From a virus: DNA of 35,689 nucleotides. The translations under genes were made by a program, and so were the position numbers. Within the stretch, counting starts at the first letter, position 1. Each line of letters starts with the position of its first letter. This document shows positions 1 through 35,689 of the stretch, one piece after another. The notes under the pieces were generated by a model. The model worked only from the letters and a program-made list of their open reading frames with translations. It was not told the DNA's origin and did no database searches. The stretch covers positions 1 through 35,689 of the IMG/VR virus record IMGVR_UViG_3300045974_001003. One strand, given 5' to 3'.

Positions 1-687
1 GTCGTTCTGTACGGTACATCAGGCATAGGCAAGACAACATTTGCAGCGGCCTGCCCCTCTCCAGTATTCATCTGCATTGAGGATGGACTTGGACAGTTAG
101 CCGTAGATCACTTCCCTATCGTCAAATCGTTTGACGAGTTGATCACCTGTCTCACCCAGCTTAAGCAGGAAGAGCATCAGTACTGGACTGTCGTTATCGA
201 TTCTCTTGACTGGCTGGAACGCCTGATCTGGACACGAGTCGCCCAGGATCAGAATAAGACAAGCATTGAAGAGATCGGCTATGCCAAGGGGTACCTTTTT
301 GCCCTCGAATATTGGAACAGGTTTCTCACTGCTCTGGACAGTCTGCGCGAATCAAGAAGCATGATGCCGATTCTCATCTCCCATGCGCTTGTCAAAAAGT
401 TCAATTCTCCTATCACAGATCCTTACGACCGTTACCAGTTAAAACTGCACGAAAAGGCTGAAGCACTTCTGCGCGAATGGGCGGATCTGGTCTTGTTCGC
501 TACATACAAAGTCACTGTCAAACCGGCAGACGAAAAGAAGAAGACTACAGCGCGTGGAGTTGGTGGGACGGAGCGGGTTCTTTACACAACCGAGCGCCCG
601 GGGTGGCTGGCAAAGAACCGCTACAACCTGCCTGATGAGCTTCCGTTCGAGAGCGCCGCACTGTTTGAAGCGATGAACCCGCAATGA
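1..687 (+). CDS. Sak4-like RecA-fold ATPase (phage nucleotide-binding protein), 5' partial
   Basis: The reading frame is open from base 1, so the gene is cut by the window edge; a TTG at 139 is only an internal codon. The visible 228 residues begin just before a Walker A motif, GTSGIGKTT (visible residues 5-13), and a hydrophobic Walker B-like strand VVIDSLDW lies near residue 65. This pattern, followed directly by a DUF669 gene, fits the AAA_24/Sak4 family of phage single-strand annealing ATPases that act with an SSB-like partner in recombination. That role is inferred from family and context. The stop overlaps the next start as ATGA, indicating translational coupling. Only a few N-terminal residues are likely missing. 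Confidence 0.8.
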   Translation, partial: VVLYGTSGIGKTTFAAACPSPVFICIEDGLGQLAVDHFPIVKSFDELITCLTQLKQEEHQYWTVVIDSLDWLERLIWTRVAQDQNKTSIEEIGYAKGYLFALEYWNRFLTALDSLRESRSMMPILISHALVKKFNSPITDPYDRYQLKLHEKAEALLREWADLVLFATYKVTVKPADEKKKTTARGVGGTERVLYTTERPGWLAKNRYNLPDELPFESAALFEAMNPQ

Positions 688-1415
688 TTGTACCGGTCAC
701 CACATCCACAGGGCGCGTGATTCATGTCTGTACCGACAATGAACAAGTATTCTATGCCGGCGAGATCATGGCAATGAGCAAGGCCGGTATGTTGCCGGCA
801 GAAGCAGAGATGATCGCATTTATAAAAGAAACATTTCCAGGTTCATACCTTGAAAAAATTGAAACTCCGGACGGAGTTTACACTACAGGAAGAGGAGATT
901 CACAAATGGCATTTTTAGGATTTAACGTTGACGAGGCACCGGATACTCAGGATTTCGGAGTTATACCGGCAGGAGATTACACCGCAATGATTACCGGTAG
1001 TGAACTGGTAAGCAACAAAGCAGGAACCGGCAGTTTTCTGAAACTGGAACTGTCTCTTGCCGATGGCAAGTTTGCTGGCCGCAAACTGTTCGAGAACCTG
1101 AATCTGGACAATCCGAGCGCTCAGGCTGTTGAGATTGCACGCGGCACTCTCAAAAAGATCGCTATTGCCTGCGGCAAATCGAGCGGTCTGGTGAACGAGT
1201 CGGAAGAACTCCACGACATCCCAATGATCGTGAATGTGGGCATAGAGAAGCGCAAAGACACCGGTGAAGATTCAAACCGCATCAAGGGCTACCGTTCTCT
1301 GACTGCGGCTCCGGCTGCTCGTCCTGCAGCTGCCCCGGCAAGACCTTCTGCTCCAACTGCTGCACAGACACCTCCTCCGAAAGCTGCTGCCGGTGCTCCG
1401 GCATGGGCGCGGTAA
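684..1415 (+). CDS. DUF669 (SSB-like) protein with in-frame N-terminal extension
   Basis: The 243-residue frame has two parts. Residues 75-243, starting MAFLGFNVDEAP, look like a DUF669 protein: a compact beta-rich domain (GVIPAGDYTAMITGSE, then FLKLELSLADGKFAGRKLFENL) and an Ala/Pro-rich C-terminal tail ending AWAR, similar in style to SSB tails. DUF669 proteins are found beside Sak4-type annealing ATPases and are thought to bind ssDNA. Residues 1-74 form a separate small acidic segment. The ATG at 906 has a strong Shine-Dalgarno sequence (887-897), so the DUF669 part may be made alone (906-1415), while the ATG at 684 is coupled to the previous stop. I cannot tell whether a fusion, two products or only the short form is made. 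Confidence 0.75.
   Translation: MIVPVTTSTGRVIHVCTDNEQVFYAGEIMAMSKAGMLPAEAEMIAFIKETFPGSYLEKIETPDGVYTTGRGDSQMAFLGFNVDEAPDTQDFGVIPAGDYTAMITGSELVSNKAGTGSFLKLELSLADGKFAGRKLFENLNLDNPSAQAVEIARGTLKKIAIACGKSSGLVNESEELHDIPMIVNVGIEKRKDTGEDSNRIKGYRSLTAAPAARPAAAPARPSAPTAAQTPPPKAAAGAPAWAR
887..897 (+). promoter_or_regulatory. Internal Shine-Dalgarno site for the DUF669 start at 906
   Basis: A purine-rich run, AGGAAGAGGAG, ends 8 bases before an in-frame ATG at 906 that begins the canonical DUF669 sequence MAFLGF. It is the strongest ribosome site of this gene and argues for internal initiation. Confidence 0.6.
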
Positions 1416-1428
1416 TTCATTAACCTTT

Positions 1429-1460
1429 GGGGTTAACGGGTTTTCCCGTTGACCCCTTTT
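1429..1460 (+). terminator. Rho-independent terminator after the DUF669 gene
   Basis: A 12-bp stem (GGGGTTAACGGG at 1429-1440 with CCCGTTGACCCC at 1445-1456, one G-U pair) closes a TTTT loop and is followed by TTTT. It sits 14 bases after the DUF669 stop and before the next Shine-Dalgarno site. The short T-run suggests partial termination, which would lower expression of the genes that follow. Confidence 0.7.
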
Positions 1461-1486
1461 CAACCACATTCAAGGAGACATTACAT

Positions 1487-1576
1487 ATGAGTGCAGAAGT
1501 GAGTTATCGGCAGTTACCGGTCAAGTTGGCCGTAGAAGAGGTGTTGCTACATATTCAATGGAGCTGGCGCGTCTGA
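1487..1576 (+). pseudogene. 5' fragment of an apparently frameshifted gene
   Basis: This 29-codon frame starts at an ATG with a good Shine-Dalgarno sequence (AAGGAGA, 1472-1478) and encodes MSAEVSYRQLPVKLAVEEV before ending early at 1574-1576. The downstream frame at 1558 continues as a helical, charged protein but has no ribosome site of its own. Joining the two by a -1 shift near 1541-1558 gives a plausible single protein of about 115 residues. This looks like a frameshifted gene, a sequencing error or a programmed frameshift; no classic slippery heptamer is visible. Confidence 0.5.
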
Positions 1577-1833
1577 ATCAGGAAGAGGCTGAAATTGAGG
1601 ATGAGAAGAAGTCTGTTACGTCCAGCTTCAAGGATCGTCTGGATCGCTGCAAGTTCGAGCGAGTTGTGTTGGCCCGTAAAGTAACCAGCGGTGAGGAAGT
1701 ACGGGGGGTCGGCTGCACTGTTATCAAGGATTATGACATGGGCGTCGCTCGGTTGACCCGTGATGATACTGGTGGGGTTGTCGAAACGTGGAAACTGTCT
1801 GCATCAGATATGCAGGAAAGTCTGGATATATGA
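1558..1833 (+). CDS. Small charged phage protein (3' part of a probable frameshifted gene)
   Basis: The frame encodes 91 residues. The N-terminal half is a charged helix (ELARLNQEEAEIEDEKK at residues 2-18, then SFKDRLDRCKFER), and the C-terminal half is beta-like (VRGVGCTVIKDYDMGVARL). I do not recognise a named family, but the sequence resembles small phage proteins of unknown function found in replication regions. No Shine-Dalgarno sequence lies at proper distance from the ATG at 1558; the nearest purine run is about 18 bases upstream. The frame at 1487-1576, which has a good ribosome site, probably supplies the true N terminus. The stop overlaps the next ATG (ATGA at 1830). Confidence 0.6.
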   Translation: MELARLNQEEAEIEDEKKSVTSSFKDRLDRCKFERVVLARKVTSGEEVRGVGCTVIKDYDMGVARLTRDDTGGVVETWKLSASDMQESLDI

Positions 1834-2021
1834 AATGGATCTTCTGCAAAGACCAGCTGCCGGACAGCGACACGACTGTTATGACTTGGGTTCCGGAAAG
1901 TTATGAACCGATCTGGCCCGGGTATCATGACGGTGACAAATGGATGGATATGGATGGGTTCCCGATGGATGCAGATTCTGTTGTCTGTTGGATGGCATTT
2001 CCTGAACCGCCTGAAGTATGA
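1830..2021 (+). CDS. DUF551-like small protein
   Basis: This 63-residue protein begins MKWIFCKDQLPDSDTTVMTW and ends VVCWMAFPEPPEV. The pattern W-I-x3-D-x-L-P at the start and W-M-x-x-P-E-P-P at the end is the hallmark of DUF551, a small domain common in phages and of unknown function. I chose the ATG at 1830, which overlaps the previous stop as ATGA and begins exactly where the family begins; a longer frame from 1788 would add residues encoded over the preceding gene. AGGAAAG at 1814-1820 can serve as the ribosome site. Confidence 0.7.
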   Translation: MKWIFCKDQLPDSDTTVMTWVPESYEPIWPGYHDGDKWMDMDGFPMDADSVVCWMAFPEPPEV

Positions 2022-2185
2022 AGTTCCCTTTTGCTAATGGCTATTGGCCTCTTGTTTATGACTACGACATCTGTAACAGGCCAGATGTATGTAAGGGGTG
2101 TTTGCAGTTGAGACATCTCAAAGCTGAGTGCCACCGCCTGACGGTGGAGCGAATGAGCAAGAAAGACCAACCATGTTTGTTCTAG
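2018..2185 (+). CDS. Cys-rich small protein, possible zinc-binding
   Basis: A 55-residue frame starts at an ATG that overlaps the DUF551-like stop (ATGA) and runs to TAG at 2183-2185. It holds cysteines at 19, 25, 28 and 38 (D-I-C-N, then C-K-G-C, then E-C-H), an arrangement compatible with a single zinc knuckle. The C-terminal part is basic. Coupling to the upstream gene and a 13-bp overlap with the next gene support real translation. I do not recognise a family. Confidence 0.55.
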   Translation: MKFPFANGYWPLVYDYDICNRPDVCKGCLQLRHLKAECHRLTVERMSKKDQPCLF

Positions 2186-2409
2186 CCTGGACAAGCGGCC
2201 ATGTTCCGCCACGCACCATGTTTTACACTGAGGTAGGGGGCGGATGGGGAGCCCGTGAGGATATAAACAAGGCTAAACGCTTTAAGACTCAGATTGAAGC
2301 ATTAGACAGATGGCGGGAACTTCACGCATGGCCAGAAGATTACGAGCACTGCATTAAGGACGGCAGTGTCAGATCCGAACGAGTAGATCAAGGAGCACTG
2401 TGTTTATGA
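2173..2409 (+). CDS. Hypothetical small phage protein
   Basis: A 78-residue protein from the ATG at 2173 (MFVLAWTSGHVPPRTMFYTEVG) to the stop at 2409. A GTG at 2128 would add 15 residues, but these fall within the preceding small gene and look unnatural (PPPDGGANEQ). The body shows beta strands followed by a helix (KRFKTQIEALDRWRELHAWPEDY). Its stop overlaps the helicase start as ATGA. No family is recognised; its position suggests an accessory role in replication, which is only context. Confidence 0.6.
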   Translation: MFVLAWTSGHVPPRTMFYTEVGGGWGAREDINKAKRFKTQIEALDRWRELHAWPEDYEHCIKDGSVRSERVDQGALCL

Positions 2410-4097
2410 GCATATTAACTCTCAGACCATACCAACGTCAAAGCATCGACGCAATTTATACATATTTTGAAGCAAATAACGGCAATCCTCTGGTTGTTCT
2501 GCCTACCGGCAGCGGTAAGAGTCTGGTTCTGGCTCAGTTCTGCAAAGAGGTTTTGGAAACGTGGCCTGACCAGCGAATTCTGATACTCACTCACGTTGCA
2601 GAGCTGGTTCAGCAGAACGAGCTGGAGTTGTTGGGTTTGTGGCCTCAAGCTCCGGTCGGGGTTTATTCGGCCGGACTTGGGCGCCGGGAAGCTGCCGGCA
2701 TGTTTCAGCGCATTACCTTTGCGGGGATCCAGTCGGTATTCCGTAAAGCTGACGAGCTGGGGCATGTCGATCTGATCTTGATTGATGAAGCACATCTGTT
2801 ACCGCCGAAGGGTGAAGGGATGTATCGCACTCTTCTGGTGGACATGGAAAAGATTAACCCAAAGGTGAAGGTAATCGGTTTGACGGCTACTCCGTACCGA
2901 TTAAAACAGGGCTTACTGACAACCGGTGAAGGGCGTTTGTTCCACGATATTGCCTATGACAAGCCGGTTGCCCAGTTGGTTAAGGAAGGGTTTCTCGCTC
3001 CCCTGGTATCAAAGGGGGGCGATGCCCGTCCTAACCTGGATGGTGTAAAGATCCTCGGGGGTGAGTATGTCAGTAACCAGCTGGCGGAAGCATGCGACAA
3101 AGAGCAACTTGTGGCGGCGGCAGTGGATGAGACGCTTGAACGTTGCGCGGATCGGAACGCCCTGCTCTTCTTTTGTGCTTCGGTAGATCATGCCAAGCAT
3201 ACTCGTGATGCTCTGCGGCTGCGTGGTGTTTCAGCTGAGATGGTTCATGGCGCCACACCCACTGATGAGCGGGAAAAGATTCTGAAGGATTTTAAGGCCG
3301 GCCGGATCCGTGCGGTCACCAACGTCAATGTCCTTACAACAGGCTTCAATCATCCCGGCATCGATGCGCTGATCATGCTCCGGCCTACCAAGTCAACATC
3401 GTTGTACGTGCAGATGTTGGGGCGCGGCATGCGGAATGCTCCAGGTAAAGTCAATTGTCTGGTGTTGGATTTCGCCGGTAACATCATGGAGCACGGACCG
3501 CTTGATCATATCGAGATCAAGACCTGCAACCGTACCGGACAGGCGGAAGTCAAAAAGGCGCCGGCTAAAGAATGCCCCAGCTGCAGAAGTATCATTCATG
3601 CTGCAAAGCGGGTTTGTGAAGATTGCGGTTATGCATGGCCGGAGCGTGAATTGAAGCATGATCGCGTTGCCTCCGGAATGAATGTGATGGGCTTCACTCA
3701 TGAGGTCAAAATGATCGATCGGGTTGAGTATGCTCTTCACCACAAAGAGGGCTCTCCGGACAGCGTGAAAGTGACGTACGTCTGCGGGTTGAATGTGTTT
3801 CGTGAATGGGTCTGCATCGAGCACAGAGGGTATGCTCAGCAGAAGGCCTGGGAGTGGTGGCAGGAAAGAATGTCTGTCATCCCATTTCCTACTACTTCCC
3901 AAGAGGCGCTTGTAATACTGCAGACGTGTTCACTGAAAGTTCCATCAAAGTTGAAAGTAAAAATTGGCAACAAATTCCCCGAGATAGAGAGGTTCTTCTA
4001 CGATGATAACAACAAGCGAAATACAGGAGTTGAAGACAATGCAGGTCTGTATGACCAACGCACTGAAGCGTATGGCGGAGTTGCTGCCACGCATTGA
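2406..4097 (+). CDS. DEAD/DEAH-box superfamily 2 DNA helicase with C-terminal zinc ribbon
   Basis: The 563-residue product carries the SF2 motifs in order: a Q-like motif (LRPYQRQSIDAI, near residue 6), motif I PTGSGKS (33-39), motif II DEAH (127-130), motif III-like TATPYR (160-165), and motif VI QMLGRGMR in the second RecA domain. A zinc ribbon follows, with C390, C393, C404 and C407. This matches phage helicases of the SSL2/UvsW-like group that unwind or remodel DNA during replication and recombination. The ATG at 2406 fits the AAGGAG at 2390-2395 and the ATGA coupling; a GTG at 2400 lies too close to that site. The 3' end overlaps the next gene by 95 bases. Confidence 0.9.
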   Translation: MSILTLRPYQRQSIDAIYTYFEANNGNPLVVLPTGSGKSLVLAQFCKEVLETWPDQRILILTHVAELVQQNELELLGLWPQAPVGVYSAGLGRREAAGMFQRITFAGIQSVFRKADELGHVDLILIDEAHLLPPKGEGMYRTLLVDMEKINPKVKVIGLTATPYRLKQGLLTTGEGRLFHDIAYDKPVAQLVKEGFLAPLVSKGGDARPNLDGVKILGGEYVSNQLAEACDKEQLVAAAVDETLERCADRNALLFFCASVDHAKHTRDALRLRGVSAEMVHGATPTDEREKILKDFKAGRIRAVTNVNVLTTGFNHPGIDALIMLRPTKSTSLYVQMLGRGMRNAPGKVNCLVLDFAGNIMEHGPLDHIEIKTCNRTGQAEVKKAPAKECPSCRSIIHAAKRVCEDCGYAWPERELKHDRVASGMNVMGFTHEVKMIDRVEYALHHKEGSPDSVKVTYVCGLNVFREWVCIEHRGYAQQKAWEWWQERMSVIPFPTTSQEALVILQTCSLKVPSKLKVKIGNKFPEIERFFYDDNNKRNTGVEDNAGLYDQRTEAYGGVAATH

Positions 4098-4233
4098 GTC
4101 GATAATGGAGTGCTGCCGGACGTGTGGCAGTAATCAGAAGGGTTTTTGTAAAAGATTCGAGTCTGATATCCCGGCTGAATCGATCCATCTGAAGGGCTGC
4201 GAACACTGGTTTTTTGATGATATTCCATTTTGA
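4003..4233 (+). CDS. Cys-rich small protein, putative zinc-binding
   Basis: A 76-residue protein with an N-terminal helix (EIQELKTMQ...MAELLPRIESI) and a cysteine-rich C-terminal half: ECCRTC at residues 37-42, FCKRF, and GCEHWFFDD near the end. The spacing suggests one zinc site. The ATG at 4003 has GAGAGG ten bases upstream but overlaps the helicase by 95 bases; in-frame ATGs at 4039 and 4072 are alternative starts. It is compact and coupled with the HNH gene 12 bases downstream. I do not recognise a named family. Confidence 0.6.
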   Translation: MITTSEIQELKTMQVCMTNALKRMAELLPRIESIMECCRTCGSNQKGFCKRFESDIPAESIHLKGCEHWFFDDIPF

Positions 4234-4245
4234 CGCGAGGGTTGT

Positions 4246-4539
4246 ATGGCAAAAAAACAATTACATACGCCACGGAGCAGGGTACGGTCAGCTCTTAGGG
4301 CTTTATGGTTACGTAGCAGGGAACGCGCAGCGGCATTGAAGCGTGAGGGTTACTGCTGTGAGGGTTGCGGATCTAAACAATCTGCCGCCAAAGGTAAAGA
4401 GTTGAAACTTGAAGTTCACCACAACAACGGTATTGAGTGGGAACTGATGGTTGATTATGTGTACCGTCACTTGCTCTGTGATCCGAAACATCTCACTGTT
4501 TTTTGCAAGCAGTGTCATGACCAGGAGCACAACCTGTGA
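4246..4539 (+). CDS. HNH-family nuclease-like protein
   Basis: This 97-residue protein shows a basic N terminus, a first zinc pair CEGC (in GYCCEGCGS), the HNH core LEVHHNNGIEW, and a C-terminal second pair CKQCHDQEH. Together these make a treble-clef HNH fold with two CxxC-type zinc pairs. In phages, such small HNH proteins nick or cut DNA in replication, recombination or packaging. Here it lies between the helicase and primase-helicase, so a replication or recombination role is more likely than a packaging one. A Shine-Dalgarno-like GCGAGGG precedes the ATG. The stop overlaps the next start as GTGA. Confidence 0.75.
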   Translation: MAKKQLHTPRSRVRSALRALWLRSRERAAALKREGYCCEGCGSKQSAAKGKELKLEVHHNNGIEWELMVDYVYRHLLCDPKHLTVFCKQCHDQEHNL

Positions 4540-6734
4540 TCGAGTTGTCCTGGTTTAAATCGTTGACCAATACAGAAGCACAGCGGCGTTCGCTTGAATG
4601 GGACGCTGCTGTAAAGCTGCTGACGACTCCGATGGAAGTGGCAACAAAGGAAGCAGCACCGCTCTATTCACCGGCATTGTATAACGGCACTCCCCGGCGT
4701 TCGAATGTGAACGTCGTGGGAATGTCTGCCCTGGTACTTGATTTTGATAATGATCATTCTGGCGTCCCGACCGCTCCTGATGATGCTCTCAGCAACCTTC
4801 CCGATGATGTGTCCTATATCTGGCACAGTACTTTTTCCGCTACTGAAGAAAAACCGAAGTGGCGCCTGATCATCCCTTTCTCTCGCATTGTAGATCCTCG
4901 GGAATGGATGTGGATCGTCAAGGGTTCATTACAGATGATGGGTAACGATGACGGCCTCGATAAGTCGAGTGGGGATCTCTCCCGGGCGTTCTATGTAATG
5001 AGCTGTCCTCCTGGGGGTGTCCGTGCTTCCGGATTCCGTGCCGGTACCCTGCTTGATCCGCAATACCTACTCGACCAGGCTGATGCTCCCCCTCTTGAAC
5101 TGTCAAATCCATTACATGTCGCCCAGGTTCCTTTAGGACGTCTTGATCGGGCAGTAATCAAAGTCACGGGTCGCAATAACATCTTACGGGGCATTGTGAC
5201 GGCAATGCTTGGCCGGAGTGAGTCATGGGACAAGATCATTTCTGAAATCTTGAAAGTTGATGCAACTCATAATCCTCCTTTGTTCTCTGATCCATCCGAA
5301 CCTCAGTATGTCGGATTGCCTCCAGAGGTTGGTGCCATGTCTTTTGTCGCCTCCATCGTCAAGAGCATTGCCTTGGCCCGGGCGAAGCAGGGACTTCCTC
5401 CGGAGCTGCCGCGCAATACGGAAATTCAGGTAGAAGAAGCGGAAGAAGAGATCGAGGAAGACACTTTCCCTGGGACAATGCCTGAGTATCTTCTCAACCC
5501 GGGAGGTTTTCTCCAGGAGATGACTGACTGGATCAACGCCGGCGCTCATCGAAAGCAACCGATTTTAGCCCTGGGTGCAGCAATCTCCACAATGGGCACA
5601 ATCATGGGCCGTAAGGTTAAGACAGAAACAAATCTAAGAACAAATCTCTACATCGTGGGAGTTGGTGAAACTTCCTGCGGAAAGGAGCATGCCAGGCAGT
5701 GCATCAAGTCACTGTTTCATGCTTCCGAGTGTGAGGATTATCTCGGGCCGGAAAACCTTGCTTCGGACTCCGGTCTGTTGGTGGCAGTACATAATCAGCC
5801 GGCCATGCTGTTGATGATAGATGAAATAGGTTGGTTGCTCAAAGCGGTCACCAGCCAGTATGCCAAGCCGTATATGAAGAACATTGCCCAGGTACTTATG
5901 CAACTGCACTCGTCTGCAGGTGGTGTGATGAAGGGCAAGACCTATGCAGACAAGGAGCGGAAGCAGGAGAATATCCAGCAGCCGAACGTATGTCTCTACG
6001 GCACCAGCGTTCCAGGGAGATTTCACGCAGCTCTCACCCGGGATGAAGTGGAAGATGGTTTCGTTCCTCGTATGGTTGTTTTTGAATCGGAAGACCCTTC
6101 CCCTCCCCGGCGTCGGATCAAAACCATTGCTCCCCCTGAAAATCTGATCCAGTTGGTTCGTTACTGGTACGATCTGCCGGTTGGTAATCAATCTGCTTTC
6201 GGAAAACTGGCAGGGTATGCTGCCGTTCCGGATCCCCGTGAAGTTGTCTGTACATCGGGAGCTGATGAAATATTCACTATGTTTGAGGATTATGTGCGTG
6301 ATCAGGCCAATGAGTGCAGGCCGAGGGGAGTCGCGGGGTTATGGGGCAAAACGGAAGCTACTGCGCTTCAGCTGGCACTTATCCATGCACTGTCTCTAAA
6401 TCCCGAAGGCAGGTTTATTGAAGCTGTTTCGGCAGAGTGGGCAATTGGGCTGATGACATATCTGACAAAGCGAATGGTTCGGATGGCAGAGAAGAACCTG
6501 AACGCGAACCAGTATGAGGCAGATGTAAAGAAAGTGCTGCAGATCATCTATGAGCAAGGCAAGGAAGGAATGGGCAGGCGCTCACTTCGGAGACGCTGCC
6601 AGTGGATGCCTTCACGGGTCTTTGATGAGGTGCTGTCAGTTTTAGAAGAGTCAGGGCAGATTAAAAAGACGGTAAAAAAATCAACCGGGACAGGTGGCCG
6701 TGACGGTGTCCATTATCGAGCTTATCAAAAATAA
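4536..6734 (+). CDS. Primase-helicase: AEP-like N terminus and DUF3987-like ATPase
   Basis: The 732-residue protein starts at a GTG coupled to the HNH stop. Residues about 60-165 look like an archaeo-eukaryotic primase core: ALVLDFDND with acidic D69 and D71, then WRLIIPF near 109-115, and DLSRAFYVMSCPPG. Residues about 330-560 resemble the DUF3987-type ATPase: a Walker A variant GETSCGKE (377-384, Glu where Ser/Thr is usual) and Walker B LLMIDEIG with D429 and E430. The C terminus (about 660-732) looks like a winged helix. It probably primes and unwinds phage DNA and is the replicative hub, adjacent to the repeat-rich non-coding region. Confidence 0.8.
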   Translation: MIELSWFKSLTNTEAQRRSLEWDAAVKLLTTPMEVATKEAAPLYSPALYNGTPRRSNVNVVGMSALVLDFDNDHSGVPTAPDDALSNLPDDVSYIWHSTFSATEEKPKWRLIIPFSRIVDPREWMWIVKGSLQMMGNDDGLDKSSGDLSRAFYVMSCPPGGVRASGFRAGTLLDPQYLLDQADAPPLELSNPLHVAQVPLGRLDRAVIKVTGRNNILRGIVTAMLGRSESWDKIISEILKVDATHNPPLFSDPSEPQYVGLPPEVGAMSFVASIVKSIALARAKQGLPPELPRNTEIQVEEAEEEIEEDTFPGTMPEYLLNPGGFLQEMTDWINAGAHRKQPILALGAAISTMGTIMGRKVKTETNLRTNLYIVGVGETSCGKEHARQCIKSLFHASECEDYLGPENLASDSGLLVAVHNQPAMLLMIDEIGWLLKAVTSQYAKPYMKNIAQVLMQLHSSAGGVMKGKTYADKERKQENIQQPNVCLYGTSVPGRFHAALTRDEVEDGFVPRMVVFESEDPSPPRRRIKTIAPPENLIQLVRYWYDLPVGNQSAFGKLAGYAAVPDPREVVCTSGADEIFTMFEDYVRDQANECRPRGVAGLWGKTEATALQLALIHALSLNPEGRFIEAVSAEWAIGLMTYLTKRMVRMAEKNLNANQYEADVKKVLQIIYEQGKEGMGRRSLRRRCQWMPSRVFDEVLSVLEESGQIKKTVKKSTGTGGRDGVHYRAYQK

Positions 6735-6771
6735 TTCCGTCAAATTTCGTCAAGGTTTTTTTTGACGGAAT
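6734..6771 (+). repeat. 11-bp inverted repeat ATTCCGTCAAA / TTTGACGGAAT
   Basis: The arms lie at 6734-6744 and 6761-6771 with a 16-base spacer containing another copy of the 9-mer and a T8 tract. It starts just at the primase-helicase stop. It could form a hairpin, but no T-run follows the second arm, so it is more likely a protein-binding palindrome than a terminator. Confidence 0.6.
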
Positions 6772-7017
6772 ATAGCCAGTATTGAAGCGGGTTTATATAC
6801 CTTTTGTCAAATAATTAGGGGGGGTACTTTTAACCGGTAAATACTCAAAAACAAAAGTACCCCCCTTGACTTTGACAGAAGGGGGGTAAATGCAGACTGG
6901 TAGCGGCTATATTTAGTCAAAAAGTTTATTGACGGAATGTGACGAAATAAAGAGAGCTAAAACCAAAAAGCAGGGTTAAAACGTACACTTACATCATTTT
7001 ATTGTCAAGGATAAATT
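6735..7017 (+). promoter_or_regulatory. Non-coding control or origin region with repeated TTNNGTCAA sites
   Basis: This 283-bp gap is the longest non-coding stretch in the window. It contains seven exact matches to TTNNGTCAA: forward at 6735, 6745, 6802 and 6912, reverse-complement at 6762, 6872 and 6929. There are also near matches at 6939 (reverse) and 7000. A 13-bp perfect stem-loop lies among them. The layout (iteron-like repeats next to a primase-helicase gene, at the early/late boundary) suits a replication origin or an operator cluster. The reverse copies contain TTGAC and could instead be promoter -35 elements, but I found no well-spaced -10 box. AAGGA at 7007-7011 is the ribosome site of the next gene. 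Confidence 0.6.
6819..6865 (+). repeat. 13-bp perfect inverted repeat (G6-TACTTTT stem-loop)
   Basis: GGGGGGTACTTTT (6819-6831) and AAAAGTACCCCCC (6853-6865) are exact reverse complements separated by 21 bases. A stem with six G-C pairs at its base would be very stable. The sequence after it (TTGACTTTG) has no T-run, so simple rho-independent termination is not supported. A further G6 run with a TA step recurs at 6881. Confidence 0.75.
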
Positions 7018-7296
7018 ATGAACTTCAATTTCCCTCGTACAAAGTTCGCCGGCATCAACGGAATATGCACTCAGGTGGCTCATATTTGCAGTGAAGCAGA
7101 AGAAGCAAAAGAGTCTTCATCCACTCCTGATATTCAGCACACAGCCGAGGAAGTGATGGACTGTCTACACTCCTGCGAAACGGCGCTGCGGATCCTCCAG
7201 GATAAGTACGGAATAAATATCAGTGCGCTGCGCCGTGATGTTGAGCGTAAGAATATGGAGAGAGGGTATTACTCATCCGGGACGGAGGTGATATGA
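7018..7296 (+). CDS. MazG-like nucleotide pyrophosphohydrolase-type protein
   Basis: The 92-residue, all-helical protein shows the all-alpha NTP pyrophosphatase signature: E26-x2-E29 (SEAEEAKE) and E45-x2-D48 (EEVMDCL), followed by a long helix (HSCETALRILQDKYG) and a C-terminal VERKNMERGYY, similar to the K-N-x-x-R-G-Y ending of MazG proteins. MazG-type enzymes bind Mg through the acidic motif and hydrolyse nucleotides to monophosphates; phage versions may adjust dNTP or alarmone pools. Substrate cannot be read from the sequence. AAGGA six bases before the ATG supports the start. The stop overlaps the next ATG (ATGA). Confidence 0.6.
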   Translation: MNFNFPRTKFAGINGICTQVAHICSEAEEAKESSSTPDIQHTAEEVMDCLHSCETALRILQDKYGINISALRRDVERKNMERGYYSSGTEVI

Positions 7297-7493
7297 GCGG
7301 GGCCACAATCAGAAAATCACGTATGGTCAGCGTTGTTGCCGAAATTATGGGTATCAGTAAATCATCAGTTTTACGCCTGATCCAATCTGGAGACCTGGAA
7401 GCATATCGGGTAAAGCGCTGGTATTACGTTTTTGTCGAGTCAATTGAAAAATATCAGCAAAACAAAAAAAATGCGTCAGTTGGTATTGATTGA
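7293..7493 (+). CDS. Helix-turn-helix DNA-binding protein (excisionase/MerR-like HTH)
   Basis: A 66-residue protein with an HTH_17-type winged helix: VVAEIMGISKSSVLRLIQSGDLEAYRVKRWYYV (about residues 14-46). This is the pattern of small excisionase-family DNA binders, in which the helix-turn-helix is followed by a wing carrying K/R-W-Y. GGAGGTG at 7284-7290 is a strong ribosome site, and ATGA couples it to the MazG-like gene. With no integrase in view, a regulator or DNA-architecture role is as likely as excision; the repeat cluster 300-550 bases upstream is an obvious candidate target, by inference only. Confidence 0.75.
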   Translation: MSGATIRKSRMVSVVAEIMGISKSSVLRLIQSGDLEAYRVKRWYYVFVESIEKYQQNKKNASVGID

Positions 7494-7512
7494 TTGATTA
7501 AATAGTTGAAGA

Positions 7513-7538
7513 TAGCGGCATGATTATTCTAGCCGCTA
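7513..7538 (+). repeat. 7-bp perfect inverted repeat TAGCGGC / GCCGCTA
   Basis: The arms lie at 7513-7519 and 7532-7538 with a 12-base AT-rich spacer, in the non-coding gap between the HTH gene and the small terminase gene. No T-run follows. It could be an operator or part of a packaging recognition site; its function is unknown. Confidence 0.5.
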
Positions 7539-7545
7539 ACATACG

Positions 7546-7593
7546 GAGCCACATGGACACTGACAAAGTGCGCTGCGTGGCTCTTTCTTTTTT
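7546..7593 (+). terminator. Rho-independent terminator before the terminase genes
   Basis: GAGCCAC (7546-7552) pairs with GTGGCTC (7577-7583); an inner CACT/AGTG pair (7558-7561 and 7567-7570) extends the hairpin. TTTCTTTTTT follows directly at 7584-7593. This is a textbook intrinsic terminator that would end the early/replication transcript just upstream of the late genes. The small terminase gene starts 24 bases later, so late transcription must either read through or start within or upstream of this hairpin. Confidence 0.8.
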
Positions 7594-7616
7594 GCAAACA
7601 TCAAAGGATTACAAAA

Positions 7617-7907
7617 ATGGGATTGCCTAAAGGGAAAACAAATAATCCCAAGGGCAGAACCAAGGGAGTCAAGAACAAGAGTACTGCGGAGATCAAGGAG
7701 CTTGCCCAGACCTACAGCGCTAACGCTCTGTCTACCCTAGCGACTATCATGCGCAATTCTGACAATGATATTGCGCGGATTGCAGCGGCCAAAGAGCTGC
7801 TTGATCGAGGGTATGGCAAGGTAACTCAGGCAGTGGAAGTCTCAGGATCGTTGTCTATCGAAATGGCTGCAAGACTGAAGGAAGCACGGGAACGGGCCAA
7901 TGTCTGA
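7617..7907 (+). CDS. Terminase small-subunit-like protein (DUF5681-type N terminus)
   Basis: The 96-residue product begins with a basic, unstructured stretch (KGKTNNPKGRTKGVKNKST), typical of DUF5681 and related phage DNA-packaging proteins. A helical segment follows (AEIKELAQTYSANALSTLATIM; IARIAAAKELLDRGYGK), of the kind that stacks in small-terminase-like families. Its place directly upstream of the large terminase, with an 8-bp overlap, supports a role in recognising the packaging site. AAAGGA lies 9 bases before the ATG. Confidence 0.75.
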   Translation: MGLPKGKTNNPKGRTKGVKNKSTAEIKELAQTYSANALSTLATIMRNSDNDIARIAAAKELLDRGYGKVTQAVEVSGSLSIEMAARLKEARERANV

Positions 7908-9372
7908 ACGAAATCAACTTGAACAGCAGCTGATTGATGACATGGGAAAGATGTCGAGAGACCCTTACGCCTGGGTGCTCTACTCGTTTGACTGGGGGCA
8001 TGGTGAGCTTGGGAAATTTGACGGCCCGGACGAATGGCAGACTGTTGAGCTCAAAGAGATTACCCGTAAACTACAGGAACCGGGCGCCGATATCGGTGTT
8101 ATTATCCGAGAAGCGATTGCATCCGGCCATGGTATAGGCAAGTCTGCTTTTGTCGCCTGGCTCATCCTGTGGGCGCTTAGCACGTTCGAGGACACCATGG
8201 GCGTGGTCACTGCCAATACTGAAACCCAGCTCAAGACAAAGACCTGGGCAAACGTGGCGAAGTGGTATCGCCTCTGCATCGTCAAGCACTGGTTCACCTT
8301 CACCGCGACTGCGCTCTATTCGGTGCAGCCTGATCATGAGAAGACCTGGCGCGTGGACATGGTGGCCTGGAGCGAGAATAACACCGAGGCCTTCGCCGGT
8401 CTCCACAACCAGGGCAAGCGTATTATCCTGATCTTTGACGAAGGGTCCTCGATCCCTGACAGCATATGGGAAGTGTCCGAAGGCGCCCTGACCGATGCCG
8501 GTACTGAGATCATCTGGGCAGTGTTCGGTAATCCTACGCGGAACACTGGACGCTTCAAAGAGTGTTTTGGCAGATACAAGCACCGTTGGCACACTCAGCA
8601 GATCGATTCCCGCACGTCCCGCCTTACTGATCAGAAGCAAATCCAGGAGTGGATTGATGATTACGGTATTGATTCCGACTTTGTGAAGGTACGTGTCCGT
8701 GGTCTGTTCCCGAATATGTCCGCCAAGCAATTCTTTAACCTGGCAGACGTTGACGCTGCATATGGTCGTCACTTGCGCGTGGATCAGTACAACTTCGCGC
8801 CGAAGATCCTTACTTGTGACCCTGCTTGGGAAGGCGGCGACATGTTGGAGATCGGATTGCGTCAGGGACTGGCATTCAAGCTGCTGCGCACGATCCCCAA
8901 GAACGACAACGATATCGAGATTGCCAACATCCTGGCGCAGATTGAGGACGAGGAACAGGCTGACTCCGTGTTTGTCGATGCCGGGTACGGTACCGGAATA
9001 GTAAGCGCCGGCCGGACATGGGGAAGAACCTGGACGCTGGTCTGGTTTGCAGGCGAATCTTCTGATCCGGGTATGTTGAACAAGCGTGCTCAGATGGCCA
9101 ACGAGTTGAAGCAGTGGCTCAAGGGCGGCGGTGCAATTCCTGAGTTGCCTGAGCTGCGGGACGATATCCTGTGCCCGGAGACGGTGCCACGGACTGACGG
9201 CAAAGTTCAGCTGGAATCAAAGAAGGAAATCAAGAAGCGTCTGGGTAGATCTCCGGGCAAATTTGATGTACTGCTTCTGTCGTTTGCCTTCCCTGTTCAC
9301 AAGAAGATTAGGGGAGCGCTGGGTAGCGCTGGCCAGCACGTTGTAGATTACGATCCACATTCGGAGGTATGA
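7900..9372 (+). CDS. terL: Terminase large subunit
   Basis: This 490-residue packaging motor has a Walker A, ASGHGIGKS (74-82), Walker B IILIFDEG with D180 and E181, and a coupling motif FGNPTRNTG. The C-terminal RNase H-like nuclease shows three acidic positions: D307 in CDPAWEGGD, D360 in FVDAGYGTG and D456 in FDVLLLSFAF. The length is normal for the family. It pumps DNA into the prohead using ATP and cuts the concatemer. It overlaps the small subunit by 8 bases and is followed within 1 base by the next gene, consistent with one late operon. Confidence 0.93.
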   Translation: MSERNQLEQQLIDDMGKMSRDPYAWVLYSFDWGHGELGKFDGPDEWQTVELKEITRKLQEPGADIGVIIREAIASGHGIGKSAFVAWLILWALSTFEDTMGVVTANTETQLKTKTWANVAKWYRLCIVKHWFTFTATALYSVQPDHEKTWRVDMVAWSENNTEAFAGLHNQGKRIILIFDEGSSIPDSIWEVSEGALTDAGTEIIWAVFGNPTRNTGRFKECFGRYKHRWHTQQIDSRTSRLTDQKQIQEWIDDYGIDSDFVKVRVRGLFPNMSAKQFFNLADVDAAYGRHLRVDQYNFAPKILTCDPAWEGGDMLEIGLRQGLAFKLLRTIPKNDNDIEIANILAQIEDEEQADSVFVDAGYGTGIVSAGRTWGRTWTLVWFAGESSDPGMLNKRAQMANELKQWLKGGGAIPELPELRDDILCPETVPRTDGKVQLESKKEIKKRLGRSPGKFDVLLLSFAFPVHKKIRGALGSAGQHVVDYDPHSEV

Positions 9373-9373
9373 C

Positions 9374-9613
9374 ATGTTTCGATTTATCCTTTCCATATTG
9401 CTGATGCCGGTACTCGGATGTATGGGTGGTGGGGCCCCTTCTCCTCCCCCAGCTGCTCCACCTCCACCCGAACAACAGGATGCCGGAGTAACCGCGTCGA
9501 GAGATGCCGAGCGTTTGCGGAGACGATCCGCGACAAGTAACACCATTCTGACGTCTGCCACTGGTGTAACTGGTACGGCTCCGACTACAACCAAGACGCT
9601 CTTGGGCGCGTAG
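9374..9613 (+). CDS. Small Pro-rich phage protein with TILT...KTLLG C terminus and lipoprotein-like leader
   Basis: This 79-residue protein has three parts. Residues 1-16 are a hydrophobic leader ending VLGC, a possible lipobox. A Gly/Pro-rich stretch follows (MGGGAPSPPPAAPPPPE). The C terminus carries SNTILTSATG and KTLLGA. The last two parts match small proteins commonly found between terminase and portal in podoviruses, whose role is unknown. Those usually start at the MGGG position, so the leader here is an addition. GGAGGT six bases before the ATG at 9374 argues that the leader is translated. No Shine-Dalgarno sequence precedes the internal ATG at 9422. Confidence 0.65.
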   Translation: MFRFILSILLMPVLGCMGGGAPSPPPAAPPPPEQQDAGVTASRDAERLRRRSATSNTILTSATGVTGTAPTTTKTLLGA

Positions 9614-9649
9614 ATTAAAGCACCGTCGAGACGACAGGAGCGAAGTTTT

Positions 9650-11323
9650 ATGGCTGAAACATTACGTGAAAAATTAGAGTGCCGCAGAGCACAGATGAAG
9701 AATGAGCGGTCTTCGTTCCTTCCTCATTGGGCGGAGATCACCTCTTTCATCTCCCCTCGTACTGCCAGATATCTGACCACCGTCACTTCGAAGGGCGCAA
9801 AGTCGTACGGTTCGATCATCAACAACACTGCTACCGTAAGTCAGAGAACTTTCAAGTCAGGCATGATGGCCGGCGCGTCTTCTCCAGCACGTCCCTGGTT
9901 CAAGCTATCGGTTGGTGAGCAGTTCATGAAATCCGCTGCTGTCAAGGCCTGGTTGTTTGAAGTCGAATCGGCAATGCGTGAGGTATTCACTAAGTCAAAC
10001 TTCTACAACTCATTGCCGATGGTATACGGCGCCCTGGGTTCATATGGTACCGGCGCTCAGCTGATCGAAGAGGAGGATGAAGAGACGATCCGCTGTTATC
10101 CCTATCCTGTCGGCTCCTATATGATCGCCCTGAATGAAAAGGGCAAGGTTGACATCTGGTGCCGTGAATTTCCGATGACCGTGCGCAACTTGGTCAGGAA
10201 GTTCGGCGTCGATAACGTATCCACCACCGTCAAGAATCTTTACGACACCAACAAGCTTGAAGCCACTGTCGAAGTAGTTCACTTCATCGAGCCGAACGCT
10301 GATCGTGACGTTACCAAACTCAACAGCAAGGACAAGAAGTTCCGATCTGTCTATTACGAGCTCGGCAGCAACGAGAACAACAAGATGCTACGCGAGTCCG
10401 GATACGATGAGTTTCCCCTCCAGGTGCCGCGCTGGGATGTAGAGGCTGAAGACGTCTACGGTTATTCATGTGGTATGCAGGCCCTGGGAGATGTCAAGCA
10501 GCTGCAGCTCGAAGAGAAGCGCAAGGCGGAACTGATCGACAAGGCGGCGCGTCCACCGATGTTGGCTGATTCCACACTGCGTACAACCGGCACTTCTATG
10601 GTGCCGGGTGGTGTGACCTATATCGACAACCTGGCTGCTCAGCAACACGCCGGGTTCCGCCCGGCTTATGAAGTCAATCACGGTGGGATTCAGTACATCT
10701 CCGCCGATATCAAGGAGATTGAGTACCGCATCAAGCGTGCCTACTACGAGGACCTGATGCTGATGTTTGCCAACAGCGACAATCCACAGGTTACTGCTCG
10801 GGAAGTAGACGAACGTCATCAGGAGAAGCTATTGATCCTCGGTCCGTTCCTGGAGCGCATGAATGGAGAACTGTACGATCCATCCATTGACCGGACGTAC
10901 AACATCATGTTGCGCATGGGCAAGATTCCACGTCCACCGAAGGAGCTTGAAGGCCAACCAATCAAGGTAGAGTACACCTCGATCATGGCGCAAGCGCAGA
11001 AGCTGATCGGTACCAACTCGGTCGAGCGAGTTGTAGGATTCGTGGGTAACCTGGTTAGTCTCGGATTCTCTGATGCTGCTGACAAGTTGAACGTGGATAA
11101 CACCATTGACGGATACGCCAACATGCACGGTACTCCGCCGAATATGCTCCGATCAGAAGATGAGGTCATGGGGATCCGTGAGCAAAAGGCCAAGCAGATG
11201 CAAGCGCAGAAGATGGCCGAAATGGCACAACCGGCAGCGCAGGCCGCGACAGCTGCCAAGACGCTGAGCGATACCCCCGTTGGGGAAACAAACGCTCTAG
11301 CAAGAATGCTCGGGGGTCAGTAG
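9650..11323 (+). CDS. Portal (head-to-tail connector) protein, T7 gp8-like
   Basis: The 557-residue protein starts MAETLREKLECRRAQMKNERSS and continues with HWAEITSFISPRTARY and FKSGMMAGASSPARPWFKL, the N-terminal signature of podovirus head-tail connectors related to T7 gp8. Twelve copies form the portal ring at one capsid vertex, through which DNA is packaged and to which the tail tube attaches. Length is within the family range. The C terminus is Gln/Met/Ala-rich (AKQMQAQKMAEMAQPAAQAA), typical of portals. CAGGAG precedes the ATG. It stands directly downstream of terminase in the usual order. Confidence 0.9.
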   Translation: MAETLREKLECRRAQMKNERSSFLPHWAEITSFISPRTARYLTTVTSKGAKSYGSIINNTATVSQRTFKSGMMAGASSPARPWFKLSVGEQFMKSAAVKAWLFEVESAMREVFTKSNFYNSLPMVYGALGSYGTGAQLIEEEDEETIRCYPYPVGSYMIALNEKGKVDIWCREFPMTVRNLVRKFGVDNVSTTVKNLYDTNKLEATVEVVHFIEPNADRDVTKLNSKDKKFRSVYYELGSNENNKMLRESGYDEFPLQVPRWDVEAEDVYGYSCGMQALGDVKQLQLEEKRKAELIDKAARPPMLADSTLRTTGTSMVPGGVTYIDNLAAQQHAGFRPAYEVNHGGIQYISADIKEIEYRIKRAYYEDLMLMFANSDNPQVTAREVDERHQEKLLILGPFLERMNGELYDPSIDRTYNIMLRMGKIPRPPKELEGQPIKVEYTSIMAQAQKLIGTNSVERVVGFVGNLVSLGFSDAADKLNVDNTIDGYANMHGTPPNMLRSEDEVMGIREQKAKQMQAQKMAEMAQPAAQAATAAKTLSDTPVGETNALARMLGGQ

Positions 11324-12037
11324 GTGGCAATCAAGGGGCAGAACATACCTGAGTCGAGTAATCCCGATGTTCAGCTACTCACCGCCAAGGCCTACCGTAC
11401 GGATCTGGCAAATCATGAAACTACCTACAAACATGCAAATATACATGCCCCTGGTTCCGATGCTGAGACTGTTACATCTGTCGGTGCCCTTGTCCTGGGT
11501 GCGACAGAGAAGACAGCGCCCGTTGATACTGACATGCTCTCGCTTATGGATACGGAGGATAGCAACAAGATAAAGAAGTTCTCCTGGTCAAATATCAAGG
11601 CACGGTTTAGGGAAGCGTCCATCGCTTCCAGTATTTCTGGTGGTGACACTACTCATTGCCCTGATGGTAATTCGGTATTTGATGCTCTGGCATTGAAACA
11701 GGGAAAAAACACAGAGGGAACCTGGACACCTACTGCAGCCGGGTTAACGGTTGTGGGTGGCACAGCGATACTGTCAGGCAAATATACCAAAATTGGCAAT
11801 GTGGTTTATTACACAATTACTGTGACTCCAAGCAACCCGGGGACAACCACCATTGCAGCAACATCAGCATCATTTACGCTGCCGTCAACACCCGTGTCAA
11901 TTACTGGTGCAACTTTTATCAACAGTACGCTGGATGTAAGAGGTGATGGCTATGTATTCACAGATGGTAAAGTTTACATAACCAACTGGGCTGTAAGTGT
12001 TAGGTATTTTTACATCACAGGATTTTATTTCTTATAA
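11324..12037 (+). CDS. Fibre-like tail protein with beta-sandwich C terminus
   Basis: The 237-residue frame starts at a GTG immediately after the portal stop, with GGGGG eight bases upstream. The middle carries VGALVLGATEKTAPVDTDMLSLMDTEDSNKIKKFSWSNIKA, a linker pattern seen in phage tail fibre and baseplate proteins. The C-terminal half (GTWTPTAAGLTVVGG..YTKIGNVVYYTITVTPSN..) is a beta-rich domain common at fibre tips. Its exact role is unknown; with the tailspike that follows, it may form a host-recognition pair. Its position between portal and scaffold is unusual for a fibre gene. Confidence 0.6.
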   Translation: MAIKGQNIPESSNPDVQLLTAKAYRTDLANHETTYKHANIHAPGSDAETVTSVGALVLGATEKTAPVDTDMLSLMDTEDSNKIKKFSWSNIKARFREASIASSISGGDTTHCPDGNSVFDALALKQGKNTEGTWTPTAAGLTVVGGTAILSGKYTKIGNVVYYTITVTPSNPGTTTIAATSASFTLPSTPVSITGATFINSTLDVRGDGYVFTDGKVYITNWAVSVRYFYITGFYFL

Positions 12038-12047
12038 AGGGGGCTAC

Positions 12048-13763
12048 ATGTCAGTCCTGATATTTTCACCTAATGGTACTACAACGACCAAAACAACTCT
12101 TGCTGCTGCTGTTGCATCTGCGGATGTCTCAGGTAAAACCATAGTAGTTACATCCGCACAGACTATCGATGACCTAACTATTCCTTCAACTATTGCGCTC
12201 CGATGCGAACATGGTGGCATTATTACCGTCAATAGTGGAAAGTTGCTCACAATTAACGGGTCTTTTACAGCCGGTCAGTATCAGTGCTTTGCAGGGTCAG
12301 GGGATGTCAGATTTGGGGCAGGTAGTGTACCTGACATCTACCCCCGTTGGTTCGGGGCAAAGGGCGACGGCGTAACAGCAGACGGGGTAGCCTTCCAGCG
12401 TGCGGCGTTCTCAGTCTACAGCTCAGGTGCTACACTTCGGCCTGGTAACGGTACGTTTCTTATATCTCCTGCCGTGACGATTACCCATCCTATTAAAGTG
12501 AACGGCGAGGGACGCAATGGAGGCACAACCTTTTTATCCCCACTCAGGGCAGCTCCTAATGGCAAACAGTCCTCTTCCAATCTGTTCACAGCAACAGGAA
12601 TCAATGGTATAGAGTTCAGAGATATTAAATTGGATGGCGGAAAGTCTGCACCCTTATACGATACCGATGAAGCCACCAATCAGGCACTTATAGAGATAAT
12701 CGGCGGGACCAATATCATTCTGGAAAACCTGCAATTTACCCGATATTTTCAGAGTTCGACGGCTATATCCAGTTATGACGACACGACATATAAAGCCGCG
12801 CCGACCTATATTTATAATTCGTCCAATATTCTACTTAAAAACATCCTGTATGACTCCACGGCGTATGGGGAGTTGATGAACAACATCAACGTCCAGAACT
12901 TAACTATTGACGGCGTAATATCAGCATCATCAGCAGCATTTACTCCGGTTCAGGCATGGGGTAAAACCACGGAGAATGTCAAGATCATTAACTGCACCAT
13001 GAAGAATCATCTGGGGAGTGCGGTGAATCTTGGCGGTAAGGGACGGTTTTATCTCGCAGGAAACACAGTCGAGAACGGTAAAGGTTTCGACCTATCAGAA
13101 GAAAACTCCTGGGCGCAATATACCGACCACCCCTCTATGGATGGTGTGGTAATTACGGGCAATAATTTTGTGGACGTATCCTTGGTTGCATTAGTTGGTG
13201 ACACCCGACAAGTTGGAACGACTGTAACTGGATTAACTACGCATTCGGTATCTATAACAGGCAACACGGTAAGAGCAACGATAGACGCGAAGGTTGCTCA
13301 GTGGGGTTTGTTCACATTCGATAATGCAGTATTTTCCGGCAATTCCGGCAATGCAAGCCTAGTTGCGGGCTGGTATGACCATCTATCTGTGACCGATAAT
13401 ATATTTGACATGTTTGTATCGTCGAGCACAAACAAAACTGCGATCATATGTAGGTCACGGAATCAGGCGCACTCGATAAGTACAAAGATAATGAACAACT
13501 CTATTATTGGAGTGCCGAATGGGGGGTACGCTTTCGTTTATGATGTTTTTACTGGAGGAATCGCCGCTACTAACGACCAGATAGAATTTAGCGGTAATAC
13601 ACTACTTAACATCTATGGGCCAAATTATATAATGGTAGGGTCTGGAACGTATCTCGCCTTCCGTTTCCTAAGTGCCTATAACACTTTGTCCGGCGTGCCG
13701 TGGGCCGGTACTGATGGAACGGATGCTGTTATTAAGACGACCAGTTATTATCATTATTCGTAA
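12048..13763 (+). CDS. Right-handed beta-helix tailspike (pectate-lyase-like)
   Basis: The product is 571 residues from the ATG at 12048, which follows AAAGGGGG; an in-frame start at 11997 would lie within the previous gene. The N-terminal part holds GKTIVVTSAQTIDDLTIPSTIALRCE and then YPRWFGAKGDGVTADGVAFQRA, the entry motif of pectate_lyase_3-type beta-helices in phage tailspikes. Many short rungs follow with N-I-x-L and I-x-G-N-x-x patterns (ITGNTV, FSGNSGN, FSGNTLLN). Such trimeric spikes bind or cut surface polysaccharide. The gene is visibly more AT-rich than the portal (21 of 60 G+C at 12781-12840 against 31 of 60 at 10441-10500), which suggests exchange by horizontal transfer. Confidence 0.8.
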   Translation: MSVLIFSPNGTTTTKTTLAAAVASADVSGKTIVVTSAQTIDDLTIPSTIALRCEHGGIITVNSGKLLTINGSFTAGQYQCFAGSGDVRFGAGSVPDIYPRWFGAKGDGVTADGVAFQRAAFSVYSSGATLRPGNGTFLISPAVTITHPIKVNGEGRNGGTTFLSPLRAAPNGKQSSSNLFTATGINGIEFRDIKLDGGKSAPLYDTDEATNQALIEIIGGTNIILENLQFTRYFQSSTAISSYDDTTYKAAPTYIYNSSNILLKNILYDSTAYGELMNNINVQNLTIDGVISASSAAFTPVQAWGKTTENVKIINCTMKNHLGSAVNLGGKGRFYLAGNTVENGKGFDLSEENSWAQYTDHPSMDGVVITGNNFVDVSLVALVGDTRQVGTTVTGLTTHSVSITGNTVRATIDAKVAQWGLFTFDNAVFSGNSGNASLVAGWYDHLSVTDNIFDMFVSSSTNKTAIICRSRNQAHSISTKIMNNSIIGVPNGGYAFVYDVFTGGIAATNDQIEFSGNTLLNIYGPNYIMVGSGTYLAFRFLSAYNTLSGVPWAGTDGTDAVIKTTSYYHYS

Positions 13764-13817
13764 TGGTGGTATTTGCAAAGACATGTTAACCGAGAGGGTA
13801 CTGTCATTATATCAGTA

Positions 13818-14120
13818 ATGGATGAAATACGAAGGTCAGAACTGAACGACATCAAACTCCAGATGGATACGGAGCGCGGCCGTAAATTCATATGGCGTCT
13901 CCTGGAGATGTCGAACGTGTTCAAGCCTACATTCTCTCCTGATCCACTACAGATGGCATTCAATGAGGGTACCAGAAATCAGGGACTGAAACTATTTGCA
14001 GACATAATGGAAGTAGCACCGAAGAAATATATGGTGGCAGCACTTGAGGCGAAAGAGCGGAGTGATTTACTGGTGGCACAACTTGCGAAAGAAAAGGAGA
14101 TGAACAATGAAGATGAGTAG
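13818..14120 (+). CDS. Bbp19-like phage protein
   Basis: From the ATG at 13818 the protein has 100 residues. DTERGRKFIWRLLEMSNVFKPTF, then FNEGTRNQGLKLFADIMEVAPKKYMVAALEAKERS, is the pattern of the Bbp19 family (named after phage BPP-1), found next to head genes in many short-tailed phages; its function is unknown. A TTG at 13773 would lengthen it by 15 residues. The ATG lacks a good ribosome site, because GAGAGG lies about 20 bases upstream, so the true start is uncertain. The 3' end overlaps the scaffold by 14 bases. Confidence 0.65.
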   Translation: MDEIRRSELNDIKLQMDTERGRKFIWRLLEMSNVFKPTFSPDPLQMAFNEGTRNQGLKLFADIMEVAPKKYMVAALEAKERSDLLVAQLAKEKEMNNEDE

Positions 14121-14826
14121 AATGCTGAGAAGCATACTGTTGTTCCCGTTGGCAATATTCATGGGTATTGATGGCGGCGATCCGCCTGCCGGTGATCCAG
14201 ACCCTGCACCTGACCCGCCTGCCGCAGATCCTCCGGCCAGCGATCCACCCGCAGCAGATCCGCCTGCAGGTGGCCCAGATCCGGACAGTCCAGAGGGGAA
14301 AGCCAAAGCTGAGGCGGATGCCAAGGCGGTGGAGTCTGTAAAACTGGTAGGCGCTCCTGATGCATATGAACCGCTGACCGTGCCTGATGGCACTATCATG
14401 CCTGATGGATTCTTTGAGACCTTCAACCCGATTGCCAAGGAGTTCAATCTCTCTCAGGAGGGCGCTCAAAAACTGTTCGATCGTCTGGCTACTGACCTGC
14501 AGCCGAAGATGATTGCTGCACAGCAGGAGAAGTGGGAAGGCGTCAAGACTGCCTGGGCCGAGGCAACCAAGGTTGACAAGGAAATCGGTGGCACCGCATA
14601 CGATGCCAACGTGGCAATCGCACAACGGGCACTGAATACCTTCTCCACTCCGGAACTCAAACAGGCACTGTCAGATTATGGTATGGGCAATCACCCCGAA
14701 ATGGTGCGTCTCATGCTCCGGATCGGCAAGGCCATGCGAGAAGATTCCGTTATTCAAGCTGACGGGTCTTCAGGAGATTCAAGCACTGATCGGGTCAACA
14801 GTTTTTACCCTACAATGAATAAATAA
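14107..14826 (+). CDS. Capsid scaffolding protein with hydrophobic N-terminal leader
   Basis: A 239-residue acidic protein. After a hydrophobic leader (residues 6-19, with K2, R5 and R8 before it) comes a Pro/Asp-rich repeat region (about 24-62, units like DPPAA), an Ala/Lys segment, and helical sequence (QEGAQKLFDRLATDLQPKMIAAQQEKWEG) ending in a flexible tail. This is the usual layout of podovirus scaffolds lying just before the major capsid protein. Scaffolds guide coat assembly and leave or are cleaved during maturation. AAAAGGAG eight bases before the ATG at 14107 supports the full leader; the family-like start would be Met19, which has no ribosome site. Confidence 0.75.
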   Translation: MKMSRMLRSILLFPLAIFMGIDGGDPPAGDPDPAPDPPAADPPASDPPAADPPAGGPDPDSPEGKAKAEADAKAVESVKLVGAPDAYEPLTVPDGTIMPDGFFETFNPIAKEFNLSQEGAQKLFDRLATDLQPKMIAAQQEKWEGVKTAWAEATKVDKEIGGTAYDANVAIAQRALNTFSTPELKQALSDYGMGNHPEMVRLMLRIGKAMREDSVIQADGSSGDSSTDRVNSFYPTMNK

Positions 14827-14839
14827 GGAGGTGTCCCAA

Positions 14840-14875
14840 ATGGCTAAGAAAAAAGGCGGCGGCAAGAAGTGTTAA
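14840..14875 (+). CDS. Possible 11-codon gene MAKKKGGGKKC
   Basis: Between the scaffold and capsid genes, a very strong Shine-Dalgarno sequence (AAGGAGGTG, 14825-14833) stands six bases before an ATG that opens an 11-codon frame with Lys/Gly-rich product and a terminal Cys, ending in TAA at 14873. The ribosome site has no other start codon to serve. It could be a real micropeptide, a remnant, or a leader that tunes capsid translation. Confidence 0.4.
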   Translation: MAKKKGGGKKC

Positions 14876-14927
14876 CGTAACGTCAACCCGCACTGTCATG
14901 ATGACAAGAGCGAAAGGAGTAACAAAA

Positions 14928-16058
14928 ATGAAAACTTTTAGCATCTGGGCAATTGTTCTTTTTATCGCAGTATTGGCATTCCCCGAAGGTTCTGCAATGG
15001 CTCACGCCACTGCAACCTCCTTCAATTTTGGTGATATCGGGGCAGGTATGTTTATGATGGGGTCAGTTCTTTCCGTTCTCAACCCGACTCTGCTTGATGT
15101 AACCAAGCGGCTCGACCCCAAAGGCAACATTGACATGATTGCCGAACTGTTGTCTGAGACAAACGAGATCCTTGAGGATATGACGTTTATCGAAGGCAAC
15201 CTTCCTACCGGACATCGTACTACTATCCGCTCCGGCCTCCCTGATGCCACTTGGAGAAAACTGAACTACGGTGTTCAGCCTTCCAAATCCCGCACCGCAC
15301 AGATCACCGACAACTGCGGTATGCTCGAAGCATACGCTGAAGTTGACAAGGCGTTGGCTGATCTCAATGGCAACTCTGCCGCATTCCGTCTTTCCGAAGA
15401 TCGTGCTTTCATCGAAGGTATGAATAAGGAAATGGCACAGACTCTGTTCTACGGCAACGAAGGATCTGAGCCTGAAGCCTTCACCGGACTGGCTCCCCGT
15501 TTCAACAGCAAGACTGCCGAGAACAAAGACAACCTTATCGATGGCGGTGGCGTCAACGGCCAAACTGACTGTACTTCCATCTATCTCGTTGTCTGGGGCC
15601 CGAATACCGTCCACGGTATTTATCCCAAAGGTTCCAAGGCTGGTTTGATTACTCAGGATCTGGGTGAGCAGACTCTGCTCGATGCTGCCGGTGGACGCTT
15701 CCAGGGCTATCGTACCCATTACAAGTGGGATACAGGCCTGACCGTCCGTGACTGGCGCTATGTTGCCCGTATTCACTCCATCGACGTTTCGACTCTGGTC
15801 AAAAATGCCGCTTCCGGTACTGACCTGATCGACTGCATGACTCAGGCTCTTGAGATCGTTCCTAATCTTTCCCTCGGTCGCCCTGTGTTCTACTGCTCCA
15901 GAACTGTCCGCTCGTTCCTGCGTCGACAGATCGCCAACAAGGTAGCTTCGTCTACTCTGACAATGGATCAGGTCGCAGGCAAGCAGGTTGTTATGTTTGA
16001 CGGCGTGCCAGTCAAGCGTTGCGACGGTCTGATCAACACTGAATCTTCACTCAACTAA
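14928..16058 (+). CDS. Major capsid protein, BPP-1 (Bbp17)-type, with signal-peptide-like N terminus
   Basis: The 376-residue protein from residue about 51 (LNPTLLDVTKRLDPKGNI) matches the podovirus coat family of BPP-1: EDMTFIEGNLPTGHRTTIRSGLP, then YGVQPSKSRTAQITDNCGMLEAYAEVD, LFYGNEGSEPEAFTGLAPRF and VWGPNTVHGIYPKGS. It forms the HK97-fold capsid shell. Residues 1-50 are extra: a basic start, a hydrophobic stretch (SIWAIVLFIAVLAF, 5-18) and a possible cleavage site SAMA (22-25). AAAGGAG eight bases before the ATG at 14928 supports this start. An in-frame ATG at 14898 lies upstream of that site, and one at 15048 would remove the leader. Confidence 0.88.
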   Translation: MKTFSIWAIVLFIAVLAFPEGSAMAHATATSFNFGDIGAGMFMMGSVLSVLNPTLLDVTKRLDPKGNIDMIAELLSETNEILEDMTFIEGNLPTGHRTTIRSGLPDATWRKLNYGVQPSKSRTAQITDNCGMLEAYAEVDKALADLNGNSAAFRLSEDRAFIEGMNKEMAQTLFYGNEGSEPEAFTGLAPRFNSKTAENKDNLIDGGGVNGQTDCTSIYLVVWGPNTVHGIYPKGSKAGLITQDLGEQTLLDAAGGRFQGYRTHYKWDTGLTVRDWRYVARIHSIDVSTLVKNAASGTDLIDCMTQALEIVPNLSLGRPVFYCSRTVRSFLRRQIANKVASSTLTMDQVAGKQVVMFDGVPVKRCDGLINTESSLN

Positions 16059-16068
16059 TCAACTAACC

Positions 16069-16088
16069 GGGGAGGGTACCACCTCCCC
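16069..16088 (+). terminator. G-rich hairpin after the major capsid gene
   Basis: GGGGAGG (16069-16075) pairs with CCTCCCC (16082-16088) around a 6-base loop, 11 bases after the capsid stop. The next bases are ACTTTG, not a T-run, so it is at best a weak terminator; it may protect the capsid mRNA or reduce read-through. Confidence 0.5.
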
Positions 16089-16107
16089 ACTTTGAAAGGA
16101 GCACACA

Positions 16108-16554
16108 ATGATTTTAGATAAACTGCTTGAATTCGGCGATGCCGCCGCTTGTTTTACCAACGTCGGAACTGCCGTTGTCGGTGATGTCGTTGACCTCGGT
16201 TCCGCTCCTACTCTTCAGAACATCGGAGGCGGTGAGCCGATCTATTTGGTTGTTGCCATTGACACAACCATTGTTGGCGCTACTTCTACCAGTCAGTTCA
16301 AACTGGTATCGGACAGCACCTCGAACCTGACAACCTCTCCAACCACTCACATGGATTCCGGTGCAATACCTGTTGCAACTACTGTTGCAGGATACACGGT
16401 TTTCTGTGCTCCGCTGCCATCAAATGCCACTTACGAGCGGTATCTTGGCGTAACGGTTACATCTGCAACTGCCAACACCACAGCAGGCAAGGCAAATGCG
16501 TTCCTTACACTCACTCCTCCGGCATGGTTGGCAATGCCTGACGCAATCGCGTAA
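16108..16554 (+). CDS. Bbp16-family capsid cement (decoration) protein
   Basis: The 148-residue protein starts MILDKLLEFGDAAACFTNVGTAVVGDVVDLG and continues with GGGEPIYLVVAIDTTIVGATSTSQFKLVSDS, which fits the Bbp16 family, described as a capsid cement protein in BPP-1-like phages. It is beta-rich with small side chains, as expected for a subunit that sits on the outer capsid and stabilises it. GAAAGGAG lies nine bases before the ATG. Its place directly after the major capsid gene is the usual one. Confidence 0.8.
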   Translation: MILDKLLEFGDAAACFTNVGTAVVGDVVDLGSAPTLQNIGGGEPIYLVVAIDTTIVGATSTSQFKLVSDSTSNLTTSPTTHMDSGAIPVATTVAGYTVFCAPLPSNATYERYLGVTVTSATANTTAGKANAFLTLTPPAWLAMPDAIA

Positions 16555-16566
16555 GGGGGTTGATCT

Positions 16567-16830
16567 ATGAGAGTCAGAGCGACGCAGGTTTGTTTTATTA
16601 ACGGCAATCGCCGCCGTGTTGGTGAAGAGTTCGATTATAGCGGAAAACCCGCTGCATTTCTGACTGTTCTCGATGAAGCCGAAGGCAAAGCACCGGAAAT
16701 TGACAGCGTATTGACCGATGATGAACTGCGTGTTCGTCTAGCTGAGTACGGTGTCAAGATCGCTCCGCAGACAGGCAGAAAGAAGATGATTTCTTTGCTG
16801 GCCAAAGCCGAAGGCAAAGCACCGGAATAA
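16567..16830 (+). CDS. Small head-region protein with HeH/SAP-like helical domain
   Basis: This 87-residue protein has a beta-like start (MRVRATQVCFINGNRRRVGEEFDYSG) and a C-terminal helix-extension-helix motif (LTDDELRVRLAEYGVKIAPQTGRKKMISLL). Proteins with this layout are common among phage head genes and are often annotated as HeH or SAP-like; function is unknown, possibly DNA or head binding. The segment AEGKAPE occurs twice (in DEAEGKAPEI and at the C terminus AKAEGKAPE), encoded by an exact 23-base direct repeat, so the C terminus has been altered or extended by recombination. A G5 run precedes the ATG. Confidence 0.6.
   Translation: MRVRATQVCFINGNRRRVGEEFDYSGKPAAFLTVLDEAEGKAPEIDSVLTDDELRVRLAEYGVKIAPQTGRKKMISLLAKAEGKAPE
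16676..16827 (+). repeat. 23-bp exact direct repeat inside the HeH-like gene
   Basis: The same 23 bases occur at 16676-16698 and 16805-16827, in the same reading frame, both encoding AEGKAPE. The second copy ends at the stop codon. It looks like a short duplication that flanks the HeH-like motif. Confidence 0.85.
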
Positions 16831-16840
16831 TAACCACACA

Positions 16841-16864
16841 GGGGAGAGGGTCCGCTCTCTCCCC
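16841..16864 (+). terminator. G-rich hairpin after the HeH-like gene
   Basis: GGGGAGAG (16841-16848) pairs with CTCTCCCC (16857-16864) around an 8-base loop, 10 bases after the stop. Only TCCTTC follows, so strong intrinsic termination is unlikely. It mirrors the hairpin at 16069 in position and G-A-G composition. Confidence 0.5.
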
Positions 16865-16881
16865 TCCTTCAGGAGAACGAT

Positions 16882-17163
16882 ATGATTTTAACTAATCCGG
16901 ATGAAGCACTTGATGAAAAACCAACCTTGTGCCTGGAAGATCGTCAGCTTCAGTTACTCAGAATAGATATTACGAAAGCAACCGTTGGTGAAAATGTTCA
17001 ACTCTGTACCTTGGCGACTATCACCAGCATTTCACGTCGTAAGGATTTTGAAGGCAAGGAATGCGACTGCATCTGCTTTGAGCTGAGTAATATTCAGTTA
17101 GAGGAACCTGAGTCCGATCCTGTGGCAGCTATGTATCCAAATAGCCCGAGCCCGGCGCAATGA
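16882..17163 (+). CDS. Small beta-rich structural protein, possibly capsid-associated
   Basis: The protein has 93 residues: an acidic N terminus, then beta strands LQLLRIDITKATVGENVQLCTLATITSISRR and CDCICFELSNIQLEEPES, and a Pro-rich end. The order (a V-G-E/D-x-V strand, a T-x-I/V-S-x-S strand, then D-I/L-E-L) is reminiscent of phage capsid 'staple' proteins, but the match is weak and I would not assign the name. It lies in the head block, with CAGGAG before the ATG. The stop overlaps the next start (ATGA at 17160). Confidence 0.5.
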   Translation: MILTNPDEALDEKPTLCLEDRQLQLLRIDITKATVGENVQLCTLATITSISRRKDFEGKECDCICFELSNIQLEEPESDPVAAMYPNSPSPAQ

Positions 17164-17396
17164 GCCTTAAAGCGTACATAGAATCTGCTCAACCAGTAAA
17201 TCTATTGGCTGGGCAGCTTGTGTGTGACCTTGACGATGCAGGTGGTTACTACGGGTCAACTTCTCCCACGGGGACGTGGTGTATCCGTAAACTGACTGAC
17301 ACTACTCTGCTCTACTGCTTCGGCACTGGCAGTTATGCCGCAGCCTGGATAGATCGCGCATCACTTACTTACGGTGTACCGGATATTAACGCTTAA
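17160..17396 (+). CDS. Hypothetical small structural protein
   Basis: A 78-residue protein, coupled by ATGA to the gene before it and followed 12 bases later by the next. It is rich in aromatic and small residues (DDAGGYYGSTSPTGTWCIRKL; YCFGTGSYAAAWIDRASLTYG), which suggests a compact beta fold. I do not recognise a family. Its position between head-decorating and tail genes points to a minor virion protein. Confidence 0.5.
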   Translation: MSLKAYIESAQPVNLLAGQLVCDLDDAGGYYGSTSPTGTWCIRKLTDTTLLYCFGTGSYAAAWIDRASLTYGVPDINA

Positions 17397-17408
17397 AGGA
17401 GAATCAAC

Positions 17409-17873
17409 ATGACCGCAAACGCATTTGTATTATTTGCAAAAAACAAAGATGACATCAGATTGAACGACCTGGTAGGGGCTAATCTTCGCCTGGCTCTTGT
17501 ATCTTCTGCCTACGCTCCAAACGTGACGGCAACCGGTCACTCGTTGTGGTCTGAGGTTTTGGCAAATGAGATATCCGGGACGAATGGCTATACAACGGGT
17601 GGCTTTACTCTCACAGGTGCGGTGGCAGCGACTGCGGGTAATGATGGCGCGAAACTGTCATCTGGCAATGCTGCATGGACAGGAACCGGTGCAGGTATTG
17701 CCGCTTTCCGTTATGCGGTCATGTATTACAACGGCACTATCTGGGGATTAGTAAACCCGCTTATCGGGTACATCCTTTGCGATAACACCCCGGCAGATAT
17801 TCCGATCACCACCCCGGCAGTTTCTCCCTTGACTATAACCTGCCCGGCAACCGGCTGGTTTGATCTGGTGTAA
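17409..17873 (+). CDS. Phage structural protein, putative minor virion component
   Basis: The 154-residue protein contains NLRLALVSSAYAPNVTATGHSLWSEVLANEIS, then GYTTGGFTLTGAVA and IAAFRYAVMYYNGT. This order of short motifs (L-A-L-V, then a Y-T-x-G-G strand, then F-R-Y-A-V) recurs in small phage structural proteins of unknown function that sit with fibre or decoration genes. AAAGGAG precedes the ATG by 8 bases. The next start is 4 bases past the stop. Confidence 0.55.
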   Translation: MTANAFVLFAKNKDDIRLNDLVGANLRLALVSSAYAPNVTATGHSLWSEVLANEISGTNGYTTGGFTLTGAVAATAGNDGAKLSSGNAAWTGTGAGIAAFRYAVMYYNGTIWGLVNPLIGYILCDNTPADIPITTPAVSPLTITCPATGWFDLV

Positions 17874-17876
17874 CCT

Positions 17877-18815
17877 ATGTCCGGTATAACTCACGCAGAC
17901 GCCGCAGATGGCACGTTTAGCGCCACAGGTGCAACTAACTGGGCAAAAGATCATATCGTTGGAGATCTGGCTTTTACCGGGGTTCTTGACGGATCGAAAC
18001 AAACTCATGCAGCGGAGCACTCCACCACTGCGGCCATAACATTAACTGCCGCAATAGTTGAATGCACAACGGATGGTGACGGCGATGTAGATTACTGCGC
18101 ACTCCCGGCAGGTAACGACGGTCAAATGGTCTTTGTTCACGTCAAAAGTTGCGGAACCATAAACGACCAGTTTGCGATTAACGCCACTTTTACCGATGGG
18201 TCAACGTCATTCGGTTTTGGACGCAATCCAAAAGGCAAGGGCGCACTGCTGATCTATACTACTACTGCAACCGCGGGCTGGTGCGTGGTTGCAGTAAATG
18301 ACACCATCAATAATCGTGTTGCTAATATGTCAACTGCTGACCAATCACCGGCAGTGACCCGCACCTATGTAACTGGGTCAGCATTGGCGGCTCCTCCTAC
18401 CGGCTGGAAAGTCGGGACAATGTTCCGATTTACAGTCACGGTATCCAAAACCGGAGCGGGAACAACGGCTCCAATATTTGATATTAACTTTGGTACTACA
18501 GGTTCGGCCACAGACACTGCTCGAGTAACACTCACAGGAGCAGTTGCAACAGGTGTTGTTGACACTGCTATGATTACCATTACCGGAGTTGTACGAGGGC
18601 CAACCACACCAGGATCAGCAACCTGTATCGTTACCGGCACCATGCAGATCAGCAATAACGCATCATTTACCACTGGGTTCAAAACACAGATAATCAATGC
18701 CGACTCAGCTGGATTTGATATCACCTCAGCAACTTTTGCAGGTTTGTGCTGCACTCCCGGCACTTCATCGGTTTGGACGATCCACCAGGTAACTGCTGAA
18801 GCATTGAACACCTGA
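17877..18815 (+). CDS. Beta-rich virion protein, likely fibre or decoration component
   Basis: The 312-residue sequence is dominated by Thr, Ala and Gly and predicted beta strands. It opens SGITHADAADGTFSATGATNWAKDHI, a type of start seen in phage fibre-like proteins. There are few charged residues and no visible enzyme motif. The C-terminal half has alternating T-V-x-V/I strands consistent with a beta-sandwich (FRFTVTVSKTGAGTTAPIFD; VVDTAMITITGVVRG). A receptor-facing or decoration role is inferred from composition and context only. The ATG at 17877 has no clear Shine-Dalgarno sequence; translation may be coupled to the previous gene, which ends 4 bases upstream. Confidence 0.5.
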   Translation: MSGITHADAADGTFSATGATNWAKDHIVGDLAFTGVLDGSKQTHAAEHSTTAAITLTAAIVECTTDGDGDVDYCALPAGNDGQMVFVHVKSCGTINDQFAINATFTDGSTSFGFGRNPKGKGALLIYTTTATAGWCVVAVNDTINNRVANMSTADQSPAVTRTYVTGSALAAPPTGWKVGTMFRFTVTVSKTGAGTTAPIFDINFGTTGSATDTARVTLTGAVATGVVDTAMITITGVVRGPTTPGSATCIVTGTMQISNNASFTTGFKTQIINADSAGFDITSATFAGLCCTPGTSSVWTIHQVTAEALNT

Positions 18816-18828
18816 AAGGGGGTAGTAC

Positions 18829-19668
18829 ATGGCTACCTCTTTTTATGGCGGTAACTTTTTCGGTGGAGAGTTTTATAACACAACGTTAAGTACCACTGTC
18901 GATGGTGTTAAAGGTTCAGCGGTCTACTCCGGAAAAGTATCAACCGTATCACAAACAGCAAGCGCAACAACGGTTGACGGCGTAGTTGGACATGGAATCT
19001 ACACAGGCAAGGTTGCCACAGTCACACAACCACATAGCATCACCGCAATAGTAGTACATGCTCTTTTAAATGGGAAAGTCGCAAGCGTAACGCAGAACCG
19101 ATCGATTACGGCAATTCACGGTGATTTTGCCGTTGATGGGAAAACTTCCACTGTCAGTCAGAATAGGACGATCTCCGGCATCATAGGCCATGCTGTTTAT
19201 TCCGGTAAGGTGGCAGGCGTCAGTCAAGCTACCAATCTGACGGCGGTGGTAGGTCATGGTCTCTATGCTGGTTATGTCAGTACCGTTTCTCAGGCTACTG
19301 CAGCCACTCCGACTGATATTGCAGGTGTAACTGGACACGGTGCTTATTCTGGGAAGGTTTCAACCACAAGCCAGAACAGAGATATTCAAGGCGTAACGTG
19401 TCACGGTATCATCACTGGCCATGCTTCACAGATCAGCCAGGGGACAAACGTTTTCTCGGTTTCTGGTCGGACCAACGCAACCGGATATTTAAGCACAGTC
19501 AGTCAAACGATTCCAACAACGATTAATGCGGTACCAGGGCATGCTTTATTCCAAGGTAAAGTTTCAAATGTTACTCAGTACAGTTCAGCAACTCTACCGC
19601 TCATCATCGTTACAATAGATGGGCAATTACTCCGTAGAGTCGGAATTAGTAAATATATGATACTATGA
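18829..19668 (+). CDS. Repeat-containing virion protein (ten ~22-residue units)
   Basis: The 279-residue protein consists of a short aromatic/Gly N terminus (FYGGNFFGGEFYN), about ten tandem units (residues ~22-257) and a short C-terminal segment (IIVTIDGQLLRRVGISKYMIL). Each unit follows the pattern V-x-G-H-x-x-Y-x-G-K-V-S-T-V-S-Q, with variable spacers of 5-9 residues. The units diverge enough at DNA level to suggest an old duplication. A regular 22-residue beta-strand repeat suggests a solenoid or fibre shaft. GGGGG precedes the ATG. I know no named family that fits with confidence. Confidence 0.55.
   Translation: MATSFYGGNFFGGEFYNTTLSTTVDGVKGSAVYSGKVSTVSQTASATTVDGVVGHGIYTGKVATVTQPHSITAIVVHALLNGKVASVTQNRSITAIHGDFAVDGKTSTVSQNRTISGIIGHAVYSGKVAGVSQATNLTAVVGHGLYAGYVSTVSQATAATPTDIAGVTGHGAYSGKVSTTSQNRDIQGVTCHGIITGHASQISQGTNVFSVSGRTNATGYLSTVSQTIPTTINAVPGHALFQGKVSNVTQYSSATLPLIIVTIDGQLLRRVGISKYMIL
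18892..19599 (+). repeat. Ten tandem protein-coding repeats of about 66 bp
   Basis: Each unit encodes a variant of V-x-G-H-G-x-Y-x-G-K-V-S-T-V-S-Q. Unit lengths vary from 22 to 25 codons, mostly through the spacer after the S-Q. Conserved positions are the Gly-His pair, Gly-Lys-Val and the final Ser/Thr-Gln. Confidence 0.7.
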
Positions 19669-19677
19669 GGAGAGACC

Positions 19678-20013
19678 ATGGACGACTCAATACGGGTAGG
19701 CGTAGGTAGGAGGCAAGTAGACGAAGAGTGTAGAGAGCACAGTAGCCGTCTGCAAAACATCGAAACAGATGTACATAAAAATACGGGACGGTTTACGTCG
19801 ATGTTGTGGTTCATGGGCATCGCTGGGGGGTTTATTGGCGCGTGTATGGTATTCCTGATAGGCAAGACCACCAGCATTGAGACTCTACTCACCAATAATC
19901 AGGTGTCGCTCATGCAACACTCCGAACAAATCAAGTCAGTAGTATCGGATGTGAAAGATATTCAGGATCGGCACAAGGTTATAGATTCAAGGACGTATCG
20001 AGGGACGAAGTGA
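19678..20013 (+). CDS. One-TM coiled-coil protein, possibly XhlA-like
   Basis: The 111-residue protein has a helical N terminus (EECREHSSRLQNIETDVHKN, 16-35), one hydrophobic segment (residues about 41-61, MLWFMGIAGGFIGACMVFLIG) and a helical C terminus (SLMQHSEQIKSVVSDVKDIQDRH). Two amphipathic helices around one TM recall XhlA/hemolysin-like phage membrane proteins, but the lysis genes here are 14 kb away. A structural or accessory lysis role is therefore open. GAGGAGAG precedes the ATG. Confidence 0.5.
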   Translation: MDDSIRVGVGRRQVDEECREHSSRLQNIETDVHKNTGRFTSMLWFMGIAGGFIGACMVFLIGKTTSIETLLTNNQVSLMQHSEQIKSVVSDVKDIQDRHKVIDSRTYRGTK

Positions 20014-20035
20014 TGGTAATTTATCGGGGGTAACA

Positions 20036-20638
20036 ATGTCCAATTCAACTGTATCCATCTGCAATCAGGCGCTGGGCAAAATCGGGATCAGCCAGTTCAT
20101 TGCCAATCTAGAAACGGAACAGAGCAATGAGGCCCGTGTTTGTCGGGTTTATTATGAAGCTGCTCGTGACAGAGTTCTTCAGGCCATGCCATGGGGGTTT
20201 GCCAAGCGCACCATAGAACTGCAAGACATCGGAACTCCTCCGGCCGGCTGGCTGATTCGATACCGGTACCCGAATGACTGTCTGAAAGCCAGAAAGCTGA
20301 TCGAGACCGGATCAACACTGGAAGGCACTGGTCAGGATTTCTGTGTAGTCGAAGACGAGGCCAACGGCGGCAGGGCTATCTGCGCGAATATTTACCCGGC
20401 TTCCTTGATCTACACCGCAAGGATCGTCAATCCAAATTTATTCACTCAGGCTTTTATCGATGCTCTCTCTTGGGCACTGGCGGCAGATTTAGCCTCTCCA
20501 CTGTCGGCATCCACCGGAATGGCTCAGGCTGCTAACCAGGCATACACGGCAATGCTTACGCAGTCCGGAGCGGCGGACATGAACGAAGGCAAGGAACAGG
20601 CGCAACCAGACTGTGAGTTAATCTCAGTGAGGCAATAA
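20036..20638 (+). CDS. Tail tubular protein A (adaptor, T7 gp11-like)
   Basis: The 200-residue protein begins STVSICNQALGKIGISQFIANLETEQSNEARVCRVYYEAARDRVLQAMPWGFAKR, the clear signature of the T7 gp11-type adaptor that docks below the portal ring and starts the short tail. YRYPNDCLKARKL in the middle is also typical. Length agrees with the family. The stop overlaps the start of the nozzle gene as TAATG, keeping the two products in balance. Confidence 0.9.
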   Translation: MSNSTVSICNQALGKIGISQFIANLETEQSNEARVCRVYYEAARDRVLQAMPWGFAKRTIELQDIGTPPAGWLIRYRYPNDCLKARKLIETGSTLEGTGQDFCVVEDEANGGRAICANIYPASLIYTARIVNPNLFTQAFIDALSWALAADLASPLSASTGMAQAANQAYTAMLTQSGAADMNEGKEQAQPDCELISVRQ

Positions 20639-23316
20639 TGGGAACTCCAATCGTACAGTCATCATTCACCTCGGGGGAGCTGGCACCAAGTCTTTACGGT
20701 CGGGTCGATTTCAACCGATACTACACCGGACTTCGTACCTGTCGGAACTTTCTGATCCGACAGTTCGGTGGTGTGTCAAATCGTCCCGGTACCAGGATGA
20801 TCTGCCCTACCAAATATCTGAATAAGGTCACCCGACTTATAGAGTTCGAGTTCTCCACAACTCAGACCTACGTTCTTGAATTCGGTGACTACTACATGCG
20901 GGTCATCAAAGATGGTGGTCAGGTGCTGACTGGTGCCGGCGCTATCTATGAACTGGCTACGATCTATCCGGCGGCAGATCTGGCGCTGTTAAAGACGGTG
21001 CAGTCTGCTGACGTCATGACGATCTGCCATCCCAATTATCCACCTCAACAGTTGTCACGCACCGGACATAACGTGTGGTCACTTGCGCCGTTCGATAATC
21101 TCCAAGGGCCGTTCCAGGATATCAACGTAGTCTCGACCAAAACGGTGTATGTCAATGCCGTTACCGGCAATACCACTGTAACCGCATCAGAAGCGATATT
21201 TACGGCCGATATGGTTGGCCAGATGATGTACATCGAGCAGTCCCCCGATTCGCTGATCCGGAAATGGGAAGTCCAGAAGACTATGGTGCTTAATGAAGTC
21301 CGACGGGCTGGCAGTTTTTATTATAAAGTAGTTGTTGCCGGAACAACCGGAACCGTCAGGCCTGACCACGAAGAGGGTATCGGGTACGATGGCGACCCTG
21401 GTGTGGGTTGGGAATATCTGCATTCAGGCTACGGCATGCTGCTGATCACCGGATTTACATCCACAACAGTAGTGACCGGCACAGTATTGAAACGGTTGCC
21501 GGACCAGGTGCTGTCGGGCGCTGCCACAAAAGCAATCGGCACTCTGACTCCTGGTGATCCCGGCAGCGCTGATCCTCCTGTGGCGGCAACGCCGGTTACA
21601 ATTATAATTAATGGCCATGGATACGTAAGCGGGGAATCAGTCACTCTTTCAGGTATAACCGGCACGGTTGGAGCAAACGGCACCTGGCCTATTACCGTTA
21701 TCGATGTCAACACCTTCACGATTGACTGCTACGCCACCGAGGCATGGGGCGCAACCGGTTTTTGTACCAAAGTGCAGACGGCATTGCCTTCCTATAAATG
21801 GGCGATTGAGGCGTGGGGAGGAGATAAGGAATATCCTGGTACAACCTGCTACTTCAATCAGAGGCAGTTCTTCGGCGGATCTGTAGCACAGCCTCAAACA
21901 TTCTGGGCGTCACAGGTCTCCGGCTTCACGTCCTTTCAGACCTCTATCCCGCTGCTCGATGATGATGCCCTGACCTACTCGCTCAACTCTCGCAGGGTAA
22001 ACCAGATCCGGCACTTCGTGGAGCTCTCGAAGCTGATCATGCTGACCAGTGATGGCCCGTTCATTCTTGACGGCGGTTCTGATGGCGTGCTCGCACCCGG
22101 GAAGATGTCCACCAAGCGGCAGGGTGCCAGTGGATCAGCTCACCTGGAACCGATCATAGTCGGGACTCATGCGCTCTATCTCCAGGAGAAGGGCAGTCAG
22201 GTACGGTCTCTGGGATACTCCTTCGCTGATGATGCCTTTATCGGCCAGGATTTGACCATCATGTCTTCTCACCTGTTCTACCGACACAGCATTGTTGACT
22301 GGGCGTTTCAGACCGTACCGTTTTCTACTGCGTGGGTAGTCCGTAACGATGGTGCCTTGCTTTCTCTAACCTACATGCCAGAACAGGAGGTCATAGGCTG
22401 GGCGCGACATGATACCGCCGGCAAGTTCGAGTCAACGGCATGTATCACCGAAAACAATGAGGACGCCGTTTACTTCACAGTCGAGCGGGTCATCAACGGC
22501 GCAACGGTCAAATTCATTGAACGGATGTCTACCAGGTTCTTCCAGACCATCAAAGACGCTTTCTTTGTGGATTGTGGACTCAGTTATGACGGCAGGAACG
22601 AAACCGCCACAACGGTCACAGTCACCGGATCATCATGGGACTATACCGATACCGTGACGATCACGGCATCCAGTGCCATCTTCGCCGTAACTGATATTGG
22701 TAACGAAATTATTTTCTATGATGAAGACACCGCCATTGCCTACCGCATGAGGATCAACGCCTACACCAATCCCACACATGTCAGCGCCGTACTGAATAAA
22801 ACTCTGCCATCTGCTTACCGATCAGCTGCTCTGGCTGACTGGACTTTCGCCCGTGACGCCATATCTGGGCTTGACCACCTCGAAGGGGAAACTGTCAATA
22901 TACTGGCTGACGGCAACGTGGTCGAACCGATGGTTGTAGTTAACGGTTCAGTCACGCTTCCATATCCTGCCGGGGTGGTGCATATCGGGTTACCGATCGA
23001 ATCCGATCTGGAGACGTTGGATATCACTACAGCCGCTCAAAGCCTGCGTGAGAAACAGAAACTGATCAATCATGTATCTCTGGTAGTCGAGGAATCCACG
23101 GGGATCTGGTGTGGCCCGGATGCTGATCACCTGACTGAATATAAGCAACGGTCTGATGAAAACTACGATGAAAACCAGCGACTGGCTGCCGGACTGATCG
23201 ATTTACGCATTCAGACGACATGGAACAAGAACGGAAGGGTATTCGTCCGGCAGAATAATCCGTTACCGATTACCATTCTGGCGGCGCTTCCTGAAGTCAA
23301 TCTGGGTGGATCATGA
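20638..23316 (+). CDS. Tail tubular protein B (nozzle, T7 gp12-like) with inserted beta domains
   Basis: The 892-residue protein starts with VQSSFTSGELAPSLYGRVDFNRYYTGLRTCRNFLIRQFGGVSNRPGT, the conserved opening of podovirus nozzle proteins, which form the tip of the tail tube. Later AWGGDKEYPGTTCYFNQRQFFGGSVAQPQTFWASQVSGF and LDDDALTYSLNSRRVNQIRH are also family landmarks. An inserted segment near residues 318-385 (NGHGYVSGESVTLSGITG, then NTFTID) looks like a small beta module found in many tail proteins. A second module type, TVTAS-x-AIF, appears twice (about 181 and 672). It overlaps the next start. Confidence 0.88.
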   Translation: MGTPIVQSSFTSGELAPSLYGRVDFNRYYTGLRTCRNFLIRQFGGVSNRPGTRMICPTKYLNKVTRLIEFEFSTTQTYVLEFGDYYMRVIKDGGQVLTGAGAIYELATIYPAADLALLKTVQSADVMTICHPNYPPQQLSRTGHNVWSLAPFDNLQGPFQDINVVSTKTVYVNAVTGNTTVTASEAIFTADMVGQMMYIEQSPDSLIRKWEVQKTMVLNEVRRAGSFYYKVVVAGTTGTVRPDHEEGIGYDGDPGVGWEYLHSGYGMLLITGFTSTTVVTGTVLKRLPDQVLSGAATKAIGTLTPGDPGSADPPVAATPVTIIINGHGYVSGESVTLSGITGTVGANGTWPITVIDVNTFTIDCYATEAWGATGFCTKVQTALPSYKWAIEAWGGDKEYPGTTCYFNQRQFFGGSVAQPQTFWASQVSGFTSFQTSIPLLDDDALTYSLNSRRVNQIRHFVELSKLIMLTSDGPFILDGGSDGVLAPGKMSTKRQGASGSAHLEPIIVGTHALYLQEKGSQVRSLGYSFADDAFIGQDLTIMSSHLFYRHSIVDWAFQTVPFSTAWVVRNDGALLSLTYMPEQEVIGWARHDTAGKFESTACITENNEDAVYFTVERVINGATVKFIERMSTRFFQTIKDAFFVDCGLSYDGRNETATTVTVTGSSWDYTDTVTITASSAIFAVTDIGNEIIFYDEDTAIAYRMRINAYTNPTHVSAVLNKTLPSAYRSAALADWTFARDAISGLDHLEGETVNILADGNVVEPMVVVNGSVTLPYPAGVVHIGLPIESDLETLDITTAAQSLREKQKLINHVSLVVEESTGIWCGPDADHLTEYKQRSDENYDENQRLAAGLIDLRIQTTWNKNGRVFVRQNNPLPITILAALPEVNLGGS

Positions 23317-23777
23317 AAGTCACTCCTAAAATAGTCACCGCTGAGAAGTGGCACATCCCTCATATAGTCGCACATGTTCGTGATGCTGACCGAGAGGAAT
23401 TCTGGGCCTTGTCGATGATGACTCCGGAAGAAGTGCTTAATCAGTCGTTCGGACTGTCTCATCTGGCCTGGACTGGACTGATTGATGGCGTCCCGGTCTG
23501 CATGTATGGAGTCGTGAGTGCTTCGCTGCTGGGTAATGTTGGCCGTCCCTGGATGGTCGGCACGGATCTACTCGACAAACACCAGGTAGTCTTTCTCCGT
23601 CGATGCCGTGCCAGTCTGGATACAATGAAGATGTGTTTTGTAAAACTGGAAAACTATATCGATGCACGAAATGTTAAGGCAATCCAGTGGCTGAAATGGT
23701 TGGGGTTCTCGTTCAGTGAACCGGAACCGATGGGGCCGCTCAATATACCGTTCATACGCTTTACCCTGGGGGGTTAA
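23313..23777 (+). CDS. T7 gp13-like protein with GNAT-like fold
   Basis: The 154-residue protein matches the gp13-type internal protein family: REEFWALSMMTPEEVLNQSFGLSHLAWTGLIDGVPVCMYGVV, then LGNVGRPWMVGTDLL and the C-terminal NVKAIQWLKWLGFSFSEPEPMGPLNIPFIRF. The strand-helix layout and the W-L-x-x-L-G-F ending resemble GNAT acetyltransferases. In T7, gp13 is needed for proper virion assembly rather than known catalysis. It overlaps the nozzle gene by 4 bases (ATGA). Confidence 0.7.
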   Translation: MKVTPKIVTAEKWHIPHIVAHVRDADREEFWALSMMTPEEVLNQSFGLSHLAWTGLIDGVPVCMYGVVSASLLGNVGRPWMVGTDLLDKHQVVFLRRCRASLDTMKMCFVKLENYIDARNVKAIQWLKWLGFSFSEPEPMGPLNIPFIRFTLGG

Positions 23778-23779
23778 AA

Positions 23780-23959
23780 ATGGAATACATCAAGATTAGC
23801 GACAGGTCATCAGAATTTTTATGTTCCGACAATCTAGACGAAGATGGGGAGATAGAAATTCTTTTCGAGCCCGAATACAGGGGCGCACTTTACCTAAATA
23901 AATTTGAGGCTAGATTATTGGCAATGCAGTTGAATAAGTTGTTTTTTCTGGGGGAATGA
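23780..23959 (+). CDS. Hypothetical 59-residue protein
   Basis: A small frame between the gp13-like and GNAT genes starts at the ATG at 23780, two bases after the gp13-like stop, with a G6 run seven bases upstream, and ends at 23957-23959 in an ATGA overlap. The product is acidic in the first half (NLDEDGEIEILFEPEY) and helical in the second (KFEARLLAMQLNKLFFLGE). I do not recognise a family. Tight packing and coupling on both sides support it being translated. Confidence 0.6.
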   Translation: MEYIKISDRSSEFLCSDNLDEDGEIEILFEPEYRGALYLNKFEARLLAMQLNKLFFLGE

Positions 23960-24408
23960 TGATTACAAAAGCCGATCATTCTCACATTGAAATGCTTGCC
24001 CGTGCCGCAGTATCTGTTCTTTCTGATCTGCCGAATTATGCCGGGGTTGAGTATGACATCAACCATACCAGGAAAATGCTTGAAACGTATTTATCGCTTG
24101 ATGGGTTGGCCTGTTTCTTCGAGGAGTGTGACGGTGAGGTGATCGGTCTTTTTATGGGGATGGTCGCGCCGCAGTGGTTTTCTCCAACACTGGAAATGTC
24201 AGAGCTGATGTTCTGGGTCAGATCGGATTTTCGCACTACTCCACTGGCTCGTCTTCTGATCAAGACAATGGAGCATTGGGCAATAGAAAAGGGCGCAAAA
24301 AAACTGATCATCGCGGCGGCATCCGGTTATGAAACTGCCAGGGTGGAAAAGTTTTATAACCGCATGGGATACAAGACCTGTGCCCTGATGACTAGCAAGG
24401 AGGTATGA
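23956..24408 (+). CDS. GNAT-family acetyltransferase-like protein
   Basis: The 150-residue protein has the GNAT order: N-terminal ITKADHSHIEMLARAAVSVLSDLPNY, a central strand ACFFEECDGEVIGLFMG, strand ELMFWVRSDFRTTPLARLLIKTMEHWAIEKGAKKLII (acetyl-CoA-binding helix region, with R-T-T-x-L-A-R in place of a canonical Q/R-x-x-G-x-G/A loop) and a C-terminal FYNRMGYKTCALM. GNATs near internal virion genes are known in podoviruses. The substrate is unknown, and the altered acetyl-CoA loop means that activity is uncertain. Confidence 0.75.
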   Translation: MMITKADHSHIEMLARAAVSVLSDLPNYAGVEYDINHTRKMLETYLSLDGLACFFEECDGEVIGLFMGMVAPQWFSPTLEMSELMFWVRSDFRTTPLARLLIKTMEHWAIEKGAKKLIIAAASGYETARVEKFYNRMGYKTCALMTSKEV

Positions 24409-24409
24409 C

Positions 24410-24913
24410 GTGGCTTCAATATCAGCAACAACAGCAGCAATAGCGGCGATAGTAGCAACAGCGGCAAGTACCAGCGTTGCCGTATATGGTCAAGTGGCCG
24501 CGGCAGAAAACGCCAAAGAGACGGCAGACTACAATGCCGAGATGCAGAGACGGGCCGCACTCGATGCTAGTCAGAGAGGATCGGCGGACGCAGCGGATAA
24601 ACGTCAGGAGACGCGCCGAATGATCGCCCGTCAGCATGCCATCATGGGTGGCAGCGGTTTCGACCCCAACTCAGGAACAAATCTGTCTCTGATGACCGAG
24701 ACCGCCGGACAGGGGGAGTTGGACGCGCTAAAGATTAGAAATAATGCCGCCCGGACGGCTGCTGGACTCAATGCGCAGGCCGATCTAACTACGGCCCAGG
24801 GGGATGCCGCTCTGTCTGCAGGGCAGATGAATGCTGGCGGAACTATTCTCAGTGGGTTAGCAAATATGGGACTGGCTGCATACAAGATGAACAATCCTCC
24901 ACCGAAGCAATAG
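24410..24913 (+). CDS. Internal virion protein (T7 gp14-like)
   Basis: This 167-residue protein starts at a GTG two bases after the GNAT stop, with AAGGAGGT upstream. The N terminus is a long Ala/Ile/Val helix (residues about 5-27), a possible membrane-spanning segment, followed by Ala/Gln-rich helices and MGGSGFDPNSGTNLSLMTETAGQGELDALKIRNNA, the characteristic pattern of gp14-like core proteins. In T7, gp14 inserts into the outer membrane during ejection. Order and neighbours (gp13-like upstream, gp15- and gp16-like downstream) match this role. Confidence 0.75.
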   Translation: MASISATTAAIAAIVATAASTSVAVYGQVAAAENAKETADYNAEMQRRAALDASQRGSADAADKRQETRRMIARQHAIMGGSGFDPNSGTNLSLMTETAGQGELDALKIRNNAARTAAGLNAQADLTTAQGDAALSAGQMNAGGTILSGLANMGLAAYKMNNPPPKQ

Positions 24914-24922
24914 AGGTCATAA

Positions 24923-26707
24923 ATGCTAATTCCAAGATACGAAGATTCTCAGGTAAAGAATGTAGCTGTCTCTATTCCGCAGGCTCAGGCGCTCGGTCCC
25001 GATGCATTCGGGGCAGGCATTGCAAAGGGACTTGCACAGGTTGCGGACGCTGGCCAGAGCATAGTGGTTCAGGAGACTCATAAGGCAAACCTGAAGACTG
25101 CCCAGGACGCCACCATATTCTTAAATCAGCTTGGCAGCCAAGCAGATCTGGAAATCAAGTCCACTGTCGGAGATGCTGCTTTTGGGACACCTGACAATCC
25201 GGAAGGCGTCACCGTACCTACTCTAAAAAAGTTTGATGACAAGTTCTCTGAGTGGGCAAACAAGAACGTCACCAATGACACACAGAGAGATTACGTAAAT
25301 AAACTGCATGCAGAGAAGCGGACAACGCTGGAACATTCTGGACTGACTCATCAGTACCAGGAGAAAACCAAGTCTGAGGACAAGTCATACCAGTCGGTCA
25401 AGTCATCGCTGCTCGATCAGGTCGCAGTCTATGCAGTCGATCCGGCCGGACAGGATAAATACGAAAAGGCCGTAATCGATGGCATTGCCCATATCGATGC
25501 ATTTGCTACCACAAGGGGCTGGACTCAGGAACAGATTGATGCAGAGGTGGCAAACTGGGAAGGCTCCACAGCCAAAGTCAAGGCAGTGCAGATGATGACG
25601 CTTAATCCTTCCGGCGCCAAGGCCTTCATTGAAGAAAATAAAGACGTGCTCGGTTCCGATTATACACAGCTCAAGCATAATGTGGATCTGGTAGAAGCTG
25701 ACACAATCGGCGTCAATGCTGCTGAGGCGATCAGTTCCCGTCTTCAGAAGGATGGCTATACTGCATTGAGGGGCGAACTTTACAAGCAGTTTGGCGGCGG
25801 CACTCAGGCGTTCAACTCCAAAGCGTTTAAGGTAGCCGAGGCGCAGCTGGCGTCAAACAACCAGGCATTGAAGATCGAGCAGAAACAGAACTCGGACAAA
25901 CTGGAAGTCCCGGTTCTCCAGTTCATGGCGTCAGTCAACGGTACCGGCCGCGCTGTCCAGCCGAAAGAGTTGATGGCACTTCCTGCATACAAAGACATGA
26001 TCACTTCCACCGATGCCGCAGTGGTGGAGAAAGCAACGCAGATCATGGCAAATGTACGCAACCAGTCGCATCAAGAAGCGGTATTCGAGCGGTCTATGGC
26101 AAACTCCGGCAGGGCTGAAGCTAGGGCCGCGCAAGCTCAGCAACAAAGAGATGACTGGTATTCCTTATTAAACAATCCGGACAAGATTGCTGAAATGTCT
26201 GAAGCTGACATGCTCCGTACGGCGTCCACTCTCGGCACTTATGGTGATGATCTGGTCAAAGCCCACAAGAAGCTGGTATCACCGGAAGCACTAGGGCAGG
26301 CCAAGATCGATGCATCTATCCTGAAGGGTGTCTACTCCACGCTGAAAATACCTACCAAGAAGCAGGGCGCTATTCAGGACGCTTTGACAAATTATGTCAT
26401 TGCTGAACAGGGCCGGGAAAAGAAGATAATCACACCCGGACGAATGAGGGAACTGATCGGTGCGGCAATACAGGATGTGACCGTTAATGAAAGGGTATCT
26501 CCTCTTGGAATGGATTCCCTGAGTTATGACTCAACTACAAAGAAAAAACTGTACGAAGTCAAAAATCAGGACGCCATCGTTATCCCCTCCAAAGAGTCCG
26601 CAGGTATTTCCGCTCTACTCAAGGGATATGGAATTGAGGACTCTCCCAAAAACAGAATAAAATTCTACAAGGCAACTCTCGCTGAAAAAGCCAAGGGTGG
26701 TAAATAA
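24923..26707 (+). CDS. Internal virion protein (T7 gp15-like)
   Basis: The 594-residue protein opens MLIPRYEDSQVKNVAVSIPQAQALGPDAFGAGIAKGLAQVADAGQ, a conserved start of internal virion proteins in podoviruses, and is almost wholly helical and Ala/Gln/Lys-rich. No catalytic motif is visible. It probably forms part of the internal core or ejectosome between the gp14-like and gp16-like proteins. GAGGTC lies upstream of the ATG. Its stop overlaps the next start as TAATG, consistent with linked production. Confidence 0.75.
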   Translation: MLIPRYEDSQVKNVAVSIPQAQALGPDAFGAGIAKGLAQVADAGQSIVVQETHKANLKTAQDATIFLNQLGSQADLEIKSTVGDAAFGTPDNPEGVTVPTLKKFDDKFSEWANKNVTNDTQRDYVNKLHAEKRTTLEHSGLTHQYQEKTKSEDKSYQSVKSSLLDQVAVYAVDPAGQDKYEKAVIDGIAHIDAFATTRGWTQEQIDAEVANWEGSTAKVKAVQMMTLNPSGAKAFIEENKDVLGSDYTQLKHNVDLVEADTIGVNAAEAISSRLQKDGYTALRGELYKQFGGGTQAFNSKAFKVAEAQLASNNQALKIEQKQNSDKLEVPVLQFMASVNGTGRAVQPKELMALPAYKDMITSTDAAVVEKATQIMANVRNQSHQEAVFERSMANSGRAEARAAQAQQQRDDWYSLLNNPDKIAEMSEADMLRTASTLGTYGDDLVKAHKKLVSPEALGQAKIDASILKGVYSTLKIPTKKQGAIQDALTNYVIAEQGREKKIITPGRMRELIGAAIQDVTVNERVSPLGMDSLSYDSTTKKKLYEVKNQDAIVIPSKESAGISALLKGYGIEDSPKNRIKFYKATLAEKAKGGK

Positions 26708-29700
26708 TGGCTCTCGAAGACGTTCTGAAACAGATGAAGGATGATCAGGATCGGCAGCTTTCATTGTCTAATTCCGCCATGCAAGCCGCTAACGTCAATC
26801 CTGATCAGCAGGCCGGAGCAGTTAAGCTCGCTCAACAGTCAGGCCTCCCGGTGCATCAGTTTCCGGCGATGTCAGACGATGCCAAGCTGCAGGTATTGAC
26901 TGATAATTTCCATACTCTTTCCCAGACCTCCCCGAAATCAGCTGCATGGTTGACGGATCCGGAGAATGCCAAGCTGGCCCACGATGATGTAAACAGCGCA
27001 TCAAAGATCGAGGGTCTGTTTGGATACCTCAACCTTGCCAAGCAGGCGGCGCAAAATGCAATTCCGATGGCTGGCAAGGGCATTAACGAATTAATGTATA
27101 ACGCGACGCTTTTTACTGGTGGCCAGGCTCTATCGCGTGCCATGGGGACGGGGGATCCCGGCGCGGTATGGCTTAAAAACATGGATTGGTATAACCGGCG
27201 TATCAAATCCAATGAAAAAATTGTTCCTGGTTCTTACGGTCAGGAGCTTACTAAGATGACGTTTGATACTGTTGCCGCTAATTTGATTACGCTCCCGCTT
27301 GGAGCTATTGGAAAAGTGCCAATGCTACTGGGCTTTGCCGCTACTGCTCCCGGTCAGCTGGAAGATTACCTAAAAGCTGGTTATTCCCCTGCTCAGTCCG
27401 CGTACTTCTCTCTCTCCAACAAGTCCATGGAGGGATTGACGGAATTGATCGGCGTCCAGCACCTCTACAAAGCAGGGAAACCAATCGGCAAGAAGATTGC
27501 CGGGTTCATGCTTGGCGATCTATTTGGGGAGGAGATCAACAACGCCTACAGCGCATTGATGGACAAGGGAACGCTCAAGCCGGACATGACGCTGAAGGAC
27601 TTCGGGCGGTCAGTGATTGATACGGCTATTGTCACGGCGGCGGCTGGCGGTGTGCAGGGTGCTATGCTGCATCCAGTAGCAAAACTCTCTCAGGAGTATC
27701 AACGAAATCAGCAGGCAGCACTCAACAAGGATTTCATGCTGGCCCTGGGTGAAGCGGCGGGAGAATCGAAACTCCGTCAACGTCTCCCCGAGAAGTTCCA
27801 GGAGCTCGTCGGCAGATTGAAAGAAGGTGGCGATATTGAAAACGTCTATATCCCCGGTGACCAATGGAAACAGTACTGGCAGGAGAAAGGCGCTGATCCG
27901 GTCAAGATGGCTGATGATACTATTGATGGTGGCGGCACTCAATACACAGAGGCGCTTGCTGCCGGCGGAGATATCGTTATCCCGATTGAGGTTTACGCCA
28001 ACAAGCTGGCCGCGACTGAGCACCATGTGGCACTCTTAGAACATTCCCGTCTCCATCCTGGGGATGCCACAGCTTTTGAGGCGGCACAGTTTGCAGCAGA
28101 CCAGGAGCAACTTCTTTCAGATCTGAAAGTTGAAGCTGACGGCGCCACAAAAGAGCGTCCGTCATATTTCAAAGTATACGATGATATTTACGGACAGTTA
28201 CAGGGAATCGGTTACGACCGGCAGACAGCGGAGCAGTATGCGACCATTGCGGCAGTCAGGGCAAAGCAGAGGGCAGCAGTTCTGGGTAAAGATGCTTTTG
28301 ATCTTTACAACGAATCTCCGCTTAAAATAGTGCGCCCTCTTCCCGAGGGGGTGCAGCGGCAGTCTGTTGATATGGGAATTGATCCTTTGCTTGATCGATT
28401 AAGAGCGGGAGACATTCCGACAGATGAAAGTATCTTTGGACAGTCTTTGCTTCAGTTCGTGCGAGATCGTGGTGTGAAGGATGACCGCGGTGAACTGAAA
28501 AGTATGGATGCCGATACTGCGCGTAAGCCGGGGCAAAAGAATATTATCCGCAAAGACGGTCAAGGGCTGGATCGTGTCCAAGAAGGAGCGGTAGAAGCCG
28601 GATATCTCCCTGAGGGCTCAACTATTGCCGATCTGCTGGACAAGATCGATCAGGAGCTGCGCGGAACTCCGGTCTACAGTAACCAGGTTACCAATCCGCA
28701 GGGACATGAAACGAAACTGGCACTGGAAGAATTGAAGCAGCATCTTGATCAGGTAGGAATAGATTACAACCAGCTGTCTAACGAACAGATCCGGCGCGAG
28801 TTGTATCAGATGCAAGGAGGGGAGTTATTCCAAACGGCTATTGATTCAATTGTCATAAAAAATCCGGTGGATAATTTTGACCTGAAGCGTTATCTAATTG
28901 ATGGCATTCGCAATGGAACTTTATCTCCTGACGACATTGCTAACCATATTGAGAATATACTGACTGATAGAGTAACTGGTTTTGGTACTGATGTAGGACG
29001 TATCCACGCACTCAATAATACCTTTGCAAAGTTTCTGCAAGACCAGACTCAAGACTTTGGTTATGCCGATATTGATCTTGCCAATCTCGGAGGGTTAAAC
29101 GCTTTCCGTGGTTCCAATGAAGGGGCAAACAAAGATTTCACGGCCATTGCCAAAATAATCGAGGCAGAAGTAAAGGCCGCATATCCAGATGCTATGCTGT
29201 TTCGGCATGGTGGTGATGAGATGACGGTCATAGCTCCTGGTGCAATTGCTGATGATCTGGACTCTGTTCTGGAAAAGGCAAAATCTAAAGTTGATGCTTA
29301 TGCCGTTGAAGCTGGTATTGATAAAATACCTCATTCAAAAGACACTCCGGAACATCCTCACGCACCAGGTGTAAGCATTTATTTTGGTACAACAGATTAT
29401 TTTGACAAATCTATAATTGAGGATATAATTAAATCAGCTGATAGAATCACTAACGATAAAAAAATATTAAAGGCGGCTGAGTATGTCACAGGAAAACAGA
29501 GAGATTCGGTTAGGGATCAGTCAACTGTCATTTCAGGAGAAGTTGTCTCTGGCCCAGACGGAACTGGCAGCGGAAAAAACAAGACGGGCCAAGAACTTGG
29601 CAATGAGGGGGTCAAATCAGCAGAACAACGCATAAATGATTTTGTTGATCAAGTAATATATAATTCCTCAGAAGAACAGCTTACCCTCTTTCAGTCCGTT

Positions 29701-32700
29701 ACATCCTCAACACCCACTAAGCGCGGGTTCTTCCGCACCTCTCCTGACATGACTACCCGAGAGATCGGCATCCTCAAAGATGCTGACCTTTCAACCTTCA
29801 TACATGAAATCTCCCACTCCTGGCTGGAAGAACTGAAGCTCGATGCTTCTCGCCCTGACGCTCCGGAACAACTCAAAAACGATTGGGCAACTATCTCCAA
29901 GTGGCTCGGCACAACTAACGGCGAAATCTCCCGTGAGATGCACGAACAGTTTGCCCGTAGTGGTGAGTCTTATCTGATGGAGGGCAAAGCACCTTCCGCT
30001 GAACTGCAACCGATCTTCCAGCGTTTCAAATCCTGGTTGACTTCCATCTACAAAACCCTGTCCGGTCTCAACGTCAAAATGAATGATGACGTGCGCGGTG
30101 TCTTTGACCGTCTCCTTGCTAGTGAATCAGAGATCAAGCAGGCACGGCAGGCTCAGAACATGGTGGAGCTGTTTGTCACAAAAGAAGACGCCGGCATGAC
30201 TGATGCCGAGTTTGCCGCATATCGTAAGCAGGCGGCACAGGCTCACGCTGAAGAGGTTGAAAAGCTGGAACGTAAGCTGATGAAGGAAAAAGCGCGGGAA
30301 CATGCGCAGTGGTGGAAGGATGCTCGGGAAGCCATGCTCAGTGAGGTCGAAGTGGAAGCACAGGCCGCTCCGGTCTATCGCGCCATTCGTTTACTATCCA
30401 CCGGCAAGATGTTCGACGGCACCGAAGGGCCGGTGATGAAACTGGACCGCTCCGCCCTGGTGAAGATGTACGGAGAACCATTCCTGAAACGTCTCCCGCG
30501 TGGATTCGGATATATCTACACCAATGAGGGCGGTATGCATCCTGACCAGGTGGCCGCGCTGTTCGATTATGAGTCCGGCGATGCCATGATCAAGGAGATG
30601 ATCGAAGCGCCTCCGCTCAAGAAGTACATCGAGGGTGAAACTGATATCAGAATGCGCGAGCGGTACGGCGACATGCTGCTGGACGGTACGGTGGCTGATG
30701 AAGCACTGGCGGCAATCCATGGTGACAGTCGCGCTGTTGTTCTGGCAGCAGAACTCAGGGCGATCAAGCGGCAACAGAAGGCTGTAAAACCGGCGGTGGA
30801 TGCCGCCACGAGGGAAGCTGACCAGCAAGCCAAAGCAAACAGTGAATATGAGCGCCGATGGTTTGAGGCTGAAAAGAATCTTGCTGTCGCTATCGAACGC
30901 GGGGCCAAAGAAGAAGAGATCAGAAAACTGACTGAAGAAGTCAAAACAGCCAAGGAAGCAGACCGGCAGGGCAAGCGAGACATGAACGCCTCGATCCCTT
31001 CCCGCGAAACCTTCCAGATGGCAGCGGCTCAGATTATCAGTGACAAGAAGATCGGTGATATCGCTCCACGTCTTTACCTGGAAGCGGAACGCAGGGCAGG
31101 CAAGAAGGCTTTTGACGCAGTGGCCAAGAAGGACTGGCAGGCAGCCGGAGAAGCGAAACAGCAGCAACTTCTGAATCATTACCTCTATCGGGAAGCAACG
31201 GCTGCACAAGAACAGATCGACGGCATCATGAAGGGATATGACAAGCTCAAGAAGTCTGATGAGAAACTTGCCAAGTCTCGGGACATTAACCTGGTCAATG
31301 CAGCTCGTGCGATTCTCTCTCGATACCAGATCGACAAGAACGGCATGGACGCTGCCGAATACCTGGCGCAGATCCAGCAGTACAACCCGGAGATATATGC
31401 AGATCTGAGTGCCGCGGTGGATGCAGCCACGCAAGCACCGAAACCATACAAACAGTTAACCATGGATGAGTTCCTGGCTGTCAACGATGCTGTAATGAAT
31501 CTGTGGGAGTTGTCCAGGCGTACCAAGCAGATCGAAATCGACGGAAAAATCATGAACCGAGACGAAGTGATTGATGAACTGAACGCTCGTATGGAAGAAC
31601 TCGGTCTCCCTGCCAATCAGGTCGGCAAGGCCACGGCCATAACCAAGTGGGAAAAGTTCAACGCCGCGCTGGTGGGGATGAGGGCTGCAACAACCAGAGT
31701 CGAGGCATGGGTGGACGCCATGGATGGCGGGAAGTCTACCGGAGTATTCCGGCGTTACATCTGGAATCCGGTCATTGATGGAGTGACAAAATACCGGACT
31801 GCCAAGAAGGCATTTATCAACAAGTATCTTGAGCTCCTGAAACCGATCGAGGCAGGTATCAGTAACGACAAGATTGCTGCTCCTGAACTCGACTACACCT
31901 TCAACGGGAAACAGGAACTGCTCGGGGCTCTACTCCATATCGGCAACGAAAGCAACATGGAAAAGTTACTCGTGGGGCGGCAGTGGGGATATATCGCAGA
32001 AGACGGCGGACTCTATACCGGGACATGGGACAGCTTCATCAATCGCATGATCGCCGAGGGGAAGCTGACAAGGGCTGATTATGATTTTATTCAGGGAGTA
32101 TGGGACTTACTGGAAGAAGCGAAACCGCTCTCCCAGAAAGCACACCACGAAATGTATGGTTACTATTTCAGCGAGATAACCGCTAATCCGGTCAACACCC
32201 CATTCGGCACTTATCGCGGCGGATACGCTCCGGCAATCGTTGATAGTGATATCAATCAAGACCAGGCGAGCAGACAGGAAAAAGAGTCTCTTGAGTCCAC
32301 TAACAACAGCTTCATGTTTCCTTCCACTGGGCGCGGTTTCACTAAGTCGCGTGTCACCTATAATAAACCACTTGTGCTGGATCTGCGGCTTGTACCGTCG
32401 TCACTCGATAAGGTATTGCGTTTCTCTTTCATTGAACCCCGCGTCAAGGACGTTGGACGAGTAATCGTTAACCCGGCGCTCCGTGAAGTACTAAACCAGT
32501 TCAATCCCTCTGTCGGCGGTGACATGCTGGTACCATGGTTGCAGCGTACAGCTCGACAGTCCGTATCAACTCCGTCAACCGGTACGGCTGGACGTGCACT
32601 CGATACAGTATTCCAGACAATTAGGCGTAACACCGGTATTCAGATGATGGTTGCCAACGTCTCCAATACCATTCAGCAGTTCACAGGTCTGGCACTGTCG

Positions 32701-33693
32701 GCAACGAAAGTGAAACCTACTCACTTGAAGTCAGCACTCTGGAAGTACGTCAACCATCCGATGAATATGGCGGAAGAAGTCGCGTCGATGTCTGAATTCA
32801 TGGCGGCAAACATTGGGCACTCTGCCTATGATATGCAGCAGCAGGCCGAAGATATCTTGCTCAATCCGAATGCCTACGAGAAGGTCAAGGATTTCAGCGT
32901 TAAGAACGGGTACATCCTCCAGCAGATTACCCAACACACGGTGGATGTTATTACCTGGTCCGGTGCTTATGACCAGGCCGTGGCCGAAGGTGCCAACGAG
33001 AGAGACGCTGTACGGCGTGCTGACAGTGCCGTGCGCATGACTCAAGGCACATTCAATGCGGAAGATGTCAGTCGTCTTGAGACCGGTTCCCCTTTTGTTC
33101 GAGCTTTTACGCAGTTCTATACTTATTTCAATATGCAGGCCAATCTGCTCGGGAGTGCTGCGGTCGGAGCGATCAGAGAGAACGGAGTCAAGGGCGCAGC
33201 GCCTACCCTGTTGAAACTGTATTCGGCCTTTGCAGTAGCCGCAATTCTTTCTGAGGCAATCACTTTCGCTGCTAGGGGCGGCAAGGATCCGGACGATGAC
33301 GAGCTCGATGTTGCGTTGCAGCTGTTGGTCATGTCCCAGGTGAGAACCGTAACGGCCATGATTCCAATTGTAGGTGCCGGCGCAAACTACGTGATGAATC
33401 TGCTGAATGACAAGAAGTATGACGATCGGATCAGTACGGCTCCGTTTCTATCGCAAATGGAAGCGTCTTTACGGGCTCCTGTCTCTCTATACAAATATGC
33501 TGCTGACGATGGCAGCATGAAGATGGCGGTCAAGGACACGCTCGTCGCGATAGGTATGATTACCGGATTACCTGCTGGGGCTCTTGGTCGTCCTCTCGGG
33601 TATCTGGCCGGAATGGAAGATGGCAAATATGAGCCGAGTGGACCGGTTGATTTAACTCGTGGGTTAATAACCGGGATGAGATCACAAAACTGA
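26707..33693 (+). CDS. Giant polyvalent internal virion protein (gp16 position) with GGDEF-like and zincin domains
   Basis: A 2328-residue protein that fills about one fifth of the window. The N-terminal third is helical with phage LPD-like segments (KNIIRKDGQGLDRVQEGAVEAGYLPEG near 618-645). Residues about 710-993 hold a GGDEF-like domain: D788-I-D790, then RHGGDEM at 833-839. After that, a zincin metallopeptidase motif HEISH (1033-1037) with a downstream MHEQFARSGESYLMEGKAPS block near H1079. Long charged helices follow, then a C-terminal LPD-like region (NTGIQMMVANVSNTIQQFTG; RMTQGTFNAEDVSRL; SPFVRAFTQFYTYFNMQ) with hydrophobic stretches. It occupies the T7 gp16 place and is probably ejected into the host with the DNA. 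The AT-rich GGDEF segment appears inserted. Confidence 0.82.
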   Translation: MALEDVLKQMKDDQDRQLSLSNSAMQAANVNPDQQAGAVKLAQQSGLPVHQFPAMSDDAKLQVLTDNFHTLSQTSPKSAAWLTDPENAKLAHDDVNSASKIEGLFGYLNLAKQAAQNAIPMAGKGINELMYNATLFTGGQALSRAMGTGDPGAVWLKNMDWYNRRIKSNEKIVPGSYGQELTKMTFDTVAANLITLPLGAIGKVPMLLGFAATAPGQLEDYLKAGYSPAQSAYFSLSNKSMEGLTELIGVQHLYKAGKPIGKKIAGFMLGDLFGEEINNAYSALMDKGTLKPDMTLKDFGRSVIDTAIVTAAAGGVQGAMLHPVAKLSQEYQRNQQAALNKDFMLALGEAAGESKLRQRLPEKFQELVGRLKEGGDIENVYIPGDQWKQYWQEKGADPVKMADDTIDGGGTQYTEALAAGGDIVIPIEVYANKLAATEHHVALLEHSRLHPGDATAFEAAQFAADQEQLLSDLKVEADGATKERPSYFKVYDDIYGQLQGIGYDRQTAEQYATIAAVRAKQRAAVLGKDAFDLYNESPLKIVRPLPEGVQRQSVDMGIDPLLDRLRAGDIPTDESIFGQSLLQFVRDRGVKDDRGELKSMDADTARKPGQKNIIRKDGQGLDRVQEGAVEAGYLPEGSTIADLLDKIDQELRGTPVYSNQVTNPQGHETKLALEELKQHLDQVGIDYNQLSNEQIRRELYQMQGGELFQTAIDSIVIKNPVDNFDLKRYLIDGIRNGTLSPDDIANHIENILTDRVTGFGTDVGRIHALNNTFAKFLQDQTQDFGYADIDLANLGGLNAFRGSNEGANKDFTAIAKIIEAEVKAAYPDAMLFRHGGDEMTVIAPGAIADDLDSVLEKAKSKVDAYAVEAGIDKIPHSKDTPEHPHAPGVSIYFGTTDYFDKSIIEDIIKSADRITNDKKILKAAEYVTGKQRDSVRDQSTVISGEVVSGPDGTGSGKNKTGQELGNEGVKSAEQRINDFVDQVIYNSSEEQLTLFQSVTSSTPTKRGFFRTSPDMTTREIGILKDADLSTFIHEISHSWLEELKLDASRPDAPEQLKNDWATISKWLGTTNGEISREMHEQFARSGESYLMEGKAPSAELQPIFQRFKSWLTSIYKTLSGLNVKMNDDVRGVFDRLLASESEIKQARQAQNMVELFVTKEDAGMTDAEFAAYRKQAAQAHAEEVEKLERKLMKEKAREHAQWWKDAREAMLSEVEVEAQAAPVYRAIRLLSTGKMFDGTEGPVMKLDRSALVKMYGEPFLKRLPRGFGYIYTNEGGMHPDQVAALFDYESGDAMIKEMIEAPPLKKYIEGETDIRMRERYGDMLLDGTVADEALAAIHGDSRAVVLAAELRAIKRQQKAVKPAVDAATREADQQAKANSEYERRWFEAEKNLAVAIERGAKEEEIRKLTEEVKTAKEADRQGKRDMNASIPSRETFQMAAAQIISDKKIGDIAPRLYLEAERRAGKKAFDAVAKKDWQAAGEAKQQQLLNHYLYREATAAQEQIDGIMKGYDKLKKSDEKLAKSRDINLVNAARAILSRYQIDKNGMDAAEYLAQIQQYNPEIYADLSAAVDAATQAPKPYKQLTMDEFLAVNDAVMNLWELSRRTKQIEIDGKIMNRDEVIDELNARMEELGLPANQVGKATAITKWEKFNAALVGMRAATTRVEAWVDAMDGGKSTGVFRRYIWNPVIDGVTKYRTAKKAFINKYLELLKPIEAGISNDKIAAPELDYTFNGKQELLGALLHIGNESNMEKLLVGRQWGYIAEDGGLYTGTWDSFINRMIAEGKLTRADYDFIQGVWDLLEEAKPLSQKAHHEMYGYYFSEITANPVNTPFGTYRGGYAPAIVDSDINQDQASRQEKESLESTNNSFMFPSTGRGFTKSRVTYNKPLVLDLRLVPSSLDKVLRFSFIEPRVKDVGRVIVNPALREVLNQFNPSVGGDMLVPWLQRTARQSVSTPSTGTAGRALDTVFQTIRRNTGIQMMVANVSNTIQQFTGLALSATKVKPTHLKSALWKYVNHPMNMAEEVASMSEFMAANIGHSAYDMQQQAEDILLNPNAYEKVKDFSVKNGYILQQITQHTVDVITWSGAYDQAVAEGANERDAVRRADSAVRMTQGTFNAEDVSRLETGSPFVRAFTQFYTYFNMQANLLGSAAVGAIRENGVKGAAPTLLKLYSAFAVAAILSEAITFAARGGKDPDDDELDVALQLLVMSQVRTVTAMIPIVGAGANYVMNLLNDKKYDDRISTAPFLSQMEASLRAPVSLYKYAADDGSMKMAVKDTLVAIGMITGLPAGALGRPLGYLAGMEDGKYEPSGPVDLTRGLITGMRSQN
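28834..29688 (+). other. GGDEF-like domain segment inside the giant virion gene
   Basis: The segment encodes residues about 710-994. It includes GYADIDLANLGGLNAF (D788 and D790 in the place of the metal-binding strand) and RHGGDEMTVIAPG (GGDEM at 835-839), then a C-terminal strand GVSIYFGTTDY. Where diguanylate cyclases usually have G-H-x-x-G-D, this sequence has GSNEGAN, so the guanine-contacting Asp appears to be Asn808. It is visibly AT-rich: 15 of 60 bases G+C at 29401-29460, against 30 of 60 at 31021-31080. Flanking ELFQ (706-709) and LFQS (994-997) look alike, as if the domain was inserted between two halves of one site. Confidence 0.65.
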
Positions 33694-33715
33694 TTCACAA
33701 TAAAAGGGAGGAACC

Positions 33716-34453
33716 ATGACAGTCGAGACGAATGTCAGTAAGGCGCAGTTTTTGGGGAGTGGATCAGTAGGGCCGTTCACGTTTGATTTTAGATTCTTTT
33801 TGAATACTGAAGTCTACGTGATTAAGACATCATCGGCGGGTACCGATACCGATCTGACCGAGACAACCGACTACACCCTGACCGGAGCGGGGAGTACATC
33901 AGGCGGATCCGTGACACTAATCACGGCTCTGGCCATCGGAGAGGAGTTGACCATCTATCGAGTAGTGGAACCGGTGCAGACCACCAGCATCCGCAACCAG
34001 GCCGCATTCTATCCGGAGATACATGAGAGTGTGTTTGACAAACTGGTAATGATGGTCCAGCAGATAACCGATGTTGTGAAACGATCCCTTAAAATGCCGG
34101 TCACCAGCTCTGTCGACTTCGTATTTCCAAGAGAAGCGTATGCCGACAAGTTGCTGGCCTTCGATGTAAACGGAAATCCGGAATTCAGAAGTTCCGGATA
34201 TTCAGTGACCGTTTTGCAGGGTGCTGCTGGGACTGTATCGCCTGGTTTTCATTCGGCAGACAGCGGAGAGGTAACTGTCAACCTCCCGGCATTCGGTGAG
34301 GTAATAGTAACCAAGACCGGCAACTCTGCCAACCTGGTTACTCTGGTTCCTGTCGGAGCCAGTACGATCAACGGATGCGCCTCATATTCCCTTACTGTCC
34401 AGGGTGAGTCCGTACATCTCATCTTCCAGACTGATACGTGGTACGAAATCTAA
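33716..34453 (+). CDS. Tail fibre with T7 gp17-like N-terminal attachment domain
   Basis: The 245-residue protein starts VSKAQFLGSGSVGPFTFDFRFFLNTEVYVIKTSSAGTDTDLTETTDYTLTGAG, the tail-binding domain of T7 gp17 type, followed by SIRNQAAFYPEIHESVFDKLVMMVQQ, which is also a hallmark of that family. Residues about 150-245 form a small beta-rich tip. It is short for a fibre, so it may be an adaptor that carries another receptor protein such as the tailspike at 12048. That partnership is inferred. GGGAGG precedes the ATG. Confidence 0.82.
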   Translation: MTVETNVSKAQFLGSGSVGPFTFDFRFFLNTEVYVIKTSSAGTDTDLTETTDYTLTGAGSTSGGSVTLITALAIGEELTIYRVVEPVQTTSIRNQAAFYPEIHESVFDKLVMMVQQITDVVKRSLKMPVTSSVDFVFPREAYADKLLAFDVNGNPEFRSSGYSVTVLQGAAGTVSPGFHSADSGEVTVNLPAFGEVIVTKTGNSANLVTLVPVGASTINGCASYSLTVQGESVHLIFQTDTWYEI

Positions 34454-34466
34454 CAGGAGGGAACCA

Positions 34467-34949
34467 ATGTCGAGAGATATTAAGTTCATCGTAATTCATG
34501 AAGCAGCATGTCCAATCAGAAAAGAGTCCGGCAATCAATTCACCATCGAGGACGTTGATCGGTGGCACCAAGAGCGAGGATTTCAGCGCGCCGAAGTTTG
34601 GCGAAAGCACTGGCATCCGGAATTAAAAGCGGTCGGCTATCATTTCGTAATCGGGATAGATGGTCAACTATGGGAAGGCCGTCATCAGGACGAAGTTCCG
34701 GCAGCGGTCAAGGGATTTAACTCGGTCAGTGTGAACATCTGTCTGATTGGCCAGGGTAAATACACTTCGGAGCAGTGGGTGGCCTTGAAGTTCCTGGTCA
34801 CGAATCTGGCGGAGAAGTATTCAGGTGCCGAGATAGTTGGACACTGCAACCCGGCATTCAATTCAGGTAAAACGTGTCCAGACTTCGATGTGTCTGCCTG
34901 GGTGATTGCAGGTATGGATCCGCAGGAGGGACATGTCTATGTGGGGTAG
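34467..34949 (+). CDS. N-acetylmuramoyl-L-alanine amidase, T7-lysozyme-like endolysin
   Basis: The 160-residue Amidase_2 protein starts at the ATG at 34467, eight bases after AGGAGG; an earlier in-frame GTG at 34404 falls within the fibre gene. Zinc ligands are H11 (in IVIHEA), H126 (in VGHCNP) and C137 (in GKTCPDF). Y58 in VGYHFVIG and K135, two residues before the Cys, match the T7 lysozyme catalytic Tyr and Lys. It cuts the bond between MurNAc and L-alanine in peptidoglycan to release progeny. No signal peptide is visible, so it depends on a holin. Whether it also inhibits an RNA polymerase as in T7 is unknown; no such polymerase is in the window. Confidence 0.9.
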   Translation: MSRDIKFIVIHEAACPIRKESGNQFTIEDVDRWHQERGFQRAEVWRKHWHPELKAVGYHFVIGIDGQLWEGRHQDEVPAAVKGFNSVSVNICLIGQGKYTSEQWVALKFLVTNLAEKYSGAEIVGHCNPAFNSGKTCPDFDVSAWVIAGMDPQEGHVYVG

Positions 34950-35139
34950 AATTCACCGCCTGTTTTACACATTCATTGCCAAGAAGTATGTCGCCTGGAT
35001 AGTTGCAAACTGGTTTCTATTTACCGGCAAGATATCCGGAACAGACTGGGTGATGTTCACGGCTGCCATCTTCTGCATCGACGCTTATTCAAAATACAAG
35101 GGGGTTCCGAATGTCAGTGCCGACAATCCAATGGAATAA
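34933..35139 (+). CDS. Holin-like small membrane protein
   Basis: The 68-residue protein from the ATG at 34933 (or 34939, which is better spaced from GGAGGG at 34924-34929) has two hydrophobic segments, VAWIVANWFLFTG and WVMFTAAIFCIDAY, separated by a short polar turn, and a Lys-containing C terminus. This is the two-TM layout of class II holins, which open the inner membrane and let the amidase reach the cell wall. It overlaps the amidase end by 17 bases and the next gene by 29 bases, forming a compact lysis cassette. Confidence 0.7.
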   Translation: MSMWGRIHRLFYTFIAKKYVAWIVANWFLFTGKISGTDWVMFTAAIFCIDAYSKYKGVPNVSADNPME

Positions 35140-35689
35140 ACTCCCCTTGAAGGTATATGCCGGGATTGCAGCACTCTTCTTTATCATAGTGTACCTTGCC
35201 TGGAGTCTTTGGGGTGCGAGACCTCCGACACCTGGTCAGGGTTTCCAACCGACGAAACCGGCTGTGAGTACCGAGAAGGTGTCGGGACCGGCAATCAAGT
35301 CGCCGATCAAAATAGTACCAAAAAAGAAGGTGGCTCAAAAATATCCGGAGGCGGTAATAACAGAATCAGAAGAATGGGTGGATACCGCCAAGGTACCCCC
35401 CGCACCCAACGGAGCTGTTGTTCTGACAAAGGTTGATACTGTTACGGGAGAAGTCACCAGTCAGGTTGAGATCAACAAGGCGCCATGGTTCGCTTTCGAG
35501 AGAAGCAATACTCTGGGGGTTGGGTATGAGATCGGGACTCAGGGGGCAAAGATCCCGATTTATTACCGTAGAGATATTCTGAGAATCAAAGACATACATC
35601 TTCTGGCAGAAGTGGGGGCAAAGATAGCGGTGAGTCCTGCGGAAAAGTCAGAAGCGCATGGGGCTGTGCTGGCTGAATGGAGGTTTTAA
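35111..35689 (+). CDS. One-TM protein with Pro-rich linker and beta-rich C-terminal domain
   Basis: The 192-residue protein begins with a short N terminus, one TM segment (residues about 13-33, LKVYAGIAALFFIIVYLAWSLWG), a Pro/Lys-rich linker (about 36-75) and a C-terminal domain with strands (GAVVLTKVDTVTGEVTSQVEINK; NTLGVGYEIGTQG; HLLAEVGAKIAV). This topology places the C-terminal domain outside the inner membrane. By position it could be the spanin-like third lysis component, but I see neither a coiled coil nor a lipoprotein partner, so the assignment is weak. The stop is the last codon of the window. Confidence 0.55.
   Translation: MSVPTIQWNKLPLKVYAGIAALFFIIVYLAWSLWGARPPTPGQGFQPTKPAVSTEKVSGPAIKSPIKIVPKKKVAQKYPEAVITESEEWVDTAKVPPAPNGAVVLTKVDTVTGEVTSQVEINKAPWFAFERSNTLGVGYEIGTQGAKIPIYYRRDILRIKDIHLLAEVGAKIAVSPAEKSEAHGAVLAEWRF

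What the first reader, a model, noticed from the sequence alone, without database searches (positions are those of the whole stretch)
28834..29688. GGDEF-like cyclase domain inserted in a giant ejected virion protein
Residues 710-994 of the 2328-residue gp16-position protein show a GGDEF signature (RHGGDEM at 833-839) with an upstream D-I-D strand (788-790). The segment is strikingly AT-rich compared with its flanks and lies between two similar short sequences (ELFQ at 706-709, LFQS at 994-997), as if dropped into one site. If this protein is ejected into the host as in T7, the phage would deliver a cyclic-dinucleotide enzyme or mimic at the moment of infection, before any phage gene is expressed. 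It could alter host c-di-GMP or cGAMP signalling or interfere with nucleotide-based defence. The guanine-contacting Asp seems to be Asn808 and the G-H-x-x-G-D motif is lost, so the product may be non-standard or the domain may only bind nucleotides.
Basis: partly seen in the sequence, partly recalled or inferred. Interest (0 to 1): 0.85.

Follow-up and report, generated by a model that had tools for sequence, protein, structure and literature searches.

The report
Swappable GGDEF module in ejected protein
A phage carries a real GGDEF-type cyclase domain, the enzyme fold that normally makes the bacterial signal c-di-GMP, as one of several interchangeable cargo modules in a giant protein probably ejected into the host at infection; GGDEF in such proteins was already known, but this subfamily and the clean swapping between near relatives appear new.

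Summary
Residues 754-917 of the 2328-aa ORF match Pfam GGDEF above its curated cut-off, and the predicted structure matches diguanylate cyclases (Z about 16). Residues 710-1004 are a foreign module. DNA homology to the nearest relative (87-94% identical at protein level on either side) stops at codon 709 and resumes at codon 1005, where that relative carries a different module. Two further close relatives carry an RNase-type module or nothing there. The module is the most AT-rich stretch of its length in the contig (41% against 52% GC). Across about 80 relatives the stretch before a conserved HExxH (zincin-like) domain also holds ART, PBECR, GNAT, RadC and Zeta-toxin domains. This is a phage polyvalent protein, and GGDEF in such proteins was reported in 2017. 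What looks new is a distinct subfamily (D-[LI]-x-N-L-G-G-[LI]-N, plus an invariant H-x-K loop; 7 members), with the metal ligands and GGDE kept, the phosphate-contact Lys replaced by Gly, and the base-contact Asp replaced by Asn here. Best reading: an interchangeable early-effector cyclase module exposed to host cytoplasm after ejection. Ejection, catalysis and product are inferred. It is neither a canonical DGC nor Hypr.

The parts
26707..33693 (+). 2328-aa polyvalent protein in gp16 position (follows internal virion protein genes, precedes tail fibre)
   Evidence: phrog_9880 E 0 (unknown function)
26773..27027 (+). LPD22 domain (residues 23-107), a large-polyvalent-protein marker
   Evidence: PF18834 E 8.9e-17
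27283..27687 (+). N-side hydrophobic stretches (residues 193-213 and 307-327)
   Evidence: Kyte-Doolittle; heuristic only
28822..28833 (+). left border motif ELFQ (706-709); DNA homology to L002 ends here
28834..29718 (+). exchanged module (residues 710-1004), GC about 41%
28966..29460 (+). GGDEF palm domain core (residues 754-918)
29065..29100 (+). YADIDLANLGGLN strand-helix (786-798): metal Asp D790, N-L-G-G 793-796 (PleD K332 -> G795), N798 (PleD N335)
29128..29130 (+). Asn808 at the base-contact position (PleD D344; Ser in Hypr)
29203..29223 (+). RHGGDEM signature hairpin (833-839)
29332..29340 (+). invariant H876-x-K878 loop motif of the subfamily
29686..29694 (+). LFQ (994-996), right border motif that precedes the HExxH domain in the family
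29719..30174 (+). conserved zincin-like domain, HEISH at 1033-1037 (29803-29817), followed by the conserved HEQFARxxExY stretch
   Evidence: CLCA_X relation of Bbp10 in PMC3650047; fold match weak
33208..33585 (+). C-side hydrophobic stretches (2168-2188, 2202-2222, 2273-2293)
   Evidence: heuristic only
24410..24913 (+). internal virion protein, upstream neighbour
   Evidence: phrog_418 E 4.6e-34
24923..26707 (+). gp15-position ORF
   Evidence: phrog_19141 E 7.1e-9

Best explanation
Residues 710-1004 are a horizontally acquired, interchangeable effector module with a GGDEF-fold nucleotidyl-cyclase domain, carried in the large polyvalent ejection protein of a short-tailed phage. SHOWN by computation: GGDEF fold; module borders; replacement of this module by a different module, by PBECR3, or by nothing in close relatives; membership of a distinct GGDEF subfamily found in phage, prophage-like and bacterial proteins. 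INFERRED: the protein is packaged and ejected like T7 gp16 or N4 vRNAP. The part between the two hydrophobic regions, which holds the GGDEF and the HExxH domain, reaches the cytoplasm and is possibly clipped free by that domain. There the module dimerises and condenses GTP (or a related NTP) into c-di-GMP or a close analogue before phage genes are expressed, shifting host signalling or nucleotide-based defence in the phage's favour.
For: Pfam above cut-off; AF2 core pLDDT above 90 with Foldseek/VIA matches only to DGCs at the top, Z up to 16.1; subfamily profile against PDB sequences E 1.7e-6. Active-site residues D790, N798, R833, G835-E838 are invariant across 7 members at 24-43% identity and K919 matches the phosphate-contact Lys, which argues for function under selection. 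Window, L109, L105, L106, L112, L113 and L114 form one supported clade (96/95). Swap and empty-site evidence and composition break. Diverse enzyme modules at the same place in 61 dereplicated relatives. Independent recurrence: L102 carries a canonical GGDEF at the same place. Recurrent pairing with ART, PBECR3 and RadC in other polyvalent proteins. Gene position among virion genes. Hydrophobic regions on both sides of the central part in the window, with the C-side strong in 80% of 50 relatives and the middle part without such a peak in 98%, resembling the T7 gp16 topology in PMC8954989. N4 vRNAP is an ejected giant enzyme with an HExxH domain downstream (PMC12633501).
Against: Base-contact Asp is Asn and the PleD K332-equivalent Lys is Gly; the signature ends in M, not F. 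No experiment shows catalysis. Virion presence and ejection are not shown for any member by anything I found. The N-side hydrophobic signal is weak (48% of relatives above the threshold). Dimerisation and an activating input domain were not seen.
Confidence: 0.58

Rival explanations
1. The module is a GGDEF-fold nucleotide or dinucleotide binder (sponge or sensor) without cyclase activity, carried for sequestration of a host signal or for regulation of the neighbouring domains.
For: K332 -> Gly in all 7 members, D344 -> Asn in 3 of 7, GGDEM in the window. Catalytically dead GGDEF domains that bind ligands are common (general knowledge).
Against: Metal Asp, third-position Asp and Glu of GGDE, N335 and K442 equivalents are kept although the rest has diverged to 24-43% identity. 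Known degenerate GGDEFs usually lose the GGDEF signature itself (general knowledge). No RxxD I-site for product binding is visible upstream of GGDE.
Confidence: 0.22
2. The module is an active enzyme with an altered product (cGAMP-like, c-di-AMP-like or another purine dinucleotide) because Asn808 changes base recognition.
For: The same position decides GTP against ATP use in Hypr enzymes (Ser348 against Asp, PMC6456294). Asn occurs in window, L105 and L106 although the window's sister L109 has Asp, so the change recurs or comes and goes.
Against: The other guanine-contact residue, N798 (N335 class), is kept; in OptS and GGDEF enzymes Asn goes with guanine and Ser with adenine (PMC12657218; that this is the same position as N798 is my reading). 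No Hypr Ser/Thr signature.
Confidence: 0.14
3. The insert is a selectively neutral or purely structural spacer that happens to derive from a GGDEF gene.
For: Relatives live without it (L003 empty site).
Against: What occupies the site in relatives is enriched in enzyme or effector domains (ART 19/61, GNAT, PBECR, RadC, Zeta toxin, GGDEF twice); active-site conservation.
Confidence: 0.06

Closest known systems
Polyvalent proteins of phages and conjugative elements (Iyer et al. 2017, PMC5512222), including GGDEF-bearing ones such as Acetonema longum WP_004096050.1
   Same: Giant multidomain protein coded among virion genes, with LPD22, a zincin-like domain and exchangeable enzyme domains; GGDEF domains were already noted, with the suggestion of interfering with host nucleotide signals.
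   Different: Here the GGDEF belongs to a distinct subfamily, sits in a podovirus gp16-position protein, and its swapping is seen between near-identical proteins. I could not compare with the Acetonema GGDEF sequence.
Canonical diguanylate cyclases (PleD, WspR, DgcB, DgcR)
   Same: Fold (Z 14-16), metal Asp, GGDE, N335-type Asn, K442-type Lys.
   Different: K332-type Lys -> Gly, D344-type Asp -> Asn in the window, GGDEM, no RxxD I-site seen, extra loop with H-x-K.
Hypr GGDEF (GacA, PMC6456294)
   Same: Also departs from Asp at the base-contact position.
   Different: Hypr has Ser/Thr there; the window has Asn.
T7 gp16 / N4 vRNAP ejected giant proteins
   Same: Gene position (gp16) and a large central part between hydrophobic regions; N4 vRNAP also has an HExxH domain next to an enzyme.
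   Different: No sequence match to a named T7 gp16 family was seen in PHROGs; cargo is a GGDEF instead of an RNAP; ejection not shown.
Bbp10-like proteins of Bordetella phage BPP-1 and relatives
   Same: Homologous host protein; Bbp10 carries PBECR1 at the matching place.
   Different: Cargo differs; no GGDEF was found in any of the 18 named phage records searched.

Membership tests
GGDEF domain family (PF00990) | Pfam profile score above curated cut-off | tested here: met
   28.6 bits (segment) and 23.9 bits (whole protein) against 23.8
GGDEF domain family (PF00990) | GGDEF palm fold | tested here: met
   AF2 core pLDDT above 90; Z 16.1 to DgcR, all top rows GGDEF
Canonical active diguanylate cyclase | Metal-binding Asp and acidic pair of GG[D/E]E | tested here: met
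   D790, D837, E838
Canonical active diguanylate cyclase | [G/A/S]G[D/E]E[F/Y] signature in full | tested here: not met
   GGDEM in the window; GGDEF in L106, L112, L114
Canonical active diguanylate cyclase | Base-contact Asp (PleD D344) | tested here: not met
   Asn808; Asp in L109, L112, L113, L114
Canonical active diguanylate cyclase | c-di-GMP synthesis | not testable with these tools
   needs enzyme assay
Hypr GGDEF (cGAMP synthase) | Ser/Thr at the base-contact position | tested here: not met
   Asn808
Phage polyvalent protein (Iyer et al. 2017) | Several unrelated domains including LPD and zincin-like domains in one polypeptide | tested here: met
   LPD22 + GGDEF + HExxH domain
Phage polyvalent protein (Iyer et al. 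2017) | Coded next to virion genes | tested here: met
   internal virion, tail tube and tail fibre genes on both sides
Phage polyvalent protein (Iyer et al. 2017) | Injected with phage DNA | not testable with these tools
   needs virion proteomics or a translocation reporter
Zincin-like metallopeptidase | HExxH plus a conserved downstream Glu | tested here: met
   H39 E40 H43 and E86/E93 invariant in 36 relatives
Zincin-like metallopeptidase | Zincin fold | tested here: inconclusive
   no Foldseek match at E <= 0.001; VIA Z 4-5 to several zincins (PPEP-1, -2, -3, lethal-factor fold) among unrelated helical rows
T7 gp16-like ejection protein | Gene order after gp14/gp15-like genes | tested here: met
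T7 gp16-like ejection protein | Hydrophobic regions on both sides of a cytoplasmic middle part | tested here: inconclusive
   hydropathy only; C-side strong, N-side weak in relatives

The most novel reading that the evidence does not exclude
The N-L-G-G-[LI]-N GGDEF subfamily with Asn at the base-contact position makes a cyclic dinucleotide other than c-di-GMP, delivered by the virion before phage gene expression to saturate or mislead host cyclic-nucleotide defence (CBASS, type III CRISPR or Panoptes-like guards), and phages exchange it for ADP-ribosyltransferase or RNase cargo at one site.
Probability: 0.1. Interest if true: 0.85.

Novelty: new variant of a known kind. Interest (0 to 1): 0.52.

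Why it matters
If right, short-tailed phages carry an interchangeable 'payload bay' in an ejected protein, and one payload is a signalling cyclase acting before any phage gene is expressed. The near-identical pair window/L002 is a natural allele swap (same carrier, different cargo), which makes the long-standing question of what ejected polyvalent proteins do in the host directly testable. The subfamily also gives a defined natural Asp/Asn contrast (window against its sister L109) for studying base choice in GGDEF enzymes.

Tried and rejected
Single-sequence scans for the module found no relative in named phages, even at E 10, except one chance-level hit, none in viral contigs and only E 0.2-0.8 hits in plasmids; relatives appeared only after pairing the module with L102. 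The idea that ELFQ/LFQS are insertion-site duplications was rejected: a hydrophobic-x-Q motif lies before the HExxH domain in 75 of 79 relatives (random windows 33%), and the strict aromatic form in 32 of 79 (random 5%). Whether it is a cleavage site is untested. The L002 module looks collinear with ART-PolyVal but without significant support (hhalign probability 8%, E 0.004; no Pfam match), so it is left unnamed. The zincin fold was not confirmed by Foldseek. Papers did not yield virion proteomics for this protein family. No residue-level structural superposition was possible, so active-site mapping rests on sequence profiles.

Full report
OBSERVATION. The window is an IMG/VR virus record of 35,689 bases. 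Gene order: terminase-like, head-tail adaptor (portal position), protease, major head protein, tail tube proteins, GNAT-like acetyltransferase, internal virion protein, gp15-position ORF, the 2328-aa ORF (26707..33693), tail fibre N-terminus, amidase. This is a short-tailed phage layout with the giant ORF in the gp16 position.

IS IT GGDEF? Pfam PF00990 matches residues 754-917 with 28.6 bits for the segment, over the curated 23.8. TIGR00254 matches below its cut-off. The AF2 model (11-row alignment) has pLDDT above 90 in the core; Foldseek and VIA list only GGDEF proteins at the top, Z 16.1 to DgcR at 2.8 A over 141 residues. The would-refute condition 'unrelated fold' was tested and not fulfilled.

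MODULE AND SWAP. The nearest relative (L002, IMGVR_UViG_3300010965_000017) is 87% identical over residues 1-712 and 94% over 985-2328, but has an unrelated segment of about 130 aa between. At DNA level homology ends at 28833 and resumes near 29719. L024, the next relative (zincin region 71% identical), carries a PBECR3 nuclease-like module, and L003 has no module, just one ELFQ followed by the KRGFF start of the next domain. The modules of window, L002 and L024 are all 10-14 points more AT-rich than the rest of their own ORFs, and the window's module is the most AT-rich 855-nt stretch in the contig. A scan of 61 dereplicated proteins (450 aa before the HExxH) found ART-PolyVal in 19, GNAT in 4, LPD3 in 3, PBECR types in 3, LPD37, DUF7178, MuF_C, RadC and GGDEF in 2 each, Zeta toxin in 1 (a count within 450 aa, not exact adjacency). 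Among the 97 relatives' records searched, only L102 held another GGDEF over the cut-off, also just before the HExxH domain; the same search does find the window's own GGDEF. GGDEF is thus a rare cargo at this place.

A DISTINCT SUBFAMILY. Starting from the window and L102, scans found L105, L106, L109 (virus contigs) and L112, L113, L114 (bacterial MAGs). Pairwise identity to the window is 29-43%; in a tree of 13 rows they form one supported clade apart from the other GGDEFs sampled (96/95; sampling is small and rooting is by midpoint). Invariant in all seven: Y786, D790, N793-L794-G795-G796, N798, A807, R833, G835-G836-D837-E838, H876, K878, A911. Profile alignment to DgcB, SadC and T. maritima DGC is gap-free through this stretch, which sets D790 as the metal Asp, G795 at the Lys position, N798 at the Asn position and N808 at the base-contact Asp position. 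L109, L112, L113 and L114 keep Asp there; window, L105 and L106 have Asn. The PleD residue roles are my own knowledge, apart from the Hypr and OptS papers. Members occur with ART (L105), PBECR3 + ART (L106) and RadC (L113) in other large proteins, while L114 is a 520-aa gene in a chromosomal setting.

HOW IT PROBABLY WORKS. Conservation of the catalytic residues at low overall identity argues that chemistry is under selection. The protein's position, LPD22 and HExxH domain mark it as a polyvalent protein; such proteins are predicted to be injected and processed. Hydropathy peaks lie at 193-327 and 2168-2293, leaving the middle soluble (relatives), which resembles the T7 gp16 model where the part between the membrane regions is in the cytoplasm. 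N4 vRNAP is a precedent of an ejected giant enzyme with an HExxH domain. The proposed chain - packaging, ejection, cytoplasmic exposure, optional clipping, dinucleotide synthesis, shift of host signalling or defence - is inferred from the packaging step on.

KNOWN AND NEW. GGDEF in polyvalent proteins, and the idea of signal interference, were published in 2017. Modularity of ejection proteins is also known. I found no report of this GGDEF subfamily or of allele-like cargo swaps at one site between near-identical carriers, though only an open-access library was searched. Hence 'new variant of a known kind', interest 0.52.

Noticed in passing
23956-24408: GNAT-like acetyltransferase (phrog_1249, E 1.8e-24) coded inside the virion gene cluster directly before the internal virion protein.
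   Followed up: no
window 29686-29718 and the matching place in 79 relatives: A hydrophobic-x-Q motif followed by RG precedes the HExxH domain in 75 of 79 relatives; it may be a processing site or just domain-start sequence.
   Followed up: partly
L004:11233-12855: A roughly 500-aa module without any Pfam match occupies the same site in IMGVR_UViG_3300013132_000372.
   Followed up: no
L114:6969-8528: A 520-aa gene with the same GGDEF subfamily at its C-terminus lies among chromosomal-looking genes of a gammaproteobacterial MAG, a possible cellular source of the module.
   Followed up: partly
L008 (PQ492659.1): Limnohabitans phage DC33 is filed under Inoviridae although its 39-kb record codes a relative of this giant protein.
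   Followed up: no
L011, L022 and relatives: Annotations 'crystallin beta/gamma motif' and 'lysin' of Bbp10-type proteins do not match the conserved HExxH and effector-module architecture.
   Followed up: partly
about 6661-7530: A second AT-rich stretch (about 41.5% GC) partly outside listed long ORFs.
   Followed up: no
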